NCBI GenBank assembly: GCA_021810505.1
Contig: JAJZIR010000004.1
Span: 1-64,000 of the forward strand
Direction of reading: 5' to 3'
Length of the DNA: 64,000 nt
Source: a bacterium
GTDB lineage: Bacteria > Deinococcota > Deinococci > Deinococcales > Deinococcaceae
The translations under genes and the position numbers were made by a program. The notes beneath the pieces were generated by a model, which was given only the letters and a program-made list of their open reading frames with translations, had not been told where the DNA came from and did no database searches. Below, one piece after another: positions 1 to 64,000 of this stretch (position 1 is its first letter; each line of letters opens with the position of its first letter).

Positions 1-367
1 GATATCTCTGCTACCACCGCCTTAGAGAAGCCTAAGAGGAGGATAAGGTGGGCGGGCGCAGCTGTCAATACGCGTAGGCGCCTTGACAGGGACGCCTTGA
101 GCTGGGGAGCTGCGCGCAGGCTCCCCATCCAGCTCCCCCAAGTTACCCTCACCGAAGCTACCTCGGCCAGAGCGGTGGTCGGTCGAGCTACCTGACTGCG
201 ATCCCTTGGCAGCGCCCTACTCCTAGGGTTAGCCTAGGGCTCTTTGCGGATCGCTGCTGGAAGCCGGCGGACCCCTGCGCCAGGGCTCCAGATGGGCGCC
301 GCTATTCCCCTGCGACTACCTGCATGCCGGTCAGATCAGGGAGCTTCCCAACTCGCCCGCAGTCGCT
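1..367. other. Non-coding left edge
   Basis: No convincing gene is seen on either strand. Besides the minus-strand promoter at 40-68, the stretch holds an imperfect hairpin (about 109-145, GGGGAGC/GCTCCCC arms), a lone TTGACA at 82-87 without a good -10, and a CCTAGG-rich repeat near 222-240. Confidence 0.4.
40..68 (-). promoter_or_regulatory. Sigma-70-type promoter firing out of the left edge
   Basis: Read on the minus strand there is a perfect -35 TTGACA (68-63), a 17-nt spacer and a -10 TATCCT (45-40). The start point would be near base 33, so the gene lies mostly or wholly outside the window. A CTTAG/CTAAG inverted repeat (about 21-36) sits over the expected start point and could be an operator. 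This is inferred from sequence only. Confidence 0.5.
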
Positions 368-535
368 CTAGGGCAGGTCGCGGAAGTCGATGGGGCGCAG
401 GTACGCTTCCCCGATGGCGCTCTCGCTGACCATGGCCACCGCTGGGAGCCCCCGCTTCCAATGGCTTTTGTGCAGCCTGCTGCGCACCAAGGCTACCTCC
501 GAGGGTTGGAAGCCAGCGCGCAGGAAGACTGTCAA
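368..535 (-). CDS. Possible small protein or gene remnant, 55 aa
   Basis: An open frame runs from a TTG at 535, just after the esterase stop, to a TAG at 368. It would encode a basic 55-residue peptide with tracts such as FLRAGFQP and YLRPIDFRDLP. I do not recognise the family. It could be a real short gene, the 3' remnant of a larger gene, or chance. The same frame stays open upstream inside the esterase gene but is out of phase with it. There is no good ribosome site. Confidence 0.22.
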   Translation of the reverse strand: MTVFLRAGFQPSEVALVRSRLHKSHWKRGLPAVAMVSESAIGEAYLRPIDFRDLP

Positions 536-542
536 GCTACGC

Positions 543-1502
543 TCACCCAGAAAAGACCGCGCGCAACAATTGCAACTTACGCAGCTCGTGTTGTCCCCCA
601 CCGCCCTCATGGCGATTGAAAGGGTAAACTGCAATCTCTTTTTCGACAGCTCCATAGCGGTTGAAGGCGGCAAAGACGGTGCTAGGAGGACAAACCTCGT
701 CCATGAGACCGACACTGAAAAGCGCCCTAGCTTTCGCCCTGGCAGCGAAGTGAACCGCATCGAAATAGCGCAGGTTATCCAAGACAGCTGCTTCCTCATG
801 ACGGCGAGCGCGCAGATACTCGGCGATCTCGGCGTAGGGCAAGCTGTCGGTGATGGTGATGGCGCGCCCAAAGTGGCAGAGGAAGGGGACATCCGGGAGG
901 CAGGCCAACAACCCCGGCTGCAGGCCAGCGGCGATGATGGCCAGACCACCACCTTGGCTGGCGCCGGTCACAGCCAACCGCTCGGGATCGACCGCGGGGT
1001 GCGAAGCCAACGTATCCACCGCGCGGGCCACGTCCAGGTAGAGCCGGCGGTAGTAGTAGGTCCCTCGGTGACCGATTCCCTGGGTCATCCAGCCGCGGGC
1101 GTGAGGGTCTCCGGAACTCGCAGCGTCCAGACTGACTAACCCCTGCCCCCTGCTGTCCAGCACCAGGTGGGCGTAGCCAGCGCTGGCGTAGAGCAGGCGC
1201 TCGTGAGGAAAGCCGCGCCCTCCCCCGTAACCGATCAACTCGATTACCCCAGGCAAGGAAGCACCGGCCTCTTTGGGGAGAATCAACCAGGCATGCACCG
1301 GTTGGCCAGCGTAGCCCCCGAAGGTAACATCGAAAGCGCGTATGGTCGAGACTGGGACCTCCACTTCGCGGTAGCTGGGCGGCGCCGAATTCTGCCGGGC
1401 CTGGGCTAAGCCCTCCTGCCAGAACGGATCAAAGTCTTCGGGGCAGGGCAGATCCGGGGAATAGGTCCTGAGCTGGTCCAAGGGCATATCGAACTGTGGC
1501 AT
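543..1502 (-). CDS. Acetyl-xylan esterase (AXE1 / cephalosporin-C deacetylase family)
   Basis: The 319-residue product is an alpha/beta-hydrolase that should remove acetyl groups from xylo-oligosaccharides or other acetylated sugars. The catalytic triad is visible: Ser182 in GASQGGG, Asp268 in GLMDEVCPPS, and His298 in NRHEGGG. These motifs and the length (about 320) are typical of AXE1 enzymes. No signal peptide is seen, so it is probably cytosolic and acts on imported oligomers. GGAGG lies 6 nt before the ATG. It follows the LacI regulator gene by 35 nt on the same strand and is probably co-transcribed with it, placing it in the mannoside/hemicellulose island. The exact acyl substrate is inferred. 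Confidence 0.88.
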   Translation of the reverse strand: MPQFDMPLDQLRTYSPDLPCPEDFDPFWQEGLAQARQNSAPPSYREVEVPVSTIRAFDVTFGGYAGQPVHAWLILPKEAGASLPGVIELIGYGGGRGFPHERLLYASAGYAHLVLDSRGQGLVSLDAASSGDPHARGWMTQGIGHRGTYYYRRLYLDVARAVDTLASHPAVDPERLAVTGASQGGGLAIIAAGLQPGLLACLPDVPFLCHFGRAITITDSLPYAEIAEYLRARRHEEAAVLDNLRYFDAVHFAARAKARALFSVGLMDEVCPPSTVFAAFNRYGAVEKEIAVYPFNRHEGGGGQHELRKLQLLRAVFSG

Positions 1503-1537
1503 GGGACCTCCAGTGCGCTGGCAGAGCAGGACAACAC

Positions 1538-2536
1538 CTAACCTGAGCTCTCTCGCAGGATCAGGGAAACCGGAATGACCTTATGGATCGGGCCCGAACC
1601 AGGGTGGGGCTGGCGCAGGAGCAAGCGCATCCCCTCCCGCCCCAGAGCTTCCTTATCGACCGCCACCGAGGTGAGAGACGGCGAGGTTTGAGCAGCCGCA
1701 GCCAGATCGTCGAAGCCGGCGACGGCGATATCCCCTGGAACCGAAAGACCCAGCTCTTGGCAGACCTTCATCGCAATCATAGCGGTCGCGTCGTTGTAGG
1801 CAAAGATGGCGTCCGGGGGATTGGGCAGGGCGAGCAAGCGCTGCACCGCTGCCGGAGTGGCCAGCTCATCCTCGGGCGGGTTGCGCACCACTTGGTACTC
1901 TGGCAGCGCCGGCAGGCCGGCCTGCTCCAGCGCGTCCAGGTAGCCCTGCCGGCGCTGGGCGATGCTGTAGTGCTGGGGTGGTCCAGAGACGAAGGCAATC
2001 CGCCGCCGGCCGCGGTGGATCAGGTGGAGGACTGCCGCTTTAGCCCCTCCTAGATTATCGGAGTTCACTGAAGGGAAGTCTTCATGAAAGTGGTCGATCA
2101 GGACCAGCCGGCGGCTGATCTGGCGCAGCTCCCCCAGCCATTCGGGTTCGAAAAAGCCCACGCAGAGCAGGCCATCAGCTTCGTGCAGGCGGGCCAGATC
2201 GCCCACGCCGTCGCCCGGCCCGACCGAGCTGTAGGACAGAGCCAGGCCCCGACTGCGGCATAGCTCCTCGACACCGTGCAGGACCGGAGCGTAGAAAGGA
2301 TTGGCTTGCAGGGTGGCGTGTTGCCGGTGCAACAGGAAGAGGACCCGGCGGAAGCGGCCTGGGCGGAGTCGGTTCAAGTCGTAGCCGACCTGCTGGGCCA
2401 CCGTCAGGATCTGCTGGCGGCGCTGCTCGGTCAGCCCGGTCTGGCCCCTGAGCGCCCTGGAGACAGTACCGACCGAGACCCCTGCGCGCTTGGCGACGTC
2501 GCGGATCGTGGTCTGCCTAGTGTCCGGGGCACACAC
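1538..2536 (-). CDS. LacI-family transcriptional regulator
   Basis: The 332-residue protein has an N-terminal LacI helix-turn-helix (residues about 9-55, TIRDVAKRAGVSVGTVSRAL) and a hinge, followed by a periplasmic-binding-protein-like sugar sensor domain to the C terminus. It is divergent from the beta-mannosidase gene and upstream of the esterase, so it most likely represses this island and is relieved by a mannoside or xyloside. The start is a GTG: a -10 box TATACT (2548-2543) sits 6 nt before it, so the mRNA is probably leaderless. The palindrome at 2615-2625, with a near copy at 7286-7296, is its likely operator. The effector sugar cannot be read from the sequence. Confidence 0.9.
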   Translation of the reverse strand: MCAPDTRQTTIRDVAKRAGVSVGTVSRALRGQTGLTEQRRQQILTVAQQVGYDLNRLRPGRFRRVLFLLHRQHATLQANPFYAPVLHGVEELCRSRGLALSYSSVGPGDGVGDLARLHEADGLLCVGFFEPEWLGELRQISRRLVLIDHFHEDFPSVNSDNLGGAKAAVLHLIHRGRRRIAFVSGPPQHYSIAQRRQGYLDALEQAGLPALPEYQVVRNPPEDELATPAAVQRLLALPNPPDAIFAYNDATAMIAMKVCQELGLSVPGDIAVAGFDDLAAAAQTSPSLTSVAVDKEALGREGMRLLLRQPHPGSGPIHKVIPVSLILRESSG

Positions 2537-2588
2537 AGCTGCAGTATATCTATAAGTCCGTCTTTTACCGGCGTACCACCCCGCCGCA

Positions 2589-2617
2589 TTGACATGTCCT
2601 TACCGACTTGCTACGTT
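2589..2617 (+). promoter_or_regulatory. Promoter of the beta-mannosidase operon
   Basis: Perfect -35 TTGACA (2589-2594), 17-nt spacer, -10 TACGTT (2612-2617). The start point should fall near 2624, inside the adjacent palindrome. A GAGGTGA ribosome site (2637-2643) precedes the TTG start codon at 2647. Confidence 0.65.
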
Positions 2618-2625
2618 TAGTAAAC
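2615..2625. promoter_or_regulatory. Probable LacI-family operator
   Basis: GTTTAGTAAAC is a perfect 5+1+5 palindrome that overlaps the -10 box and start point of the beta-mannosidase promoter, where a bound repressor would block RNA polymerase. LacI-family operators are AT-rich palindromes of this type. A copy with one mismatch lies just after the -10 box of the secreted glycosidase promoter (7286-7296). The assignment to the LacI protein at 1538-2536 is inferred. Confidence 0.55.
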
Positions 2626-2646
2626 ATCTTGGCTCCGAGGTGAACC

Positions 2647-5112
2647 TTGAAAACTGCCGACCGCCAACCGCTCCAACACCGCTGGTACTTCCGGGAAAGA
2701 AAGCAAGGACTCCCCGTCTGGGAGGACGCGCAGTCCGGGGACGGCTGGCTGCCAGCAGCCGTCCCCGGAACCGTGTACCAAGACCTCTACCGAGCTGGGT
2801 TGATTCCTGACCCCTATCTGGACTGCAACGAACGCGAGGTCCAGTGGGTTGCCGAGCGCGACTGGATCTACCGGCTGGAGTTCGAGCGGGAAGAAGACCC
2901 GGAAGCGACCGACCAGCTCTGCCTCGACGGGCTCGACACCTTCTGCGAAGTCTGGCTGAACGGAGAGCTTTTGCTGCGCAGCGACAACATGTTCTGCGCG
3001 CACCGCCTGGGAGTCTCTCTGGGACGGCGCAACCTGCTAGTCCTGGCCTTCGACTCGGCGCTGCGCAGGGGCCGGGAACTGGAGCAGCGCTTCGGCAAGC
3101 AGCCGCTGTGGAACGGCGAGAGCAGCCGGCTCCACGTCCGCAAGGCCCAGTATCAGTACGGCTGGGACTGGGGACCCACCCTAGCCGGCTGCGGGCCCTG
3201 GCGGGAGGTGCGGCTGGAACGCTTCGTGCAGCGGATCGCCGCCCTGCGCAGCGACTACTCCTTGGACTGGAAACAGCGCAGCGGCCACCTGGAAGTCCGC
3301 TGGGAGGTGGCCGGGCAGAGCCCGGCCAGCCAACTGGCGCTGACCCTGTTGGACCCAGAGGGAGCGGAGGTCTTCCGAAAGATCCTGCCTGCCGATCTCG
3401 GTCAGGCCAGCTTCGCCTTGGCCGATGTGCAGCTATGGTGGCCCTATTCGCTCGGGCGCCCAGCGCTGTACCGGCTGCAGGCCGAGCTGCTGGATAGCGG
3501 GGTAGTCTGCGACCGCGCCGAACGCCAGGTCGGTTTCCGGCAACTCAGGCTGGTGCAGGAGCCGGACAGCGCCGGGCGCAGTTTCTACTTTGAGGTGAAC
3601 GGCAGGGCGCTGTTTGCCGGGGGTGCCAACTGGATCCCCGAGCACTTAGACCCCTCCCAGGTCTCCGAGCAGCGCTACCGCCAGCGGCTGGAGCAGGCCG
3701 TCTCGGCCCACATGGCCATGCTGCGGGTCTGGGGGGGAGGTATCTACGAACACGACACCTTCTACCGTATCTGCGACCAGCTCGGCCTGCTGGTCTGGCA
3801 GGACTTCCCGTTCGCCTGCGGGATCTACCCCACCTACCCTGACTTCGTGGCCTCAGTCAAAGCTGAAGCCGAACAGGCCATCGCCCGCCTGCGCGAGCAC
3901 CCGTCGCTGGCCCTGTGGTGCGGCAACAACGAGGACTACCTGGTCGCTGAATCGATCGGCCTAGATCGGCCCGGCGCACCTAGATTCCTGGCGCGTACCC
4001 TCTACGAAGAGCTGCTACCTGCGCTGTGCCACCAACTCGATCCCCAGAGACCCTACTGGCCGGGCAGCCCCTACGGCGGCGAACGGGCCTCCGATCCAGG
4101 GGTAGGCGACCGGCACACCTGGGAGATCTGGCACGGGGCCATGGCCCCCTATCAGGACTATCCCAAGTTCGGAGGCCGCTTCGTCAGCGAGTTCGGCATG
4201 CAGTCCCTCCCCGCGCTCTCCACGCTGCGGACCGCCATCTCGGCTGACCAGCTGACCCCCGGCAGCCCCAGCCTGGTCCACCACAACAAAGCCGGCGAAG
4301 GCGAGCAGCGCCAGGACCATTACCTGGAGCTGGCCACCGGGCGCTCCAGCGGTTGGTCCCTAGAGGAGCGGATCTACCTGAGCCAGTGGGTCCAAGCCGA
4401 AGCCATGCGGCGCGGGGTGTTGGGGTTCCGGCGGGGCTGGAACGCGCAGCGGGAGGTAGGCGGCGCGCTGGTCTGGCAGCTCAACGACGTGTGGCCGGGC
4501 CCCAGCTGGTCGCTCATCGACTACCTAGGGCGGCGTAAGGCTGCCTACTTCGCCGTCCAGCGAGCGCTCAGTCCCTTGGCCGTAGACCTCGAAGTAGGGT
4601 CAGGGGAGGCCCAGCTCTGGCTGATGGCAGCGCCGTCTGCACTGGGCAGCGTCCACGTGTCCCTGAGGGCCATGGACCTGGCCGGCCGGGTCCATTGGGA
4701 GGGCACGCGCGATCTCCCGGCTCAGCCGGACGGCTCCCTACCGCTGCGCTGGGCAGGCCTCCCCTCAGCCAGCGAACTGCTCTGGGTGGCAGGGGCGGAG
4801 AGCCGGGGGCAGAGAGCGCGCGCCCTGCAGTGGCCGCAGCGAGGAGGCGCGAGCCAACCGCCGCCGGAGTGGCGCTGGAGCGAGCAGGGGTTGGAGATCT
4901 CCAGCCCAGGGGCGCTGCGCAACGTCTGGGTCTGGGCTGAGACCGAACTGGACCGCAACGCCTTCGATATGCTGCCCGGGGAGCGCGCCACTCTGCCGGT
5001 CAGCCCAGAAGCGGCGCGCAGCCTGTGGTGGTTGGACCCAGGCAGCGCAGCACCCCATCACCTGCAGCTGACCGAGTCCGGCAGCGAGGTCCGCCGCCAA
5101 GGAGCGCGATGA
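2647..5112 (+). CDS. Beta-mannosidase, glycoside hydrolase family 2
   Basis: The 821-residue enzyme should release mannose from beta-mannosides and manno-oligosaccharides by the retaining mechanism. Domain order is GH2: sugar-binding jelly roll (about 10-195), immunoglobulin-like domain (200-300), TIM barrel (305-600), and C-terminal beta domains. The acid/base is Glu429 in WCGNNED and the nucleophile Glu515 in FVSEFGMQS; RVWGGGIYE and WQLNDVWPG are typical of the beta-mannosidase branch. The length matches the family. There is no signal peptide, so it is cytosolic. The start is a TTG with GAGGTGA just upstream. It overlaps the next gene by ATGA, so the two are translationally coupled. Confidence 0.92.
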   Translation: MKTADRQPLQHRWYFRERKQGLPVWEDAQSGDGWLPAAVPGTVYQDLYRAGLIPDPYLDCNEREVQWVAERDWIYRLEFEREEDPEATDQLCLDGLDTFCEVWLNGELLLRSDNMFCAHRLGVSLGRRNLLVLAFDSALRRGRELEQRFGKQPLWNGESSRLHVRKAQYQYGWDWGPTLAGCGPWREVRLERFVQRIAALRSDYSLDWKQRSGHLEVRWEVAGQSPASQLALTLLDPEGAEVFRKILPADLGQASFALADVQLWWPYSLGRPALYRLQAELLDSGVVCDRAERQVGFRQLRLVQEPDSAGRSFYFEVNGRALFAGGANWIPEHLDPSQVSEQRYRQRLEQAVSAHMAMLRVWGGGIYEHDTFYRICDQLGLLVWQDFPFACGIYPTYPDFVASVKAEAEQAIARLREHPSLALWCGNNEDYLVAESIGLDRPGAPRFLARTLYEELLPALCHQLDPQRPYWPGSPYGGERASDPGVGDRHTWEIWHGAMAPYQDYPKFGGRFVSEFGMQSLPALSTLRTAISADQLTPGSPSLVHHNKAGEGEQRQDHYLELATGRSSGWSLEERIYLSQWVQAEAMRRGVLGFRRGWNAQREVGGALVWQLNDVWPGPSWSLIDYLGRRKAAYFAVQRALSPLAVDLEVGSGEAQLWLMAAPSALGSVHVSLRAMDLAGRVHWEGTRDLPAQPDGSLPLRWAGLPSASELLWVAGAESRGQRARALQWPQRGGASQPPPEWRWSEQGLEISSPGALRNVWVWAETELDRNAFDMLPGERATLPVSPEAARSLWWLDPGSAAPHHLQLTESGSEVRRQGAR

Positions 5113-5786
5113 AGCGATCGGAGATCAACGCCATCGTCCAGGAAGCCGAACAATTCTTGAGAGCCCACCACTTCCACCTGCCGCCCTTTGCATCCTGGAC
5201 ACCAGAACAGTGGGCCCAGCGGGGAGAAGAGATCCAGGAGATCTACCAGCGCGGCCTAGGCTGGGACGTGACCGATTACGGCTCCGGGGACTTCGGGCGC
5301 TGCGGTGTCTTGCTGTTCACCCTCCGCAACGGTTCCCCGGCTGCCTTGGCCAGCGGCCGCGGCAAGGTCTACTGCGAAAAGATCCTGATCTGCAAGCCCC
5401 AGCAGCGGGTGGTCCACCACTACCATATCGCCAAGACCGAGGACATCATCAACCGCAGCGGCGGGACGCTGGAGCTGATCCTGCACCTGGCCGATCCCTC
5501 CGGGGGCTTCTCTGAGGACCCGGTCACGCTGCGCTGCGACGGGGTGCTGCGCACCGTCCCAGCCGGGGGGAGCGTGCAGCTGGCTCCGGGAGAGAGCATC
5601 ACCTTAGAGCCCTACGTCTACCACGAGTTCTACGCGGTAGAGGAAGCGGTACTCGCCGGCGAGGTCTCCACGGTGAACGACGACAAGAACGACAATTTCT
5701 TTCTGGACCCCGTCGGGCGCTTCCCGACCATCGAGGAGGACGCTGCCCCCTACCGGCTGCTGGTCACCGACTACCCGGCCAGCTGA
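5109..5786 (+). CDS. D-lyxose / D-mannose isomerase, cupin-fold
   Basis: The 225-residue protein resembles the D-lyxose ketol-isomerase family, cupin metalloenzymes that convert D-lyxose to D-xylulose and usually D-mannose to D-fructose. The metal-binding region is visible as HHYHIAKTEDI followed by a glycine-rich beta strand, and a later histidine lies in YVYHEFYAVEE. The start is the ATG at 5109, overlapping the beta-mannosidase stop as ATGA; a longer reading from 5025 would lie inside the upstream gene. Coupling to beta-mannosidase suggests its real job is turning free mannose into fructose. Substrate preference is inferred from context. Confidence 0.82.
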   Translation: MKRSEINAIVQEAEQFLRAHHFHLPPFASWTPEQWAQRGEEIQEIYQRGLGWDVTDYGSGDFGRCGVLLFTLRNGSPAALASGRGKVYCEKILICKPQQRVVHHYHIAKTEDIINRSGGTLELILHLADPSGGFSEDPVTLRCDGVLRTVPAGGSVQLAPGESITLEPYVYHEFYAVEEAVLAGEVSTVNDDKNDNFFLDPVGRFPTIEEDAAPYRLLVTDYPAS

Positions 5787-5812
5787 CCGCCAGGCAACCG
5801 GTCAGCCCTTGC

Positions 5813-5850
5813 CCCAGCTGCGCCCTCTGAGCTCAGAGGGCGCAGCTGGG
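5813..5850. terminator. 38-bp perfect palindrome between convergent genes
   Basis: Nineteen bases on each side of the centre (5831/5832) are exactly complementary. It lies between the ends of the isomerase gene (5786) and the oppositely transcribed glycosidase gene (5861), as expected of a bidirectional terminator, but neither side has a clear T-run. It could act as a factor-assisted terminator or a mRNA 3'-end stabiliser. Confidence 0.5.
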
Positions 5851-5860
5851 CGGCTCAGGG

Positions 5861-7273
5861 TCAAGGAGCGCTGAGGACCACGACCGACCGGGCCGGAACC
5901 TTGAAGGCGGAGAGCGCGGAGAGCGGAAGCGAGGCGGTGCGCAGGGGATCTCGGGACCGGGCGGTAGCTGCGCCGTACCAGGTCAGCTGCACCGGGGTGG
6001 CGAAGGGGAGATCGACCGTGACCGCGTGGCTTGCGCCGTTCACGATCAGTTCCCGGCGGCGGGTGCCCTGCAGGGAGGCGAAGGCGAGCAGGTGGCCCCC
6101 CAAGCGGTGCAGGGCGATCAGGTGCGATCCGGGGGCGGCGAGCAAAGAGGCTAGACGGTAACCGTAGTAGGCCGGAAGCGGCCGGCCGGCCGGCGCTGGG
6201 TTCCCCGAAGAGAACATCCCGTAGTCCCCGTTCGCCGGCGACCCGTAGTTGTTCATGTCCCACCAGTCCACGCTCAGCGCTCCCTGGCTCAGCCACTCCA
6301 GGGCGGTAGCCGCCGCGTAGAGCGCGGTGATGGGCCGGAAGTCCAGGGGTGTCTCCTGGTTGGAGACGTTGGTCTCCCCTACCACCACGTGCGCGACCGG
6401 ATCGTAGCGGCGCAGGGTCTTGGTGATCCCGAGCATGACCCTAGGAATCCTGCGCACGCTGGCCAGGATCTCCTGATCGGTGAGCCCCTTCACCGGCGAG
6501 AAAGGGTACCAGTGCACGTCCACGAAGCTGGCCAGACCGCCCAGGCGGCGCAGCACCACCCGGTTCCACACCGCCGCCTGCTTGACCCCAGCACCGGCAG
6601 CCTGCGAGGGCCTGAGCGCCCAGGCCAGACCGATCTGGGCCGCGGGGTCGGCGCGCAGCATGGCCCGGAAGTAGGCGCCAGCGTGCGCAGCGTAGGAGCG
6701 GGCCATCACTTTGGTACCTGGGCAGACCTTGCCGTTGGGCTTAAAGCCCTTTATGAAGGTCGGGGCCTGAGCCAAGTGATCGTTGGCCTCCCAGCAGCCG
6801 TAGGACTCCTGGCCTACTTCCCAGAAAGTCACCTGCCTACCGGGTTGCTGGGAGGCAGCGACCCAGGAGGCGGCGAGCCGGGGGGAGCCGGAACCGTAGT
6901 TGACGGTCACGAAGCTCTGCGCACCGATGCTGTGGATCTGCTCGGTGAAGGTCTGAAAGTTCAGGGAATCGGTCTCCGGGCACTTGTTGCTGCTGCTGTG
7001 GACCAGGCACCCGTAGATATCGGTGTTCTTGCGCCAGTTGTACTCATCGGCCCAGGAACCACCCGGGTAGCGCAGCAGGCCGACCTGGGCGGCTGCCATG
7101 CTGCGGTCGATCGTCTGGGCCCCGCCGCCGGTGTACTCGCCGTCCCAGGAAGCGGTGTTCAAACCCAACGCGATCGGTGTGGTCACCACCGGGCGCGCTG
7201 CTAAGGCCAGAGAAGAGCTCGCCAACGCAGCGACCAATAAGGAGCAGCTCCAACCGGTAATCCGTTGCCTCAC
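5861..7273 (-). CDS. Secreted glycoside hydrolase, clan GH-A type (arabinofuranosidase-like)
   Basis: The 470-residue protein begins with a signal peptide (basic VRQR, hydrophobic core, ALA-A cleavage near residue 26). The rest looks like a clan GH-A barrel: a strand ending FVTVNYGSGS, the acid/base candidate Glu156 in WEVGQES, VHWYPF, and the nucleophile candidate Glu300 in VVVGETNVS, then a small beta domain. Annotated relatives are mostly called alpha-L-arabinofuranosidase; family number and substrate cannot be fixed by eye. The residue before the acid/base is Gln155, where clan GH-A nearly always has Asn. The GTG at 7273 is chosen because GGAGG lies just upstream and the signal peptide then starts correctly. 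It has its own promoter with an operator-like site. Confidence 0.72.
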   Translation of the reverse strand: MRQRITGWSCSLLVAALASSSLALAARPVVTTPIALGLNTASWDGEYTGGGAQTIDRSMAAAQVGLLRYPGGSWADEYNWRKNTDIYGCLVHSSSNKCPETDSLNFQTFTEQIHSIGAQSFVTVNYGSGSPRLAASWVAASQQPGRQVTFWEVGQESYGCWEANDHLAQAPTFIKGFKPNGKVCPGTKVMARSYAAHAGAYFRAMLRADPAAQIGLAWALRPSQAAGAGVKQAAVWNRVVLRRLGGLASFVDVHWYPFSPVKGLTDQEILASVRRIPRVMLGITKTLRRYDPVAHVVVGETNVSNQETPLDFRPITALYAAATALEWLSQGALSVDWWDMNNYGSPANGDYGMFSSGNPAPAGRPLPAYYGYRLASLLAAPGSHLIALHRLGGHLLAFASLQGTRRRELIVNGASHAVTVDLPFATPVQLTWYGAATARSRDPLRTASLPLSALSAFKVPARSVVVLSAP

Positions 7274-7285
7274 AGGTACCTCCTT

Positions 7286-7296
7286 GATTACTAAAC
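7286..7296. promoter_or_regulatory. Second copy of the operator-like palindrome
   Basis: On the minus strand this reads GTTTAGTAATC, 10 of 11 bases identical to the palindrome at 2615-2625. It lies immediately downstream of the -10 box of the glycosidase promoter, again a position suited to repression. This suggests that one LacI-family regulator controls both transcription units. Confidence 0.5.
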
Positions 7297-7297
7297 A

Positions 7298-7326
7298 AAC
7301 ATAATCTGATCCCGAGGAGCTGTCAA
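7298..7326 (-). promoter_or_regulatory. Promoter of the secreted glycosidase gene
   Basis: Minus strand: perfect TTGACA (7326-7321), 17-nt spacer, TATGTT (7303-7298). The start point should be near 7291, giving a leader of under 20 nt that carries the GGAGG ribosome site before the GTG at 7273. Confidence 0.65.
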
Positions 7327-7346
7327 GCAGGGAGAGCAGCCAGCCC

Positions 7347-7375
7347 TTGACAAATTCCATCCGGGTGGCTAGCAT
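7347..7375 (+). promoter_or_regulatory. Promoter of the ROK/sugar-utilisation operon
   Basis: Perfect TTGACA (7347-7352), 17-nt spacer, TAGCAT (7370-7375). It is back to back with the glycosidase promoter. Because transcription would start near 7382, the TTG at 7347 cannot be the ROK start codon; this supports the GTG at 7440. Confidence 0.55.
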
Positions 7376-7388
7376 GCTCTCTAGAGTT

Positions 7389-7405
7389 ATTTCTGAATCT
7401 GAAAT
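7389..7405. promoter_or_regulatory. Candidate ROK autoregulatory operator
   Basis: A 17-base near-palindrome with ATTTC/GAAAT arms (14 of 17 positions symmetrical) lies just after the ROK promoter start point, in the untranslated leader. NagC/Mlc-type ROK regulators bind AT-rich palindromes, so it may be the site through which the ROK protein represses its own operon. No second copy was noticed in the window. Confidence 0.35.
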
Positions 7406-7439
7406 ATATGGGGGTTCTTTCTTGGCCTATGGAGGCACC

Positions 7440-8579
7440 GTGCAGCCACTCACCGCCGCTCAGCAACGCGTCCTAGGTCTGCTCCACCGCAGGGGCAGGT
7501 TGTCCCGGCGCGCGGTTGCCCGGCAGCTGGGGGTCAGCCCTTCGGGGATCACCGAGGCGGTGGCCGGCCTGATCGCCGCCGGAGCAGTCCAGGAAGTCGC
7601 TCGGCGCAACGGGCCGGTGGGGAGGCCCTCTACGCTTCTGGACATCAACGAGGAGTTCGTCTACGCCGTCGGCGTGACCCTGGCCGGCGACGCCCTGCAC
7701 CCGGTCCTCATCGATCTGGCCGGGAACTTGGTGGATGAGCTCGCCAGGCCGTTCCCCAGCTGCAGCGCAGTGGGCTGCGTCCTGGAGAGCACCCGGGACG
7801 CCGTCTGGGAGCTGCTGCGGAAGCACCAGACCTTAACCGAGCGGGTCTGCGGGATCGGGATCGGCCTGACCGGTCTGGTGGACGGGGCCAGCTCGCTCTG
7901 CCGCCTCTCAGTGCAGCTGGGCTGGCAAGATCTCGACCTCGCCCCGCTGCTCAAGCAGCACTTCGCGCTCCCGGTCTTCGTGAGCAACGACGCCAACGCC
8001 CTGGCCCAAGCCGAGCACCTCTTCGGGGTCGGGAGGGACGAAGACCACTTGGTCGTCATCAGCACCCACCACGGGATCGGCGCCGGCCTGATCACCCAGG
8101 GTAACCTCTACGAGGGAGCTTGGGGATCTGCCGGGGAGATCGGGCACTTCAGCGTAGCCGGCGTAGACCGGCCCTGCTCCTGCGGGAAGTCAGGCTGCTT
8201 GGAGACGGTGGCCTCGCCGAGAGCCATCTTGGCCGAGCTGGCCCGGAGCGCAAGGCCCATGACCATCGAGCAGGCCAGCGCGGCGCTGACCGCGGGCGAT
8301 CCGGAAGTCCGCCGGATCGCCGAGGAAGCCGCTAGCGCCCTGGGCCTGGCGGTCAGCTACATCGCCGCCCTAGTGAACCCAGGAGCCATCGTCCTGTGCG
8401 GCTCCCCGCTGCACTGCAACCCCATCTTCGTGGAAGCGTTCCGGAGAGCGGCGCTGGCCCACACGCTGCCGGCCATCCACCCCCACACCAAGATCCTGGT
8501 CGACGCTGCCAGCGACCGGATCTGGTCGCGGGGGGCCGCCAGCCTGGCCCTGCGCCGCTTTCTAGGGGAGGTCAGATGA
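7440..8579 (+). CDS. ROK-family transcriptional regulator
   Basis: The 379-residue protein has an N-terminal winged helix (about residues 5-60, LSRRAVARQLGVSPSGITEAV) fused to a ROK sugar-kinase-like domain. The zinc site characteristic of ROK proteins is present as CSCGKSGCLE, preceded by GAGLITQGNLYEGAWGSAGEIGH. Members such as NagC, Mlc and XylR are sugar-responsive repressors. The GTG start at 7440 is preferred because GGAGG (7431-7435) precedes it and a promoter occupies the upstream alternative start. It overlaps the next gene by ATGA and heads a six-gene sugar operon. The effector is probably a hexose or its derivative; this is not visible in the sequence. Confidence 0.88.
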   Translation: MQPLTAAQQRVLGLLHRRGRLSRRAVARQLGVSPSGITEAVAGLIAAGAVQEVARRNGPVGRPSTLLDINEEFVYAVGVTLAGDALHPVLIDLAGNLVDELARPFPSCSAVGCVLESTRDAVWELLRKHQTLTERVCGIGIGLTGLVDGASSLCRLSVQLGWQDLDLAPLLKQHFALPVFVSNDANALAQAEHLFGVGRDEDHLVVISTHHGIGAGLITQGNLYEGAWGSAGEIGHFSVAGVDRPCSCGKSGCLETVASPRAILAELARSARPMTIEQASAALTAGDPEVRRIAEEAASALGLAVSYIAALVNPGAIVLCGSPLHCNPIFVEAFRRAALAHTLPAIHPHTKILVDAASDRIWSRGAASLALRRFLGEVR

Positions 8580-9412
8580 ACAGCTTTTCGGTCAACGGTT
8601 GGGCTTTCCCCAGCGATTGGAGCTCGCAGCGCCGGCTGGAAGTGGCCAGCCGCTTGGGGTACCAGGGCGTGGAGCTCTGCCTGGAAGCGGAAGGGGAGTT
8701 CGGCTTGGAGCAGCCGCTCAGCGCGGTAGAGAAGCTGGGGCGGGCCGCCCGGGCCAACGGGCTGCAGGTGACCGGCCTAGCTTGCGGGCTGTACTGGCAG
8801 CACTCGCTCAGCGCCAGCAACCCGGCAGCCCGGGAGCGGGCCCTGGGCATCTTAAAAACCCAGGTCCGCTGGGCCGCTGCGCTCCAGGCTGAGGCCGCCC
8901 TGGTGGTCCCAGGTGCCGTCTTGGTGCCCTGGGACGCCCGCAGCGAGCTGGTGCGCTACCAAGACGTCGGGCAGAGGGTCGCGGACGCCATCCGCGCGGT
9001 CGCGCAGGAAGCGCGCAGCCTGGGGGTCCTGCTCTGCCTGGAGAACGTCTGGAACGGCTTCCTGCAGAGCCCCTTGGAGATGGCCGAGTTCATCGACCAG
9101 TTGGGGGAACCGGTACGGGCCTATTTCGACATCGGCAACGTGGTGCGAACCGGCTTCCCCGAGGACTGGATCCTCACTCTGGGGGCGCGGATCGCCAGGG
9201 TCCACGCCAAGGACTACCGCAGGAGCGCGGGCACCCTGGACGGCTTCGTCCCCCTGCTCGCCGGCGACGTGCATTGGGCGGGCGTTCGGGAAGCGCTCTT
9301 TCGGATAGGCTACCAGGGTCCTATCACCGCTGAGTACCTGCCGCCGTTCCGCGAGCACCCCGAGCTGCTGCTGCAGTCCACCCTGGCCAGCCTGAAGGCG
9401 GTCTTCGCGTGA
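8576..9412 (+). CDS. Sugar phosphate isomerase/epimerase, AP-endonuclease-2-type TIM barrel
   Basis: The 278-residue protein is a xylose-isomerase-like TIM barrel. Probable metal ligands are a Glu in LCLENVWNG, an Asp in AYFDIGNV, a His in RVHAKDY and a Glu in ITAEYLP, the arrangement seen in D-tagatose/D-psicose 3-epimerases and hexulose-phosphate isomerases. It starts at the ATG overlapping the ROK stop (ATGA) and overlaps the next gene by GTGA. Paired with a Gfo/Idh/MocA dehydrogenase and an ABC importer, it probably epimerises or isomerises an oxidised sugar, as in inositol-like or keto-sugar pathways. The exact substrate is unknown. Confidence 0.82.
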   Translation: MNSFSVNGWAFPSDWSSQRRLEVASRLGYQGVELCLEAEGEFGLEQPLSAVEKLGRAARANGLQVTGLACGLYWQHSLSASNPAARERALGILKTQVRWAAALQAEAALVVPGAVLVPWDARSELVRYQDVGQRVADAIRAVAQEARSLGVLLCLENVWNGFLQSPLEMAEFIDQLGEPVRAYFDIGNVVRTGFPEDWILTLGARIARVHAKDYRRSAGTLDGFVPLLAGDVHWAGVREALFRIGYQGPITAEYLPPFREHPELLLQSTLASLKAVFA

Positions 9413-10410
9413 AGCCCGCGGGGAGCCGTTCGGTCGGGTTGGTGGGGGCCGGATTCATCGGAGAGGTCCACGCCAAGGCCTGGCGGGCCCTCGGGGTGCC
9501 GCTCAAGATCTGCGAGGAGGACCCGGGGCGCAGCGCACGGCTGGCCGGCCAACTAGGAGCCGGACAGGCTAGCTGGGAGGAGCTCTTAGATGACCCCGAG
9601 GTCGCCACCATCGACCTATGCTTGCCCACCGATCTGCACCGCCGCTTCGCCGAGCAGGCTCTGGCCCGGGGCAAGCACGTCTTCTGCGAAAAGCCGGTGG
9701 CCTTGCGCACCGAAGACGCCGCCGCCATGGAGCAGGCCGCCCGGTCGGCAGGAAAGCTTCTGGGCATCGGCCACGTGCTGCACTTCTGGCCGGCCTACCG
9801 CTTCGCCCACCAGCTGGCCAGCAGCGGCCGCTACGGTGCGCCGCTGAGCCTGAGCGCCCGGCGGCTGGGCACTGCGGTCACCTGGTCGGCCGGCAACTGG
9901 ATGCAGGACCCAGCTCGCAGCGGCGGAGCGCTGTTCGACCTGCACATCCACGACCTGGACTTCGCGCTCTGGATCTTCGGTGCGCCTACAGAGGTCGGTG
10001 CGGCTGGCCGGCGCAGCTCCTCAGGCGCCTGGGACGCGGTGAACAGCCTGCTGCGCTTCGGCGAGAGAGGCTGTGCCAATTTGGAAGGCAGTTTGCTGCT
10101 GCCCCCATCCTTTCCCTTCACCATGGACTTCCGCTTAGACCTAGAAGGCGCCAGCCTCCTCTACCGCTTCCAGGCGGGGGCGAACTTGGGCGGAGCCAGC
10201 ACCGAGGAGTTGGTGCTCTACCCCAAGGAGGGCGCGGCCGAGCCGCAGGTGATCCCCGAGGGCGACCCCTACCTCCTCGAGCTGCAGAGCTTTCTGGCCG
10301 CCCAATCCGGGCCGGGCGAGGTGGTGACCGCGGCGGAGGCCGGTCTGGCCCTGCAGGTAGCCCAGGAGCTGCGCGCCGCCCTGGAGAGAGGGGGTGGAGC
10401 CATGGGTTAG
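9409..10410 (+). CDS. Gfo/Idh/MocA-family sugar oxidoreductase
   Basis: The 333-residue NAD(P)-dependent dehydrogenase has an N-terminal Rossmann fold with LVGAGFIGEVHAKA (residues about 11-24) and the family motif CEKPVA (Glu94-Lys95-Pro96), whose lysine is catalytic. The C-terminal alpha/beta domain carries DLHIHDLDFALWIFG, containing the conserved histidines. It begins with a GTG overlapping the upstream stop (GTGA). Such enzymes oxidise sugars, inositols or glycosides at a ring hydroxyl; together with the neighbouring epimerase it could process an imported sugar by transient oxidation. Substrate not determinable from sequence. Confidence 0.86.
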   Translation: MKPAGSRSVGLVGAGFIGEVHAKAWRALGVPLKICEEDPGRSARLAGQLGAGQASWEELLDDPEVATIDLCLPTDLHRRFAEQALARGKHVFCEKPVALRTEDAAAMEQAARSAGKLLGIGHVLHFWPAYRFAHQLASSGRYGAPLSLSARRLGTAVTWSAGNWMQDPARSGGALFDLHIHDLDFALWIFGAPTEVGAAGRRSSSGAWDAVNSLLRFGERGCANLEGSLLLPPSFPFTMDFRLDLEGASLLYRFQAGANLGGASTEELVLYPKEGAAEPQVIPEGDPYLLELQSFLAAQSGPGEVVTAAEAGLALQVAQELRAALERGGGAMG

Positions 10411-10463
10411 CGGCTGCCCGACCGACCCCCACCCACCCGAGCGATCTCATCTAGGAGGACAGC

Positions 10464-11702
10464 ATGCAAGGCAAAATCTACCTGCCAGGTCTCCTCGCCC
10501 TAGGGCTCCTCGCCGGCGCCGGCGCCGCTTCCGCCGCGACGGTCACGGTCCAGCTGGCCTATTACAGCAGCTTCACCAAGCCGTTCTTCCAGAAGATGGC
10601 CAAGGAATTCGAGGCCGCGCACCCCAGCGTCCACATCCAGATCCAGGAAGCCAACTGGAACAACCTGCACCAGGTGCTGCTGACCGACCTCTCCGGGAAT
10701 CAGGCCCCGGACCTCTCCATCATCGGGACCCGCTGGCTCCCCGAGTTCGTCTCCAGCAAGGTAGTCGAGCCGCTCAGCGGCCTGAGCAGCTCCTTCCTCA
10801 ATCAGTTCATCCCGGCCTTCCTCAAGCCCTCGACCCTGCAGGGCACTCTCTACGGCCTACCCTGGGCCGCCTCTGACCGGGCGCTGATCTACAACAAGGG
10901 CCTGTTCGCCAAGGCCGGTATCCAGAGCCCACCCAAGACCTGGGCGCAGCTGGAGCAAGACGCCGCCAAGCTCAGCAAGCTGCCCGGCGTCTACGGCTTC
11001 GGCCTGCAAGGTGGCCAGATCGAGACCGACGTCTACTACTACTACGCGCTGTGGGGAGCCGGCGGGAACCTGCTCACCCCTCAGGGTACCAGCGGCCTGG
11101 GTACTCCCGCCGCCTTGAAAGCGCTCAATTTCTACATGACCCTGATCAAGAAAGGCCTCACCGAACCCAACGTGACTGGAGTCTCGAGGGAGGACCTGCG
11201 GACCCTGTTCGTCCAGGGCCGCCTGGGCATGTTCATCTACCTGCCGCCGATCATCGGCTACATGAAGACCCACGCGCCAAATATCCATTACGGAATCTCG
11301 GCCATCCCAGCGCTCAGCCGGCCCAGCACCTACGCGGTCACCGACACCATCGCGATGTTCAAGCCCTCGGTGACCGGAGCCAGCGCAGCCGACGTGGCCG
11401 CCTCCAAGCAGTTCCTAGAGTTCCTCTACCAGACCAAGAACCGGGTCGCCTACAACAAGGGGGAGGGGTTCTTGCCGGTGGAGAAGGCGGTGGCAGCCGA
11501 TCCCTTCTTCAAGAACAACCCCAGGCTGAACGCCTTCGTGAAGCTGCTGCCCACCGCCCGCTTCGCACCGGTCATCCCGCAGTGGAGCCAGATCAGCAAC
11601 CTGACCATCAACATGCTGCAGTCGGTCTACCTGGGCAAGGAGATCCCCGCCCAGGCCCTGAAAGCCACCGCCCAGAAGATCGACAAGCTGCTGGGCAAGT
11701 GA
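10464..11702 (+). CDS. Sugar ABC transporter substrate-binding protein
   Basis: The 412-residue protein is a family 1 extracellular solute-binding protein. It has a signal peptide ending near ASA-AT (residue about 24) and begins its mature part with VTVQLAYYSSFTKPFFQKMAKEFEAAH, the usual first strand and helix. Other typical features are LPWAASDRALIYNK and PPKTWAQLEQDA. It captures a sugar, presumably a mannoside, xyloside or related oligomer, for the two permeases that follow. AGGAGG precedes the ATG. A short GAGGAG/CTCCTC stem lies in the 39-nt gap before the first permease gene. Confidence 0.9.
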   Translation: MQGKIYLPGLLALGLLAGAGAASAATVTVQLAYYSSFTKPFFQKMAKEFEAAHPSVHIQIQEANWNNLHQVLLTDLSGNQAPDLSIIGTRWLPEFVSSKVVEPLSGLSSSFLNQFIPAFLKPSTLQGTLYGLPWAASDRALIYNKGLFAKAGIQSPPKTWAQLEQDAAKLSKLPGVYGFGLQGGQIETDVYYYYALWGAGGNLLTPQGTSGLGTPAALKALNFYMTLIKKGLTEPNVTGVSREDLRTLFVQGRLGMFIYLPPIIGYMKTHAPNIHYGISAIPALSRPSTYAVTDTIAMFKPSVTGASAADVAASKQFLEFLYQTKNRVAYNKGEGFLPVEKAVAADPFFKNNPRLNAFVKLLPTARFAPVIPQWSQISNLTINMLQSVYLGKEIPAQALKATAQKIDKLLGK

Positions 11703-11741
11703 GGAGGGGGCTCCTCTAGTCCCGGAGGGAGGACCCAGGGA

Positions 11742-12635
11742 ATGCCCAAGCGCCGCCTGAGCAGTTCGGCACGCGAAGCCTGGCTGGCCTACGCGCTGCT
11801 GGCGCCGAGCCTGCTGCTGGTCCTCGCGGTGATCGCCTACCCGATCGGATACACCTTCGCCACGGCGCTATCGCACACCGACCAGATCGGGCGCCTGGCT
11901 GGTTTCGCCGGCCTACACAATTTCTTGGCTGTTTTCCGCCGCCAGGCTTTCCTGGCGGCGCTCAGCCGTACCGGCCTGTGGACGCTGTGGGTGGTCGGGC
12001 TCACCACCTTGATCTCGCTGGTCCTGGCCCTGATGCTCAGGGAGCGCTTCGCCGGCCGCAGCTTCTTTCGGGTGGTCTTGCTGCTACCCTGGGCTACCGC
12101 GGTGACCATGACCACCATCGCCTGGATGTGGGTGGTCAACGGCCAGATCGGCCTGGTCAGCGAGACCCTGCAGGCGCTGGGCTGGATCCGCGCCCCGCTG
12201 GGGCTTCTGGCCTACGCCTCCAGCGCCTTCGCCTTGGCCATCGCCATCGGGGTGCTGGTCTCGATCCCCTTCACTACCGCCGTCCTGCTCTCCGGCCTCA
12301 ACTCGATCCCCCAAGAGCTCTATGACGCCGGAAAGGTCGACGGCGCGACCGGCTGGAAGAGCTTTCGCTACCTCACCTACCCATTCCTCAGGCCCTTCGT
12401 GGGCATCACCGTCGTCCTTAACGTCATCTACGTGTTCAACTCCTTCCCGATCATCTGGACGCTGACCGGCGGCGGGCCAGCCGACGGGACTCAGGTACTG
12501 GTCACCTACCTCTACAAAGTCGCCTTCCAAGATAACCAGTTCGGTCAGGCGGCGGCTATCTCGGTGGTCTCCTTTCTGATCTTATTGGCCTTCAGCGTAG
12601 TCTTCTCGGTCCAGACCGTCCGGCGGGCAGACTGA
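11742..12635 (+). CDS. Sugar ABC transporter permease (MalF-type)
   Basis: The 297-residue integral membrane protein has six predicted hydrophobic segments. The cytoplasmic EAA loop, which contacts the ATPase, reads ELYDAGKVDGATGWKSFRYL followed by PFLRP. It forms a heterodimer with the next gene product. The next gene starts one base inside its stop codon (TGATG). No ATPase gene is present in the operon, so a shared MsmK/UgpC-type ATPase from elsewhere must energise it (inference). Confidence 0.9.
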   Translation: MPKRRLSSSAREAWLAYALLAPSLLLVLAVIAYPIGYTFATALSHTDQIGRLAGFAGLHNFLAVFRRQAFLAALSRTGLWTLWVVGLTTLISLVLALMLRERFAGRSFFRVVLLLPWATAVTMTTIAWMWVVNGQIGLVSETLQALGWIRAPLGLLAYASSAFALAIAIGVLVSIPFTTAVLLSGLNSIPQELYDAGKVDGATGWKSFRYLTYPFLRPFVGITVVLNVIYVFNSFPIIWTLTGGGPADGTQVLVTYLYKVAFQDNQFGQAAAISVVSFLILLAFSVVFSVQTVRRAD

Positions 12636-13459
12636 TGCGCCGCTGGATGGGAATACCCATCTACCTGGTCCTGAGCGTCTTGGCCTTGGTGATCCTGTTC
12701 CCCTACTTCGTCATGGCGATCACCGCGCTCAAGTCCAACACCCAGGTCTTCGCCTACCCGCCCAGTTGGCTGCCCCACCCGGTAGACCTGCGCAACTTCG
12801 TGGACCTCTTCGCCAAAGACGGGTTCGGCCGAGTGCTGCTGAACAGCTTGCTCGACTGCGGGGTGTCGACCATCCTGGCAGTCGTAGTGGCGATCCCAGC
12901 CAGCTACGCCATCTCCAGGCTGCGCTTCCCGCTCCGACGGGCGATGATCTACCTGTTCTTGGTCACCCAGATGTTCTCGCCGATCGTGATCATCGTGGGC
13001 CTGTTCCGGGTGATGGTGCTCTACCACCTGCTCAACAACCCGCTGTCGCTGATCCTGAGCTACGCCGCTTTCAACCTGGCCTTCAGCATCTGGATCCTAT
13101 CCAGTTTTTTCGATACCATCCCGGCAGCCATCGAGGAAGCGGCCTGGATCGATGGCTGCTCGCGCTGGCAAGGGGTGGTCCGCGTCTTCGTGCCGCTGGC
13201 CCTCCCGGGAATGTTGGTGGCTTGCATGTTCTCCTTCGTGGCGGCCTGGAACGACCTGGTCCTGGCCATGAGCTTCCTGCGCTCCTCCTCGCGCTTCACC
13301 GTCACGCTGCGCATCTTCAATCTGGTCAGCGGCCGCTACACCGTGGAGTGGCAGCTGGTGATGGCCGCGGTGGTGATCGCCACCATCCCGGTGGTGGTGA
13401 TGTTCGCCCTCATGCAGAAGCACCTAGTCCAGGGCTTCACCGCCGGCGCCGTCAAGTGA
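12635..13459 (+). CDS. Sugar ABC transporter permease (MalG-type)
   Basis: The 274-residue membrane protein has about six transmembrane segments and the EAA loop EEAAWIDGCSRWQGVVRVF, as in MalG partners of carbohydrate importers. It is the last gene of the ROK operon. Its 3' end overlaps the oppositely transcribed ATP-grasp gene by 36 bp (13424-13459), leaving no room for a terminator between them. Confidence 0.9.
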   Translation: MRRWMGIPIYLVLSVLALVILFPYFVMAITALKSNTQVFAYPPSWLPHPVDLRNFVDLFAKDGFGRVLLNSLLDCGVSTILAVVVAIPASYAISRLRFPLRRAMIYLFLVTQMFSPIVIIVGLFRVMVLYHLLNNPLSLILSYAAFNLAFSIWILSSFFDTIPAAIEEAAWIDGCSRWQGVVRVFVPLALPGMLVACMFSFVAAWNDLVLAMSFLRSSSRFTVTLRIFNLVSGRYTVEWQLVMAAVVIATIPVVVMFALMQKHLVQGFTAGAVK

Positions 13460-14485
13460 TTGGCGCTCCAGCGCCGCCCTAGTTGCCCGGGCGAGCGGCT
13501 TAAGGGCGGCGTCTGGAAAGGGGTAGACCGAGCTGACGTTGATCTCGCCGAGCCGGTAGCTATGCAGGCCATGGACCCGTGGTCCCAGCAGGAAATTCGC
13601 GTCCCAGATCAGCGGCAAATCACCTCTATCCAAACCCAGCAGCGGCCCCAGCTCAGGAAGCCACTCCCGTCCCATTTGGGCACGCAAGGCTTGGAAAGAT
13701 GCCTCCTGAGCGTCATAGTAGACCCGCTTGGTCAGCAGAGGTACGGTCCCGTCCGGACCAGGGGGACAGAGAGCATTGACGGCTTGCGCGCCAAAGCCGA
13801 CCACTTGGTCTCGGACCAGGTAGCAGCGCACCGTCCCCTCGGCGATACGCTCCTGGAAAGCTTGATCGATGATGCGCCCGGAAGCTTTCAGATAAGGAGC
13901 CAGCAGCGCGAGCAGCTGCTCTAGGGTCAGGGTCAGCTCCAAAGAGCCCGAAGCGGCGTGGCGAACGAGCCAGGCGCCTCCGACTCGCTGCACCCTAAAG
14001 ACACCGTGACCATCGTTCCCGCCCAGCTGCTTGAAGACCCTGGCCTCCGGCCCGGCCTCTTCCAAAGCCGCCCGCAGCTCGGCTAGGCCGGTGTACATCT
14101 TGACGTCGGCTGACCAGCTCATCCGCCGGGTATCGAAGAGAACCTGTTTAGTACCCAGCTGGGAGATCGTCTGAGGATGCGCGCTGACCAGGACGCCGCG
14201 ATCAGATACCCGGCGGAGCAGCGCGTTCAGCTGCGCCCGGGTCTTGCCCGCCTGGACCGGATTGACCCAGACCAAGGCGACCTGGACCGATGACAGCTGC
14301 TGCTCGACTTCTTCGGCGACCTGCTCGTCATAAATGCAGGCCTCCACACCTAACCCCTCGTCGCGGAGGGCTGCCGCTAGGGCTGCAAACCGGCTGCCTG
14401 CTAGGTCGGGGTGACGGCGAGCTTCTGGCTGATCTCTACCGATTCCTTCACGGATCGGCGGGGCAAGGCAGCCGCAGCGGGTTAT
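13424..14485 (-). CDS. Cj0069-like ATP-grasp family protein, unusual start
   Basis: The product of about 353 residues looks like the Cj0069 family of ATP-grasp proteins (glutathione-synthetase-like fold, no established reaction). Matching parts are DLAGSRFAALAAAL, ALVWVNPVQAGKTRAQLNALLR, GVLVSAHPQTISQLGTKQVL, FKQLGGNDGHGVF and the C-terminal GEINVSSVYPFP. The frame has no ATG, GTG or TTG near the expected N terminus. The best-placed candidate is an ATA at 14485-14483 overlapping the acetamidase TAA stop, in the position where ATGA overlaps occur elsewhere here. Either a rare start codon is used, a point change destroyed it, or a small frameshift is present. The 3' end overlaps the convergent permease gene. 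Confidence 0.68.
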   Translation of the reverse strand: MTRCGCLAPPIREGIGRDQPEARRHPDLAGSRFAALAAALRDEGLGVEACIYDEQVAEEVEQQLSSVQVALVWVNPVQAGKTRAQLNALLRRVSDRGVLVSAHPQTISQLGTKQVLFDTRRMSWSADVKMYTGLAELRAALEEAGPEARVFKQLGGNDGHGVFRVQRVGGAWLVRHAASGSLELTLTLEQLLALLAPYLKASGRIIDQAFQERIAEGTVRCYLVRDQVVGFGAQAVNALCPPGPDGTVPLLTKRVYYDAQEASFQALRAQMGREWLPELGPLLGLDRGDLPLIWDANFLLGPRVHGLHSYRLGEINVSSVYPFPDAALKPLARATRAALERQSLDGAGGEALD

Positions 14486-15423
14486 CCGTGCGCGGGCGAT
14501 CCTAGAAAAGGCTCCAAAGTGGCGTGCACGCCCCAGACTAGGTTCGCTACCTGGGTCACCCGCAAGCCGACCGAGGGGCTGGCTAGAGCCAAGGCGACGC
14601 TTTGCGTCACCCCGTACTTCTGACAGATCCAATCCAGCATCGCCGCAGTAGCCTGCACGCTCGCCGCGTTCAGGTCCTCGGAGAGGCCAAAAGTGATGTA
14701 GGCGGGCGCGCCAGGAGCCCTCGGTACCTCGGCCCGGGGAAACGGCCTCTGGGGAACGGGATGCAGGGTCAAGCGCAGCGCCGCGCGCATAGGGCACTCG
14801 ATCGCCGTCCCGCTCAACTCCCCATCCCCCTGGGCAGCATGGCCGTCCCCCACCGAGAGCAGAGCCCCTGTCCTAGCGACAGGGAGGAATAGCTTGCTAC
14901 CAGCTACCAGCTCGCGGCAGTCTAGGTTGCCCCCTACCGACCTAGGCGGCGTCGTGGAGTGCGGTCCCGGCTCAGCTGGGCAGAGGCCGATCCAGCCCAG
15001 GAAAGGGCAGATGGGCAACGAGAACCCCCGGCTACTGGCTAGCCCCGCCGCCGCGTCGATCTGCCAGGTCAGCAGCTCAGCCGCCTCCTGGCCGACCAGA
15101 CCCAGGGCGCGGTTGATCGGGGAGTCGAAGCCGCCGGCCCGGGTCCAACCCCAGCTACCCGGCTCCAAGCGCAGAACCTCGACCTCCAGTGCCATTCCCG
15201 GTTCTGCTCCTTGCACGGCGACCGGACCGATCAAGGCGTGGCCGGCCTGCCTAGCGGGGTGGCGGGAAGGTTCCTGGCCGTGGGCGGGAGCAGCTAAGTG
15301 CCAACCGGCATCGAGAAGATCGAACTCGATGGTATCCCCGGACTGGACAGTCAGGAGGGGGGCGCGCTCGGGGAGGATGGGGCCGTGCAGGGTGCTGGCG
15401 TCTGCTCCGATTCGGTAGTGCAT
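14482..15423 (-). CDS. Acetamidase/formamidase family protein
   Basis: The 313-residue protein belongs to the FmdA/AmdA acetamidase/formamidase family, zinc-dependent enzymes that hydrolyse short aliphatic amides to acid and ammonia. Typical blocks are GHALIGPVAVQGAEPGMALEV, the central GGNLDCRELVAGS, and GDGHAAQGDGELSGTAIE, which includes metal ligands. Length is normal for the short bacterial branch. It starts 9 nt after the helicase stop, so it is the third gene of the minus-strand operon that begins at 19130. A link to the helicase is not obvious; it may simply be read through. Confidence 0.85.
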   Translation of the reverse strand: MHYRIGADASTLHGPILPERAPLLTVQSGDTIEFDLLDAGWHLAAPAHGQEPSRHPARQAGHALIGPVAVQGAEPGMALEVEVLRLEPGSWGWTRAGGFDSPINRALGLVGQEAAELLTWQIDAAAGLASSRGFSLPICPFLGWIGLCPAEPGPHSTTPPRSVGGNLDCRELVAGSKLFLPVARTGALLSVGDGHAAQGDGELSGTAIECPMRAALRLTLHPVPQRPFPRAEVPRAPGAPAYITFGLSEDLNAASVQATAAMLDWICQKYGVTQSVALALASPSVGLRVTQVANLVWGVHATLEPFLGSPAHG

Positions 15424-15432
15424 CGCGTCACC

Positions 15433-18246
15433 CTACCCGATTTGCTCGGGATCGGCAGCGAAGGCAGCTGGTAACGAGCTGCCAGCCGCGCGGAGGCCAC
15501 CCAGGACGAGCAAGCCACCAGGGTGCAGGTCGCCCAGGCGGCGCGCGAACTCCGCCTCCAACTGCTCGGGAAGATCTTGGTCTTGCGGCGCTAAGGGCTC
15601 GACTCCGCTTCCGTCCCCCTGGGCCGGCTGGCTGAGCCAGTTCAGCCAGCTCTCCGGGTTGAACTGCAGCGCACCGCCCTCAGTACGGACCGCCACCAGG
15701 TAGTCCTCGCGCAGCACCGTTCCCGAGAGGTCCTGGAAGCGGAGCAAGGCCGCTACCGCTGAGCGGAAAGCGAGCTGATCGGCGCGGACTACCAGGGCGC
15801 CAGGATCCCAACTGGAAGCTAGTTTAAGCAGGCTGCGCAGCGGCTCCGCAGCCACATCGAGCCGCCGGACGCCTCTCAGCCGGGCTCTGGAGCTATCCGC
15901 GCTGAGGTAATGGTTCTCCCGCAACCCCAAGCGCTTAGCCACCTCTTGGGGCAAAGTCAACCGGTAGATCCCCTTGCCATGCAGCTGGTACGAGCCCCCC
16001 AGGCGGGCAGCCATACCGCGCAGGAAAGCGTGGACATGAGAGATCCCCAGCTGCAGAGCGCTGTTCCAACGCCCCCTATCGAAGTGGCTGGCGTATTGGA
16101 GCAAGTCCCGCCCCGCGCGCACGATCTCCCTAGCCTCCTGGATGGCAGCCTCGATCTGCGCATCGGTGCGCTGGTCTTCTCGGAACGCGGCGGACTCCCA
16201 GACCCGTTCCAGCTGCGCGGCTCCTACCAGCTCGCCCAGCACGTCCTCAACCAGCACCTCGGGGGCGTAGTCGCCAGGTGCAACCTGAGACAGGTCCCGG
16301 GCTACCTGGTCTAGCCGCTCATACATGACCGCCAGAACCTGCTCATCTAGGCGCTCCGGAACGCTCAGGTTGACGACCAGAACGGGTTGGCTCTGACCGT
16401 AGCGGTAGAGCCGGCCGACCCGCTGGAGCAAGCGCATGGGATTCCAAGGGAGGTCGTAGTTGATCATCTGCCAGCAACGCCGGTGCAGGTTGAGACCCTC
16501 CCCGCCGGCCTCGGTGGCGATGAGGATTCTAGCTTCGCCCTCGAAGCGGCTGGTCGCCTGCCGCCGCTGCTCCAAATCCATCGATCCGTTGAGCAGGGCG
16601 ACCTTCCCGGGGTAGAGCGGCTCCAGGGCAGCCTGCAGGTAATCCTGTGTCCCACGGTATTCCGTGAAGATCAGCAGCTTGCTCTCCTCTCCCAGCAGGG
16701 CGTTCTGGACAGCTTCTAGGAAGAAACGCAGCTTGGAGTCTCCCTTGATCCCGAGGAGTTGCTGCCCTCGTTGGAGCAGTTCCTCCAGGAGTTCTTGCTC
16801 CCCGCGGAAGAATTCGGGGATCCGCTCCTGCAAAACTCTCTGCTCTTCGGACTCGACGAAGCGGTCGTCGAAGCTCGCTTCTGGGCTAGGCAGATACGCG
16901 CCGGGTCCCTTAGGCTCGCGGAGCAGGCGATCTTGGCGGCGCTGCAGCGCCGCCAAGATCGCCTGCTGGCTGGAAGTAGCCAGCTTGCGGTAGGTGGTCA
17001 TCACGAAACCGATCGCTCTCCCCCTAGCCTCTGCGCCGTCTCGCTGAGCGACGGAGAAGCCTTGCCGCAGGTAGCGGTGCATCTTCCCGTCGAAGTCCAG
17101 CTCAGCCAAGCTGAGCTGGACTTCGACAGTCTTCGTTGTTTTCCCCTTGAACAGGGGTTGGCCAGCGTGGTCCACCACTTCAGCCTTACGGTTGCGCAAG
17201 ACCATCTGGGCCAACAACCCCGGCTGAGCTCTGATCTGAATCAGCCGGGACCTCTCGGCCGGTCCAGGCCTCAGCAGCTCGAGCAGGCCACGGAACTGGT
17301 CGTCCTTGCCCTGATGTGGCGTCCCGCTGAGCAGGATCAGGCGGTCGGTCTGGCGGCGCAACTGCTCCGCCAGACGATAGCGCTCGGTCAGCGCGTAGCG
17401 CTGGTCACCGACTTCGTGGCGGGTCAAGCGGTGGGCCTCGTCGAAGGCGATGAGGTCCCAGCGCCCCGAATCTGCTACCAAGCTGCGGTGCGGCTCCGAC
17501 TTGAGCAGGTCCAGCGGCGCGATCACCTGGTCGTAGCGCAGCCACTGGCGGCTATCCGAAATGCGCATGTCCTGGCCGAGAATCACGAAATCCTCCATGC
17601 CGAACTTGTCGGAGAGATCTTCCTTCCACTGGCGGGTCAGGCCCGAGGGAACCACCAGCAGGAAACGGTGCAAGCCAGCTCCACCCCGCAAGGCGTGGAG
17701 CAACAGGCCCAGCTCGATGGTCTTGCCCAAACCGACGTCATCGGCCAACAGCCAGTTGAGGTTGCCGGAGTCGAGGATGCGCTGCACCGTTTGGATCTGG
17801 TGCGGGACCGGATCGACGTTGAGGGCCGAGGCCATCCCGCTGACTTGGGACCAGCTGGAGATGGCGTGGGCGAGCTGCCGGAGCCGAAAGGCCTCGGCGT
17901 TCCCGGAGGCAAACCCCCTGCGCCACAGCTCGTCAGGCGGAACAGTTGCAGCGAGGTCCTGCCAGGGCAACCAGACCAGCTGGGGGCCCTCCCAGAATTC
18001 GACCAAGACCTGCTCGCGTCCGGCCAGCTCCCGGGAGTCGCGCACCCAGCCCAGCCCCCGGGCCGGACCCGAGGTCTCCAGGACCGGCATCCCCGGCTGC
18101 AGCCCGCAGAGCAAGCTGTCCGCCCGCTGGCGCCGGGAAGCGCTCTCCCCTTTCCAGATGACGTAGGCCCACTCGGCATCGGCCCCCTCGACCCAGCCGG
18201 GAAGGCCGCTCGCGGAGCGCACCAAAGCGCCGCGCGCCAGAATCAC
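15433..18246 (-). CDS. SNF2/RapA-type DEAD/DEAH-box helicase
   Basis: The 937-residue superfamily 2 helicase has Walker A in DDVGLGKT (Lys175), DEAH at 269-272, SGTPHQ motif III (about 307), and in the second RecA domain ATEAGGEGLNLH and QRVGRLYRYGQ. A C-terminal region of about 300 residues is unassigned. The layout resembles RapA-like ATPases and the DrmD helicase of DISARM, but no DISARM partner gene (drmA, drmB, drmC or the methyltransferase) is nearby. GTG at 18246 is the chosen start because it overlaps the upstream stop as GTGA and the protein then begins ILARGALVRS; the frame is open further upstream. The gene contains two very long perfect inverted repeats (16922-16967 and 17089-17127). 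Confidence 0.85.
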   Translation of the reverse strand: MILARGALVRSASGLPGWVEGADAEWAYVIWKGESASRRQRADSLLCGLQPGMPVLETSGPARGLGWVRDSRELAGREQVLVEFWEGPQLVWLPWQDLAATVPPDELWRRGFASGNAEAFRLRQLAHAISSWSQVSGMASALNVDPVPHQIQTVQRILDSGNLNWLLADDVGLGKTIELGLLLHALRGGAGLHRFLLVVPSGLTRQWKEDLSDKFGMEDFVILGQDMRISDSRQWLRYDQVIAPLDLLKSEPHRSLVADSGRWDLIAFDEAHRLTRHEVGDQRYALTERYRLAEQLRRQTDRLILLSGTPHQGKDDQFRGLLELLRPGPAERSRLIQIRAQPGLLAQMVLRNRKAEVVDHAGQPLFKGKTTKTVEVQLSLAELDFDGKMHRYLRQGFSVAQRDGAEARGRAIGFVMTTYRKLATSSQQAILAALQRRQDRLLREPKGPGAYLPSPEASFDDRFVESEEQRVLQERIPEFFRGEQELLEELLQRGQQLLGIKGDSKLRFFLEAVQNALLGEESKLLIFTEYRGTQDYLQAALEPLYPGKVALLNGSMDLEQRRQATSRFEGEARILIATEAGGEGLNLHRRCWQMINYDLPWNPMRLLQRVGRLYRYGQSQPVLVVNLSVPERLDEQVLAVMYERLDQVARDLSQVAPGDYAPEVLVEDVLGELVGAAQLERVWESAAFREDQRTDAQIEAAIQEAREIVRAGRDLLQYASHFDRGRWNSALQLGISHVHAFLRGMAARLGGSYQLHGKGIYRLTLPQEVAKRLGLRENHYLSADSSRARLRGVRRLDVAAEPLRSLLKLASSWDPGALVVRADQLAFRSAVAALLRFQDLSGTVLREDYLVAVRTEGGALQFNPESWLNWLSQPAQGDGSGVEPLAPQDQDLPEQLEAEFARRLGDLHPGGLLVLGGLRAAGSSLPAAFAADPEQIG
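16922..16967. repeat. 46-bp perfect palindrome inside the helicase gene
   Basis: Twenty-three bases on each side of the centre at 16944/16945 (core CTGCAG) are exactly complementary. It encodes part of the region between the two RecA lobes (around AILAALQRRQDRLL). Twenty-three consecutive matching pairs is far outside chance for a coding sequence. Confidence 0.9.
17089..17127. repeat. 18-bp perfect inverted repeat with 3-nt loop inside the helicase gene
   Basis: Arms 17089-17106 and 17110-17127 are perfectly complementary, with CAA between them. It lies 121 bp from the 46-bp palindrome and encodes the segment around VEVQLSLAELDFDG. Confidence 0.9.
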
Positions 18247-19130
18247 CGCGCCCCCGCTTCTCTGGACGCCCCAGAGCGCCGACCCCAAGCGCGCGCCGCC
18301 GCCGACTCGCCGGCCAGCGGCGGGTAGAGCGGTTTCTGGCAGAGCCAAGCTAGGTGGTCATCTAGGCCCGGGCAAAACTCCAAGAGGTCGCTGAGCGCCA
18401 AGCCGCTGAAGCCGGCCTCGCTCCCCCAGAGCTCCAGGTCAGCCGCCCTGGATAGCAGTTCTTCCTCAATCGAGGCGGTATCTCCCGGCCCAGCGCGGCG
18501 CAGCCAGCCCAAAACCAGCTCCCAGGGAAAGCTATCCGAAGACCACTGCGGCTCCGAGAAGATCCGGAAAGCATGGCGGCCCAATTCCGGGTGGCTCTCC
18601 CAAAAATCGCGCAGGACCAACAGATCCTCGAACTCTCTGGGGCTGAGCGGCGCCAACCGGGCGACGCTGCGCTGCAGCGGCAGCCGCAACCGAGGGGGCG
18701 TCCCCTGCAGCAGGCCGGTCAACAGCGAGAGGGCGTCTAGGTCCTCCTGCCACCCCAGCTGGGCGGCCAGCTCAGCTGCGCCCTTCTGGGCAGAGCGGCT
18801 GAGCACCTCGGGGTCAGCGGCGGGGGAGGGCTGTAAGCTCGCTAGGGCCCAAGGGGTGAACCAGAAATCTCCTGGGAGCCGAGGTCTCGGCTCCCAGGAG
18901 AGCAGCAGGGTACGGCTGAGCTCGCCCTGGCGGGCGGCGCCTAACCCGCTCGGAGCAGGGCGCCACGCCTCTTCCGGCAAGAGCGGGCGCCCCCTTTCCG
19001 CGAGGGCGCCGGCCGGCGCCCGCTCTTCCCCCTCCGCGTCGCCGTGGGGATCTGTGCCCAGAGGTCTCCCAGCCATCCTCTCCCAGTTCTCGGTGTCCAT
19101 GGCGGGCAGCTTAGCTGAGAAGCGCGTCAT
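18243..19130 (-). CDS. Unknown protein encoded upstream of the SNF2 helicase
   Basis: I do not recognise this 295-residue protein. The first 70 or so residues are polar and low in structure; the rest is rich in Leu, Trp and charged residues and looks helical, with tracts such as GDFWFTPWALASLQP, EFEDLLVLRDFWESHPELGRHAF and GLALSDLLEFCPGLDDHLAWL. There is no signal peptide or membrane segment. It overlaps the helicase start by GTGA, so the two proteins are coupled and may act together. GGGAG lies about 8 nt before the ATG at 19130; an internal ATG (MDTENWERM) is an alternative. The gene contains a 16-bp perfect hairpin (18868-18901) and a long interrupted repeat (18979-19027). Confidence 0.7.
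   Translation of the reverse strand: MTRFSAKLPAMDTENWERMAGRPLGTDPHGDAEGEERAPAGALAERGRPLLPEEAWRPAPSGLGAARQGELSRTLLLSWEPRPRLPGDFWFTPWALASLQPSPAADPEVLSRSAQKGAAELAAQLGWQEDLDALSLLTGLLQGTPPRLRLPLQRSVARLAPLSPREFEDLLVLRDFWESHPELGRHAFRIFSEPQWSSDSFPWELVLGWLRRAGPGDTASIEEELLSRAADLELWGSEAGFSGLALSDLLEFCPGLDDHLAWLCQKPLYPPLAGESAAARAWGRRSGASREAGAR
18868..18901. repeat. 16-bp perfect inverted repeat with 2-nt loop in the unknown gene
   Basis: Arms 18868-18883 and 18886-18901 are exactly complementary. The repeat encodes residues around LLSWEPRPRLPGDF. Confidence 0.88.
18979..19027. repeat. Nested inverted repeats in the unknown gene
   Basis: Thirteen-base arms 18979-18991 and 19015-19027 are perfectly complementary. 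Partly overlapping them is an 18-bp GC-only palindrome (19004-19021). Confidence 0.75.
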
Positions 19131-19269
19131 CTAGAGACTCCCGGTTCCGGGTAGCCAAGCGCCCCCTGCTCCTCTGGGCCAGGACCACCCAGCGGAAGCC
19201 GCGCCGGTCTGTCTTGGGCCCGGCGCGGCACCCCGAGCGGCCGCTGGGCGCACTGGCAGGCCGGTTCAG

Positions 19270-19299
19270 TTGACATCGCTGCGGCCAGCCCACTACCAT
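19270..19299 (+). promoter_or_regulatory. Promoter of tRNA-Pro
   Basis: Perfect TTGACA (19270-19275), 18-nt spacer, TACCAT (19294-19299). The start point falls a few bases before the mature 5' end of the tRNA at 19309. Confidence 0.6.
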
Positions 19300-19308
19300 A
19301 CGAGGCGT

Positions 19309-19385
<77 letters not shown>

Positions 19386-19390
19386 GTGGG

Positions 19391-19406
19391 CACCCCTTCG
19401 GGGGTG
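19391..19406 (+). terminator. Hairpin after tRNA-Pro
   Basis: CACCCC-TTCG-GGGGTG is a perfect 6-bp stem with a stable UUCG tetraloop, followed by TCTCCCTTT. It probably ends the tRNA transcript, though the T-run is weak and some read-through into the phosphoesterase gene is plausible. Confidence 0.5.
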
Positions 19407-19427
19407 TCTCCCTTTGAAAGCGCGACC

Positions 19428-20171
19428 ATGACCAACTTGTACGCCATCGCCGACCCCCACCTCTCCAGCACCAGCGATAAGCCCATGCAGGTCTTCGGGA
19501 GGCGTTGGGCGGAGCACCCGGACAAGCTCTTCGCGGAATGGAGGAGGCTGGTAGGCCCGACCGACTGGGTGGTGATCCCCGGAGACATCTCCTGGGCCAT
19601 GCATCTCGAAGACGCGCTGAGCGACCTCGCCCTCCTCGACGCTCTGCCGGGCTACAAGCTGCTGCTCAGGGGAAACCACGACTACTGGTGGCCCACCATC
19701 CACCGGCTGCGCAGCCAACTGCCAGCCAGCCTGCGAGCCCTGCAAAACGACGCCTTGGCGATCGGCTCCTGGGCGGTCTGCGGTTCCAGGGGTTGGAGCT
19801 GCCCGGGGAGCGAGGGTTTCTCTGCGGGCGACCAAAAAATCTACGCGCGCGAGCTGCAGCGGCTGCGCCTATCGCTGGAAGCGGCCCGGCGGCTGGGCTT
19901 GGAGCGCCTCCTGCTCATGCTGCACTTCCCCCCCACCAACGCGTCGCTGGAACCCAGCGGCTTCACCGAGCTGATCGAAGAGTATCAGCCCGACCTGGTG
20001 CTGCACGGCCACCTACACGGGGTCAGCCGCGGGCGGCTCATCTCGGATTGGAAAGGTGTCCCGGTCCGCTGCGTTTCGGCTGACCTGCTGGATTTCCAGC
20101 CTCTGCTGGTCATCAGGAACGGCGCCTTGGCCGAGGAGCTCACTCCAGGCGCCGCAGGGCCACCGACTTGA
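19428..20171 (+). CDS. Calcineurin-like metallophosphoesterase
   Basis: The 247-residue protein has the metallophosphoesterase motifs in order: DPHLS (a DxH variant near residue 9), GDISW, GNHDYWW, a histidine in MLHFPPTNA and the final HGHLHG. These bind two metal ions in a phosphodiesterase/phosphatase active site. It resembles the YkuE/serine-threonine phosphoesterase-like group; the substrate is unknown. The ATG at 19428 puts the first motif at the correct distance; the frame is open from 19386. No good ribosome site is seen. Its 3' end overlaps the convergent methyltransferase gene by 32 bp. Confidence 0.85.
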   Translation: MTNLYAIADPHLSSTSDKPMQVFGRRWAEHPDKLFAEWRRLVGPTDWVVIPGDISWAMHLEDALSDLALLDALPGYKLLLRGNHDYWWPTIHRLRSQLPASLRALQNDALAIGSWAVCGSRGWSCPGSEGFSAGDQKIYARELQRLRLSLEAARRLGLERLLLMLHFPPTNASLEPSGFTELIEEYQPDLVLHGHLHGVSRGRLISDWKGVPVRCVSADLLDFQPLLVIRNGALAEELTPGAAGPPT

Positions 20172-21309
20172 GGTAGAGGCTCTCTGGGACCTGCAGCATC
20201 CAGGGGTGATCCGGGGGTTGGTAGCTCACCCGCACCACTTCCAGCAAGGCCCCAGCGTCCCCAGCCGCCCACCTAGCCGCCTCCAGGAGGTCCTCGAGGC
20301 GCAGGTGGTGGGCGCAGCTGGAGACTAGGAGCAGCCCAGCTGGCCGCAGCATGGCTAGAGCGTCAGCCAACGCCCCGGCGATCAGCCTCTTGGCCCAGGG
20401 AACTTCCGACTTCTGTTTGACCAAGGTCGGCGGGTCGAAGACGATGTGCTCAAAGGTTCTCCCAGAGCGCCGAAGCTCGGCCAACACCTGGGGAACGTCG
20501 CCCAAGCGCAGCGCGATCTGGCTGCCCAGACCGTTATGGGCGGCGCTCTCTTCCAGGGTGGTCAAGGCCAGGGGATCGCGATCGACCGCGTACGCCGTGA
20601 GACCTGCCCGGGCTGCCCGTAGGCTGAAGGCGCCGGTATAGCAGTAGAGGTCGAGCAGAGCCTGGCCAGGGCGAAACTGCGCGGACAGCCAGCGGCGGTT
20701 GTCGCGCTGGTCCAGAAAGAAACCGGTCTTCTGCGAGATGAGCGGCGCAAAGCGGTGGAGAATCCCGTCTTCGCTGAAGATCACCCGCTCGGGCAAGGCC
20801 CCCCAGAGCAACCCGCTCTGGGGGGACAGCCCCTCCGCACGGCGCTCATGGGTCTCGCTGCGCTCGAAGGCCAGCTCAGCGCCCGAGACTTCCCTGAGCG
20901 CCTCCAGGATCCAGCCGCGGTGGCGCTCCACCCCGGCATTCCTGAACTGCACCGCCAAGGCGGAGCCGAAACGGTCGACGATCAGTCCGGGTAACCCATC
21001 CGCCTCAGCGTGGATCCAGCGCCAGGCCTCGGCACCTAGGTCCATGTCCAGCCGGCGCTGGTAAGCCGCACGGACCCGGGTGCCGTAGAACTGTGGACCG
21101 ACGTCTCCAGGAGTCCAGCGCAGCAGCCGCAGCGGAAACTCCGCTCGGGGGTTGCAGTAGGCCCGGGCGATCCAAGCTCCTTCCGGGCCGTGGACATCGA
21201 CCACCTCTCCCGGATGCACCGCAGGCAGCTCCAGGACGTCCTGACGGCGAGCCCAAGGGTAATGGTTGCGCAGCCGCCTAGCCGCCGGCTCAGAGACAGT
21301 GGCCCGCAC
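20140..21309 (-). CDS. Class I SAM-dependent rRNA methyltransferase, RlmI-like
   Basis: The product of about 389 residues has an N-terminal PUA-like RNA-binding domain (HYPWARRQDVLEL), a middle domain with DGLPGLIVDRFG, and a C-terminal SAM-binding Rossmann fold: KTGFFLDQRDNRRWL, LLDLYCYTGAFSLRAA, YAVDRDP and FDPPTLVK (the NPP-like catalytic motif). This is the layout of RlmI, which methylates a cytosine (m5C) in 23S rRNA. The GTG at 21309 is preferred because a TATACT -10 box (21321-21316) lies 6 nt upstream, giving a leaderless transcript; the frame is open to an ATG at 21336. It is divergent from the DUF4388 gene. Confidence 0.83.
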   Translation of the reverse strand: MRATVSEPAARRLRNHYPWARRQDVLELPAVHPGEVVDVHGPEGAWIARAYCNPRAEFPLRLLRWTPGDVGPQFYGTRVRAAYQRRLDMDLGAEAWRWIHAEADGLPGLIVDRFGSALAVQFRNAGVERHRGWILEALREVSGAELAFERSETHERRAEGLSPQSGLLWGALPERVIFSEDGILHRFAPLISQKTGFFLDQRDNRRWLSAQFRPGQALLDLYCYTGAFSLRAARAGLTAYAVDRDPLALTTLEESAAHNGLGSQIALRLGDVPQVLAELRRSGRTFEHIVFDPPTLVKQKSEVPWAKRLIAGALADALAMLRPAGLLLVSSCAHHLRLEDLLEAARWAAGDAGALLEVVRVSYQPPDHPWMLQVPESLYLKSVALRRLE

Positions 21310-21315
21310 CGAGCC

Positions 21316-21342
21316 AGTATACGGCCGGCCCTGCACTAGACT
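21316..21342. promoter_or_regulatory. Divergent leaderless promoters (methyltransferase / DUF4388)
   Basis: Minus-strand TATACT (21321-21316) is 6 nt from the GTG at 21309; plus-strand TAGACT (21337-21342) is 6 nt from the ATG at 21349. Both fit the TANNNT box plus 6-7 nt rule for leaderless transcripts. No strong -35 is visible for either. Confidence 0.5.
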
Positions 21343-21348
21343 GAGTCC

Positions 21349-21888
21349 ATGTTGGAAGGGACCTTAGCGGAATTCTCGCTACCTAGCCTGGTGCAGACGC
21401 TCAGCGGAAGCCGCAGCAGCGGCCGGCTGGAGGTGCAGCACTGGCGGGGCGGCTCGATCGACCTGGCCTCGGGCCAGGTCGTCGCGGCCGAAGCGATGGG
21501 GAGAGAAGGGAGGGCAGCGCTGAGCCTGCTGGTGAGCATCGATCAGGCACCCTTCCGCTTCGACCCAAGCGTCTCGGTCCGCGGGCAGCTCCTAGGCCCT
21601 ACCCCCAACCTGATCGTCCAGATGGCTGCGGACAGTGAGGAGTGGGCTCGGCTGCTGCGGCGCCTCCCTACCTGGGATCAGAACCTAGAGCTCAACCAGA
21701 GCTGGATCCAATCGGCCAGCTCTCTGGTCAGCCGCAAGGAGTGGGAGATCTTGCAGGCCAGCCAGGGGCGCAGCCTGCAGGCCCTGCTGGCCGACCCGCA
21801 CTACCCTCCCCTGGACGCCGCCAAGGTGGTGGCCGACTTCCTAGGGATCCAAGCCCTCATCCTGCGCAGGCAGAGCAAGATCGGCTAG
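21349..21888 (+). CDS. DUF4388 domain protein
   Basis: The 179-residue protein starts with a DUF4388 (PatA-like N-terminal) domain, residues about 1-100: MLEGTLAEFSLPSLVQTLSGSRSSG, then RLEVQHWRGGSIDLASGQVVAAEAMGREGRAAL. DUF4388 domains occur in signalling proteins with receivers or GTPase partners, but their biochemistry is not established. The last 70 residues are helical (SLVSRKEWEILQASQGRSLQALL). It is probably leaderless (see 21316-21342). It stands alone, unlike the two DUF4388 genes at 46401-48014. Confidence 0.78.
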   Translation: MLEGTLAEFSLPSLVQTLSGSRSSGRLEVQHWRGGSIDLASGQVVAAEAMGREGRAALSLLVSIDQAPFRFDPSVSVRGQLLGPTPNLIVQMAADSEEWARLLRRLPTWDQNLELNQSWIQSASSLVSRKEWEILQASQGRSLQALLADPHYPPLDAAKVVADFLGIQALILRRQSKIG

Positions 21889-22124
21889 GAGCCGGCCGCC
21901 CTAGCCGATCCGCTCGGGCGCGGCGTCCGCCCACAGCCCTTCACGGCGCAACCGCTGCTCAGCGCCCGCGCTCCACCTCACCCCAGCCAGGCCGCGGGCC
22001 CTTCGCTCTCAGGTCGGCCGCCTAGCTGCGTTGGATGGGTCGCGGAGAGGAGGCTATGGGGCTGGCGCAAGGACACGCTCCCAGCTTCCCGCTAGGGAAT
22101 AGCCCGGTCCCAAAGATCGCTCGG

Positions 22125-22388
22125 TCAGCGCGCGCCGGCGCGCCACAACCCCAGGGCGACCACCAGGGCCAGCAGCAGAGCTACCGAAGAGACCCTCCAG
22201 GCTAGCTGCCTATCCCCGGCGCGCAGGGAAGATACCAGGACCCAGATCAAGGCGGCGAGCGGGATCAGCAGCAGCCAGATCACCCCCACCAAGCGCAGCG
22301 GCGGGAGGAACAAGCTGAGAGCCAACAGGACCAGCGCCAACCAGTAGCCAGCCGGATAAAACCACAGCGGCAGCCGCACGTCGTTCAC
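22125..22388 (-). CDS. Small membrane protein, DUF1634-like
   Basis: The 87-residue protein has three hydrophobic segments (about 15-30, 33-52 and 66-82). DUF1634 proteins of this size and topology are commonly encoded beside TauE/SafE exporters; assignment rests on topology and context more than on sequence. Its GTG start overlaps the TauE stop (GTGA), so it is translationally coupled and probably a partner or regulator of that exporter. Confidence 0.6.
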
Positions 22389-23146
22389 AGCGGAATCCCT
22401 AGGGAGCGCGCCGCCAGGTTCACCCCGCTGTAGAGCAAGATCAGGCTAAAGGCCAACTTCAGCCAGGCCACCGGGATACGGTGCTGGATCTGCGCGCCCA
22501 CCCTGGCCGCCACCAGAATGCCCAGGGCCACCGGGGCGGCCAGAGCCAAGTTGAGCTGGTGGCCCGAACTGTAGACCACCGCGTTGGCGAAGGCGGTGAG
22601 GCCCATGATGAAGGTCGAGGTGGCCATAGCCTCGCGGATCGGAACGCCCCCCAGCAGGTTCATCACCGGAACCTGCACCGAGCCACCGCCGATGCCGAGC
22701 AGACCGGACATGGCTCCCGCGAAGGTCATGGCTACCCCCACCCAGCGGGAAGGCTTGGCGGAGCCCTGCTCCAAGCGGCGGATCCCCCTAAGCAGGGTGA
22801 AAGCGCTGTAGAAGAGCAGCAGGCTGAAGATCAAGCCGACCGTTGCGGCCGGCAGCAGCAAGCCCAGCAAGCTCCCTAAGATTCCGCCCAAGATGGTGAA
22901 GAGGACCAATTGGTAACCCAACCTCAGGCGCACCTGGCCGCGCTGGATGTATCCGGCGGTCGAGGCGACCGACACGCTGAGCACGCCGATCTGACTGATG
23001 GCCGCGGCGGCCTGGATCGGCAGGCTGCGGCCGGCCAGCGGCAGGAGAAATTCCAGGGCCGGCACCACCACCACGCCGCCGCCCAGGCCCAGAAGCGATC
23101 CCAGCAGGCCGGCCAGCAAGCCGATAGCCAGAAGCAGGGCGGTCAA
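22385..23146 (-). CDS. TauE/SafE-family sulfite/organic anion exporter
   Basis: The 253-residue membrane protein has about eight transmembrane segments and the two family repeats, [17 protein letters not shown] near the N terminus and [22 protein letters not shown] in the middle. Members export sulfite, sulfoacetate or other small anions. The start is a TTG at 23146; it lies 33 nt after the FAH-family gene on the same strand. Substrate unknown. Confidence 0.88.
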
Positions 23147-23179
23147 CGGCCGCCCTGCTCAAAGGCGCGCAGCGCCACC

Positions 23180-23935
23180 TCAGGCGATGGAGGTGCGCAG
23201 CACCCCGACACCTTCCACCTCGACCTCCACCTGGTCGCCGGGATGCAGCTCGCCGACCCCCTCGGGCGTCCCGGTCAGGATCACGTCCCCGGGCTCCAGG
23301 GTCATAAACTGGCTGACATAGGAGATCACTGCGGGGAGGTCGAAGATCATCCTGCTGGTCCGGCTGGACTGGCGCACCGCGCCGTTGACCCGGGTCTGCA
23401 GGGCCAGGTCTCCGGGGGACAGCTCGGTCTCGATCCAGGGTCCCAGCGGGCAAAAGGCGTCCGAGGACTTGGCCCGGAACCACTGCAGGTCGCTGCGCTG
23501 TTTGTCCCTGGCGGTGATGTCCAGAGCGCAGGTATAGCCCAAGACGTACGCGAGCGCCTCCGCCTGGGAGACCTGAGAAATCCGCCGGCCTACCACCGCC
23601 GCGAGCTCTCCCTCATAGTGCAGGCTGCTGGTCCAAGACGGGTAGGGAATCTCGGCGCCGGGATCGGCCAGCGCGTTGGGGCCCTTGAGGAACAGGCCTG
23701 GCTCGCTGGGGAGGTCCCCGCCGAAGTCGTGGCCCATCTCCCTCACGTGCTCCCGGTAGTTGCGCCCGACGCAGACGATCTTGGTCGGCTCGGCTGGGGC
23801 CAGCAGGGTGACGTCGGCCACGCGGTAGCTGGCCAGGGTCCTAGGACCTCCCATGCCCAGGGTACCCACCACGATGTCCTCCTCCACCATCCCCCAAGAC
23901 GTCTGGCCCTCAAAGAAAAAACGGATCAGTCGCAT
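23180..23935 (-). CDS. Fumarylacetoacetate hydrolase (FAH) family protein
   Basis: The 251-residue protein has the FAH fold with [40 protein letters not shown] (two acidic metal ligands) and CALDITARD (Asp ligand), then [13 protein letters not shown]. It is the size of the bacterial hydratase/isomerase/decarboxylase members that act on 2-keto acids from aromatic degradation; the exact reaction is uncertain. The start ATG at 23935 has TAGAAT 6 nt upstream, so it is probably leaderless, and it is divergent from a class III aminotransferase. Confidence 0.87.
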
Positions 23936-23941
23936 GCACCG

Positions 23942-23984
23942 ATTCTAATCTTTTCCGCTGACCCCTCTGGCAGAAGGGTATGAT
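23942..23984. promoter_or_regulatory. Divergent leaderless promoters (FAH / aminotransferase)
   Basis: Minus-strand TAGAAT (23947-23942) is 6 nt from the ATG at 23935; plus-strand TATGAT (23979-23984) is 6 nt from the GTG at 23991. The whole control region between the two genes is only 55 bp. Confidence 0.55.
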
Positions 23985-23990
23985 CAGCCG

Positions 23991-25421
23991 GTGCCGCCGG
24001 CCTTGATCCGCAGCCAAGACGTATTGGAAGAGTTACTGAGCCCCGGGCAGGTTCTGGAACTGGACCAGGAGAGCGGGAACCGCGACCTGCTCCGGGGGGT
24101 GGAGATCCTGGGGCTGGCTGGGCCGTTCCGGGCGGTCACCCCCTGGGAGCTCGAGGATCCCAAGGGGGTGCGGCGGATCGCCGCCGGCGGCTACGCCGCC
24201 GCGCCTTTCGGAGAGGGGTATCCCAAGCTGCGCTCTTTTGTGGCGGAGCTCCTAGCCAGGAACCGGGAGCTGTCGCTACCGCAGCAGTCCGCTTCCCCTT
24301 GGCGGGCCGCCCTATCCTTCAATCTGGTCCAGCTGCTCTCCGAGCTCTGGCCCAGTCACCGGAGCTCGCGGGTGTTCTTCTCCAACAGCGGCGCCGAGGC
24401 GATCGAGGGGGCGGTGAAGTTCGCCAGAGCGGCGCGGCCCAGGGCCACCCACCTGATCAACTTCCAGAGGGGTTATCACGGCAAGACCTTCCTGCCGCTG
24501 TCGCTGACGCCCAACCCGGAGTACCAAGACCTGTTCCGACCGCTGCTGCCCGGGGTGATCACCCTCCCCTACGGCGACGCCGGCCGCTTGGAGGACGCCA
24601 TCCGGCGGGTCGGGCCGGACCGCATCGCTGCCGTGCTGGTCGAGCCCATCCAGGGTGAAGGCGGGGTGATCCTGCCGCCACCCGGTTTCCTGCGCGCGCT
24701 GGGGAACATCTGCCGCCGCCACGGGATCCTGATCATCGCCGACGAGATCCAGACCGGCTTGGGCCGCACCGGCCACCTGCTGGAGAGCCACGCCCAGGGC
24801 CTGGAGCCCGACATCCTCACCCTGGCCAAGCCCTTAGGGGGCGGCTTGGTGCCGGTCGGGGCCACCATCGCCCGGGCCGAGATCTTCCAGAAACTGCTGG
24901 GGGGATTGAGCAGCAAGCGCCACTCCAACACCTTCGGCGGCAACACCCTGGCCATGGCGGTAGGCCTGCGCTCGCTGCAGATCATCGTCGAGGAGGGGCT
25001 GGTCCAGAGATCCCACCAGCTGGGCCAGCACGGCTTGGAGCGGTTGCAGCAGATCCAGCGGGCCTACCCCGCCTGCATCGAGGAGGTGCGGGGGGCTGGG
25101 ATGCTGCTAGCCCTGCAGTTCGCTCCGGCGATCCCACCCAGAGCGATTCCAGTCGAATTGGCCCGGGAGCTCAGCGCCGAGCTGATAGGTCTGCTGGGGC
25201 TGCGGGTGCTGCACTTGAGCGGGGTGCAGGCCAACCTCTCGCTCAGCTCCAAGCGGACCATCCGGCTCACTCCGGCCCTGACCATGCCCGGAGAGCTGTT
25301 CGGGGCCATGCTGGACCGGGTCGGCAAGGCCGCAGAGGCCTATCCCAGCTCGGCGCAGATCCTGGCCAAGACGCCTAAACGCTTGCTGGGCGCGCTGCTC
25401 AAGTTCGCCCTGGAGGCCTAG
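23991..25421 (+). CDS. Class III PLP-dependent aminotransferase
   Basis: The 476-residue enzyme has the class III signatures: [15 protein letters not shown] (phosphate-binding), [25 protein letters not shown] (Asp251 pairs with the PLP ring nitrogen) and LAKPLGGG with the PLP lysine Lys280, then [13 protein letters not shown]. The group includes acetylornithine, ornithine, 4-aminobutyrate and beta-alanine aminotransferases; the amino donor cannot be told. The protein is longer than acetylornithine enzymes (about 400) because of an N-terminal extension of about 60 residues and a C-terminal tail. Start GTG 6 nt after TATGAT, probably leaderless. Confidence 0.88.
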
Positions 25422-25483
25422 GGGTCAGTGGTATAGTCAACTCGGACGCAGGGCTTACCCGCCCGCACGAAGGAGACGCAGAG

Positions 25484-26623
25484 ATGTCCGATACCCAAGA
25501 GATCGCCCGTGGACTTGAAGGAGTCGTCTTCACCGAGAGCAAGCTGACCTACATCGACGGCGAGCGGGGGATCCTCGCCCACCTAGGGATCCCGATCCAG
25601 GAGTGGGCCGAGCACAGCAGCTTCGAGGAGCTCAGCTGCGCGCTGCTGAACGGCCACCTACCCTCCCAGGCCGAGCTAGACAGCTTCGACCAGAGCTTAA
25701 AGAGCCTGAGAAATCTGCCCCAGCCGGTGTTGGAGGCGATCTCCGGGTACCCCAAGACCTGCCACCCCATGCAGGCGCTGCGCACCGCGATCAGCCACCT
25801 AGGCGTCCTCGACCCGGACGCCGACGATGTGAGCCCAGCCGGGCGGCGGGCCATCGGCCTCAAGCTGATCGCCCAGATGTCCACCGCCATCGCCGCGATC
25901 TATCGCAGCCGGCAGAACGCCGCCCCGCTCCCGCCCAGGGAGGACCTCAGCCACGCTGGCAACTTCCTGTACATGATCCGCGGGAGCGCCCCCACCCCGG
26001 AGGAGACCCGGCTGTTCGACATGGCCCTGATCCTGCAGGTCGACCACAGCATGAACGCCTCCACCTTCACCGCCATCGCTACGGCCAGCACCCTGTCCGA
26101 TATGTACAGCGCAGTCACCAGCGCCATCGGCTCGCTGAAGGGCCCGTTGCACGGCGGCGCCAACGAGGCGGTGATGGACATGCTGGATGAGATCGGCAGC
26201 GTCGAGAACGCTGCCGCCTACATCACCGCCAAGCTGGACCGGCACGAGAAGATCATGGGAGTGGGGCACCGGGTCTACAAGTACTTCGACCCGCGCTCGC
26301 GGGTGCTGCGCGACTACGCCGAGGTGGTCGCCAAGAAGCAAGGCAAGAGCCGCTACTACCAGATCCTGGAGGTCATAGAGAAAATCGTGGTGGAGCGCCT
26401 GGGGTCCAGGGGAATCTACCCCAACGTCGACTTCTACAGCGGGGTGGTCTACAGCGATCTAGGCATCCCCAAGCCGTTCTTCACCCCGATCTTCGCCCTG
26501 GCCCGAATCTCCGGTTGGGTGGCCAGCGTGGACGAGTACACCGAGCACAACCGCCTGCTGCGCCCAACCGCCCGCTACGTGGGCCTGAACGACCAGCACT
26601 ACCGGCCCATCGAGCAGCGCTGA
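25484..26623 (+). CDS. gltA: Citrate synthase
   Basis: The 379-residue enzyme condenses acetyl-CoA and oxaloacetate to citrate in the TCA cycle. The catalytic triad is visible: His223 in GPLHGGANEAV, His262 in MGVGHRVYK and Asp316 in NVDFYSG. Length and lack of the NADH-binding extension place it with the short dimeric (Gram-positive/archaeal) form. It has a leader with AAGGAG before the ATG and a TATAGT -10 box at 25432-25437. A methylcitrate synthase role is possible but there are no prp neighbours; it may support acetate growth together with acs. Confidence 0.93.
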   Translation: MSDTQEIARGLEGVVFTESKLTYIDGERGILAHLGIPIQEWAEHSSFEELSCALLNGHLPSQAELDSFDQSLKSLRNLPQPVLEAISGYPKTCHPMQALRTAISHLGVLDPDADDVSPAGRRAIGLKLIAQMSTAIAAIYRSRQNAAPLPPREDLSHAGNFLYMIRGSAPTPEETRLFDMALILQVDHSMNASTFTAIATASTLSDMYSAVTSAIGSLKGPLHGGANEAVMDMLDEIGSVENAAAYITAKLDRHEKIMGVGHRVYKYFDPRSRVLRDYAEVVAKKQGKSRYYQILEVIEKIVVERLGSRGIYPNVDFYSGVVYSDLGIPKPFFTPIFALARISGWVASVDEYTEHNRLLRPTARYVGLNDQHYRPIEQR

Positions 26624-26631
26624 GCCGGTGA

Positions 26632-26656
26632 CCGGGATTCCGGTCCGGAACCCCGG
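26632..26656. terminator. Hairpin after citrate synthase
   Basis: Twelve-base arms (26632-26643 and 26645-26656) match at 11 of 12 positions around a single-base centre. It lies between the citrate synthase stop and the leaderless -10 box of the response regulator (26664-26669). There is no T-run, so termination is a weak inference. Confidence 0.35.
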
Positions 26657-26674
26657 CGGAGCGTAGAGTGAGCC

Positions 26675-27331
26675 ATGCGGATTCTCCTGGTCGAGGATCA
26701 ACCGGAGTTGGCCGCTCCGACCTTGGCGATTCTGCGCTACGGAGGCTACGAGGCGGAGTGGGCCTGCTCAGCTGAGCAGGCCACCGAGCTGGCGGCGGAG
26801 CGGGAACCCGACCTAGCTATCCTGGATGTGATGCTGCCTGAGGGGGAGCAGGCCGGCTTCGAGCTGGCTCGCCGCTTTCGCCGGGCCGGCTACTTGGGCT
26901 CCATCCTATTCCTGACCGCCAGGGACGCGGTGGAGGACCGGGTGCACGGTTTAGACCTGGGCGGAGACGATTACCTGGTCAAACCCTACTCGCTGGAAGA
27001 GCTGCTGGCCAGGGTCCGGGCTCTGCTGCGCCGGGAAGCGCAGACCCGGCAGGTGGAGTTTCAGCGCGGCGACCTCCGGGTGCACTTCGCCCTGAGGCGG
27101 GCGCTGTGGCAGGGCACTCCCATCGAGCTTTCCGACAAGGAGTTCGCCCTCCTAGAAGTTCTCTCCCTCTATCCCGAACGGGTCTTCTCCGCCGAGGAGC
27201 TGCTCGACCGGCTGTTCCCGGGCACCGACTCCGGCACCCGGATCGTCCGGGTCTACGTGCACCACCTGCGGCGCAAGATCGCTCCCCAGGTGATCAGCAC
27301 CCAGCCGGGCGGGTACTGCTTAGGGGTCTGA
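26675..27331 (+). CDS. OmpR-family response regulator
   Basis: The 218-residue protein has a receiver domain (phospho-acceptor Asp51 in LAILDVMLP, Thr81 in FLTARD, Lys103 in LVKPYS) and a C-terminal winged helix (about 125-218) with RIVRVYVHHLRRKI as recognition helix. TAGAGT (26664-26669) lies 5 nt before the ATG, so the transcript is probably leaderless. The kinase gene starts one base after its stop, forming a two-component pair. The stimulus is unknown. A 22-bp perfect palindrome (26761-26782) lies within the gene. Confidence 0.92.
   Translation: MRILLVEDQPELAAPTLAILRYGGYEAEWACSAEQATELAAEREPDLAILDVMLPEGEQAGFELARRFRRAGYLGSILFLTARDAVEDRVHGLDLGGDDYLVKPYSLEELLARVRALLRREAQTRQVEFQRGDLRVHFALRRALWQGTPIELSDKEFALLEVLSLYPERVFSAEELLDRLFPGTDSGTRIVRVYVHHLRRKIAPQVISTQPGGYCLGV
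26761..26782. repeat. 22-bp perfect palindrome inside the response regulator gene
   Basis: Eleven bases on each side of the centre at 26771/26772 are complementary (core CAGCTG). It codes for residues around WACSAEQAT of the receiver domain. Confidence 0.8.
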
Positions 27332-27332
27332 G

Positions 27333-28589
27333 GTGGGCTTCCGCTGGCGTCTGTTTCTGGGCCTGGCCATCGCGGTGGCGTTGGCGGCCCTGCTCCAAGG
27401 GATCTTCGGCTACATCGCTTTCACCCGCTCTCTGGACACCCAGCTGCGCTTCGAGGTCCACCACTACGCCTACCTGGCCCAGCACGCTCTGCGCTTGAAC
27501 CAGGGCAAGCCCAGGCTGCGCTCCGAGCCGCTCCCGGGGCTGCGCCAGGGCCGCTTCGAGCTGGAAAAAGGCGGCAAGGTGCTGCTGTCCAACGGCCTGC
27601 CCATCCCCGGCAGCGGCTGGCTGACGCTGAACCGCAACCTGCCCGGGGGCTACCTGCTGCGGGTGGCCATCAGCCGCGCCCCTAGAGCCGAAGCGCTAGG
27701 GGCCTACATCCAGACCAACTTGATCGCGCTGCCGATCACGCTGCTGATCGTGCTGTTCGGAGCCGCCTTGATGCTGCAGTTTCTGTTCCGACCGGTGCGG
27801 GAGCTGACCGGGGCGGTACGCCAGCTGAGCCAGGCCAAGATGCCCGAACCGGTGCGGGTGCCCAGTGGCAACGACGAGCTCGCCGTGTTGGCCAGCAGCT
27901 TCAACCACATGGCCGGCGAGCTGCTGAAGCGCATGGAGCGCGAGCGCACCTTCACCCGCTACGCCTCCCACGAGCTGCGCACGCCGCTGGCCAGCTTCAA
28001 GATACAGCTGGAAGCCTTAGACCTGGGCCTGCTCCCCCAGGAGCAGGTGGTGGCCTCCCTGGAGCGCAGCGCCGAGCAGATGGAGCGGATCCTCTCCGGG
28101 TTGCTGCAGCTGACCAGATCCCCCGAGTTGGCGCTGGAGCGCCTCTCGGCGCTGTCGCTGCTGAAGTCGGCCGCCAGCGCCGCCAGCGCCGGCGAACGGC
28201 TGCGGCTGGTCTGCTCGGGCTGCCAGGCGGCGGTGTTGGGCCAAGCCGACCTGATCGGCCAGGCGCTCGGCAACCTGATCGAGAACGCCCTGCGCTACAG
28301 CGAGGGCGCGGTCGACCTGGGCGCCGAGCTGCGGGGAGACCAGGTAGCCTTGAGCGTGCGCGACTACGGGGAAGGCGTCCCCGAGGAGCAGCTGGTCCGG
28401 CTCAGCGAACCCTTCTTCCGGCTCGCCAAAGACCGCAAGGGGCTGGGGCTGGGGCTGGCCCTGAGCGCGCACATCGCCAACTCGCTGGGAGGGGCTCTGG
28501 AGTTCCGCAACGCCTCCCCTGGACTGCAAGCGACCCTGCTGATCCCCGGAGTCCTGGAGCGCGGCCCAGCGCGGCCCGTACTAAGCTGA
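27333..28589 (+). CDS. Sensor histidine kinase
   Basis: The 418-residue membrane kinase has a transmembrane helix at about 8-30, a short extracellular domain of about 95 residues, a second helix (about 128-150), HAMP (150-205), HisKA with phospho-acceptor His213 in YASHELRTPLAS, and a HATPase domain with NLIENALRYS, VRDYGEGV and GLGLGLAL. It phosphorylates the response regulator encoded immediately upstream (start GTG one base after its stop). The small sensor domain is of QseC/TctE type. Its stop lies 3 nt before the GTG of the ClC channel gene, so the channel may belong to the same transcription unit. Confidence 0.92.
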   Translation: MGFRWRLFLGLAIAVALAALLQGIFGYIAFTRSLDTQLRFEVHHYAYLAQHALRLNQGKPRLRSEPLPGLRQGRFELEKGGKVLLSNGLPIPGSGWLTLNRNLPGGYLLRVAISRAPRAEALGAYIQTNLIALPITLLIVLFGAALMLQFLFRPVRELTGAVRQLSQAKMPEPVRVPSGNDELAVLASSFNHMAGELLKRMERERTFTRYASHELRTPLASFKIQLEALDLGLLPQEQVVASLERSAEQMERILSGLLQLTRSPELALERLSALSLLKSAASAASAGERLRLVCSGCQAAVLGQADLIGQALGNLIENALRYSEGAVDLGAELRGDQVALSVRDYGEGVPEEQLVRLSEPFFRLAKDRKGLGLGLALSAHIANSLGGALEFRNASPGLQATLLIPGVLERGPARPVLS

Positions 28590-28592
28590 ATC

Positions 28593-30308
28593 GTGGCCAC
28601 AACCGCCGTCCCCCTAGATCCTCTGCAGCAGCGCCGGCGTCTGTACGCTTACAGCTTGCTGGTAGGCGTCATCGCCGGCCTGGGCGCCGCCTTCTTCGTC
28701 TGGCTGCTGGGCCAGTCCCAGCACCTGTTCCTAGGGCTGCTGGCCCATTACCACCCCCCAGGAGTTCCCTCGGAGGGGGGATCGCTGGTGCAGCACATCG
28801 GGCGCTACGGACTGTGGCTGATCCCGCTGGCCACCACCTTGGGCGGCCTGATCACCGGCTGGCTGGTCTTCGGCTTCGCTCCGGAGGCGGAGGGGCACGG
28901 CACCGACGCGGTGATCGCCGCCTACCACCAGCGCGGCGGCAACATGCGGGCGCGGGTCCCCCTGATCAAGACCATCGCCTCGGCCATCACCATCGGCTCG
29001 GGGGGCTCGGGGGGCCGAGAGGGCCCCATCGCCCAGATCGGCGCCGGCTTCGGCTCCATCCTGGGTAACCTTTTGCGCCTGGAGAGTAGGGAGCGGCGCA
29101 TCCTGGTGATGGCCGGCGCCGGCGCCGGGATCGGGGCGGTCTTCCACGCCCCCCTGGGCGGCGCGCTGTTCGGAGCCGAGGTGCTTTACCGCGACCTCGA
29201 CTTCGAGAGCAGCCTGTTCGTGCCGGCGATCCTGGCCTCGGTGGTGGCCTACTCGGTCAACGGCTATCTGACCGGCTTCGGCACCCTCTTCCAGACCTCC
29301 AATCTCTTCTTCCACGGGCCGGTCAACCTGCCGCTCTACCTGGTGCTGGCCCTGATCTGCGTGGGGGCGGCCCGGCTGTTCGTCTGGCTGTTCTACTGGG
29401 TCACCCGTCAAAGCAGGAAATTGCGCATTCCCCAGATGCTCAAGCCGGCCGCCGGCGGCCTGCTGGTGGGACTCATCGGCTTGGCCTTGCCCCAGAGCAT
29501 CGGCGGCGGCTACGGTTGGCTGCAGATCGCCCTGCTGGGCGGGCTACCGATCGGGATCTTGGTGCTGGCCGCGCTGGGTAAAATCGTGACCACCTCGCTG
29601 ACCATCGGCCCGGGCGGGTCGGGGGGGGTCTTCGGACCCAGCGTGATCATCGGGGCCCTGCTGGGCGGGGCGGTCGGCAAGCTCTTCCAGCTGCTGTTTC
29701 CCGGCTTGCCGGTCATTCCCAGCAATTTCGCGCTGGTCGGCATGGCCGCCTTCTTCTCGGCCGCGGCCAAGACCCCTTTATCCTCGATGGTCCTGGTCAG
29801 CGAGATGACCGGGGGGTATGGGCTGCTGGTCCCTCTGATGCTGGCCAGCTTCACCGCCTACCTGCTCTCCGGGCGCCAAGCCAACTCCACGCTCTACAGC
29901 TCGCAGGTGGCCAGCCAGGCCGACTCACCGGTCCACCGCAACCGTTACCTGCGGGTGGCCCTAGAGCAGCTGCGCGGCGGCCGAACCGAACCGGTCCCCA
30001 GCGACCTGCAGATGCCGGACCTGGGCGACCTGCTCAGGCTGGGCCGGCCGGTCCCGGTCGATCCGAGCGGGCACGAGTTCTTCTACCAAGTCACGCTGCC
30101 TGAGCACTTCCAGAAAACCACCATCGCCCAAGGGTCCCTCCCCGGGGGCATGGTCATCACTTCGATCACCCGGGGTGACAAGACGCTGATCCCCCGGGGG
30201 GACAGCGCGCTGCAGCCAGGCGATCAGTTGGTGGTGGTGGCTACTCCCGAGACCTACCGCGAGCTGGAGCGCTGGCTCTCCAAGGGAGCAGAGCCCGCCC
30301 CCACCTGA
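28593..30308 (+). CDS. ClC-family chloride channel/antiporter with C-terminal RCK_C domain
   Basis: The 571-residue protein has a ClC core (about 20-430) with the selectivity motifs GSGGSGGREGP, in which Glu143 is the gating glutamate, and GPGGSGGVFGPS. After the membrane part comes a TrkA-C/RCK_C regulatory domain (about 490-565, ending GDQLVVVATPETYRELERWL) instead of CBS domains. It moves chloride or another small anion. The GTG start has TAAGCT 5 nt upstream, so it may also have its own leaderless promoter inside the kinase 3' end. Confidence 0.9.
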   Translation: MATTAVPLDPLQQRRRLYAYSLLVGVIAGLGAAFFVWLLGQSQHLFLGLLAHYHPPGVPSEGGSLVQHIGRYGLWLIPLATTLGGLITGWLVFGFAPEAEGHGTDAVIAAYHQRGGNMRARVPLIKTIASAITIGSGGSGGREGPIAQIGAGFGSILGNLLRLESRERRILVMAGAGAGIGAVFHAPLGGALFGAEVLYRDLDFESSLFVPAILASVVAYSVNGYLTGFGTLFQTSNLFFHGPVNLPLYLVLALICVGAARLFVWLFYWVTRQSRKLRIPQMLKPAAGGLLVGLIGLALPQSIGGGYGWLQIALLGGLPIGILVLAALGKIVTTSLTIGPGGSGGVFGPSVIIGALLGGAVGKLFQLLFPGLPVIPSNFALVGMAAFFSAAAKTPLSSMVLVSEMTGGYGLLVPLMLASFTAYLLSGRQANSTLYSSQVASQADSPVHRNRYLRVALEQLRGGRTEPVPSDLQMPDLGDLLRLGRPVPVDPSGHEFFYQVTLPEHFQKTTIAQGSLPGGMVITSITRGDKTLIPRGDSALQPGDQLVVVATPETYRELERWLSKGAEPAPT

Positions 30309-30380
30309 AGGCACACGGTCAGCAGAACACAGTCAGGAAAAGCACCCCGTGCTAGGGTACAGAAGCCCTAGGAGGCCTCG

Positions 30381-31817
<1,437 letters not shown>

Positions 31818-31839
31818 GCACAGGGGCTAAGGAGGGGGC

Positions 31840-33042
31840 ATGGCTCGTCAAATCCGCTACAGCCGCTACGAAGGGGAGCTAGACGAACTGGAATCCAGCG
31901 AGATCCTGCAGATGATCCAGGAGGCGCTGCTGGGGCAAGATGTCAACGATCCCTATGACCCCGACCCGGACGCTCGCCCGGACTTGGACGACCTGTTCGA
32001 TGCCATCTTGCAGGCTTTAGTCGACCGCGATCTGGTCCCGGATGACCTGCTGGCCGAGGCCTTGGAGGCCGACTCGCCCAAGGACAGCCGGCTGGGGCAG
32101 AAGATTCAGGGGATGATCGAACGGTTGCAGCGCGACGGCTTCATCCGCCCCGAGCGGCCCTCCGGGGGTGGGTCCGGCGAAGGGGAGTCGCCCAGGTTCG
32201 AGCTGACCGACCGCAGCATCGACTTCCTGGGTTACCAGTCGCTGCGCGACCTGATGGGCGGCTTCGGGCGCTCCTCTTCGGGGAGCCACGAGACGCGCGA
32301 CTACGCCAGCGGGGTGGAGTCCAGCGGGGAGCTCAAGGACTACGCCTTCGGGGACACCCTGAACCTGGACACCGCCAGCACGCTCAGCCGAGTGCTCCCC
32401 AAGGGGATCGAGAACCTGAGCGAGGAGGACCTGGTCATCCGCCAGTCCGAGTACAGCTCGTCGGCAGCCACCGTGGTCCTGCTGGACTGCTCGCACAGCA
32501 TGATCCTCTACGGGGAGGACCGCTTCACGCCCGCCAAGCAGGTGGCCTTGGCGCTGGCCCACCTGATCCGCACCCAGTACGCCGGGGACAGCCTGCGCTT
32601 CGTCCTGTTCCACGACTCCGCCGAGGAAGTACCGCTGGCCAAGCTGGCCCAGGTCCAAGTAGGGCCTTACCACACCAACACCGCTGGCGGCCTCAGGCTG
32701 GCTCAGCAGCTGCTCAAGCGCGAGCAGAAAGACATGAAGCAGATCATCATGATCACCGACGGCAAGCCTTCGGCGCTGACCCTACCGGACGGGCGGATCT
32801 ACAAGAACGCCTTCGGCCTGGATCCCTACGTCCTGGGGACGACGCTGCGGGAAGTCGCCAATTGCCGGAGGCAGGGGATCCAGATCAACACCTTCATGCT
32901 GGCCAGGGATCCCGAACTGGTGCAGTTCGTCCGGCGGATCACCGAGATGACCCACGGCAAGGCCTACTTCACCACCCCCTTCAACATCGGCCAGTACGTG
33001 CTGATGGATTACCTATCCGGCAAGACCAAGGTGGTCAATTGA
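31840..33042 (+). CDS. VWA domain protein, partner of the MoxR ATPase
   Basis: The 400-residue protein has an acidic helical N-terminal half ([17 protein letters not shown]) and a C-terminal von Willebrand A domain with the metal site DCSHS (Asp216, Ser218, Ser220), a conserved threonine region near [10 protein letters not shown] and TDGKPSA. It contains no signal peptide or transmembrane segment, so it is cytosolic. Gene order MoxR-VWA is the classical pairing in which the VWA protein connects the ATPase to its target. AGGAGGG precedes the ATG. Confidence 0.88.
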
Positions 33043-33063
33043 GCGGGCCAAGGGGTAAAGAGC

Positions 33064-33088
33064 GCCGGCTACCCTTAGGGTAGCCGGC
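33064..33088 (-). terminator. Terminator of tmRNA
   Basis: A near-continuous inverted repeat with GCCGGCTACCC/GGGTAGCCGGC arms. Read on the minus strand it directly follows the tmRNA 3' end and is followed by GCTCTTT, a short T-run. It also lies just after the VWA gene on the plus strand and may serve both. Confidence 0.6.
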
Positions 33089-33091
33089 TGG

Positions 33092-33444
33092 TGGTGGAGG
33101 CGGAGAGAGTCGAACTCTCGTCCGAACGCCCCTGCGATGCGTCTCTACGAGCGTAGCCTTCAGTTTGAACTGCTGCGCGGGTCGCCTGAAGGCGGGCTAC
33201 CCGCGCAGGAATCTCCACGCACTTCGCCCCAGCCCTATGGAGCCTCGGGGAGGGCTAGCCGGCTACTGTCACAGCTCCCGAAACGCCACCAGCCGGGCTT
33301 TTCGGTCGCCGTCGCTACTTAATTAAGCAGCGAGAGCAAAAGAAGGTTCGCCAGTTACTGGCTTGCCGTTTATTAACGAGGCCAACGGCACCTCGGCTCG
33401 CAACAACACCGAAGAGCAACGCCCGTCGAAACCGGATCGCCCCC
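33092..33444 (-). ncRNA. ssrA: tmRNA (transfer-messenger RNA)
   Basis: The 353-nt RNA rescues stalled ribosomes. The 5' end GGGGGCG pairs with CGCCTCC near the 3' end to form the acceptor stem, followed by A and an encoded CCA (33092). The conserved GGTTTCGACG follows the 5' end, and the T arm near the 3' end contains GTTCGACTC between GAGAG/CTCTC. The tag reading frame is GKPVTGEPSFALAA followed by TAA TTAA, ending in the ALAA degradation signal. A weak promoter (TTGTTC at 33485-33480, 18 nt, TAAGAT at 33461-33456) precedes it. The first tag codon (GGC) is inferred. Confidence 0.93.
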
Positions 33445-33489
33445 AGTGCGGAGTGATCTTAGCACAGGCCCCCGGGAGGGAACAAGGGC

Positions 33490-33738
33490 TTAGAGCAGGC
33501 TGTGCTTCCTGAGGTACTCGTCCAGCTTGGCTCGGCTGAAGTTGGACAGGCTGACCGCGTCGCCTTCGTAGACCAGCGTCGGGACGCTCCGGCGGCCCCC
33601 GTTGACTTGCATGACGTACTCGGCGGCCTGGGGATCTTGCTCGATGTCGATCTCCTGATAGGCGATCTTGCGCTGGCCGAGCACTGCCTTGGTGGCTTTG
33701 CAGTCGCCGCACCAGCTGGTGGTGTAGATCTGTAGCAT
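33490..33738 (-). CDS. Glutaredoxin-family protein
   Basis: The 82-residue thioredoxin-fold protein has the active site CGDC (Cys10, Cys13), the cis-proline RSVPTLV and the normal glutaredoxin length. It resembles the NrdH/mycoredoxin-like proteins used as small dithiol reductants in organisms without glutathione, which agrees with the bacilliredoxin-like gene at 48050. TAGGAGGAG precedes the ATG. It is upstream of tmRNA on the same strand. Confidence 0.9.
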   Translation of the reverse strand: MLQIYTTSWCGDCKATKAVLGQRKIAYQEIDIEQDPQAAEYVMQVNGGRRSVPTLVYEGDAVSLSNFSRAKLDEYLRKHSLL

Positions 33739-33812
33739 GAGCTCCTCCTACAGGGGCAGTCCCCTGACCGCTTAAGGGTAGCACTGTCCCTGGGAAAGTG
33801 CGGTCCAGGGGC

Positions 33813-34790
33813 TCACAATCTCTGGCTTTGGGGCCGTTCCGGGGCCCAGAGCACCCCTAAGCGCTTGGCCTGGTACATCCGCCGGTCCGCAGCGGTGTAG
33901 AGCGCCTCCCGGCTGGTCCCGTCCGCGCCCAGGGTGGCTGCGCCGGCGTTGAGCCGCAGCGTCCAGGGCTGCTCGCTCCGGAAGCGCTGCAGGGAAGCGG
34001 CCAGCGCGGCCATGATCTCTTCCAGGTCCCCCGGGTCCAGGAGCAGAGCGAATTCATCCCCGCCCAGCCGAAAGGACCCCGGAGTGGCCTCCCTCAGCAG
34101 GCGGCCCACCTCCGCCAGCAGGCGGTCCCCAGCGGCGTGGCCCTGGCTGTCGTTCACCGCCTTGAAATCGGTGATGTCCAACAGCACCAAGGCCAGGGAT
34201 CCGCGGGCACGCCGCTCAGCGAAGGCCTCCTCGAAGGCGTAGCGGTTACCCAGAGCGGTCAGGGCGTCGGTCCTGGCCTCCTGCTGCAGCTGCCGGTGCA
34301 GCTCGGAGCGGGACAGGGCCAGCGAGAGGTGGCGGGCTAGGGTCCTGAGCAGCCGCAGATCGGCCACCGAGAAAGCCCCCGGCAGGCTGTGCTGCAAGCT
34401 GAGGATCCCAGCGGGAGAGTCTTGCCTGCCCAGCGGCACCCCCAGGTAGCAGCGCACCCGGGCGGGCTGGCCGTCTAGACGGAGGTTGCGGACGGCTACC
34501 TGCCGGCCGGCCTGATAGCCTCGGATGTCGGTGATCAGGGAAGGGCCCAGCCGGAGCACCTGCTCGCTGAGACCGTTCTCGTGCCAGGGGAGCTGTAGCT
34601 GGTAGCAGGCCTCGCCGTCGCGCACCTCGCAGGTCCACTGCTGATCGCCGAGCAGGGCGAAGACGGTGATCGGCGCCGAGAAGAGCTGGCTGAGCTGGCG
34701 GTGGGCCAGAGAGACCAGGTCGCTGGGCTGATCGGCCCGGGAGAGCGCCACCACCACCGTGGCCACCGCTGCGTACCGGCTCACGTCCAC
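33813..34790 (-). CDS. GAF-GGDEF diguanylate cyclase
   Basis: The 325-residue protein has an N-terminal GAF-like sensor domain (about 20-160) and a C-terminal GGDEF domain with the intact active site RLGGDEF (243-247), so it should make the second messenger cyclic di-GMP from GTP. The upstream helix EARTDALTALGNRYAF is typical of GGDEF linkers. The I-site RxxD is not obvious. There is no membrane segment. The GTG at 34790 has GAGGGG 6 nt upstream. The GAF ligand is unknown. Confidence 0.9.
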   Translation of the reverse strand: MDVSRYAAVATVVVALSRADQPSDLVSLAHRQLSQLFSAPITVFALLGDQQWTCEVRDGEACYQLQLPWHENGLSEQVLRLGPSLITDIRGYQAGRQVAVRNLRLDGQPARVRCYLGVPLGRQDSPAGILSLQHSLPGAFSVADLRLLRTLARHLSLALSRSELHRQLQQEARTDALTALGNRYAFEEAFAERRARGSLALVLLDITDFKAVNDSQGHAAGDRLLAEVGRLLREATPGSFRLGGDEFALLLDPGDLEEIMAALAASLQRFRSEQPWTLRLNAGAATLGADGTSREALYTAADRRMYQAKRLGVLWAPERPQSQRL

Positions 34791-34844
34791 CAGTAACCCC
34801 TCACCCCCCGCAGGAAGCCGCCCATAGCTCCAGGCCGGCAGCGC

Positions 34845-35180
34845 TCACTTGCCCCGGGGCTGGTAGCGGCCAGCGTCGGCGAAGACATCGACGATGGCCG
34901 TCTCGGGGAGCAGGCTGGCGGCGTGCTCTTCCCCGCTGGCGATGTGGTAGCTGTCTCCTGGGCGGTAGCGGCGGGTGGTGCCAGCGATGGTCAGGGTCAG
35001 CTCACCGGCGACCACGATCCCCCACTGGGCGCCGTGGTGGTGGGCTGGGACCTGCACCGGCCCCTCGGCGTAGAAGAAAACGGTCTGTCCCTGGCTGGAG
35101 GCCAGCAGGTGGCCGTGCATGCCGGTCAGGGGGGTCTCGACTTCTGGGAGCGCCTGTATCCAGCCGGGAAATGGGTTCAT
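34845..35180 (-). CDS. Cupin domain protein
   Basis: The 111-residue single-domain cupin has the motif PAHHHGAQWGIVVAGELTLT and later GDSYHIASGEEHAA, with three or four histidines that would bind a metal. Small cupins of this type are sugar- or signal-binding or minor enzymes; no function can be assigned. The ATG at 35180 follows GGAGGAGAGA; a GTG at 35198 overlapping the Nudix stop (GTGA) is an alternative start. It is coupled to the Nudix gene. Confidence 0.8.
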   Translation of the reverse strand: MNPFPGWIQALPEVETPLTGMHGHLLASSQGQTVFFYAEGPVQVPAHHHGAQWGIVVAGELTLTIAGTTRRYRPGDSYHIASGEEHAASLLPETAIVDVFADAGRYQPRGK

Positions 35181-35194
35181 TCTCTCCTCCAGGG

Positions 35195-35689
35195 TCACTC
35201 AGCTAGGTAGTAGGGCTTAGCGGATCCAGCCAGGAAATCCCTGGTGGGCCTCCAGATCAGGGGGTTGCGCTCCTCGATCTCGGGCGGGGGACCGTAGCGC
35301 ACCAAGCTGATCACCTGGGAAAAGGGAATCCACTCGGCGCTCAGCACCTCGGGGTCGGTCGGGGCCAGGGATCCGGACCAGCGCCCGGTAAAGCGGGCGA
35401 AGGTGGCGTAGTGGTGGTGCGGGGTGTCCGGAAGCAGCTCGCCTTCCAGCAAGCTGAGGAAGTTGAGGTCCTCGGCGATCAACCCGGTCTCTTCGGCGAC
35501 CTGGCGCGCCGCAGCCTCGATCAGCGCCTCTCCCCCCTCCGCCCGGCCACCAGGAAGCCCCCAGAAGATGCTGCCATCGTCCATCCGCTCGCTGACCAGC
35601 AGCAGTTCGGGCTGCCCGAGCAGGCTCTCCCGCACCAGGTAGACGTGAGCAGCCCGCTTGATCGGGAGCGTCCCAGCCAGCGGCCTCAC
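35195..35689 (-). CDS. Nudix hydrolase with altered Nudix box
   Basis: The 164-residue protein has a Nudix box GGRAEGGEALIEAAARQVAEETGLI (about 47-71, given in short form here: GGxxEGGE...RQVAEETG). The usual REVxEE is RQVAEE, so one of the acidic metal-binding residues is Gln63. Nudix enzymes hydrolyse nucleoside diphosphates linked to another group; the Gln may weaken activity or shift the metal. The start GTG at 35689 is preceded by a tiny leaderless reading frame that overlaps it (35686-35721). An upstream frameshift joining the two is an alternative. Confidence 0.8.
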   Translation of the reverse strand: MRPLAGTLPIKRAAHVYLVRESLLGQPELLLVSERMDDGSIFWGLPGGRAEGGEALIEAAARQVAEETGLIAEDLNFLSLLEGELLPDTPHHHYATFARFTGRWSGSLAPTDPEVLSAEWIPFSQVISLVRYGPPPEIEERNPLIWRPTRDFLAGSAKPYYLAE

Positions 35690-35721
35690 CCAGACCCCAG
35701 TCGGCTTCCTGGTGTCGCCAC
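35686..35721 (-). CDS. Possible leaderless 11-residue leader peptide before Nudix
   Basis: A perfect -10 TATAAT (35733-35728) lies 6 nt before a GTG at 35721. That frame runs 11 codons to a TGA which overlaps the Nudix GTG as GTGA. The arrangement would couple leader translation to Nudix translation. It could instead be the true N terminus of the Nudix protein with one frame error, or chance. Confidence 0.35.
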   Translation of the reverse strand: MATPGSRLGSG

Positions 35722-35727
35722 GAAGGG

Positions 35728-35733
35728 ATTATA
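35728..35733 (-). promoter_or_regulatory. Consensus -10 box of the Nudix/cupin unit
   Basis: TATAAT on the minus strand, the only perfect -10 hexamer noticed in the window. No good -35 is seen at 16-18 nt. Confidence 0.5.
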
Positions 35734-35821
35734 CCCGCAAGGGGGGCGCCTTGGATCTGCGCCCGCAACCTTTAGGCTGTCCTGCGGGCAGCGCGGAGAG
35801 GCCAGGGAACTAGCGCGGCGC

Positions 35822-35850
35822 TTGACACGGCATCTAGCTTAGAGGAGAAT
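35822..35850 (+). promoter_or_regulatory. Promoter of the beta-propeller lipoprotein gene
   Basis: Perfect TTGACA (35822-35827), 17-nt spacer, GAGAAT (35845-35850). The leader is about 40 nt and contains the AGGAGGGAG ribosome site before the ATG at 35896. Confidence 0.55.
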
Positions 35851-35895
35851 GAGGGGGCATGTAGAGCTCAGCCAAATCTGGCTCAGGAGGGAGAA

Positions 35896-37389
35896 ATGGC
35901 AGCCATAGGAGTTAAGTTGTCTCTGGGACAGCTAGTTCTCGCGGCTCTCTCGGCTGCGCTGCTGGCCGGCTGCGCCAGCCGCCTGCAGGTGGAAGGGATC
36001 GCTGTCCAGAACTCGACATTGACGTTCTCCGGGGGCAGCAGCGGGCTCAGTTGGGCAGCCAGCTCCAGCGGCGACTGGATCTTGACGGTGGGCGAGCCCC
36101 TGGGCAGCTCCGGGGTGGAGGTGAACGGGAAAGCTTATCAGGGCCCGGTCAACCTGGGACGGTCCACCAGCGCAACCATCACCCTTCCGGAGAACACCTC
36201 GGCCACCAACCAGGTCTATTCCCTCGCGCTCAGCAACAGCGCTCAGGTCAGCTTCCTGGCCAGCGCCACCGTGACCGTGGATCACCCCGTAGTCGTGACC
36301 TTCATCGCCCCTGGGGGTTCGGATGGCGGGCTCGACCACGGCCGCAGTCTAGCTATCGACAGCCGAGGTAACGTCTGGGCTGCTGGCTGGCCGGGCTACT
36401 TCAACGGTACCCTCTTCGAAGCTCCTCTGGGCTCCGAACCCGCCGGCCTCATCCGCTTCCCGGTCACCGTGAGCGGCGTGACCGCCCTGGATGAGCCCTA
36501 CAGCCTGGCAGCAGATCAGCAGGGCAACCTGTGGGTGGCGAACGCGGCGTTCGATTACAACTACAACGGGACGGGGGCGGGGCAGGTCATCGAGATCCCG
36601 GCCGGCTCTGCGCCTTCGAGCGCGCCTCTGGTGTTCGCAAACCCCAGCAGCGGATCCCCCTTCTTCGGCGGCCCGAGGGGAATCGCGGTGGACGGATCAG
36701 GAAACGTCTGGGTGGCGAACTACGCCAACAACACCGTCACCGAGATCCCAGCCGGCTCGGCGCCCGGCAACTTTAGCCCATCGGTGTTCAATTCCAGCGG
36801 TTCAACCAGCGTCTTCGATGGGCCAAAGGGAATCGCGGTGGACAGTTCGGGAAACGTGTGGGTGACCAATCAGCTCGGCAACACCGTCACCGAGATCCCG
36901 ACCGGCTCGGCGCCCGCGACGTTCAAGCCGGTCATTTTCGCAAACCCCAGCAGCGGATCCCCCTTCTTCGCTGAACCTTACGGCATCGCCATCGACCAGA
37001 AGGGGAACGTGTGGGTAGTCGACGACAGAGAGGATAACGGTCATTTCGGCGCCAGCAACACCGTCACCGAGATCCCGGCCGGCTCGAGCACGCCGGTGGT
37101 CTTCCCGGCCAACTGGTTTGACGGAGGCGCGGAGTCGGTGACGGTGGACGGCGCCGGCAACGTGTGGGTAGGGACCCAGTACGGCGTGACCGAAATCCCC
37201 GCGGGATCGTCCCCCAGCTCCGCGCCGGTCATCTTCTCACCCAAGCTGTTCGGCGCGAACACCTATGGCTTGAACGGCATCTCGGTCGACCAGCAGGGGA
37301 ACCTGTGGGTGCTGAATACCTCCCAGGGAAGCCTGCAAGAGCTCCTGCAGGCCGCTGCGCCGCTGCCGTTCTCCGTGCCGCCGCACTGA
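35896..37389 (+). CDS. Lipoprotein with NHL/Vgb-like beta-propeller repeats
   Basis: The 497-residue protein has a lipoprotein signal peptide with lipobox LAGC (Cys26). After a beta-rich N-terminal domain (about 30-130) come repeated blades with the pattern GIAVDGSGNVWVANYANNTVTEIPAGSAP, about 50 residues each, typical of NHL or virginiamycin-lyase-like propellers. It is anchored on the outer face of a membrane; the ligand is unknown. Blades are so similar that the DNA repeats as well: 36637-36668 and 36941-36972 are nearly identical. The protein is rich in Asn, Ser and Gly, unlike its neighbours. Confidence 0.82.
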   Translation: MAAIGVKLSLGQLVLAALSAALLAGCASRLQVEGIAVQNSTLTFSGGSSGLSWAASSSGDWILTVGEPLGSSGVEVNGKAYQGPVNLGRSTSATITLPENTSATNQVYSLALSNSAQVSFLASATVTVDHPVVVTFIAPGGSDGGLDHGRSLAIDSRGNVWAAGWPGYFNGTLFEAPLGSEPAGLIRFPVTVSGVTALDEPYSLAADQQGNLWVANAAFDYNYNGTGAGQVIEIPAGSAPSSAPLVFANPSSGSPFFGGPRGIAVDGSGNVWVANYANNTVTEIPAGSAPGNFSPSVFNSSGSTSVFDGPKGIAVDSSGNVWVTNQLGNTVTEIPTGSAPATFKPVIFANPSSGSPFFAEPYGIAIDQKGNVWVVDDREDNGHFGASNTVTEIPAGSSTPVVFPANWFDGGAESVTVDGAGNVWVGTQYGVTEIPAGSSPSSAPVIFSPKLFGANTYGLNGISVDQQGNLWVLNTSQGSLQELLQAAAPLPFSVPPH

Positions 37390-37460
37390 CGCGCTCCCCG
37401 GATGGGAGTTGGGATCCAGCTCGCGCCGCGCTGCAGGTTCCGGCCTCTACCGCGCGCCGC

Positions 37461-37889
37461 TCAGCGCCTGACCCAGGGCTGCGCGGCGTAGCGCTCCCTG
37501 AGCTCGGCTAACCTACGGTCAACCGACGCCTGCGGCAAAACCGCCTGCACGGTGTGTGCGTCAGCGATTCGGTCCCCTAAGTCGCTGGTGGCGCTGACGC
37601 TGGCGTAAACCCTGTTGCGCAGGACCTGCTCCAGGGTGGCCTGCAAGCGCACCCACATCCCCACCAGCGCGCTGGCGCGGTGCTCGATCTGGATCCCCAC
37701 CCCCATGGAGCTCTCTCCCGGCTCCAGATAAGGCAGCAGCAGCCGCAGGCTGACCTGCTCGGCGTGGCGGGACAGCCAGTAGCTGGCGTAGACCGGGTGC
37801 GGTGCGCTGAGCTCGTCAAAATCCACGGCCATCTCCGGGCCCACCTGCACCAGCAGCTCCGCCTTGCTTCCCTGCGGAATCTCCAACAT
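37461..37889 (-). CDS. FlK-type hotdog thioesterase
   Basis: The 142-residue protein resembles the fluoroacetyl-CoA-thioesterase (FlK)-like hotdog family: MLEIPQGSKAELLVQVGPEMAVDFDELSAPHPVYASYW, LLLPYLEPGE and IEHRASALVGM, with the conserved active-site histidine in the last block. Most relatives act on ordinary acyl-CoAs, not on fluoroacetyl-CoA. It lies 45 nt downstream of the thiolase gene on the same strand, so it probably hydrolyses a thioester of the same pathway. GGAGAGG precedes the ATG. Confidence 0.75.
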   Translation of the reverse strand: MLEIPQGSKAELLVQVGPEMAVDFDELSAPHPVYASYWLSRHAEQVSLRLLLPYLEPGESSMGVGIQIEHRASALVGMWVRLQATLEQVLRNRVYASVSATSDLGDRIADAHTVQAVLPQASVDRRLAELRERYAAQPWVRR

Positions 37890-37934
37890 AGCTCTCCTCT
37901 CCGGAACCTCTAGGTCCCTAGGTCCAGCGGGCTC

Positions 37935-39149
37935 TCAGGACCGCTCGATCAGCAAGGCGGCCCCCTGACCGACTCCCACACACATGGCCACCAGGGCCAG
38001 GCCGCTCCCCCGAGCCAGCAGCTGGTAGACAGCGGTGGTGAGGATCCTGGCTCCGCTGGCCCCCAAGGGGTGGCCCAGGGCGATGGCACCGCCCAGCGGG
38101 TTGAGCCGGGGGTCCTCGGGGTCCACCTTCCAGGCGCGCAGGACCGCCAGGACCTGCGCCGCGAAAGCTTCGTTGAGCTCGATCAGATCCAGGTCGGCCA
38201 GCTCCAGGCCGAACCTCGCCAGCAGCTTGGCGCTGGCCGGCACCGGACCCAGGCCCATGACCGAAGGCTCCACCCCGGCCACCGCCCCGCCCAGAACGGT
38301 GGCCAGCACCGGCAAGCCGTGCGCCTCGGCGTAAGCCCGAGCTGTGATCACCAGGGCGGCCGCCCCGTCGTTCAGAGGCGAGCTGTTGCCAGCCGTGACC
38401 GTACCGCCGCTGCGGAAGACCGGGCGCAGCTTGGCCAAGGCCGCCAAGCTGGTGTCGCCTCTAGGCCCTTGGTCCAGCTCCACGGGGCCGGAGGGCAGCG
38501 GAACTGGGACGATCTCCTCGGCGAAGCGGCCAGCCTGCTGGGCCCGGGTGGCCTTGCGGTGGCTGGACAGGGCGAAAAGGTCCTGCTGCTCTCTGGAGAT
38601 CTCCCCCAGGTCAGCTAGCAGCTCGGCGGTCTCTCCCATGCTCAGGGTTCCGTGGCGGCGCTCCATCTCCGGGTTGACCAGCCGCCACCCCAGGGTGGTG
38701 TCCTGCAGCGCCAGGTTTCCGACCGGGTAGGGGCGCTCGGCCTTGGGCAGCACGTAGGGCGCGCGGCTCATCGACTCCACCCCTCCGGCGATCAGGACCT
38801 GAGCTTCCCCGCTGCGGACGGCCATCGCCGCCCAGCGGACCGCGTCCAAGCCGCTGGCGCAGAGCCGGTTCAGCGTCACTCCGGGAACGCTGACCGGGAA
38901 GCCGGCCAAGAGAGCAGCCATCCTGGCGACGTTGCGGTTGTCCTCACCGGCCTGGTTGGCACAGCCCAGCACCACGTCACCGATCTCCCCGGCAGGAATC
39001 CCGGAGCGGGAACGGGCCGCTTCCAGGATCAGAGCGGCCAGGTCGTCGGGCCGCACGCCGGCCAGGGCGCCGCCGTGGCGGCCCACCGGGGTCCGCGCCG
39101 CCGCGACGATCACCGGATCCGAAGCGGCCGCGGCCGGCCGGCCGCTCAA
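37935..39149 (-). CDS. Acetyl-CoA acetyltransferase (thiolase)
   Basis: The 404-residue thiolase has all catalytic residues: nucleophilic Cys in NRLCASGLDAV, His in ALGHPLGASGARI and the second Cys in AMCVGVGQG, plus GGVESMSRAPYVLPK. It either condenses two acetyl-CoA or cleaves 3-ketoacyl-CoA (beta-ketoadipyl-CoA thiolase is also possible). The start TTG at 39149 overlaps the stop of a 25-codon upstream reading frame with a strong ribosome site; an internal GTG in DPVIVAAARTPVG is another possible start. The promoter is at 39239-39268. It is followed by the FlK-type thioesterase. Confidence 0.9.
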   Translation of the reverse strand: MSGRPAAAASDPVIVAAARTPVGRHGGALAGVRPDDLAALILEAARSRSGIPAGEIGDVVLGCANQAGEDNRNVARMAALLAGFPVSVPGVTLNRLCASGLDAVRWAAMAVRSGEAQVLIAGGVESMSRAPYVLPKAERPYPVGNLALQDTTLGWRLVNPEMERRHGTLSMGETAELLADLGEISREQQDLFALSSHRKATRAQQAGRFAEEIVPVPLPSGPVELDQGPRGDTSLAALAKLRPVFRSGGTVTAGNSSPLNDGAAALVITARAYAEAHGLPVLATVLGGAVAGVEPSVMGLGPVPASAKLLARFGLELADLDLIELNEAFAAQVLAVLRAWKVDPEDPRLNPLGGAIALGHPLGASGARILTTAVYQLLARGSGLALVAMCVGVGQGAALLIERS

Positions 39150-39223
39150 GGCGCCCCCCAGGAGCCGGTGGCCCCCGGCAGGTCCTGGCTCAACTCGGTC
39201 CTGGGAACGGACGGCGCGCGCAT
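39146..39223 (-). CDS. Possible 25-residue leader peptide before the thiolase
   Basis: An ATG at 39223 has GGAGGTGG directly upstream, the best ribosome site in this transcript. The frame runs 25 codons and ends in a TGA that overlaps the thiolase TTG start (TTGA). The thiolase start itself is weak, so translation may be coupled through the short frame. I cannot exclude a frame error that would make this the thiolase N terminus. Confidence 0.4.
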   Translation of the reverse strand: MRAPSVPRTELSQDLPGATGSWGAP

Positions 39224-39238
39224 TCCACCTCCGGCTCG

Positions 39239-39268
39239 ACTATAACGGCCGTTCGTTTGCCATGTCAA
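39239..39268 (-). promoter_or_regulatory. Promoter of the thiolase unit
   Basis: Minus strand: perfect TTGACA (39268-39263), 18-nt spacer, TATAGT (39244-39239). The start point near 39232 gives a short leader to the ATG at 39223 and about 83 nt to the thiolase TTG. Confidence 0.65.
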
Positions 39269-39294
39269 CGAGGCTGAGAGACTCAGCGAGCCCT

Positions 39295-40452
39295 TCAGCC
39301 CTCAGGCAGCTCGCCGGCCAGGCGCAGGCTGTGGTGGATCGTCACCGGCCCCACCAGCTCGAAGACCACCACCCCGGCCAACACCAGCGGGCTCAGCTGC
39401 CGAGCCAACGAAGGGAACTGGCCGGAGAGGGCGGTGATGAGCCCCAAGGCCACCGCCGCCTGGGGGATCAGGCAGGCTCCCAGGTAGCGCCGGACTGGCC
39501 TACCGAAACGGCCCAGCCAGCCGCCCAGCCAGCCGCCCGCGATCTTGCCGACCAGCCTCGACCCCACGTAGGCCAGGCCCAGCCAGCCAGAGAGCCACAG
39601 TTGGCCGGGTTGCAGTTCGCTGCCGGCCAGGACGAAGAAGATAGCCAGGAAGGGGGAGCTGAAGCCTTCGGCTGCCGCGAAGACGGTACCGTCCCTGGGA
39701 ATCCGGTTGACCACGTAGGCCCCGAAAGCTACCGCGGTGAGCAACAGGTTGAGCTTCCACAGGCTGACCAGTCCGGCGCCGATGGCCAGCAGAGCCAGCA
39801 GGGGCAGCCTGGGGGGGCCGTGCCCGGTCCAGGCCTGCCACAGGTGCAGGGCAGCCCCCAGGGCTAAGCCCAGCAGCAGAGAGAGGATCAGCTGGCGGCC
39901 CAGGATGTCCAGAACCACCAAGACGTGCAGGTCGTGGCCGTCCAAGGGAGCGACCAGCGGCAGGATCAGGCTGAACAGCAGCACCCCCGCCACGCTGCCT
40001 AGGGCCAAGGTCTTCTGCAGCGCAGCGGTGAGCGGGCCCGAGCTGGCGCTGGTTTGCAGGACGTGGCTGACCGCTGCCGGGTCGGTGGTCGACCCGACCA
40101 CCCCCAGCACCAGCGCCCAACCTACCGGTAGCCCCAACCAGCCGGCTGCCAGGGCCACCAACGCGCCGGTCAGCAGCAGCTGTACCGCGGTGAGCAGCAC
40201 CGCCCTCCCCCCTATCTGGCGGAGCTCATTCAGCTGCAGCTCCTGGCCCACCAGGAAGAAGATCAGCGCCAGCGCGAAATCGATCAGCGGCGCCGCCTGC
40301 GAGGACAGGTGGGGAGGGAAGACGCGCAGGATGGGACCCAGCAGCATCCCGATCAGCAAAAACCCGGTAATGGAGGGGAAGGAAGCCCGCTCCACCCAGC
40401 GAGCACCGACCAGACCCAGCAGCAGGCCCAGGCCCAGCAGGGCCAGGATCAC
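39295..40452 (-). CDS. Cation:proton antiporter, CPA2 (KefB/NapA-like) family
   Basis: The 385-residue membrane protein has about 12 hydrophobic segments and family features such as FLLIGMLLGPILR and GVVGSTTDPAAVSHVL, the unwound-helix region that in these transporters carries the ion-binding acidic residue. It lacks the C-terminal TrkA-N domain of KefB. It exchanges Na+ or K+ for protons. Its GTG start overlaps the stop of the P-II-like gene (GTGA), so the two are translationally coupled and the small protein probably regulates the antiporter. Confidence 0.87.
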   Translation of the reverse strand: MILALLGLGLLLGLVGARWVERASFPSITGFLLIGMLLGPILRVFPPHLSSQAAPLIDFALALIFFLVGQELQLNELRQIGGRAVLLTAVQLLLTGALVALAAGWLGLPVGWALVLGVVGSTTDPAAVSHVLQTSASSGPLTAALQKTLALGSVAGVLLFSLILPLVAPLDGHDLHVLVVLDILGRQLILSLLLGLALGAALHLWQAWTGHGPPRLPLLALLAIGAGLVSLWKLNLLLTAVAFGAYVVNRIPRDGTVFAAAEGFSSPFLAIFFVLAGSELQPGQLWLSGWLGLAYVGSRLVGKIAGGWLGGWLGRFGRPVRRYLGACLIPQAAVALGLITALSGQFPSLARQLSPLVLAGVVVFELVGPVTIHHSLRLAGELPEG

Positions 40453-40823
40453 ACCGGCCCGCCGCCGGCCTCAGCCGCCTTCCTGGCATCAAAGCTCAGG
40501 CGCCCACCCCGGGCCAGCACCACCGGTTGGACAAACAGAAAACCAGTGTAGGGGCGCTTGAAGCTGTCTAGCAGCTCGGTGATCGCTTCGGTAACCGGAT
40601 CCAACTGCTCCTCGGAGAGAACCACCAAGACGGTCTTGTTGAAGGGGATATTGGCCAGGTCGCCCAGAGCCGCCCCGAAGGGGTGCGCGGCGCGACGCAG
40701 GTAGTGCTCCATGCCCTCGGTCTCGAAGATGGTGGCCCCGCCGACCCCCAGCTGGCGCAGGCGCCGCAGCAGGGCGGGCAGGCGTTCGGTACGCTGCAGC
40801 ACCAGGGTGAGTTGGTAGTACAT
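40449..40823 (-). CDS. P-II-like protein coupled to the antiporter
   Basis: The 124-residue protein has the ferredoxin-like beta-alpha-beta pattern of P-II-type regulators: YYQLTLVLQRTERLPALLRRLRQLGVGGATIFETEGM and FNKTVLVVLSEEQLDPVTEAITELLD. The T-loop and canonical nucleotide site of GlnB are not recognisable, so it belongs to the diverse P-II-like group that is often encoded beside membrane transporters (as with SbtB and PamA/CPII proteins). TGGAGG lies just before the ATG. It precedes the antiporter and overlaps it by 4 bp. Ligand unknown. Confidence 0.68.
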   Translation of the reverse strand: MYYQLTLVLQRTERLPALLRRLRQLGVGGATIFETEGMEHYLRRAAHPFGAALGDLANIPFNKTVLVVLSEEQLDPVTEAITELLDSFKRPYTGFLFVQPVVLARGGRLSFDARKAAEAGGGPV

Positions 40824-40905
40824 CGGCCTCCAGACCCGGGCGAGCGCCCGCAGGTGATCTCCCCCAGTCTAAGCCGCGAAGGGGATAGCGTGTCAGACTG
40901 AAGCG

Positions 40906-41802
40906 GTGACCATCACCCTACAGAACACCCAGCTGCGTCTGAAAATCGTCCCCCAGCTCGGCGCCGGGATCGCCGGCCTGGAGGTGCAGCTGCCTGAGGG
41001 CTGGGTTCCGGTGCTGAGGCCCACCCCGGCCACGGCCATCCAGTCCGGCCTGGCTTCCAGGCTGTCCTGTTTCCTGCTGATCCCCTACTCGGGCAGGATC
41101 GCCGGAGCCAACTTCGGCTTCGGTGGCCAGCGCTACCGGCTCAGACCGAGCGGGCAAGATGGAAACAGCATCCACGGCGACGTCCGGACCCGCCCCTGGG
41201 AGGTGGTGGAGCGGGGGGAGAGCGGGCTGCTCTGCCGGCTGCACAGCCGCTCCTTCGCCGACTTCAACTTTCCCTTCGCCCTGGGGGCGGAGGTGGGTTA
41301 CCGCTTGGAGGGCGCGGGCTTGCAGGTAGCGCTGCGGGTGTGGAGCGAGGACGAGCGGCCCATGCCGGTGGGGATGGGCCTGCACCCCTACTTCCTGCGC
41401 CAGCTGGGTCAGCAGGAGGCCCAGCTGGCGGTCCGCGCCGAACGCTATTACCCCACCGGCCCGGACCTGATCCCGGCGGGCCCGGCCGTCCCGGTTCCGC
41501 AAAGCCTGCGCTTCTCCCCTCCCAGGCGAGTGGGCAGCCAGCAGCTGGATACCACTTTCACCGGCTGGGACGGCCGGGCTGAGTTGCGCTGGCCCGAACT
41601 GACCGCCCAGCTGGAGGCCGATCCCATCTTCAGCCACTTGGTCCTGTTCACCCACCCCAGCGGCGCCCTGGCCATCGAGCCAGTCAGCAACGCCGCCGAC
41701 GGCTTCAACCTGATGGACCGGGGCGTCCGCTCCGGAGTGCAGGTCCTGCAGCCCGGAGCGGAGCTCAGGGGCAGCGTGCAGCTGCGTTTCGTTGGCCTCT
41801 GA
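40906..41802 (+). CDS. Aldose 1-epimerase family protein
   Basis: The 298-residue protein is a galactose-mutarotase-like enzyme. Visible residues include the histidine in GNSIHGDVR, the catalytic His in GMGLHPYF and the catalytic Glu in ALAIEPVSNAADGFN. These enzymes interconvert alpha and beta anomers of aldoses, which would help galactose and mannose use in this organism. The start is a GTG; CAGACT lies 6 nt upstream, close to the leaderless pattern but with C at the first position. It is convergent with the LCP gene, 4 nt between stops. Confidence 0.84.
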   Translation: MTITLQNTQLRLKIVPQLGAGIAGLEVQLPEGWVPVLRPTPATAIQSGLASRLSCFLLIPYSGRIAGANFGFGGQRYRLRPSGQDGNSIHGDVRTRPWEVVERGESGLLCRLHSRSFADFNFPFALGAEVGYRLEGAGLQVALRVWSEDERPMPVGMGLHPYFLRQLGQQEAQLAVRAERYYPTGPDLIPAGPAVPVPQSLRFSPPRRVGSQQLDTTFTGWDGRAELRWPELTAQLEADPIFSHLVLFTHPSGALAIEPVSNAADGFNLMDRGVRSGVQVLQPGAELRGSVQLRFVGL

Positions 41803-41806
41803 GCCC

Positions 41807-43063
41807 TCAGGAGGCGGGCGCCTTAGAGGCCCGCAGCCCGGCCGCAGCGTCGGCGCCCAGCCAAACCGTCACGGCGGCCCCCAGGACTCCCTGGCCGGAG
41901 ATCTCGACCTGACCGAAGCCCAGAGCGGCTCGGACCTGCGCGGCGGCGGAGCGGGAAAGGTCTGAGAGGACCACCGTCTGTCCGGGCTGGGAGCCCAAGT
42001 CCTGGGCGATGAAGGCGTTCTGGAAACCCCGGGCCCGCAGCCGGGCTAGGGCCAAGCGTGCAGTCCCCGGTGGCCCGTCGACGTTGACCAGGGCGACGGG
42101 AGCGGCCTTGGCGTCCAGAGCAGTGCGGATTTCCTTAGCCCTGGGCAAGAAAAAGCTGTCCACCATGGCCTGGATGGACGCGGGATCGGAGATCCAGTAG
42201 CTGATCCCGCCGGCCGATCCGTAGCGGCCAGGGAGCAGGAAAGACTGGAGCCTAGGGTGGCGCAGCGCCGCCCCCAGCACGAAGGAGAAGTCCTGCGGGC
42301 TCAGGTCGCTCAAGGTGTCTTTGGCCAGGACCGCGGAGATGGCTGGGAGATGGCTCAGGCCGGCTGGGGTGAGCAGCTGCCCAGCTGCGGCGCGCAGGAA
42401 AGCCTCGGTGCGCTGGACCCGGCCGATGTCGCCCAGGGGGTCGTGGCGGAAGCGGATGAAGGCTTCGGCCTGGCGGCCGCTGAGCCGCTGGGTACCCGGC
42501 GCGAGGTGGATGAACAGGTGGGCGGCGTGGTCGGTATAGTCCATCGGCTCCGGGACGTAGACCCTGACCCCGCCGACCGCCCGAGTGAAGTCGCGCAGCG
42601 CCTGCAAGTTGACGATCAGGTAGGCGCGGATGGGCAGGCCGGTGAGTTCCGAGACCGCCTGCACCATCCCGGAAGGTCCCAGGAAAGGGTTAGCGCTGTT
42701 GATCTTCTGCGTCCCCTGGCCGGGCAGATCGACCATGGTGTCGCGGGGCACGCTGAGGATGCGGATCAGGCCGCTGGGGCGGATCTGGACCACCAGCATG
42801 GTGTCGGTCAGGCCGCGGAAGCCCTCGATGCCGGGGGTGTGGTAACCGGTATAGATCGGCGTGGAGCCGACCAGCAGGTAGTTGACCGGCAGGGTGGGCA
42901 GGTGCGGGGTCACCAGCAAATTGCCCACCCGCAGCGGCTGCGCCGTCGCGGTCTCAGCGACAGGGACCTGGGCGCTGCCCGGCAGGCCGTTCCGGATCAG
43001 AAAGACCCAGCCAGCGGCTAGGAGCAGCAGGAGTCCCAGCAGAGCAGCGCGGTAAGGCCTCAT
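41807..43063 (-). CDS. LytR-CpsA-Psr (LCP) family protein
   Basis: The 418-residue protein has an N-terminal membrane anchor (about 5-25) and an extracellular LCP domain (about 75-270) with TDTMLVVQIRPSG, RILSVPRDTMVDLPG (Arg/Asp of the phosphate-binding site), KINSAN and EAFIRFRHDPLGDIGRVQRT, followed by a C-terminal LytR_C domain (about 330-410). LCP enzymes attach glycopolymers to peptidoglycan from lipid-linked precursors. TAGACT (43076-43071) lies 7 nt before the ATG, so the transcript is probably leaderless. Divergent from the LEA2 gene. Confidence 0.9.
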   Translation of the reverse strand: MRPYRAALLGLLLLLAAGWVFLIRNGLPGSAQVPVAETATAQPLRVGNLLVTPHLPTLPVNYLLVGSTPIYTGYHTPGIEGFRGLTDTMLVVQIRPSGLIRILSVPRDTMVDLPGQGTQKINSANPFLGPSGMVQAVSELTGLPIRAYLIVNLQALRDFTRAVGGVRVYVPEPMDYTDHAAHLFIHLAPGTQRLSGRQAEAFIRFRHDPLGDIGRVQRTEAFLRAAAGQLLTPAGLSHLPAISAVLAKDTLSDLSPQDFSFVLGAALRHPRLQSFLLPGRYGSAGGISYWISDPASIQAMVDSFFLPRAKEIRTALDAKAAPVALVNVDGPPGTARLALARLRARGFQNAFIAQDLGSQPGQTVVLSDLSRSAAAQVRAALGFGQVEISGQGVLGAAVTVWLGADAAAGLRASKAPAS

Positions 43064-43070
43064 CGCTACG

Positions 43071-43128
43071 AGTCTAGGCGGTCCCCCTCAGGGGACCGTG
43101 GGCCCGCTGACCATGGCGGCGCTACACT
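43071..43128. promoter_or_regulatory. Divergent leaderless promoters (LCP / LEA2)
   Basis: Minus-strand TAGACT (43076-43071) is 7 nt from the LCP ATG; plus-strand TACACT (43123-43128) is 6 nt from the LEA2 ATG at 43135. A CCCCTCAGGGG palindrome lies between them at about 43084-43094. Confidence 0.5.
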
Positions 43129-43134
43129 TCTGCC

Positions 43135-43995
43135 ATGCGCCGATCCCCACTGCTGGCCACCTTCGCCCTGTTCGTCCTGACCGGCTGCGCCCCGCGGCTC
43201 CAGCAGGTGGTGGCCGTCCCCGAGATCCAGGTCGCCCGCGCTCGGCTGCTGCGCTTCGACCCGCCGGGCCTCTCGGTCACCCCCCAGGCCGAGCTCAGCC
43301 TGCAGCTCAAGGTGCGCAACCCCAACCCTTTCGGGGTCCGCCTGCAGCAGGTGGCCGGCAACTTCTTGCTGAACGGCCACCAGGCCGCCCAGTTCCGCCT
43401 GCCCAACCTGGCGGTGGCGGCTAGGGGCGTGAGCCGTGAGCGGGCGGTGGTCGACGTGGCCATCGACCCCGCCACGCTGCGCCAGCTCTTCGCCGTCGCC
43501 ACCGGCCGCGCGGTCCCCTTCCGGGTACGGGGGAGCTTCCAGCTAGACGCCGGCCTGTTCGGCCGGCCGCGCTTCGGGCCTTACACCCTGCTCCAGGGAG
43601 TGATCCACGAGCACCCGGCGCTGCTGCCGCCCAGCTTCCGCTTCCGGGCCGACCTCAGCCGGCTCACCGTGGGCGCGGGCGGCCTGCGGGTGGTGCTGGC
43701 CCTGGAGGTGCACAACCCGGACGTCTTGGGCTACCGGCTGCACTTCCCGCTGGCCTTGCGGGTGGGTGGCGCCGCCCTGGCCAGGGCGGACTTCAGCGGC
43801 AGCGTCCCGGCCCTGGGGAGCGGTCTGCTCTACGCCGACTTCTCGCTCAATCCCTTGGCCGTCCCGGAGGCGATCGCCCGGGGGGAGCTGTCCTTTAGCC
43901 TGAGCGGGGCCCCGCTGGCGATCACCCCAGGGGTAGGCCAAACCCAGTTCGGCCTGCAGATCCTGACTGGCGGCAGCGCGCCGCTGCAGAAGTGA
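43135..43995 (+). CDS. LEA type 2 family lipoprotein
   Basis: The 286-residue protein has a lipoprotein signal with lipobox LTGC (Cys17) and two LEA2/WHy immunoglobulin-like domains (about 35-140 and 160-275); the first contains LQLKVRNPNPFGVRLQQV and the second LALEVHNPDVLGYRLHF, both with the typical N-P turn. Such proteins are linked to desiccation and stress tolerance, and are frequent in Deinococcus. It overlaps the amidase start by GTGA. Probable leaderless start. Confidence 0.85.
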   Translation: MRRSPLLATFALFVLTGCAPRLQQVVAVPEIQVARARLLRFDPPGLSVTPQAELSLQLKVRNPNPFGVRLQQVAGNFLLNGHQAAQFRLPNLAVAARGVSRERAVVDVAIDPATLRQLFAVATGRAVPFRVRGSFQLDAGLFGRPRFGPYTLLQGVIHEHPALLPPSFRFRADLSRLTVGAGGLRVVLALEVHNPDVLGYRLHFPLALRVGGAALARADFSGSVPALGSGLLYADFSLNPLAVPEAIARGELSFSLSGAPLAITPGVGQTQFGLQILTGGSAPLQK

Positions 43996-45164
43996 ACGCC
44001 TCCGCCCTGCGCCGGGCCCTGCAGCTGCGGGCGGTGGCCTACCTGCCCAGGGAGCCGCTGGCCAGCCCGGAGGGGCCGCTCGGTGACCTGGAGTTCACCG
44101 TCAAGGACCTGTTCGCCGTCCCCGGGTGGCCGCTGCGGGCTGGGACCGAGGCCCCCCTCCCAGCCCTGGGCAGCAGCGCAGCGGTAGGAACCCTCAGGGA
44201 GCTGGGAGCCAGGCTGCTGGCCAAAACCCAACTGCACGAGGTGGCCCTGGGTATCACCGGCCAGAACCCCCTGATCGGCGCGACCAGAAACCCCCTAGAC
44301 CCCAGAAGGGTCAGCGGCGGCAGCTCCAGCGGCGCCGCGGTGGCCGCCCGGGTGGGCTTCGGCGACTTCGCTCTGGGGACCGACACCGGCGGCTCGGTAC
44401 GCATCCCGGCCGCCCTCTGCGGGGTCTGGGGCTTTAAACCCAGCTTCGGGCGCTATTCCACCGAGGGCCTGCTGCCGTTGAGCCCCAGCTGCGACCACGT
44501 CGGCGTCCTGACCGCGGAGCCGGCGCTGCTGCCCAGAGTCGACCGGGTCCTGGGAGGGGAAGGTGCTGGGGCGGCCTGGAAACCCCAGCGGATCGGCCTG
44601 ACCGGGGAGGAGTGGTGCAGCGAAGCCGTATGGGAGAGCTGCTGCGGGGCGGCTGGCGCCCTAGGGGCCCGGGTGACCCGCTACCCCACCCCTGACCTGC
44701 TCGGCACCTACCGCAGAGTCAGCGGCTTCGAGGCGGCGCGGGTACACCGGGCGGCCCTGGAGCGGGAGCACCCCGGCTTCAGCCCCGCCACCTTGGCGCT
44801 GCTGCGGGCCGGGGCAGAGATCCCGGAAGCCGACTACCGCGCCGCGCTGGAGGAGCGCGAGGCAGCCAGAGCCCGGCTGCTCACCGCCATGGATCACCTG
44901 GAGATCGACCTGCTGGCCGCCCCGGCGGTCCCAGTCCCGGCACCCTTCGTAGGCCAGCAGGAGGTGGCGGTGCGCGGCCAGCAGGTCGGGCTGCGCACCG
45001 CCTTCCTGCGGCTCACCGCCCCCTACAGCCTGCTGGGCCTGCCGGTGCTGCTGCAGCCACTGCCGCTGGGCGCGCTCAGCTGCGGGCTGCAGTGGGTGGC
45101 CAGACCCGGACAGGACGCCGCCCTGCTGGCTCTAGCCGAGCGGCTCAGCGCCTGCGCCTCCTGA
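43992..45164 (+). CDS. Amidase signature family protein
   Basis: The 390-residue enzyme has the amidase signature with the Ser-Ser-Lys triad: Lys38 in FTVKDLFAV, the cis-serine in GGSSSGAAVAA (about 109-118) and nucleophile Ser135 in GTDTGGSVRIPAALCGVWGFKP. Length is short compared with GatA (about 480), so it is a stand-alone amide hydrolase and not the glutamyl-tRNA amidotransferase subunit. Substrate unknown. It is coupled to the LEA2 gene and its 3' end overlaps the convergent HAMP gene by 20 bp. Confidence 0.87.
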   Translation: MNASALRRALQLRAVAYLPREPLASPEGPLGDLEFTVKDLFAVPGWPLRAGTEAPLPALGSSAAVGTLRELGARLLAKTQLHEVALGITGQNPLIGATRNPLDPRRVSGGSSSGAAVAARVGFGDFALGTDTGGSVRIPAALCGVWGFKPSFGRYSTEGLLPLSPSCDHVGVLTAEPALLPRVDRVLGGEGAGAAWKPQRIGLTGEEWCSEAVWESCCGAAGALGARVTRYPTPDLLGTYRRVSGFEAARVHRAALEREHPGFSPATLALLRAGAEIPEADYRAALEEREAARARLLTAMDHLEIDLLAAPAVPVPAPFVGQQEVAVRGQQVGLRTAFLRLTAPYSLLGLPVLLQPLPLGALSCGLQWVARPGQDAALLALAERLSACAS

Positions 45165-46404
45165 GCCGCTCGAGGGCAGCCAGCAGCGAGATCCGCATCC
45201 GCTCCAGCGATTCGGCCAGCTGTCCGATCTCGTCGTTGCGGTTCATCTCGATCGGCTGCTCCAGCTTGCCCAAGCTGATCTGGTCGGCCACCCGGCTGAG
45301 CTGCACGATCGGACGCAGCAGCTGCGAGGCCACCACCGAGAGGATCAGGGCGGCGATCAGGACCCCGACTACCACCACCGCGGCGATGAGCAGGGTGAGC
45401 CGGCGCACCGCATCCAGGCTGGAATTGGTGAGGACGCCGACGGTCACCACGTCGCCCGGCGAGCTGGGTTGGGCGACCGTGGAGAGCGCGAAGTGCAGCA
45501 CCTGGCCCTGCCCCTTGGACAACCGAGCGGCCTGGCTGGCGATGTGCTGGCGGACCTGAGGGGCGAGCGCAGCCGTGTTCTGAGCCAGCAGCCGCTGGTA
45601 GACCGAGGTCAGGTCGTTGCGCCAGCTGAACTGCCGGGCGGTGGGGTGGGCGGCCAGAAAGCGCTGCACCTGGGCCCCGATCCACCAGTCGTTGTTGGGG
45701 TGCACGCTGCGGAAATAGGTAGCCAGCGGGGTCTTGACCAGGACGAAGCCCACCCCCTTCTCCTGGGTGAGCAGGGAGAGCTCGGTGTTGATGGCGGTGG
45801 GGTCAGCGAAGTTGACGCTCCTGGTGGCCACCGAGGCCAGCTCGGTGGCCGAAGTCCTGGTGATACGGTTCAGGGTGGGGGGCAGGGTGAAGATCAGCAC
45901 CAACACGATGGCTACGCCCAACAGGATCAGAGGCGTCAGCGTGCCCAGCAGCAGGCGGGGGCGCAGGCTGCCGCGGCGCCTGGCCCGCTCCGGCTCCTCC
46001 AGGGCGGAGGTAGCCGTCACGGAGGGGGCCGCGGGGGCGGGCTGTTCGGGCGCAGCCGGGGGGCTGGGTTCAGCGGCAGGAGGCGGGGTGGGCGGCGCTG
46101 CGGGAGGGGGGGTCAGACCCTGCGGCGGGGAGGCAGCCTGCGCTGCGGAGCTGGCTACCCCGGAGATCTCCTGCGCGGCGCAGGGGGTAAGGTCCACCGC
46201 GATGCCCAGGGAACGGTAGAGGTCGAAAACTCTCTGGGCCTTGGCCTGGGTGGTCGGTTTGAGCAGGGGCCCGGGCGGGCGGGTGGCCAGGCGGTGCGCC
46301 TGGGACTCGCTGAGGTGAAAGCCGCGCTGCAGCTGGATGACCAGCTCTCCCAGGACGGCGGGATCGGTGGGGCTCTGCCGCAACATCACGGTGTATTCAC
46401 TCAT
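45145..46404 (-). CDS. Transmembrane HAMP-domain protein without output domain
   Basis: The 419-residue protein has an unusual order. The first 75 residues (YTVMLRQSPTDP...LSESQAHRLATRPPG...KAQRVFDLYRSLGIAVDL) look like an L7/L12-C-terminal/ClpS-like adaptor fold. Then come a Pro/Ala linker (about 90-140), a transmembrane helix (about 155-175), an extracellular sensor of about 150 residues, a second helix (about 340-362), HAMP (about 365-415) and an end in LERLRRRRR. No kinase, cyclase or methyl-accepting domain follows, so a partner must carry the output. It overlaps the DUF4388 gene upstream by ATGA. Confidence 0.75.
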   Translation of the reverse strand: MSEYTVMLRQSPTDPAVLGELVIQLQRGFHLSESQAHRLATRPPGPLLKPTTQAKAQRVFDLYRSLGIAVDLTPCAAQEISGVASSAAQAASPPQGLTPPPAAPPTPPPAAEPSPPAAPEQPAPAAPSVTATSALEEPERARRRGSLRPRLLLGTLTPLILLGVAIVLVLIFTLPPTLNRITRTSATELASVATRSVNFADPTAINTELSLLTQEKGVGFVLVKTPLATYFRSVHPNNDWWIGAQVQRFLAAHPTARQFSWRNDLTSVYQRLLAQNTAALAPQVRQHIASQAARLSKGQGQVLHFALSTVAQPSSPGDVVTVGVLTNSSLDAVRRLTLLIAAVVVVGVLIAALILSVVASQLLRPIVQLSRVADQISLGKLEQPIEMNRNDEIGQLAESLERMRISLLAALERLRRRRR

Positions 46405-47126
46405 CGCTCTCCCCCATCAGCGGCCGACTCGGCGACCAGGCGGCGAAAAACCGCCTGCCGCTGGGCCGGAAGCTGGGCCAACAGCTGCTCCACTAGCTTG
46501 GCATACTTGGGCGGGGTCAGGGCCGGAGCCCCCTCCTGCTCCAGATCCTCTAAGGCCTCGTCGATCAGCAGGTCGGCCAGCGGCCCTAGGACCTCCAGCG
46601 CGGCTCGGCGCAGGCCGCCTAAGGGGATCTGCCGCTCCGGGGGTGGGGGGCTCTCCACCACTCCCAGGTCGGACAGCCGCTCGGCGATCTGAACGGTCTG
46701 CTCCAGGCTGAGGCCGGACAGGCCGGCGACCTCCGCCAGAGTGCGCTGCCCGTCCAACCAGGTCAGCACCTCCCAGCAGCGGTAGGGCAGGCGTTCTGAT
46801 CCGGAAATCACCGGGCGCAGCACGGTGGCCCCTGAGAAGGAGGCCAAGGCCAGCAGCTCCTCTAGGGGCTGGTGGAAGGGAACGGAGGTGGGGATCAGCT
46901 CACCTACCTCGGTGCACTGGCCATCGCGCTGCCGCAGCAGCAAGCGCAGCGCGGCTGTCCCCTCCAGCTCGCCGACCACCGCACCCTCCAGCTGCCCTTC
47001 CCGGAAGGTCAGGTAGATGCGCTGCGTCCCGCTGCGGAATTCCAGGCTGACCGTGGATCCCGAGCGCGCGATCGTCCGCAGCAGGACCGGCAGGGTCTCC
47101 CGGTTGAACAGCCTCAGCCGCTGCAC
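46401..47126 (-). CDS. DUF4388-type protein
   Basis: The 241-residue protein begins with a beta-rich DUF4388-like domain (LPVLLRTIARSGSTVSLEFRSGTQRIYLTFREGQLEGAVVGELEG) followed by a winged-helix-like middle (LDGQRTLAEVAGLSGLSLEQTVQIAERLSDLGVVE) and a helical C terminus. Function is unknown; DUF4388 occurs in signalling proteins. It sits between another DUF4388 gene and the HAMP gene, with 3 nt and ATGA spacing, so all three form one unit. Confidence 0.7.
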   Translation of the reverse strand: MQRLRLFNRETLPVLLRTIARSGSTVSLEFRSGTQRIYLTFREGQLEGAVVGELEGTAALRLLLRQRDGQCTEVGELIPTSVPFHQPLEELLALASFSGATVLRPVISGSERLPYRCWEVLTWLDGQRTLAEVAGLSGLSLEQTVQIAERLSDLGVVESPPPPERQIPLGGLRRAALEVLGPLADLLIDEALEDLEQEGAPALTPPKYAKLVEQLLAQLPAQRQAVFRRLVAESAADGGER

Positions 47127-47129
47127 CGC

Positions 47130-48014
47130 TCAGCCACCTGCCCCGGCTGGGGCGAGACCCAGGGCCCGCCAGACCTGCGAGTGTACCGGTACCAGGTCAG
47201 CGAGGCGGGCGGCGGCAGAGGCCGGATCGATCTGGGCGCGGCGCAGCATCAGCGGGAAGAGCGCCCGCAGGGCCGGGCCGTACTCGGAAGGGGGCAGACT
47301 TTCTTCGGCCACCAGAGCGCCATCCTCCCAGACCAGCTCGGCGGCGAAAGGGTCGAGGACCGGGTAGCGTTCGGCCAACTGCAGCGCGGATAGCCGCCAG
47401 ACCTGCTCGGTACCGGGCCCGAACAGCCTGGGCAAGGAGGCCTCCAGCCAGGCACGCCATTCCCCTAAAGCGGGTTCGACCGCGGCTGATCTGGAGGGGG
47501 ACGGGCGCAGCTGCACCACCGATCCGGGTGGCAACTGGAGAGGGGTGAGAGGTTGCTGGTCCCAGATCTGGTCGTGGCGCGCGCCGCCCTGCTGCCAGGT
47601 GAGCAGGCCACGGAAACCGCGCTCCACCAGGTCCGAGGCGTCCTGCAGCCGCAGCGCCTCGCTGACCGGGAGGAGGCCGTCCAGCACCGCGCAGGCGGGG
47701 GCGGGCAGGGGCAAGAGGTCCGCGACCAAAGCGAGGTCGGAGGCCCAGGGAAGCAGGGCCCGGTCCAGGCTGACAGCGGCCACGGCTTGGCCCTGCAGCT
47801 GCGCGCCACACAGGAAACGGCCCTCTGCGAACAGCAGGCGCGCCCGTAAGCCAGCCGGCGGGCGCAGGTCGAGTAAGCCCGAGAAGGTGTCCTGCTCTTC
47901 CAAGGCGGCGAGCAGCGCCCCCCAGGAGAGGTAGCGCAGCGGGAGGGACGACCAGATCCGCTGGCCTTGGGGAAGGCGCAGCGCCAGGAGCAGAGAGAGG
48001 CTGGAGGCGTCCAT
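47130..48014 (-). CDS. DUF4388-type protein, first gene of the HAMP module
   Basis: The 294-residue protein has an N-terminal DUF4388-like region (YLSWGALLAALEEQDTFSGLLDLRPPAGLRARLLFAEGRFLCGAQLQGQAVAAVSLDRAL) and a helical C-terminal half rich in Leu and Trp. It is related in layout to the next gene product. GGAGG lies 7 nt before the ATG and TATGTT, a possible -10 box, a little further upstream, so the three-gene unit probably starts here. No enzyme motif is visible. Confidence 0.68.
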   Translation of the reverse strand: MDASSLSLLLALRLPQGQRIWSSLPLRYLSWGALLAALEEQDTFSGLLDLRPPAGLRARLLFAEGRFLCGAQLQGQAVAAVSLDRALLPWASDLALVADLLPLPAPACAVLDGLLPVSEALRLQDASDLVERGFRGLLTWQQGGARHDQIWDQQPLTPLQLPPGSVVQLRPSPSRSAAVEPALGEWRAWLEASLPRLFGPGTEQVWRLSALQLAERYPVLDPFAAELVWEDGALVAEESLPPSEYGPALRALFPLMLRRAQIDPASAAARLADLVPVHSQVWRALGLAPAGAGG

Positions 48015-48049
48015 CTGGGCGCCTCCAGCCTAACATACCCGGGGGAGTC

Positions 48050-48682
48050 CTAAGCTGGCTGACCTGCCAGCTGCCCCAGCAGAGCCTGAACCCGCCCCCT
48101 CAGGTCGCCGCGCGCCGAGGGAGCCCCCAGTTGATGCAGCCCGCCGTGGAAGGCATCCGGGTCACCGAACAGGCGGCTGAGCAGCTCGAACTCCTCTCTG
48201 GAGCGCAGGGAAGGGTCGTTGCGGAACATGGTGACGTAGCGGTCTTGAAAGCCCTGGTCGTCCAGCTCGCCCTCCAAGTAGCTGCGCATCAAGCGGAGGT
48301 AAGGCTCGAGGTTGGCCGGCAGCTGGCCGGCAGCGCCTTGCTGGCCGCTCTCTTGGGCGTAGCGGGCGAAGGCCGGGGCCAGAGCCTCCTCGGTGATGTC
48401 CCAGTTGTCGGCGTCGAAGCGGCACTCCCCGCCCTCGAACAGCAGAAACTGCGGCGACTGGTGGACCACACCGCTGCGTTGAGCGGCGTGGTTGCTGGCC
48501 GGCCGCCACTCCACCACCCGGATGACGCCGACCGGGAGGTCGTAGCGCTGGAGGAAGCTCTCCAAGACGCCGAAGCCCTGCATGGTCTTGTGGCAGGTCC
48601 CAGCCTTGAAGATGCCGGCGGTGGGGAACTGAGCCAGGAAGGCGTCGACCGCTTCTGGGGTATCCAGCTGATAGAGGCGCAT
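48050..48682 (-). CDS. Bacilliredoxin (YtxJ/BrxC)-like domain fused to a colicin-immunity-like domain
   Basis: The 210-residue protein has an N-terminal monothiol bacilliredoxin-like domain (about 1-105): [12 protein letters not shown] with a single candidate cysteine Cys30, [32 protein letters not shown] and the terminal [10 protein letters not shown]. The C-terminal part (about 125-200, [21 protein letters not shown] and [16 protein letters not shown]) resembles small colicin-immunity-like helical proteins. BrxC proteins remove bacillithiol from oxidised proteins, so bacillithiol may be the redox buffer here. TACACT (48694-48689) is 6 nt before the ATG at 48682, giving a leaderless start; the frame is open to 48772. 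Confidence 0.7.
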
Positions 48683-48805
48683 AGCTAGAGTGTAGCCAGC
48701 TCCTCCGCAGACTCCGTCAGTCAAGTCACGTATGGCCCGGGGACCGCTGGAAACCTGGGTACCGCGCGGCAAATCCGCAGCGAGCCGGGCAGCAGGGAGC
48801 CCGGC

Positions 48806-49795
48806 TCAGAGCTGTAAGATCAGCACCTTGAGGTGGTCCGAAGTGCCGTAGTCCGGACCAGCCCGCAACCGGGCTGCCAGCTCGGCGGTCCTCCCGGCGG
48901 CGGCCAAACCCAGGCGCACCAGCTGGTCCAGGCGGGCAGCGGGGAGCTTATGGTGGTTGCAGGAGACCACCAGGAATCCGCCCCCAGGGATCAGGGCCAG
49001 CGCCTTGGCGATGAGCTCGGGGTAGTCGCGCTCCACCCGCCAGACCTTTCCCTGCTGCCTGGAGAAGCTGGGGGGATCCAGGATGATCAGATCGAAGAGC
49101 CGGCTCTCTCGCCGGTAGCGGAGTAGCTGGCGGTGCACGTCGGCGGCCAGCAGGGGGCCGGGCGGCTCAGGGAAACCGTTCAGGCGGAAGTTGGCCCGCC
49201 CCCACTCCAGGGCGCGCCCAGAAGCGTCCAGGTTGGTCACCGAGCCGCTGCCGGCCAGCGCGCTGGCTACCCCGGAGGCGCAGGTATAGGCGAAGGTGTT
49301 GAGGCAGCGCCCAACGGGGTGCGCACGCAGCCAGCGGCGCAGCGGGCGCAGGTCGGAGAACAGGCCCACGCTGAGCTCACCGGCCGGGCGTAGCTCCAGG
49401 GCCAAGGGGCCTTCCCGGATCACCACCCGGGGGCGCTCGGGGCCCAGCAGCGGTTGCCAGGGCGCGGCCAGGGCGCGGCTCCCGGGATCCAGAGCGGCGG
49501 CCGACCTAGGCCGCCGCTTGAGGTAGAGAGTGCGCAAGCCGAAGACCTCGGCGCAGAGCTCACCCCAAGCGGCCTCGGCGGCGGCACCCAAGTCCCTGTA
49601 CAGGCTGAGGATCCCCACCTCCCCGGCCTGGTCCAAGGTCAACCCGGGGAGGCCGTCCTGCTCGGCGTGGACCTGTCGCAGGTAGGTGAGAGGTCCCTCC
49701 CCCGCGCGTTCCAGCCTACCCAGCAGGCGCTGGCGCTTGGCCTTAGCCGCCCGGAGCAGGCGGCGGCGCTCAGGCCAAGGAGGGCCGGAAAGCAA
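48806..49795 (-). CDS. Class I SAM-dependent methyltransferase (RlmI/RlmK-related)
   Basis: The 329-residue protein has DGLPGLTLDQAGE, GLFSDLRPLRRWL, LNTFAYTCASGVASALA (SAM motif I region), NLDASGRALEWGRANF and LDPPSFSRQ, the same architecture as RlmI-type rRNA cytosine methyltransferases but without the N-terminal PUA domain. It is a second, divergent relative of the gene at 20140. The start is a TTG at 49795 with GAGGG 5 nt upstream; it overlaps the 3' end of trmFO by 26 bp and is co-transcribed with it, so both may modify RNA. Confidence 0.82.
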   Translation of the reverse strand: MLSGPPWPERRRLLRAAKAKRQRLLGRLERAGEGPLTYLRQVHAEQDGLPGLTLDQAGEVGILSLYRDLGAAAEAAWGELCAEVFGLRTLYLKRRPRSAAALDPGSRALAAPWQPLLGPERPRVVIREGPLALELRPAGELSVGLFSDLRPLRRWLRAHPVGRCLNTFAYTCASGVASALAGSGSVTNLDASGRALEWGRANFRLNGFPEPPGPLLAADVHRQLLRYRRESRLFDLIILDPPSFSRQQGKVWRVERDYPELIAKALALIPGGGFLVVSCNHHKLPAARLDQLVRLGLAAAGRTAELAARLRAGPDYGTSDHLKVLILQL

Positions 49796-51098
49796 GGAGA
49801 CCCTCGGCTTCAGCCCACAGGGCGAAGCTGCGCCGAGCGCGCTCGGAGAGGGCGCGGTTGCGCTCCCTGCGCCCGCGGGGCGGGGCAGGGAGCGGTGGGA
49901 GCAAGCCCCAGTTGGCGTTCATCGGCTGGAAACCCTCGCTCTTGGCGCTGGATAGGTAGCGGACCAGCGAGCCCAAGACGCTCTCGGCCGGCGGGACCAA
50001 CGGCTCCTGGCCCAGAGCCAGGCGGGCGGCATTCACGCCAGCCAGCCAGCCGGTCGCCGCGCTCTCCAGGTAGCCTTCGGTGCCGGCGAGGACCCCGGCC
50101 ACCCAGACGGGAAGGCCGCTGCGCAGGCGGAGGGAGGGAGCGAGCAGCCGGGGAGCGTTGAGGTAAGTGTTGCGGTGCATCACGCCGTAGCGGACGATCT
50201 CAGCCCGCTCGAGGCCGGGGATGGCCCGGACCACCCCCTGCTGATCGGGCCACTTCAGGCCAGTCTGGAAGCCGACCAGGCTCCACAGCTCGCCGGCAGC
50301 GTCCTCCTGGCGGAGCTGGACAGCGGCATAGGGCTCCCTACCGGTCCTGGGATCCGGCAGGCCTCTGGGCTTGAGCGGCCCGAAGCGAGGGGTATCGACA
50401 CCGCGGCGGGCCAGCTCCTCGATGGGCATGCAGCCCTCGAAGAACTCCAGGTGTTCGAAGTCGTGCGGAACGTGGCTGCGGGCCTCGGAGACCAATCGGT
50501 ACCAGTGCAGGTAAGCGGCTCGGTCGAGCGGGCAGTTGAGGTAATCGGCGGGCTGGCCGTAGCGGCCGGCAAAGTAGGCGACGCTCAAGTCGATGGACGA
50601 CTTGGTCACCACCGGAGCGGCGGCGTCGTAAAAAGCCAACTGGCTCTCTCCCAGGCGCTCGGCGAGGCGGGCAGCCAAGGCGTCCGAGGTGAGAGGGCCG
50701 GTCGCCAAAACGGTCACGCCGCTCGGGAGATCTCGGCACTCGGCGGTGTGCAGGTGGATGCGGGGTTCGGCCGAGATCGCCTGGCCGACCAGGTAGCTGA
50801 ATCGCTCCCGGTCGACCGCCAGGGCGGCTCCGGCGGGCAAACGGCTAGCCTGGGCCGCAGCCATCACCGCGCTCCCCACCGCGGCGATCTCCCGCTGCAG
50901 ACAGCCCTTGGCATTGTCCTCCGCCTCCCCTCCGAAAGAGTTGGAGCAGACCAGCTCCGCCAGCTGGCCGGTACGGTGCGCCGGGGTCATCCGCGCCGGG
51001 CGCATCTCCCAGAGGTGAACCTGAACTCCGAGGCGGGCAGCCGCCCAAGCGGCCTCAACCCCGCTGAGACCACCGCCGATGACGTGGACAGCCTCCAT
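49770..51098 (-). CDS. trmFO: Methylenetetrahydrofolate--tRNA-(uracil-5-)-methyltransferase TrmFO
   Basis: The 442-residue flavoprotein forms ribothymidine at position 54 of tRNAs using methylenetetrahydrofolate. Visible features are the FAD-binding HVIGGGLSGVEAAWAAARLG at the N terminus, MRPARMTPAHRTGQLAELVCSNSF, ATGPLTS, FEGCMPIEELARRG, GLPDPRTGREPYAAVQLRQE and MHRNTYLNAP, all characteristic of TrmFO. The ATG at 51098 is chosen because the FAD motif must be close to the N terminus and TAGGAT (51111-51106) lies 7 nt upstream (leaderless). TrmFO replaces TrmA in Firmicutes, Deinococcus-Thermus and some proteobacteria. Confidence 0.96.
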   Translation of the reverse strand: MEAVHVIGGGLSGVEAAWAAARLGVQVHLWEMRPARMTPAHRTGQLAELVCSNSFGGEAEDNAKGCLQREIAAVGSAVMAAAQASRLPAGAALAVDRERFSYLVGQAISAEPRIHLHTAECRDLPSGVTVLATGPLTSDALAARLAERLGESQLAFYDAAAPVVTKSSIDLSVAYFAGRYGQPADYLNCPLDRAAYLHWYRLVSEARSHVPHDFEHLEFFEGCMPIEELARRGVDTPRFGPLKPRGLPDPRTGREPYAAVQLRQEDAAGELWSLVGFQTGLKWPDQQGVVRAIPGLERAEIVRYGVMHRNTYLNAPRLLAPSLRLRSGLPVWVAGVLAGTEGYLESAATGWLAGVNAARLALGQEPLVPPAESVLGSLVRYLSSAKSEGFQPMNANWGLLPPLPAPPRGRRERNRALSERARRSFALWAEAEGLLAFRPSLA

Positions 51099-51193
51099 AA
51101 CCGGTATCCTACTCGCTCGCTGGGCTCGCCGGGAACAGCAGGTACCAGTGCGCCGCTGCGAGGCTGGTGCCTGCTCGGTAACTAAGTGATCCC

Positions 51194-53029
<1,836 letters not shown>

Positions 53030-53048
53030 CTATTCCTAGGTTATTCTT

Positions 53049-53112
53049 TCCCAATCCTCCGAGGACGGCCAGGTCCCCGAGTCTGGCCGGAAGGCTGAGG
53101 CGAGGATTGGGA
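53049..53112. repeat. Nested inverted repeat in the control region
   Basis: Outer arms of 11 bp (53049-53059 and 53102-53112) enclose inner arms of 7 bp (CGGCCAG 53066-53072 and CTGGCCG 53083-53089). The element lies between the aldo/keto reductase and the broken AraC-family gene. It may be a structured RNA, an operator region or a small degenerate element. Confidence 0.5.
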
Positions 53113-53189
53113 GTTCTGGGCCGCCCTTCCGCGCTTTTGGCCCATAGGATCCCCTAGACGGAGCAGATTCCTATGCGAAAGTTCGGGCC

Positions 53190-54199
53190 GTGAAAGCTGC
53201 CAACTCTTCCGCGCCTCTACCCCGGGTACCGCGCGCAGACCCGGTGACCGGGCCTGATGGGCGCGACCTGACCAGGCGGGCGGAGTTGATCCGGGCCCAG
53301 GCCCCTTGTGACGGCGTCCACCGGTTGCGCCTGCCCGGGGTCTTCGCGGTCCGCAGGTCGCACCGGAACCCAGAGCCGTCCCACGCCGTCCACCGGTCCT
53401 CGCTGTGCGTGGTCGCACAGGGTTCCAAAGTGGTGATGCTGGGGGGCGGAAGCCTACGAGGACAGCCCCTTACAGATGCTGGTCTCCTCTGCCGGTTTAC
53501 CGGTAGCTTCCCAGGTCGTCCGGGCCAGTCCCACCGAACCCTTCCTGGGACTCAAGCTCGAGCTGAACCCGGCCAAGATCGCCGAGTTGACCTTGAAGGT
53601 CTATCCGCACGGCCCGCCTCCGGCGCGGGAGAGCCGGAGCGTCTACCTAGACCGGAGCGACGCGGGGATCGTGGGTGCGGCGATACGGCTCTTGGAGCTG
53701 GTGGACGATCCTAGAAACGCCGAACTCCTCGCCCCGCTGGTGATCGAAGAGCTGTTGCTCCGCCTGCTCCGCAGCTCCTCTGGGGGGCGGCTGGCTCAGG
53801 TCGGTCTGGCTGATTCCCATGTCTACCGCATCGCCGAGGCGGTAGATTGGCTGCGGATCAACTTCGACCAGACCTTCCGCGTCGAGGCGCTGGCCGAGAT
53901 GGTCCACATGAGTCCCCCCTCGTTCCACCAGCACTTCAAGGTGATCACCGGGAGGAGCCCCTTACAGTTCCAATAAGGTCCTGCGCCTCCAAGAAGCGCG
54001 GCTGCGGATGCTGGCTTCGGGGACAGATGCCAGCGCTGCGAGCCTGCAGGTAGGGTACCAGAGCGCCTCGCAGTTCAGCCGGGAATGCCGCCGCCTGTTC
54101 GGCAAGGCCCCCAGCCAGGACATCTCCCGCCTGCGCGAGGAGGGTCTGGCCCAGCCCCGAGAACCGCAGAGAGGGTATCTGCGCCGAGCGCGCTGGTAG
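53190..54199 (+). pseudogene. AraC-family regulator broken by two frameshifts
   Basis: Three frames together encode one AraC-family regulator (AraC N-terminal sensor plus two-helix-turn-helix C-terminal domain). Frame 1 (from a GTG at 53190) covers HRLRLPGVFAVRRSH to CVVAQGSKVVML. It shifts near 53447, where removing one G after GGGGGGC would give EAYEDSPLQMLVSSAGLP in the next frame. Frame 2 runs to RSPLQFQ and hits TAA at 53974; ignoring one T would continue [16 protein letters not shown] and [21 protein letters not shown] to 54199. Either it is a recent pseudogene or two sequencing/assembly errors occurred. AraC regulators of this subtype usually adjoin aldo/keto reductase genes. Confidence 0.85.
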
Positions 54200-54560
54200 A
54201 CCGGACCCGCAGAGGGTAGGGCGCTTCCCCTCCGACTTCAAGAGTCGCCCTAGGCCTAGTCCAGAGCAACTCGCCAGATCCGGGCAGCAAGCTGGCTACC
54301 CGGACCGAGCTTAGGCTGCAGCGCTGCAAGGTGGACTAAAAATCTTCTGCCAGGGGCCCTCGCAGCTCAGCACCCGGAAGCTACCCATCGTTGCCGAGCG
54401 CCTATATTGCTGGTGCACCCGCCGAGATGCACCGCCGAGCTCAAAAGGGCGGGGGTAGATCAGCCAGCGAGTGCTCCATAACAATCCCTTTAGATCGTGA
54501 ATGTACGCACTAGTAAGTGAGATTGCCCTCACCATTAGACCTTCCAAACAAACACTCACC
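54200..54560. other. Intergenic region upstream of acs
   Basis: No gene is seen on either strand. The region is less GC-rich towards its right end. It contains GGTGCA/TGCACC arms (about 54413-54434) and a GTGAG/CTCAC pair near 54517-54535, 25-45 bp before the acs promoter, that might be regulator sites. Confidence 0.35.
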
Positions 54561-54588
54561 TTGACAGAGGCTTCTGGCGGTGTATTCT
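54561..54588 (+). promoter_or_regulatory. Promoter of acs
   Basis: Perfect TTGACA (54561-54566), 16-nt spacer, TATTCT (54583-54588). The start point near 54595 makes an upstream GTG at 54580 impossible as start codon and supports the GTG at 54613 with its AGGAGG site. Confidence 0.6.
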
Positions 54589-54612
54589 CTGTTAAAAGAA
54601 CAGGAGGATAAC

Positions 54613-56655
<2,043 letters not shown>

Positions 56656-56677
56656 GGCTGCAGCGCGGGAGGTAGCG

Positions 56678-57235
56678 ATGGGGAAATTGGCCAATCCTGG
56701 ACCGCTCGGCCTAGCCGGTTTTGCCGCCACCACTTGGATGCTCAGCATGGTCAACGCCGGCTGGTTCAGCTCGGACGCGTTGGGTATGGTGCTGGCCCTG
56801 GCTTTCGCCTACGGGGGCACCATTCAGATGCTGGCAGGTATCATGGAGTTCCCTAGGGGCAACACCTTCGGAACGATTGCGTTCCTGAGTTACGGGGCCT
56901 TCTGGTGGTCCTTTGCCCTCTTCGTGCAGTTCTTCGCCGCCAAGGTACCGGGAACCTTCGTGGGCTGGTACCTGTTCATCTGGGGTTTCTTCACCTTCTA
57001 CATGTGGATCGCGTCGCTGCGGATCAGCCAGGCTCTGCAGCTAGTCTTCCTAGCGCTGTGGCTCACCTTCCTGTTCCTGGCCATCGGCGCCTGGGGAAGT
57101 GCCTCCGGCTTCACCGTAGTCGGCGGCTACCTGGGCCTGATCACCGCCCTTTTGGCCTTCTACCTCTCCGCTGCCGAAGTCATCAACGAATACCACGGCC
57201 GCACGGTCCTGCCGACCGGTCCCAGGAAAGCCTAA
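56678..57235 (+). CDS. satP: Acetate uptake transporter, GPR1/FUN34/YaaH (SatP) family
   Basis: The 185-residue membrane protein has six hydrophobic helices and the family signature NPGPLGLAGFAATT near the N terminus (usual form NPAPLGL), with YGGTIQMLAGIMEFPRGNTFG and SYGAFWWSFA further on. Members carry acetate or succinate with protons or as channels. It is co-transcribed with acs. The transcript ends at the strong terminator at 57244-57284. Confidence 0.9.
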   Translation: MGKLANPGPLGLAGFAATTWMLSMVNAGWFSSDALGMVLALAFAYGGTIQMLAGIMEFPRGNTFGTIAFLSYGAFWWSFALFVQFFAAKVPGTFVGWYLFIWGFFTFYMWIASLRISQALQLVFLALWLTFLFLAIGAWGSASGFTVVGGYLGLITALLAFYLSAAEVINEYHGRTVLPTGPRKA

Positions 57236-57243
57236 GTCGCTTC

Positions 57244-57284
57244 CGCTGGCAGGGCCGGGGACTCCGGCCCTGCCAGCGGGTTTT
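57244..57284. terminator. Rho-independent terminator between satP and galT
   Basis: A 15-bp perfect stem (57244-57258 with 57264-57278) is followed on the plus strand by GGGTTTT, the classical form for the acs-satP transcript. The convergent galT gene ends inside the element (stop at 57283-57285), so it may also help to end that transcript. Confidence 0.8.
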
Positions 57285-58314
57285 AGAGCTGGCGCAGCTG
57301 CTCAGCCGCCTGCTCGGGGAGGACATCGGCGGCGAAGCTGCCCGCCCCCACCTCCGTCCCGGCCAGATACTTGAGCTTTCCAGGGGCGCGCAGCACCGGG
57401 TAGAACTCCAAGTGGAGGTGAAAGGTCGGGTCGCCCCGGGGAGCGGCGTGTAGGACCATGATGTAGGGCATCGGGCGGCCGAACAGCCGGTCGTAGCGGC
57501 CGGTTACCTCCCCCAGCAGGGTGGCCAAGTCGGACAGCTCGGTGGGATTGAGGTCGGTCGGTAGTGGCTTTCTCACCCGGGGCGCGATCCAGACCTCGTA
57601 GGGGTAGCGAGCGAAGGGCGGTACGAAGGCGAGCGCCGTCTCGGCCTGAGCCACCAGGTAGTCCCCTAACCGGGGGGTCAGGTCCTCGATCCACGACCGC
57701 TTGGAAAAAGCCGCCGACTCGCGCTCCAGTACCGGCGGCACGAAGGGGTAGGCGTAGATCTGGCCGTGGGGGTGGTGCAGCGTGACCCCCACCTCGACCC
57801 CGCGGTTCTCGAAGGGGAGGATCGCCGCGATCGTCGGATCGGCGTATAGGTCGTGGAAGCGTTGGGCCCAGACCTGGAGCAGCAGTTCGCGCCGCTCGGT
57901 GCTGAGCGTGGCCATGCTGCCCTGGTGGTCCGAGGTGTAGACCACCACCTCACAGCGTCCGGTTCCGGGAGCCGCCTTCACCGCTGGCAGCTCGGGGACC
58001 GGCCCGGGGTTTCTGCTCAGGGTGGGGAAGCGGTTTTCGAAGACGGCGATCTCATAGTCAGCGAAGGGAATCTCGCCGGGGAAACCGCCCGGCCGGGCGG
58101 GGCAGAGCGGGCAGTGGTCGGGTGGGGGCAAGAAGGTCCTACCCTGGCGGTGGGCAGCGTACATCACCCACTCTTCGCGGACCGGGTGCCAGCGCAGGTG
58201 GCTGTGCGGCTCAGGGGCAGGCTCCCCTTCCTCTTGGGCGGGGAGGGTGTGGGGTTCACGCCCGTAGAGCCACAGCGTCCGGCCATCGGCCTTGTGGTAG
58301 ATCCTGGTCTGCAT
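57283..58314 (-). CDS. galT: Galactose-1-phosphate uridylyltransferase
   Basis: The 343-residue enzyme exchanges UMP between UDP-glucose and galactose-1-phosphate in the Leloir pathway. The active-site HPHGQ is present (His181-Pro-His183, Gln185) in [15 protein letters not shown], with His183 the expected nucleophile. The zinc cysteines are Cys68 and Cys71 in DHCPLCPAR, and FHLHLEFYP occurs near the C terminus. ATG at 58314 has AAGGAGGAG upstream; an upstream in-frame start at 58350 would overlap the beta-galactosidase gene. No galK or galE is in the window. Confidence 0.93.
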
Positions 58315-58334
58315 CGCACTCCTCCTTGGGGCCC

Positions 58335-60260
58335 CTACTCCCAGGCGCACAGGTCGTAGGGGCCGAGCTCAGGCTCGCCGATCAGGAAATGGGCTCCTGC
58401 AGGGGCGGGAGCGGCACAGGGCTCTGCGCCGTAGTTGAAGGCAAAGGTCAGCTGTCCTAGGCGCCTTGTCCTGAGAGCTGGCCCGAGCGGGCGGGCAGGC
58501 AGGCCGAGCTCGGCGCAGCGCTCGGCCAAGAAGGTGGTCAGCCAGGCCGGATCCGGCGAAAAGGGCAAGTACCAGGCCGCTCCGGCGCGGTAAAGAGCCC
58601 CCCAGCCGTCCCCGAAGCGGTCCATGGGCTCCAGCTCGCTCTCCACCTGCTCGCGCCAGGTCACCCGAGCGAGCTGAGCCCCAGAGCGCAGGACTTCCGC
58701 TCTGGGCCTCAAGCTCTCAGCCCGCAGCACCCGCAGGGGCAGCAGCTCGGCCAGGGGACCGGGAGGGAGGCCCTGCGGGATCTGGAATTCGGCGGTCTTG
58801 CTGCCGCTGCGCGGGCCGATCAGAGCGGCCACGCCGGAGGCGGCCAGGGCGCGGGCCAGAGCCTGCGGGAATACCGGCAGGCTGGGGATCAGGACCAGCG
58901 AGTAGCCGTGCAGGTCTCCGTCCGGGGGCAGGATATCCAGGTCTAGGCCGAGCTGCCTGGCCGCGCAGTAGAAGGCGAAGGCCAGCTCGAAGTAGCTCTG
59001 CTCTACCCCCTGGGGCTGGATGCGGAACACCCAGTCGGCTTGGTAGTCGAAGAGCAGCGCCACCGGTGCGCGCCGCCGGTGCGCCCCCCGGATGGCTGGG
59101 AGCTCGCGCGCGACTCGGGCGACCTCCGAGAAGCCCTGGTCCGGGCTGCCATCTGGGCGCAGCAGCCCGCTGTGCATCTGCTCCTGGGCGAAGGGAGCCT
59201 GGCGCCAGCGGAAGTAGCAGACCGCCTCAGCACCGTGAGCCAGCGCCTCCATAGTCCAGAGCCGCACCACCCCCGGAGCCGGAGAGGGGTTATGGGGGGC
59301 CCAGTTGACCGGACCGGGCTGCTGCTCCATGACCAAGAAGCGCCCCTGCCCCACCCCCCTGTAGAGATCGTGGTGGAAAGCGACCAGGTCGGGGTGGCCG
59401 CTGCGCTCCCAGCGGCGGCGCTCCTCCTCCGGGAGGGGAAGGAGGTCCGCGAAGCCCAGAGGATAGCTGTCCCAGGCAGCCAGGTCCAGATCCCTGGCCA
59501 CCGCGTAGTGGTCGAAGTCGGTGAACATCCCCATGAAGTTGTGGGTGACCCAGCGGCCGGGGCTGAGCCGGCGCAGGATGGCCAGCTGGCGCCGGGCGAA
59601 GCGCTCCACCTGCTGGGAGGCGTAACGGTAGAAGTCCAGCCAATGCGCCGGGTTGGCTTCGGTCACAGTCAGGTTGGGGAGGCCCACGCTGGAGAAGCGG
59701 GGGTATTCCTGGCTCCAAAACGAATTCCCCCAGGCGCGGTTAAGGTTGGAGACCTCCCCGTAGCGCTCGGCCAGCCAAGCCTGAAAACCCTCCCGGGCGG
59801 CTGGGGAATAGCTGCGCGCCGTGTCGTGGCAGCCGAACTCATTGTCGATCTGCCAGCCCACCACTGCGGGGTGCTGCCCGAAGCGCTCAGCCAGAGCGGA
59901 CACGGCGCGCGCGCACTCCTCTAGGTAGACCTCCGAGGCGAAATCGTAGTGGCGGCGAGAGCCGAAGCCACGGGTCCTGCCCGCTCGGTCCACCGGCAGG
60001 ATCTCCGGATGGGCTTCCACCAGCCACTGGGGAGGCGTCGCCGTCGGGGTACCCAGAACCACCTGCAGGCCCGCTGCAGCGCACTGGTCCAAGACGCGTT
60101 CCAGCCAGCCGAAGTCCCAGCGACCCGGCTCCGGTTCCAGGCGGCTCCAGGCGAATTCGCCGATCCGGACTAGCGAGATCCCCAGAGCTCGCATCCGTGC
60201 CAGGTCCTCGGGCCAGAGTTGCTCCGGCCACTGCTCGGGGTAGTAGCAGACGCCGATCAC
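58335..60260 (-). CDS. Beta-galactosidase, glycoside hydrolase family 42
   Basis: The 641-residue enzyme has the GH42 layout: TIM barrel (about 1-375) beginning IGVCYYPEQWPEQLWPEDLARM, with acid/base Glu141 in WQIDNEFGCH and nucleophile Glu312 in FLVMEQQPGPVNW, then a trimerisation domain with LLFDYQADWVFRIQP and a small C-terminal beta domain. It splits lactose or plant beta-galactosides. There is no signal peptide, so the substrate is imported by the neighbouring ABC system. The GTG at 60260 overlaps the permease stop (GTGA); the longer reading to 60890 is the antisense-free extension across the permease gene and is rejected. Confidence 0.92.
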   Translation of the reverse strand: MIGVCYYPEQWPEQLWPEDLARMRALGISLVRIGEFAWSRLEPEPGRWDFGWLERVLDQCAAAGLQVVLGTPTATPPQWLVEAHPEILPVDRAGRTRGFGSRRHYDFASEVYLEECARAVSALAERFGQHPAVVGWQIDNEFGCHDTARSYSPAAREGFQAWLAERYGEVSNLNRAWGNSFWSQEYPRFSSVGLPNLTVTEANPAHWLDFYRYASQQVERFARRQLAILRRLSPGRWVTHNFMGMFTDFDHYAVARDLDLAAWDSYPLGFADLLPLPEEERRRWERSGHPDLVAFHHDLYRGVGQGRFLVMEQQPGPVNWAPHNPSPAPGVVRLWTMEALAHGAEAVCYFRWRQAPFAQEQMHSGLLRPDGSPDQGFSEVARVARELPAIRGAHRRRAPVALLFDYQADWVFRIQPQGVEQSYFELAFAFYCAARQLGLDLDILPPDGDLHGYSLVLIPSLPVFPQALARALAASGVAALIGPRSGSKTAEFQIPQGLPPGPLAELLPLRVLRAESLRPRAEVLRSGAQLARVTWREQVESELEPMDRFGDGWGALYRAGAAWYLPFSPDPAWLTTFLAERCAELGLPARPLGPALRTRRLGQLTFAFNYGAEPCAAPAPAGAHFLIGEPELGPYDLCAWE

Positions 60261-61096
60261 TTGATCGCCCCCACGGTCAGGCCAGCCTGCCAGTAGCGTT
60301 GCAGCCAGAAGAAAGCTAGGATCAAGGGCAGCACCGAGACCAGGGCGCCCATCAGGATGGCCGGGTAGTTGACGCTGGAACCGGCCTGGACGGTGGAGTT
60401 CCAGACAGCCAGGCCCAGGGTGATGGGATAGAGCGATCCCTTGGAAAGTACGACCAGAGGTAGGAAGAAGTTGTTCCAGGTACCCACGAAGCTGAACAGC
60501 GCCACCGTGACCAGGCCGTTGCGCACTAGCGGCAGGCCGATCCTGGCAAACACCGTCCACTCGCCGGCGCCATCCATGTACGCGGCGTCGCGCAGGTCCA
60601 TGGGGAAACTCTGCTCCCAGAACAGGGCCATCAGGTAGACCCCCAAGGGACTGACCAAGGAGGGTAAGATCACCGCCAGGTAGGTATTCAGCAGGCCCAG
60701 CGCGTGCAGGATCAAGAAGATGGGCAAGACCAGAGCGGTGAAGGGGATCAGAACGCTGCCCAACACCAAAAGGTTGAGCAGGCCCTTCAGCGGGAACTGG
60801 AAGTGTGAGAAGGCGTAGCCAGCCATGGCCGAGATCAAGGTGGAGAGCAAGGCGACCACGCCGGAGTAGAGCACAGCGTTGAGGAACCACCGGCCCACCA
60901 CCCCGTGCTCGAAGGCGACCATCCCGGCCCAGCTGAGATTCCAGTGCAGCGGCCAGCTGAACCAGAGGCCGAAGTCGCTGAAGAGCTGGCCGGTGCTCTT
61001 GGCGGTGGACATGACCAGCCAGATCAGCGGGATCAGGAAGTAGACAGCGACCAGCAGGGCGACCAGGCTGGCTAAGGCCGAGGGGAACCGCCTCAC
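60257..61096 (-). CDS. Galactoside ABC transporter permease (MalG-type)
   Basis: The 279-residue membrane protein has six hydrophobic segments and the EAA loop DLRDAAYMDGAGEWTVFARIGLPL. It is coupled to the upstream permease (GTGA at 61096-61093) and to the downstream GH42 gene (GTGA). With its partner it forms the channel of a beta-galactoside importer. Confidence 0.9.
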   Translation of the reverse strand: MRRFPSALASLVALLVAVYFLIPLIWLVMSTAKSTGQLFSDFGLWFSWPLHWNLSWAGMVAFEHGVVGRWFLNAVLYSGVVALLSTLISAMAGYAFSHFQFPLKGLLNLLVLGSVLIPFTALVLPIFLILHALGLLNTYLAVILPSLVSPLGVYLMALFWEQSFPMDLRDAAYMDGAGEWTVFARIGLPLVRNGLVTVALFSFVGTWNNFFLPLVVLSKGSLYPITLGLAVWNSTVQAGSSVNYPAILMGALVSVLPLILAFFWLQRYWQAGLTVGAIK

Positions 61097-61956
61097 CAGC
61101 GCCTCCTCTGCCAGGACTGCAGCCAGAGCATCGCCAGGGAGAAGATAAAGGTGATGACGCTCAGCGAGACCGCTAGAGCCGCCGCGTAGTTGAAGTTTCC
61201 ATAGTTGAAAGCGGTCACGTAGATGTATAGGTTGGGGGTCAGATCGGTCGGCACGTAGGTGAGGGATTGCAGCACGAAGGGTTCAGCGAAGATCTGCAGC
61301 GTACCGATGACCGAGAACAGTGCCGCCAGCAGCAGGGCCGGGGCGACCATGGGCAGCTTGATGTAGCGGACCACCTGGCCCGAGGTAGCCCCGTCGATCC
61401 TGGCCGCCTCGTAGACTTCCGCCGGGACCGAGCGCAGCGCGGCGTAGAGGATCACCATGTTGTAACCGGTCCAGGTCCAGGTGATGATATTTCCGAGGGA
61501 CCAGAGCAGGCCCCGGCTGCCCAGAAAATTGAGCTTTAGCCCCAGGCCGGAGAGAACCTGATCGAAAGGTGAGATGCCCTTGGAGTAGAGGTAGCCCCAC
61601 AGCAGGCCCCCGATCACCGAGGGCATGGCGTAAGGCAAAAAGTAGCTACCGCTGAGGAAGGCGCGCCAGCCGGCTGACTTCAGGCCGTCCAGATAGAGCG
61701 CCAGGAGCAAGGCAATCAGCAGCATCAGCGGGATCTGGATGACCCCGAATTTGAGGATGGTCAGCAGGGAGCTGCCGAAGTTGGCATCGGAGAGAACCCG
61801 GAGGTAATTCTGGATCCCTACGTAGATCGGCGGCCTGAGACCGTGCTGGACGAACAGGCTCAGATAGACCGCGTACAGGATGGAGGCGACGTAGAAGACC
61901 AGGAAGGGGATAAAAAAGGGGAGTAAGAACAAGTAAGGGGTCAGCCGTCTGCGCAC
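61093..61956 (-). CDS. Galactoside ABC transporter permease (MalF-type)
   Basis: The 287-residue membrane protein has about six transmembrane helices and the EAA loop VYEAARIDGATSGQVVRYIKLPM. The start is a GTG at 61956. It follows the binding-protein gene by 67 nt, in which an attenuator-like hairpin lies. No ATPase gene is present in the operon, as in the other sugar importer of this window. Confidence 0.9.
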   Translation of the reverse strand: MRRRLTPYLFLLPFFIPFLVFYVASILYAVYLSLFVQHGLRPPIYVGIQNYLRVLSDANFGSSLLTILKFGVIQIPLMLLIALLLALYLDGLKSAGWRAFLSGSYFLPYAMPSVIGGLLWGYLYSKGISPFDQVLSGLGLKLNFLGSRGLLWSLGNIITWTWTGYNMVILYAALRSVPAEVYEAARIDGATSGQVVRYIKLPMVAPALLLAALFSVIGTLQIFAEPFVLQSLTYVPTDLTPNLYIYVTAFNYGNFNYAAALAVSLSVITFIFSLAMLWLQSWQRRRW

Positions 61957-61975
61957 CTTGGCCCTCCCAAAAAGA

Positions 61976-61999
61976 GGGGGGGCGGGCCGCCCGCCCCCT
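61976..61999 (-). terminator. Attenuator-like hairpin between binding protein and permease genes
   Basis: A GC-only stem of about 10-11 bp (61977-61987 with 61989-61999) is followed on the minus strand by CTCTTTTT, the form of an intrinsic terminator. Its position right after the binding-protein gene would let most transcripts stop there, producing more binding protein than permease, as known for many ABC operons. Confidence 0.65.
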
Positions 62000-62023
62000 A
62001 TTTCGGCAAGTCTACCAGCGGAG

Positions 62024-63352
62024 CTAGTTACCCTTGACCTGGTATCCCTGGCCCTTGGCGTAGCTCAAAACGTCGTTCTGCCAGGCGTCCAGGGAAGCCG
62101 CCCAGCCCATCTTGCCGCTCACGGCGGCGGCGGCGTAGCGATTGAAGCTGTTATTGGCGTAGAGGAACCAGGGAGCCCAGACGAAGTTGACGGGAACTCC
62201 CCTGGAGGCCTGCGCGTAGATCTGGGCGATGTTCTGGCCGCCGAAGAACTTGCTGGGGTTCTGGTGGGGATCATGCAGGGCCGGCAAGGACAGGCCGGCC
62301 CGATCAGCCGGGAACAGGCCGCCGTTCTGCCAGTTAAGCGCCACCGCGGTGGGCGCGGCGTTGATCCAGAGGGCGAAGATGGCGGCCGCCTGCTTGTGCT
62401 TGCTCTGGATGGTCACCACATCGGAGGAGCCGCCCCAGTTCCCGCTGGCGAAGTGCCCACCAGCGGTCCACTGCGGCAGCGGAGCGGCCCGCCAGTCTCC
62501 GGCGCTGACCGAGCCCAGCGTGCTGGCCAGGCTTCCTGGGCCCCAGGCTGCCTGCACCAGCAAGGCAACCTGCCCCTTGGCCAGGGCGCTGTTCAGCTCG
62601 CTGGTGAAGTCGGGCAGAGTCGCAACCTCGCCGGCCTTGACCAGCTTGCCCCAGAAAGACATCACCCGCTTGGCCGCCGCATTGTTGAGGCTCTGGGTCC
62701 AGGTATGGCCGCTGTGGGTCCAGAAGCGCCCACCGTCAGCCCAGGCCAAGCCCATCACCCAGGGCGCGTAGGTGGAAAAGAAGTCGCTGAAGTAGATCTT
62801 CCCGCCGCTCTCGCGCTTGAGCTTGGCGGCGTCGGCCGCGAACTGCGCCCAGGTCTTGGGGACGGCGAGCCCGTACTTCTTGAAGATATCGGCCCGGTAG
62901 TTGAGGGCAAAGGGCCCGGTGTCTTGAGGGATCGCGTAGACGGCGCTGCCCTGAGGGGAGACCTGACCCCAAGTCCAAGGCACGAACAGGCTTTTGTACT
63001 TGGACATGCCGTACTTAGTCAGGTTGACCAGGCCGCCGTAGTTGATGAAGTCCGGAAGGAAATCGTACTCGACCTGAGCGACATCGGGCGCACCGGTCCC
63101 GGCCTTGAGCGCGGTCAGCAGCTTGGTGTACTCGGCCGACCCCGATCCCACATTGCTCCATTTGATGTGGATCTTGGGATAGACCTTTTCAAAGGCCGCC
63201 ACGGTCTTGTCGATGCCGGGCACCCAGGACCAGAAGGTGAGAGTGACCGGAGGGCCGCTGTAGGCGGGAAACGCGGGGGTCTGGGCCAGAGCCGCCGATG
63301 CGAGGAGCAGGGTAGGGACAGCGAGCAGGCGAGCCGGAAGGGGAATCTTCAT
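62024..63352 (-). CDS. Galactoside ABC transporter substrate-binding protein
   Basis: The 442-residue family 1 solute-binding protein has a signal peptide with cleavage near ALA-Q (residue about 23), followed by PVTLTFWSWVPGIDKTVAAFEKVYPKI. Typical later blocks are YAIPQDTGPFALNYRADIFKKYGL and PKTWAQFAADAAKL. It delivers sugars to the two permeases encoded downstream; the linked GH42 and galT genes suggest a beta-galactoside such as lactose or galacto-oligosaccharides. The ATG at 63352 has GGAAAGGA upstream. Confidence 0.9.
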   Translation of the reverse strand: MKIPLPARLLAVPTLLLASAALAQTPAFPAYSGPPVTLTFWSWVPGIDKTVAAFEKVYPKIHIKWSNVGSGSAEYTKLLTALKAGTGAPDVAQVEYDFLPDFINYGGLVNLTKYGMSKYKSLFVPWTWGQVSPQGSAVYAIPQDTGPFALNYRADIFKKYGLAVPKTWAQFAADAAKLKRESGGKIYFSDFFSTYAPWVMGLAWADGGRFWTHSGHTWTQSLNNAAAKRVMSFWGKLVKAGEVATLPDFTSELNSALAKGQVALLVQAAWGPGSLASTLGSVSAGDWRAAPLPQWTAGGHFASGNWGGSSDVVTIQSKHKQAAAIFALWINAAPTAVALNWQNGGLFPADRAGLSLPALHDPHQNPSKFFGGQNIAQIYAQASRGVPVNFVWAPWFLYANNSFNRYAAAAVSGKMGWAASLDAWQNDVLSYAKGQGYQVKGN

Positions 63353-63419
63353 AGGAGTCCTTTCCAAGAGAGAGCGAGGGCGCAGCCCCCGAGCCAGGAG
63401 TCTTCCTGATGGCGCGAGT

Positions 63420-63449
63420 ATCCTAGCCGGATTTTCGATTTGTTGTCAA
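63420..63449 (-). promoter_or_regulatory. Promoter of the galactoside operon
   Basis: Minus strand: perfect TTGACA (63449-63444), 18-nt spacer, TAGGAT (63425-63420). The start point near 63413 gives a leader of about 60 nt to the binding-protein ATG. Confidence 0.65.
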
Positions 63450-63463
63450 GATGGCAAGTGAGC

Positions 63464-63475
63464 GCAATGGATTGC
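63464..63475. promoter_or_regulatory. Candidate regulator site upstream of the galactoside promoter
   Basis: GCAAT-GG-ATTGC is an inverted repeat lying about 15 bp upstream of the -35 box. Sites with GCAA/TTGC half-sites are common for sugar regulators of the LacI and GntR groups. No regulator gene is linked within the window; function is a guess. Confidence 0.35.
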
Positions 63476-63508
63476 AAGCAGTTTTTTCAGGAATTGTTTT
63501 TATTTAGC

Positions 63509-63546
63509 CATATAAAAGGTATGGAGCCCGGTCGGGCTCCATACCT
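63509..63546 (-). terminator. Rho-independent terminator of the aminotransferase gene
   Basis: A 14-bp perfect stem with 2-nt loop (63517-63530 and 63533-63546) is followed on the minus strand by TTTTATAT. It lies 19 nt after the aminotransferase stop codon (63566). Confidence 0.8.
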
Positions 63547-63565
63547 GGGGGCAGAGAGCAGGGGA

Positions 63566-64000
63566 TCAGGCGGTCACACCCATCAGCTGGCCGATCCTTT
63601 CCAGCGCCGAGGCGATCTGCTCCAGGCTGGTGGCGTAGCTCAAGCGCACTCGTCCGGGCGCAGCGAAGTCGGTACCCGGGACCACCGCCACCCTGGCCTG
63701 TTCCAGCAGGATGCGCGAGGCTTCCAACTCGTCTCGGTGCAGCGCCGAGATATCGGCCATGACGTAGAAAGCCCCGTCCGGGGTGGGGGTAGATAACCCC
63801 AGGGCGTTCAGGCCGGCCACAATCCGGTCGCGGCGCAGGCGGAACTGCTCTCTGGCCATCTGGATGAAGGCGGCGCTGCCCGAAAGGGCGGCAATGGTCG
63901 CCCACTGGGCGATCGAGTTGGGGTTCGAGGTGCTCTGGCCCTGGATGGCATTCATGGCGTCGATCAGTGGCTTAGGGCCAGCTGCGTAGCCGATCCGCCA
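63566..64000 (-). CDS. Aspartate aminotransferase-like class I/II aminotransferase, 3' part
   Basis: Only the C-terminal 144 residues are in the window; the gene continues past the right edge. The visible part starts WRIGYAAGPKPLIDAMNAIQGQSTSNPNSIAQWA, directly after where the PLP lysine motif would lie, and contains MADISALH, GTDFAAPGRVRLSYATS, in which the arginine binds the substrate carboxylate. These match the aspartate/aromatic aminotransferase Ib subgroup of thermophiles and Bacillus. Normal size is near 390 residues, so about 250 are missing. A strong terminator follows. Confidence 0.88.
   Translation of the reverse strand, partial: WRIGYAAGPKPLIDAMNAIQGQSTSNPNSIAQWATIAALSGSAAFIQMAREQFRLRRDRIVAGLNALGLSTPTPDGAFYVMADISALHRDELEASRILLEQARVAVVPGTDFAAPGRVRLSYATSLEQIASALERIGQLMGVTA

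Follow-up and report, generated by a model that had tools for sequence, protein, structure and literature searches.

The two long perfect inverted repeats in an SNF2-type helicase gene of a Deinococcales bacterium (source genome G000) probably stem from template-switch mutation (quasipalindrome correction, or sequence-directed mutagenesis), which would occur in a lineage-specific excess throughout the genome. This is supported by an excess of such repeats over a codon-aware null, the collinear replacement of sequence, the loss of conserved PurH residues in the direction set by the other arm, a bias towards loop 0 and the small number of one-mismatch relics. The helicase is not special, its two palindromes being among many across the genome, in ordinary genes. 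RpoB places the organism in the Deinococcota, order Deinococcales, where two MAGs named 'Deinococcales bacterium' come closest among the named records (81% identity).

Perfect Inverted Repeats in the Helicase Gene and the Surrounding Window

The SNF2/DEAD-type helicase gene lies on the minus strand at positions 15433–18348 of the window (the whole 64-kb stretch of DNA analysed), and this single ORF of 971 codons contains both palindromes. A domain search found SNF2-rel and Helicase_C domains in its product, the best PADLOC profile match of which is to BrxHI-type helicases; it is similar to the defence helicases BrxHI and DrmD. No relatives turned up in a genome scan that used the helicase protein as query.

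A repeat search of the assembly confirmed to the base the two inverted repeats reported in the initial annotation. The first is a 46-bp perfect palindrome (16922–16967) with 23-bp arms (16922–16944 and 16945–16967, 100% matched) and loop 0. It is codon-in-register, with codon positions 1 and 3 pairing with each other and position 2 with position 2, and encodes QQAILAAL/QRRQDRLL, which is aligned to the conserved AIxxxLxRRxxRL motif of the homologues. The second (17089–17127) has 18-bp arms (17089–17106 and 17110–17127, 100% matched) around a 3-nt loop, is also codon-in-register and encodes VEVQLS-L-AELDFD. The longest arm in 2000 synonymous-codon shuffles of the helicase gene had a median of 9, a 99th percentile of 14 and a maximum of 19 bp. 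The 23-bp arm is thus longer than in any shuffle, and the earlier claim that it cannot be chance stands.

Folding of the helicase mRNA segment with both palindromes gave −141 kcal/mol, compared to −97 kcal/mol for shuffles (z −8.9). Such a strong fold could possibly affect expression, and nothing indicates selection on it. It would nevertheless fit an explanation in which the palindromes are kept by selection, as mRNA hairpins, cruciforms, terminators or protein-binding sites. Against this, no T-run follows either helicase palindrome on the gene strand and both lie mid-gene, so that neither has the features of an intrinsic terminator.

The closest full-length homologues of the helicase, which cover both palindrome sites, are on Deinococcus plasmids (44% identity), where a large hypothetical gene lies directly upstream of them. 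The Deinococcus homologue L325 aligns gap-free at both sites and shows only partial symmetry (5/19 and 12/23 pairs). The homologue L002 (41% identical) is near-palindromic in the outer part (VEV...DF) of the 17089–17127 site (10/19 pairs); the alignments of L002 and L326 have small gaps close to the palindrome sites. These partial symmetries, 12/23 in Deinococcus aquaticus and 10/19 in L002, look like quasipalindrome precursors, which suggests from the alignments that the conserved AIxxxLxRRxxRL and VEV...DF motifs can already form rough palindromes, apparently perfected here.

The window contains further repeats of this kind. Two are coding: one with 16-bp arms and loop 2 (18868–18901), in the minus-strand ORF 18243–19130 upstream of the helicase, and one with 14-bp arms and loop 8 (2734–2769). 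Three are intergenic, namely a 38-bp perfect palindrome with 19-bp arms and loop 0 (5813–5850), a terminator-like repeat with 16-bp arms and loop 5 (57243–57279), both between convergent genes, and a repeat with 14-bp arms and loop 2 (63517–63546). The palindrome at 5813–5850 is of the same class as those of the helicase and could double as a terminator; it and the repeat at 57243–57279 may act as bidirectional terminators.

Genome-Wide Excess of Coding Palindromes

We analysed 835 kb (36%) of G000, the window included. Genes were called with a purpose-made simple dicodon model, inverted repeats were scored with perfect arms and loops of 0–20, and synonymous-codon shuffles, which preserve the protein and codon use, served as the null model. 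In about 737 kb of CDS, there were 37 coding perfect inverted repeats with arms of at least 14 bp, compared to 0.5 expected by shuffle, and 21 with arms of at least 16 bp, compared to 0.1 expected. Counted over genes and intergenic DNA together, the 835 kb contain ~71 perfect hairpins whose arms measure at least 14 bp, roughly half of which are genic. The published surveys of inverted repeats (PMC10434271, PMC4060949) differ in their parameters, and no numerical baseline was taken from them.

The controls were four complete or near-complete genomes of the same order (G005, G008, G013 and G025, 160 kb each) and E. coli K-12 (200 kb). They yielded a single coding repeat with arms of at least 14 bp in 704 kb of CDS (Fisher p ~4e-10 against G000); the density of coding repeats with 14–23 bp arms in G000, 50 per Mb of coding DNA, is ~35 times that of the pooled controls. 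The family member G001 is moderately enriched, with five coding repeats in 230 kb (22 per Mb), an effect weaker than that in G000, and no coding repeat with arms of at least 14 bp was found in the small sample (95 kb) of the family members G002 and G003. That high GC and codon use produced the repeats by chance is hardly conceivable: the genome has a GC content of 66–67% and its codon mix favours in-register self-complementarity, but the shuffles give 0.5 against the 37 observed, and relatives of similar GC yield 0–1 such repeats each.

Besides the helicase gene, palindromes are borne by ordinary genes such as those for PurH, GlgA and a GatA-like amidase, and these genes are functionally unrelated. 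The initial annotation had hinted at a link to a helicase that may process such structures, for which we found no support, as the palindromes occur in these other genes too.

Homologous Sites Are Collinear and Asymmetric

The PurH gene (L211 15462–17054) carries a 34-bp palindrome (L211 15668–15701), a site that aligns gap-free with 24/24 relatives, none of which is symmetric. The motif TGFPE is present in 23 of the 24 aligned relatives (TGSPE in the remaining one), and in G000 it reads TGQAE. The new codons, CAG GCC, complement an upstream GGCCTG and lie in an arm that pairs without mismatch with the upstream one, so that, in this comparison with order-wide relatives, none of them close, the change from FP to QA is exactly the one that a reverse-complement copy of the opposite arm would give. 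The GlgA site is gap-free with its two closest homologues, which are not symmetric, and has small gaps in many more distant ones. In GlgA and the GatA-like amidase, which has two palindromes, segments have been replaced and yet are collinear with the homologues. The two palindromes of the amidase lie near the gene start (L202 1126–1202), 17 bp apart, with loop 0 and arms of 14 and 16 bp; they are clustered as in the helicase.

Across the helicase, PurH, GlgA and GatA sites, only 2–12 of the 14–23 pairs are complementary in the homologues, whereas all pairs are complementary in G000. Length and register are kept, with no arm-sized insertion in the nearest homologues and small gaps in other rows. 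Since the homologues, where they align well, match across the palindromes with few or no gaps and without symmetry, codons were overwritten and no element was inserted. The insertion into genes of a palindromic repeat element (a Rickettsia palindromic element, REP or MITE-like) is accordingly very improbable. Such elements do occur inside Rickettsia reading frames (discussed in PMC6649704), but here the best homologue alignments contain no palindrome-length insertion, and the arms form no repeat family, as no arm sequence was shared between sites in the 835 kb except in a single tandem duplication and one further match.

These comparisons also bear on the interpretations listed in the initial annotation, namely cruciforms, imperfect palindromes repaired by template switching, a binding site and control of the mRNA. 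Template switching is favoured by the homologues without symmetry, by the genome-wide occurrence and by the PurH changes that follow the opposite arm, while a binding site is disfavoured, as the arms share no sequence. The same annotation held that a one-off or an artefact would be indicated if homologues had the same protein without the symmetry; such homologues were found, but the palindromes are no one-off, since dozens of other genes are affected likewise.

Structural Signatures of the Palindromes

Loop 0 is the mode among the long repeats (15/37 coding cases with arms of at least 14 bp), and its share increases from 6–8% at arms of 6–9 bp to 40% at arms of at least 14 bp. These gapless repeats lack the loop of at least 3 nt of an intramolecular hairpin. 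This argues against the selected structures considered above, as RNA hairpins need a loop, and so do the lack of an arm sequence common to the sites, the asymmetric homologues and the unrelated genes. In favour of selection, besides the helicase mRNA fold, are the higher intergenic density and the fact that some palindromes lie where terminators would be expected, in the gap between convergent genes. A codon-phase bias was discarded as a sign of selection, since the codon-phase mix of the long repeats is nearly the same as that of chance hairpins. Taken together, we regard selection for structure as rather improbable, and template switching as the better explanation of the palindromes.

Repeats with one mismatch are barely in excess (7, compared to 3.8 expected) beside 27 perfect ones. 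So few imperfect relics are to be expected only if the events are very recent, if re-correction is continuous or if the repeats are an artefact. An artefact would mean that one arm was replaced in the assembly by the reverse complement of the other, either because fragment ends paired with themselves at palindromes when the library was made or because the consensus went wrong at quasipalindromes. Chimeric reads with palindromes or inverted repeats have indeed been described after enzymatic or sonication fragmentation (PMC10908179), and the scarce near-perfect relics, the replacement of strongly conserved residues (e.g., FP to QA in PurH) and the lack of an extra protein-level filter in the codon-phase mix would all be in line with this. 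However, the artefact reads described in the literature occur at low frequency and are soft-clipped foldbacks, and they should neither reach the consensus nor rejoin the original strand in register. Per base, palindromes with loop 0/1 are also 6.6-fold rarer inside genes (17/738 kb) than outside (16/106 kb, p = 5e-7), which is unexpected of an artefact unless the intergenic substrate differs. The ORFs are open through the listed coding cases, though these were selected as lying inside ORFs, and G001, a second genome of the family, shows a weaker effect.

A tandem duplication in L050 bears on the same question. Its 417-bp copies (7167–7583 and 8797–9213) are 99.3% identical, with three differences, and although separately assembled, both carry the same 35-bp palindrome with 17-bp arms, one of the three differences being the centre base (G to C). 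The inverted centre is as would be expected from spacer inversion by analogy with yeast template switching (PMC8604942), and a chance transversion could also give this change. On balance, an artefact seems unlikely as the origin of the palindromes, and we favour template switching.

A Template-Switch Model and the Search for Its Cause

Template switching could produce these palindromes as follows. During replication or repair, a nascent 3′ end would unpair at a short chance palindrome and anneal to a complementary copy, either on its own strand folded back or on the opposite strand. It would copy that arm for ~10–20 nt and then rejoin the original template in register, such that the reverse complement of one arm overwrites the other. 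Length and reading frame would be preserved, amino acids would be altered only where the arms had disagreed, and seeding would occur mainly at short gapless palindromes. The agent is presumed to be a polymerase template switch. We infer that the switch is often inter-strand, because loop 0 dominates although a hairpin loop could not serve as template for its own centre. In its strongest form, the model has template switching so active that perfect palindromes of 28–46 bp continually form and stay perfect throughout the genome, rewriting conserved housekeeping residues by inter-strand switches seeded at gapless palindromes, which would make G000 a bacterial counterpart of nematomorph mitochondrial genomes; we put this forward only tentatively.

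We then looked at repair genes as a possible cause. MutS1 and MutL were not found in G000, where the search turned up nothing beyond a MutS2-like protein and two ORFs related to MutS (contig C3). Loss of MutS1/MutL mismatch repair may let mismatched template-switch products survive. The two proteins are also missing from relatives such as G009, G013 and G023. Their loss is consistent with the excess in G000 but not a sufficient cause: G013 and G023, on which the comparison of mismatch-repair-lacking relatives rests, are without both and not enriched, while G001 has both MutS1 and MutL, and yet is moderately enriched; no tested gene therefore accounts for the excess.

The loss of SbcCD is unsupported, as SbcD, the subunit looked for, is present in G000. 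Loss of RecJ is ruled out by its presence, and loss of ExoI is not explanatory, as ExoI is absent from all 41 genomes of the order sample. ExoVII loss is likewise ruled out, XseA being above the family cut-off in both enriched genomes. Among the 41 genomes, the exonuclease VII large subunit is above the cut-off only in G000 (L298, G000:C26:332–1456) and G001 (L297, G001:C8), two cases that may be a coincidence. High template switching is seen in recB mutants of E. coli (PMC6357072).

Comparison with Known Systems

Mutation by template switching at quasipalindromes is usually rare, and its occurrence is inferred from reporters. We estimate ~100 long perfect palindromes in the genes of G000 (extrapolated from the 36% sampled), which would make it a natural hypermutator for this class. 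If true, such a genome could reveal the replication or repair function that restrains switching and the balance between inter- and intra-strand events, and would show to what extent proteins are shaped by templated replacements of several residues. Should the palindromes be an artefact instead, they would alert users of public genomes to errors in coding sequences.

The mutational process itself is known, while the unusual intensity at which it would act in G000, pending read support, is not. Quasipalindrome-associated template-switch mutation, or sequence-directed mutagenesis (Ripley 1982), has been studied in E. coli by the Lovett group (PMC6357072, PMC7202029). As in that process, one arm would serve as template for the other, turning an imperfect inverted repeat into a perfect one. 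In bacterial coding DNA, short inverted repeats are known to be in small excess (Ladoukakis and Eyre-Walker, as discussed in PMC4060949). Unlike that excess, with arms of 6–9 bp, the arms in G000 are 14–23 bp long and the mode is loop 0, not a hairpin loop.

Rickettsia palindromic elements are repeated, inserted elements. The G000 palindromes resemble them in lying within bacterial reading frames but differ in that their sequences are unique and no insertion is seen. As in Saccharomyces cerevisiae (PMC8604942), homogenisation of the arms would lead to neighbouring amino-acid replacements and may be joined by spacer inversion; the yeast cases are strain-specific events in 39 genes, whereas those in G000 are standing perfect palindromes, dense within one genome. 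Mitochondrial genes of Nematomorpha (PMC6649704) likewise carry perfect inverted repeats in many unrelated genes with both arms protein-coding, show no notable excess of imperfect repeats (an all-or-nothing pattern) and disfavour one codon phase, and their coding palindromes have been explained by repeat conversion or template switching (PMC6649704). In contrast to that animal mtDNA, where repeats reach 284 bp, G000 is a bacterial chromosome with palindromes of up to 46–54 bp.
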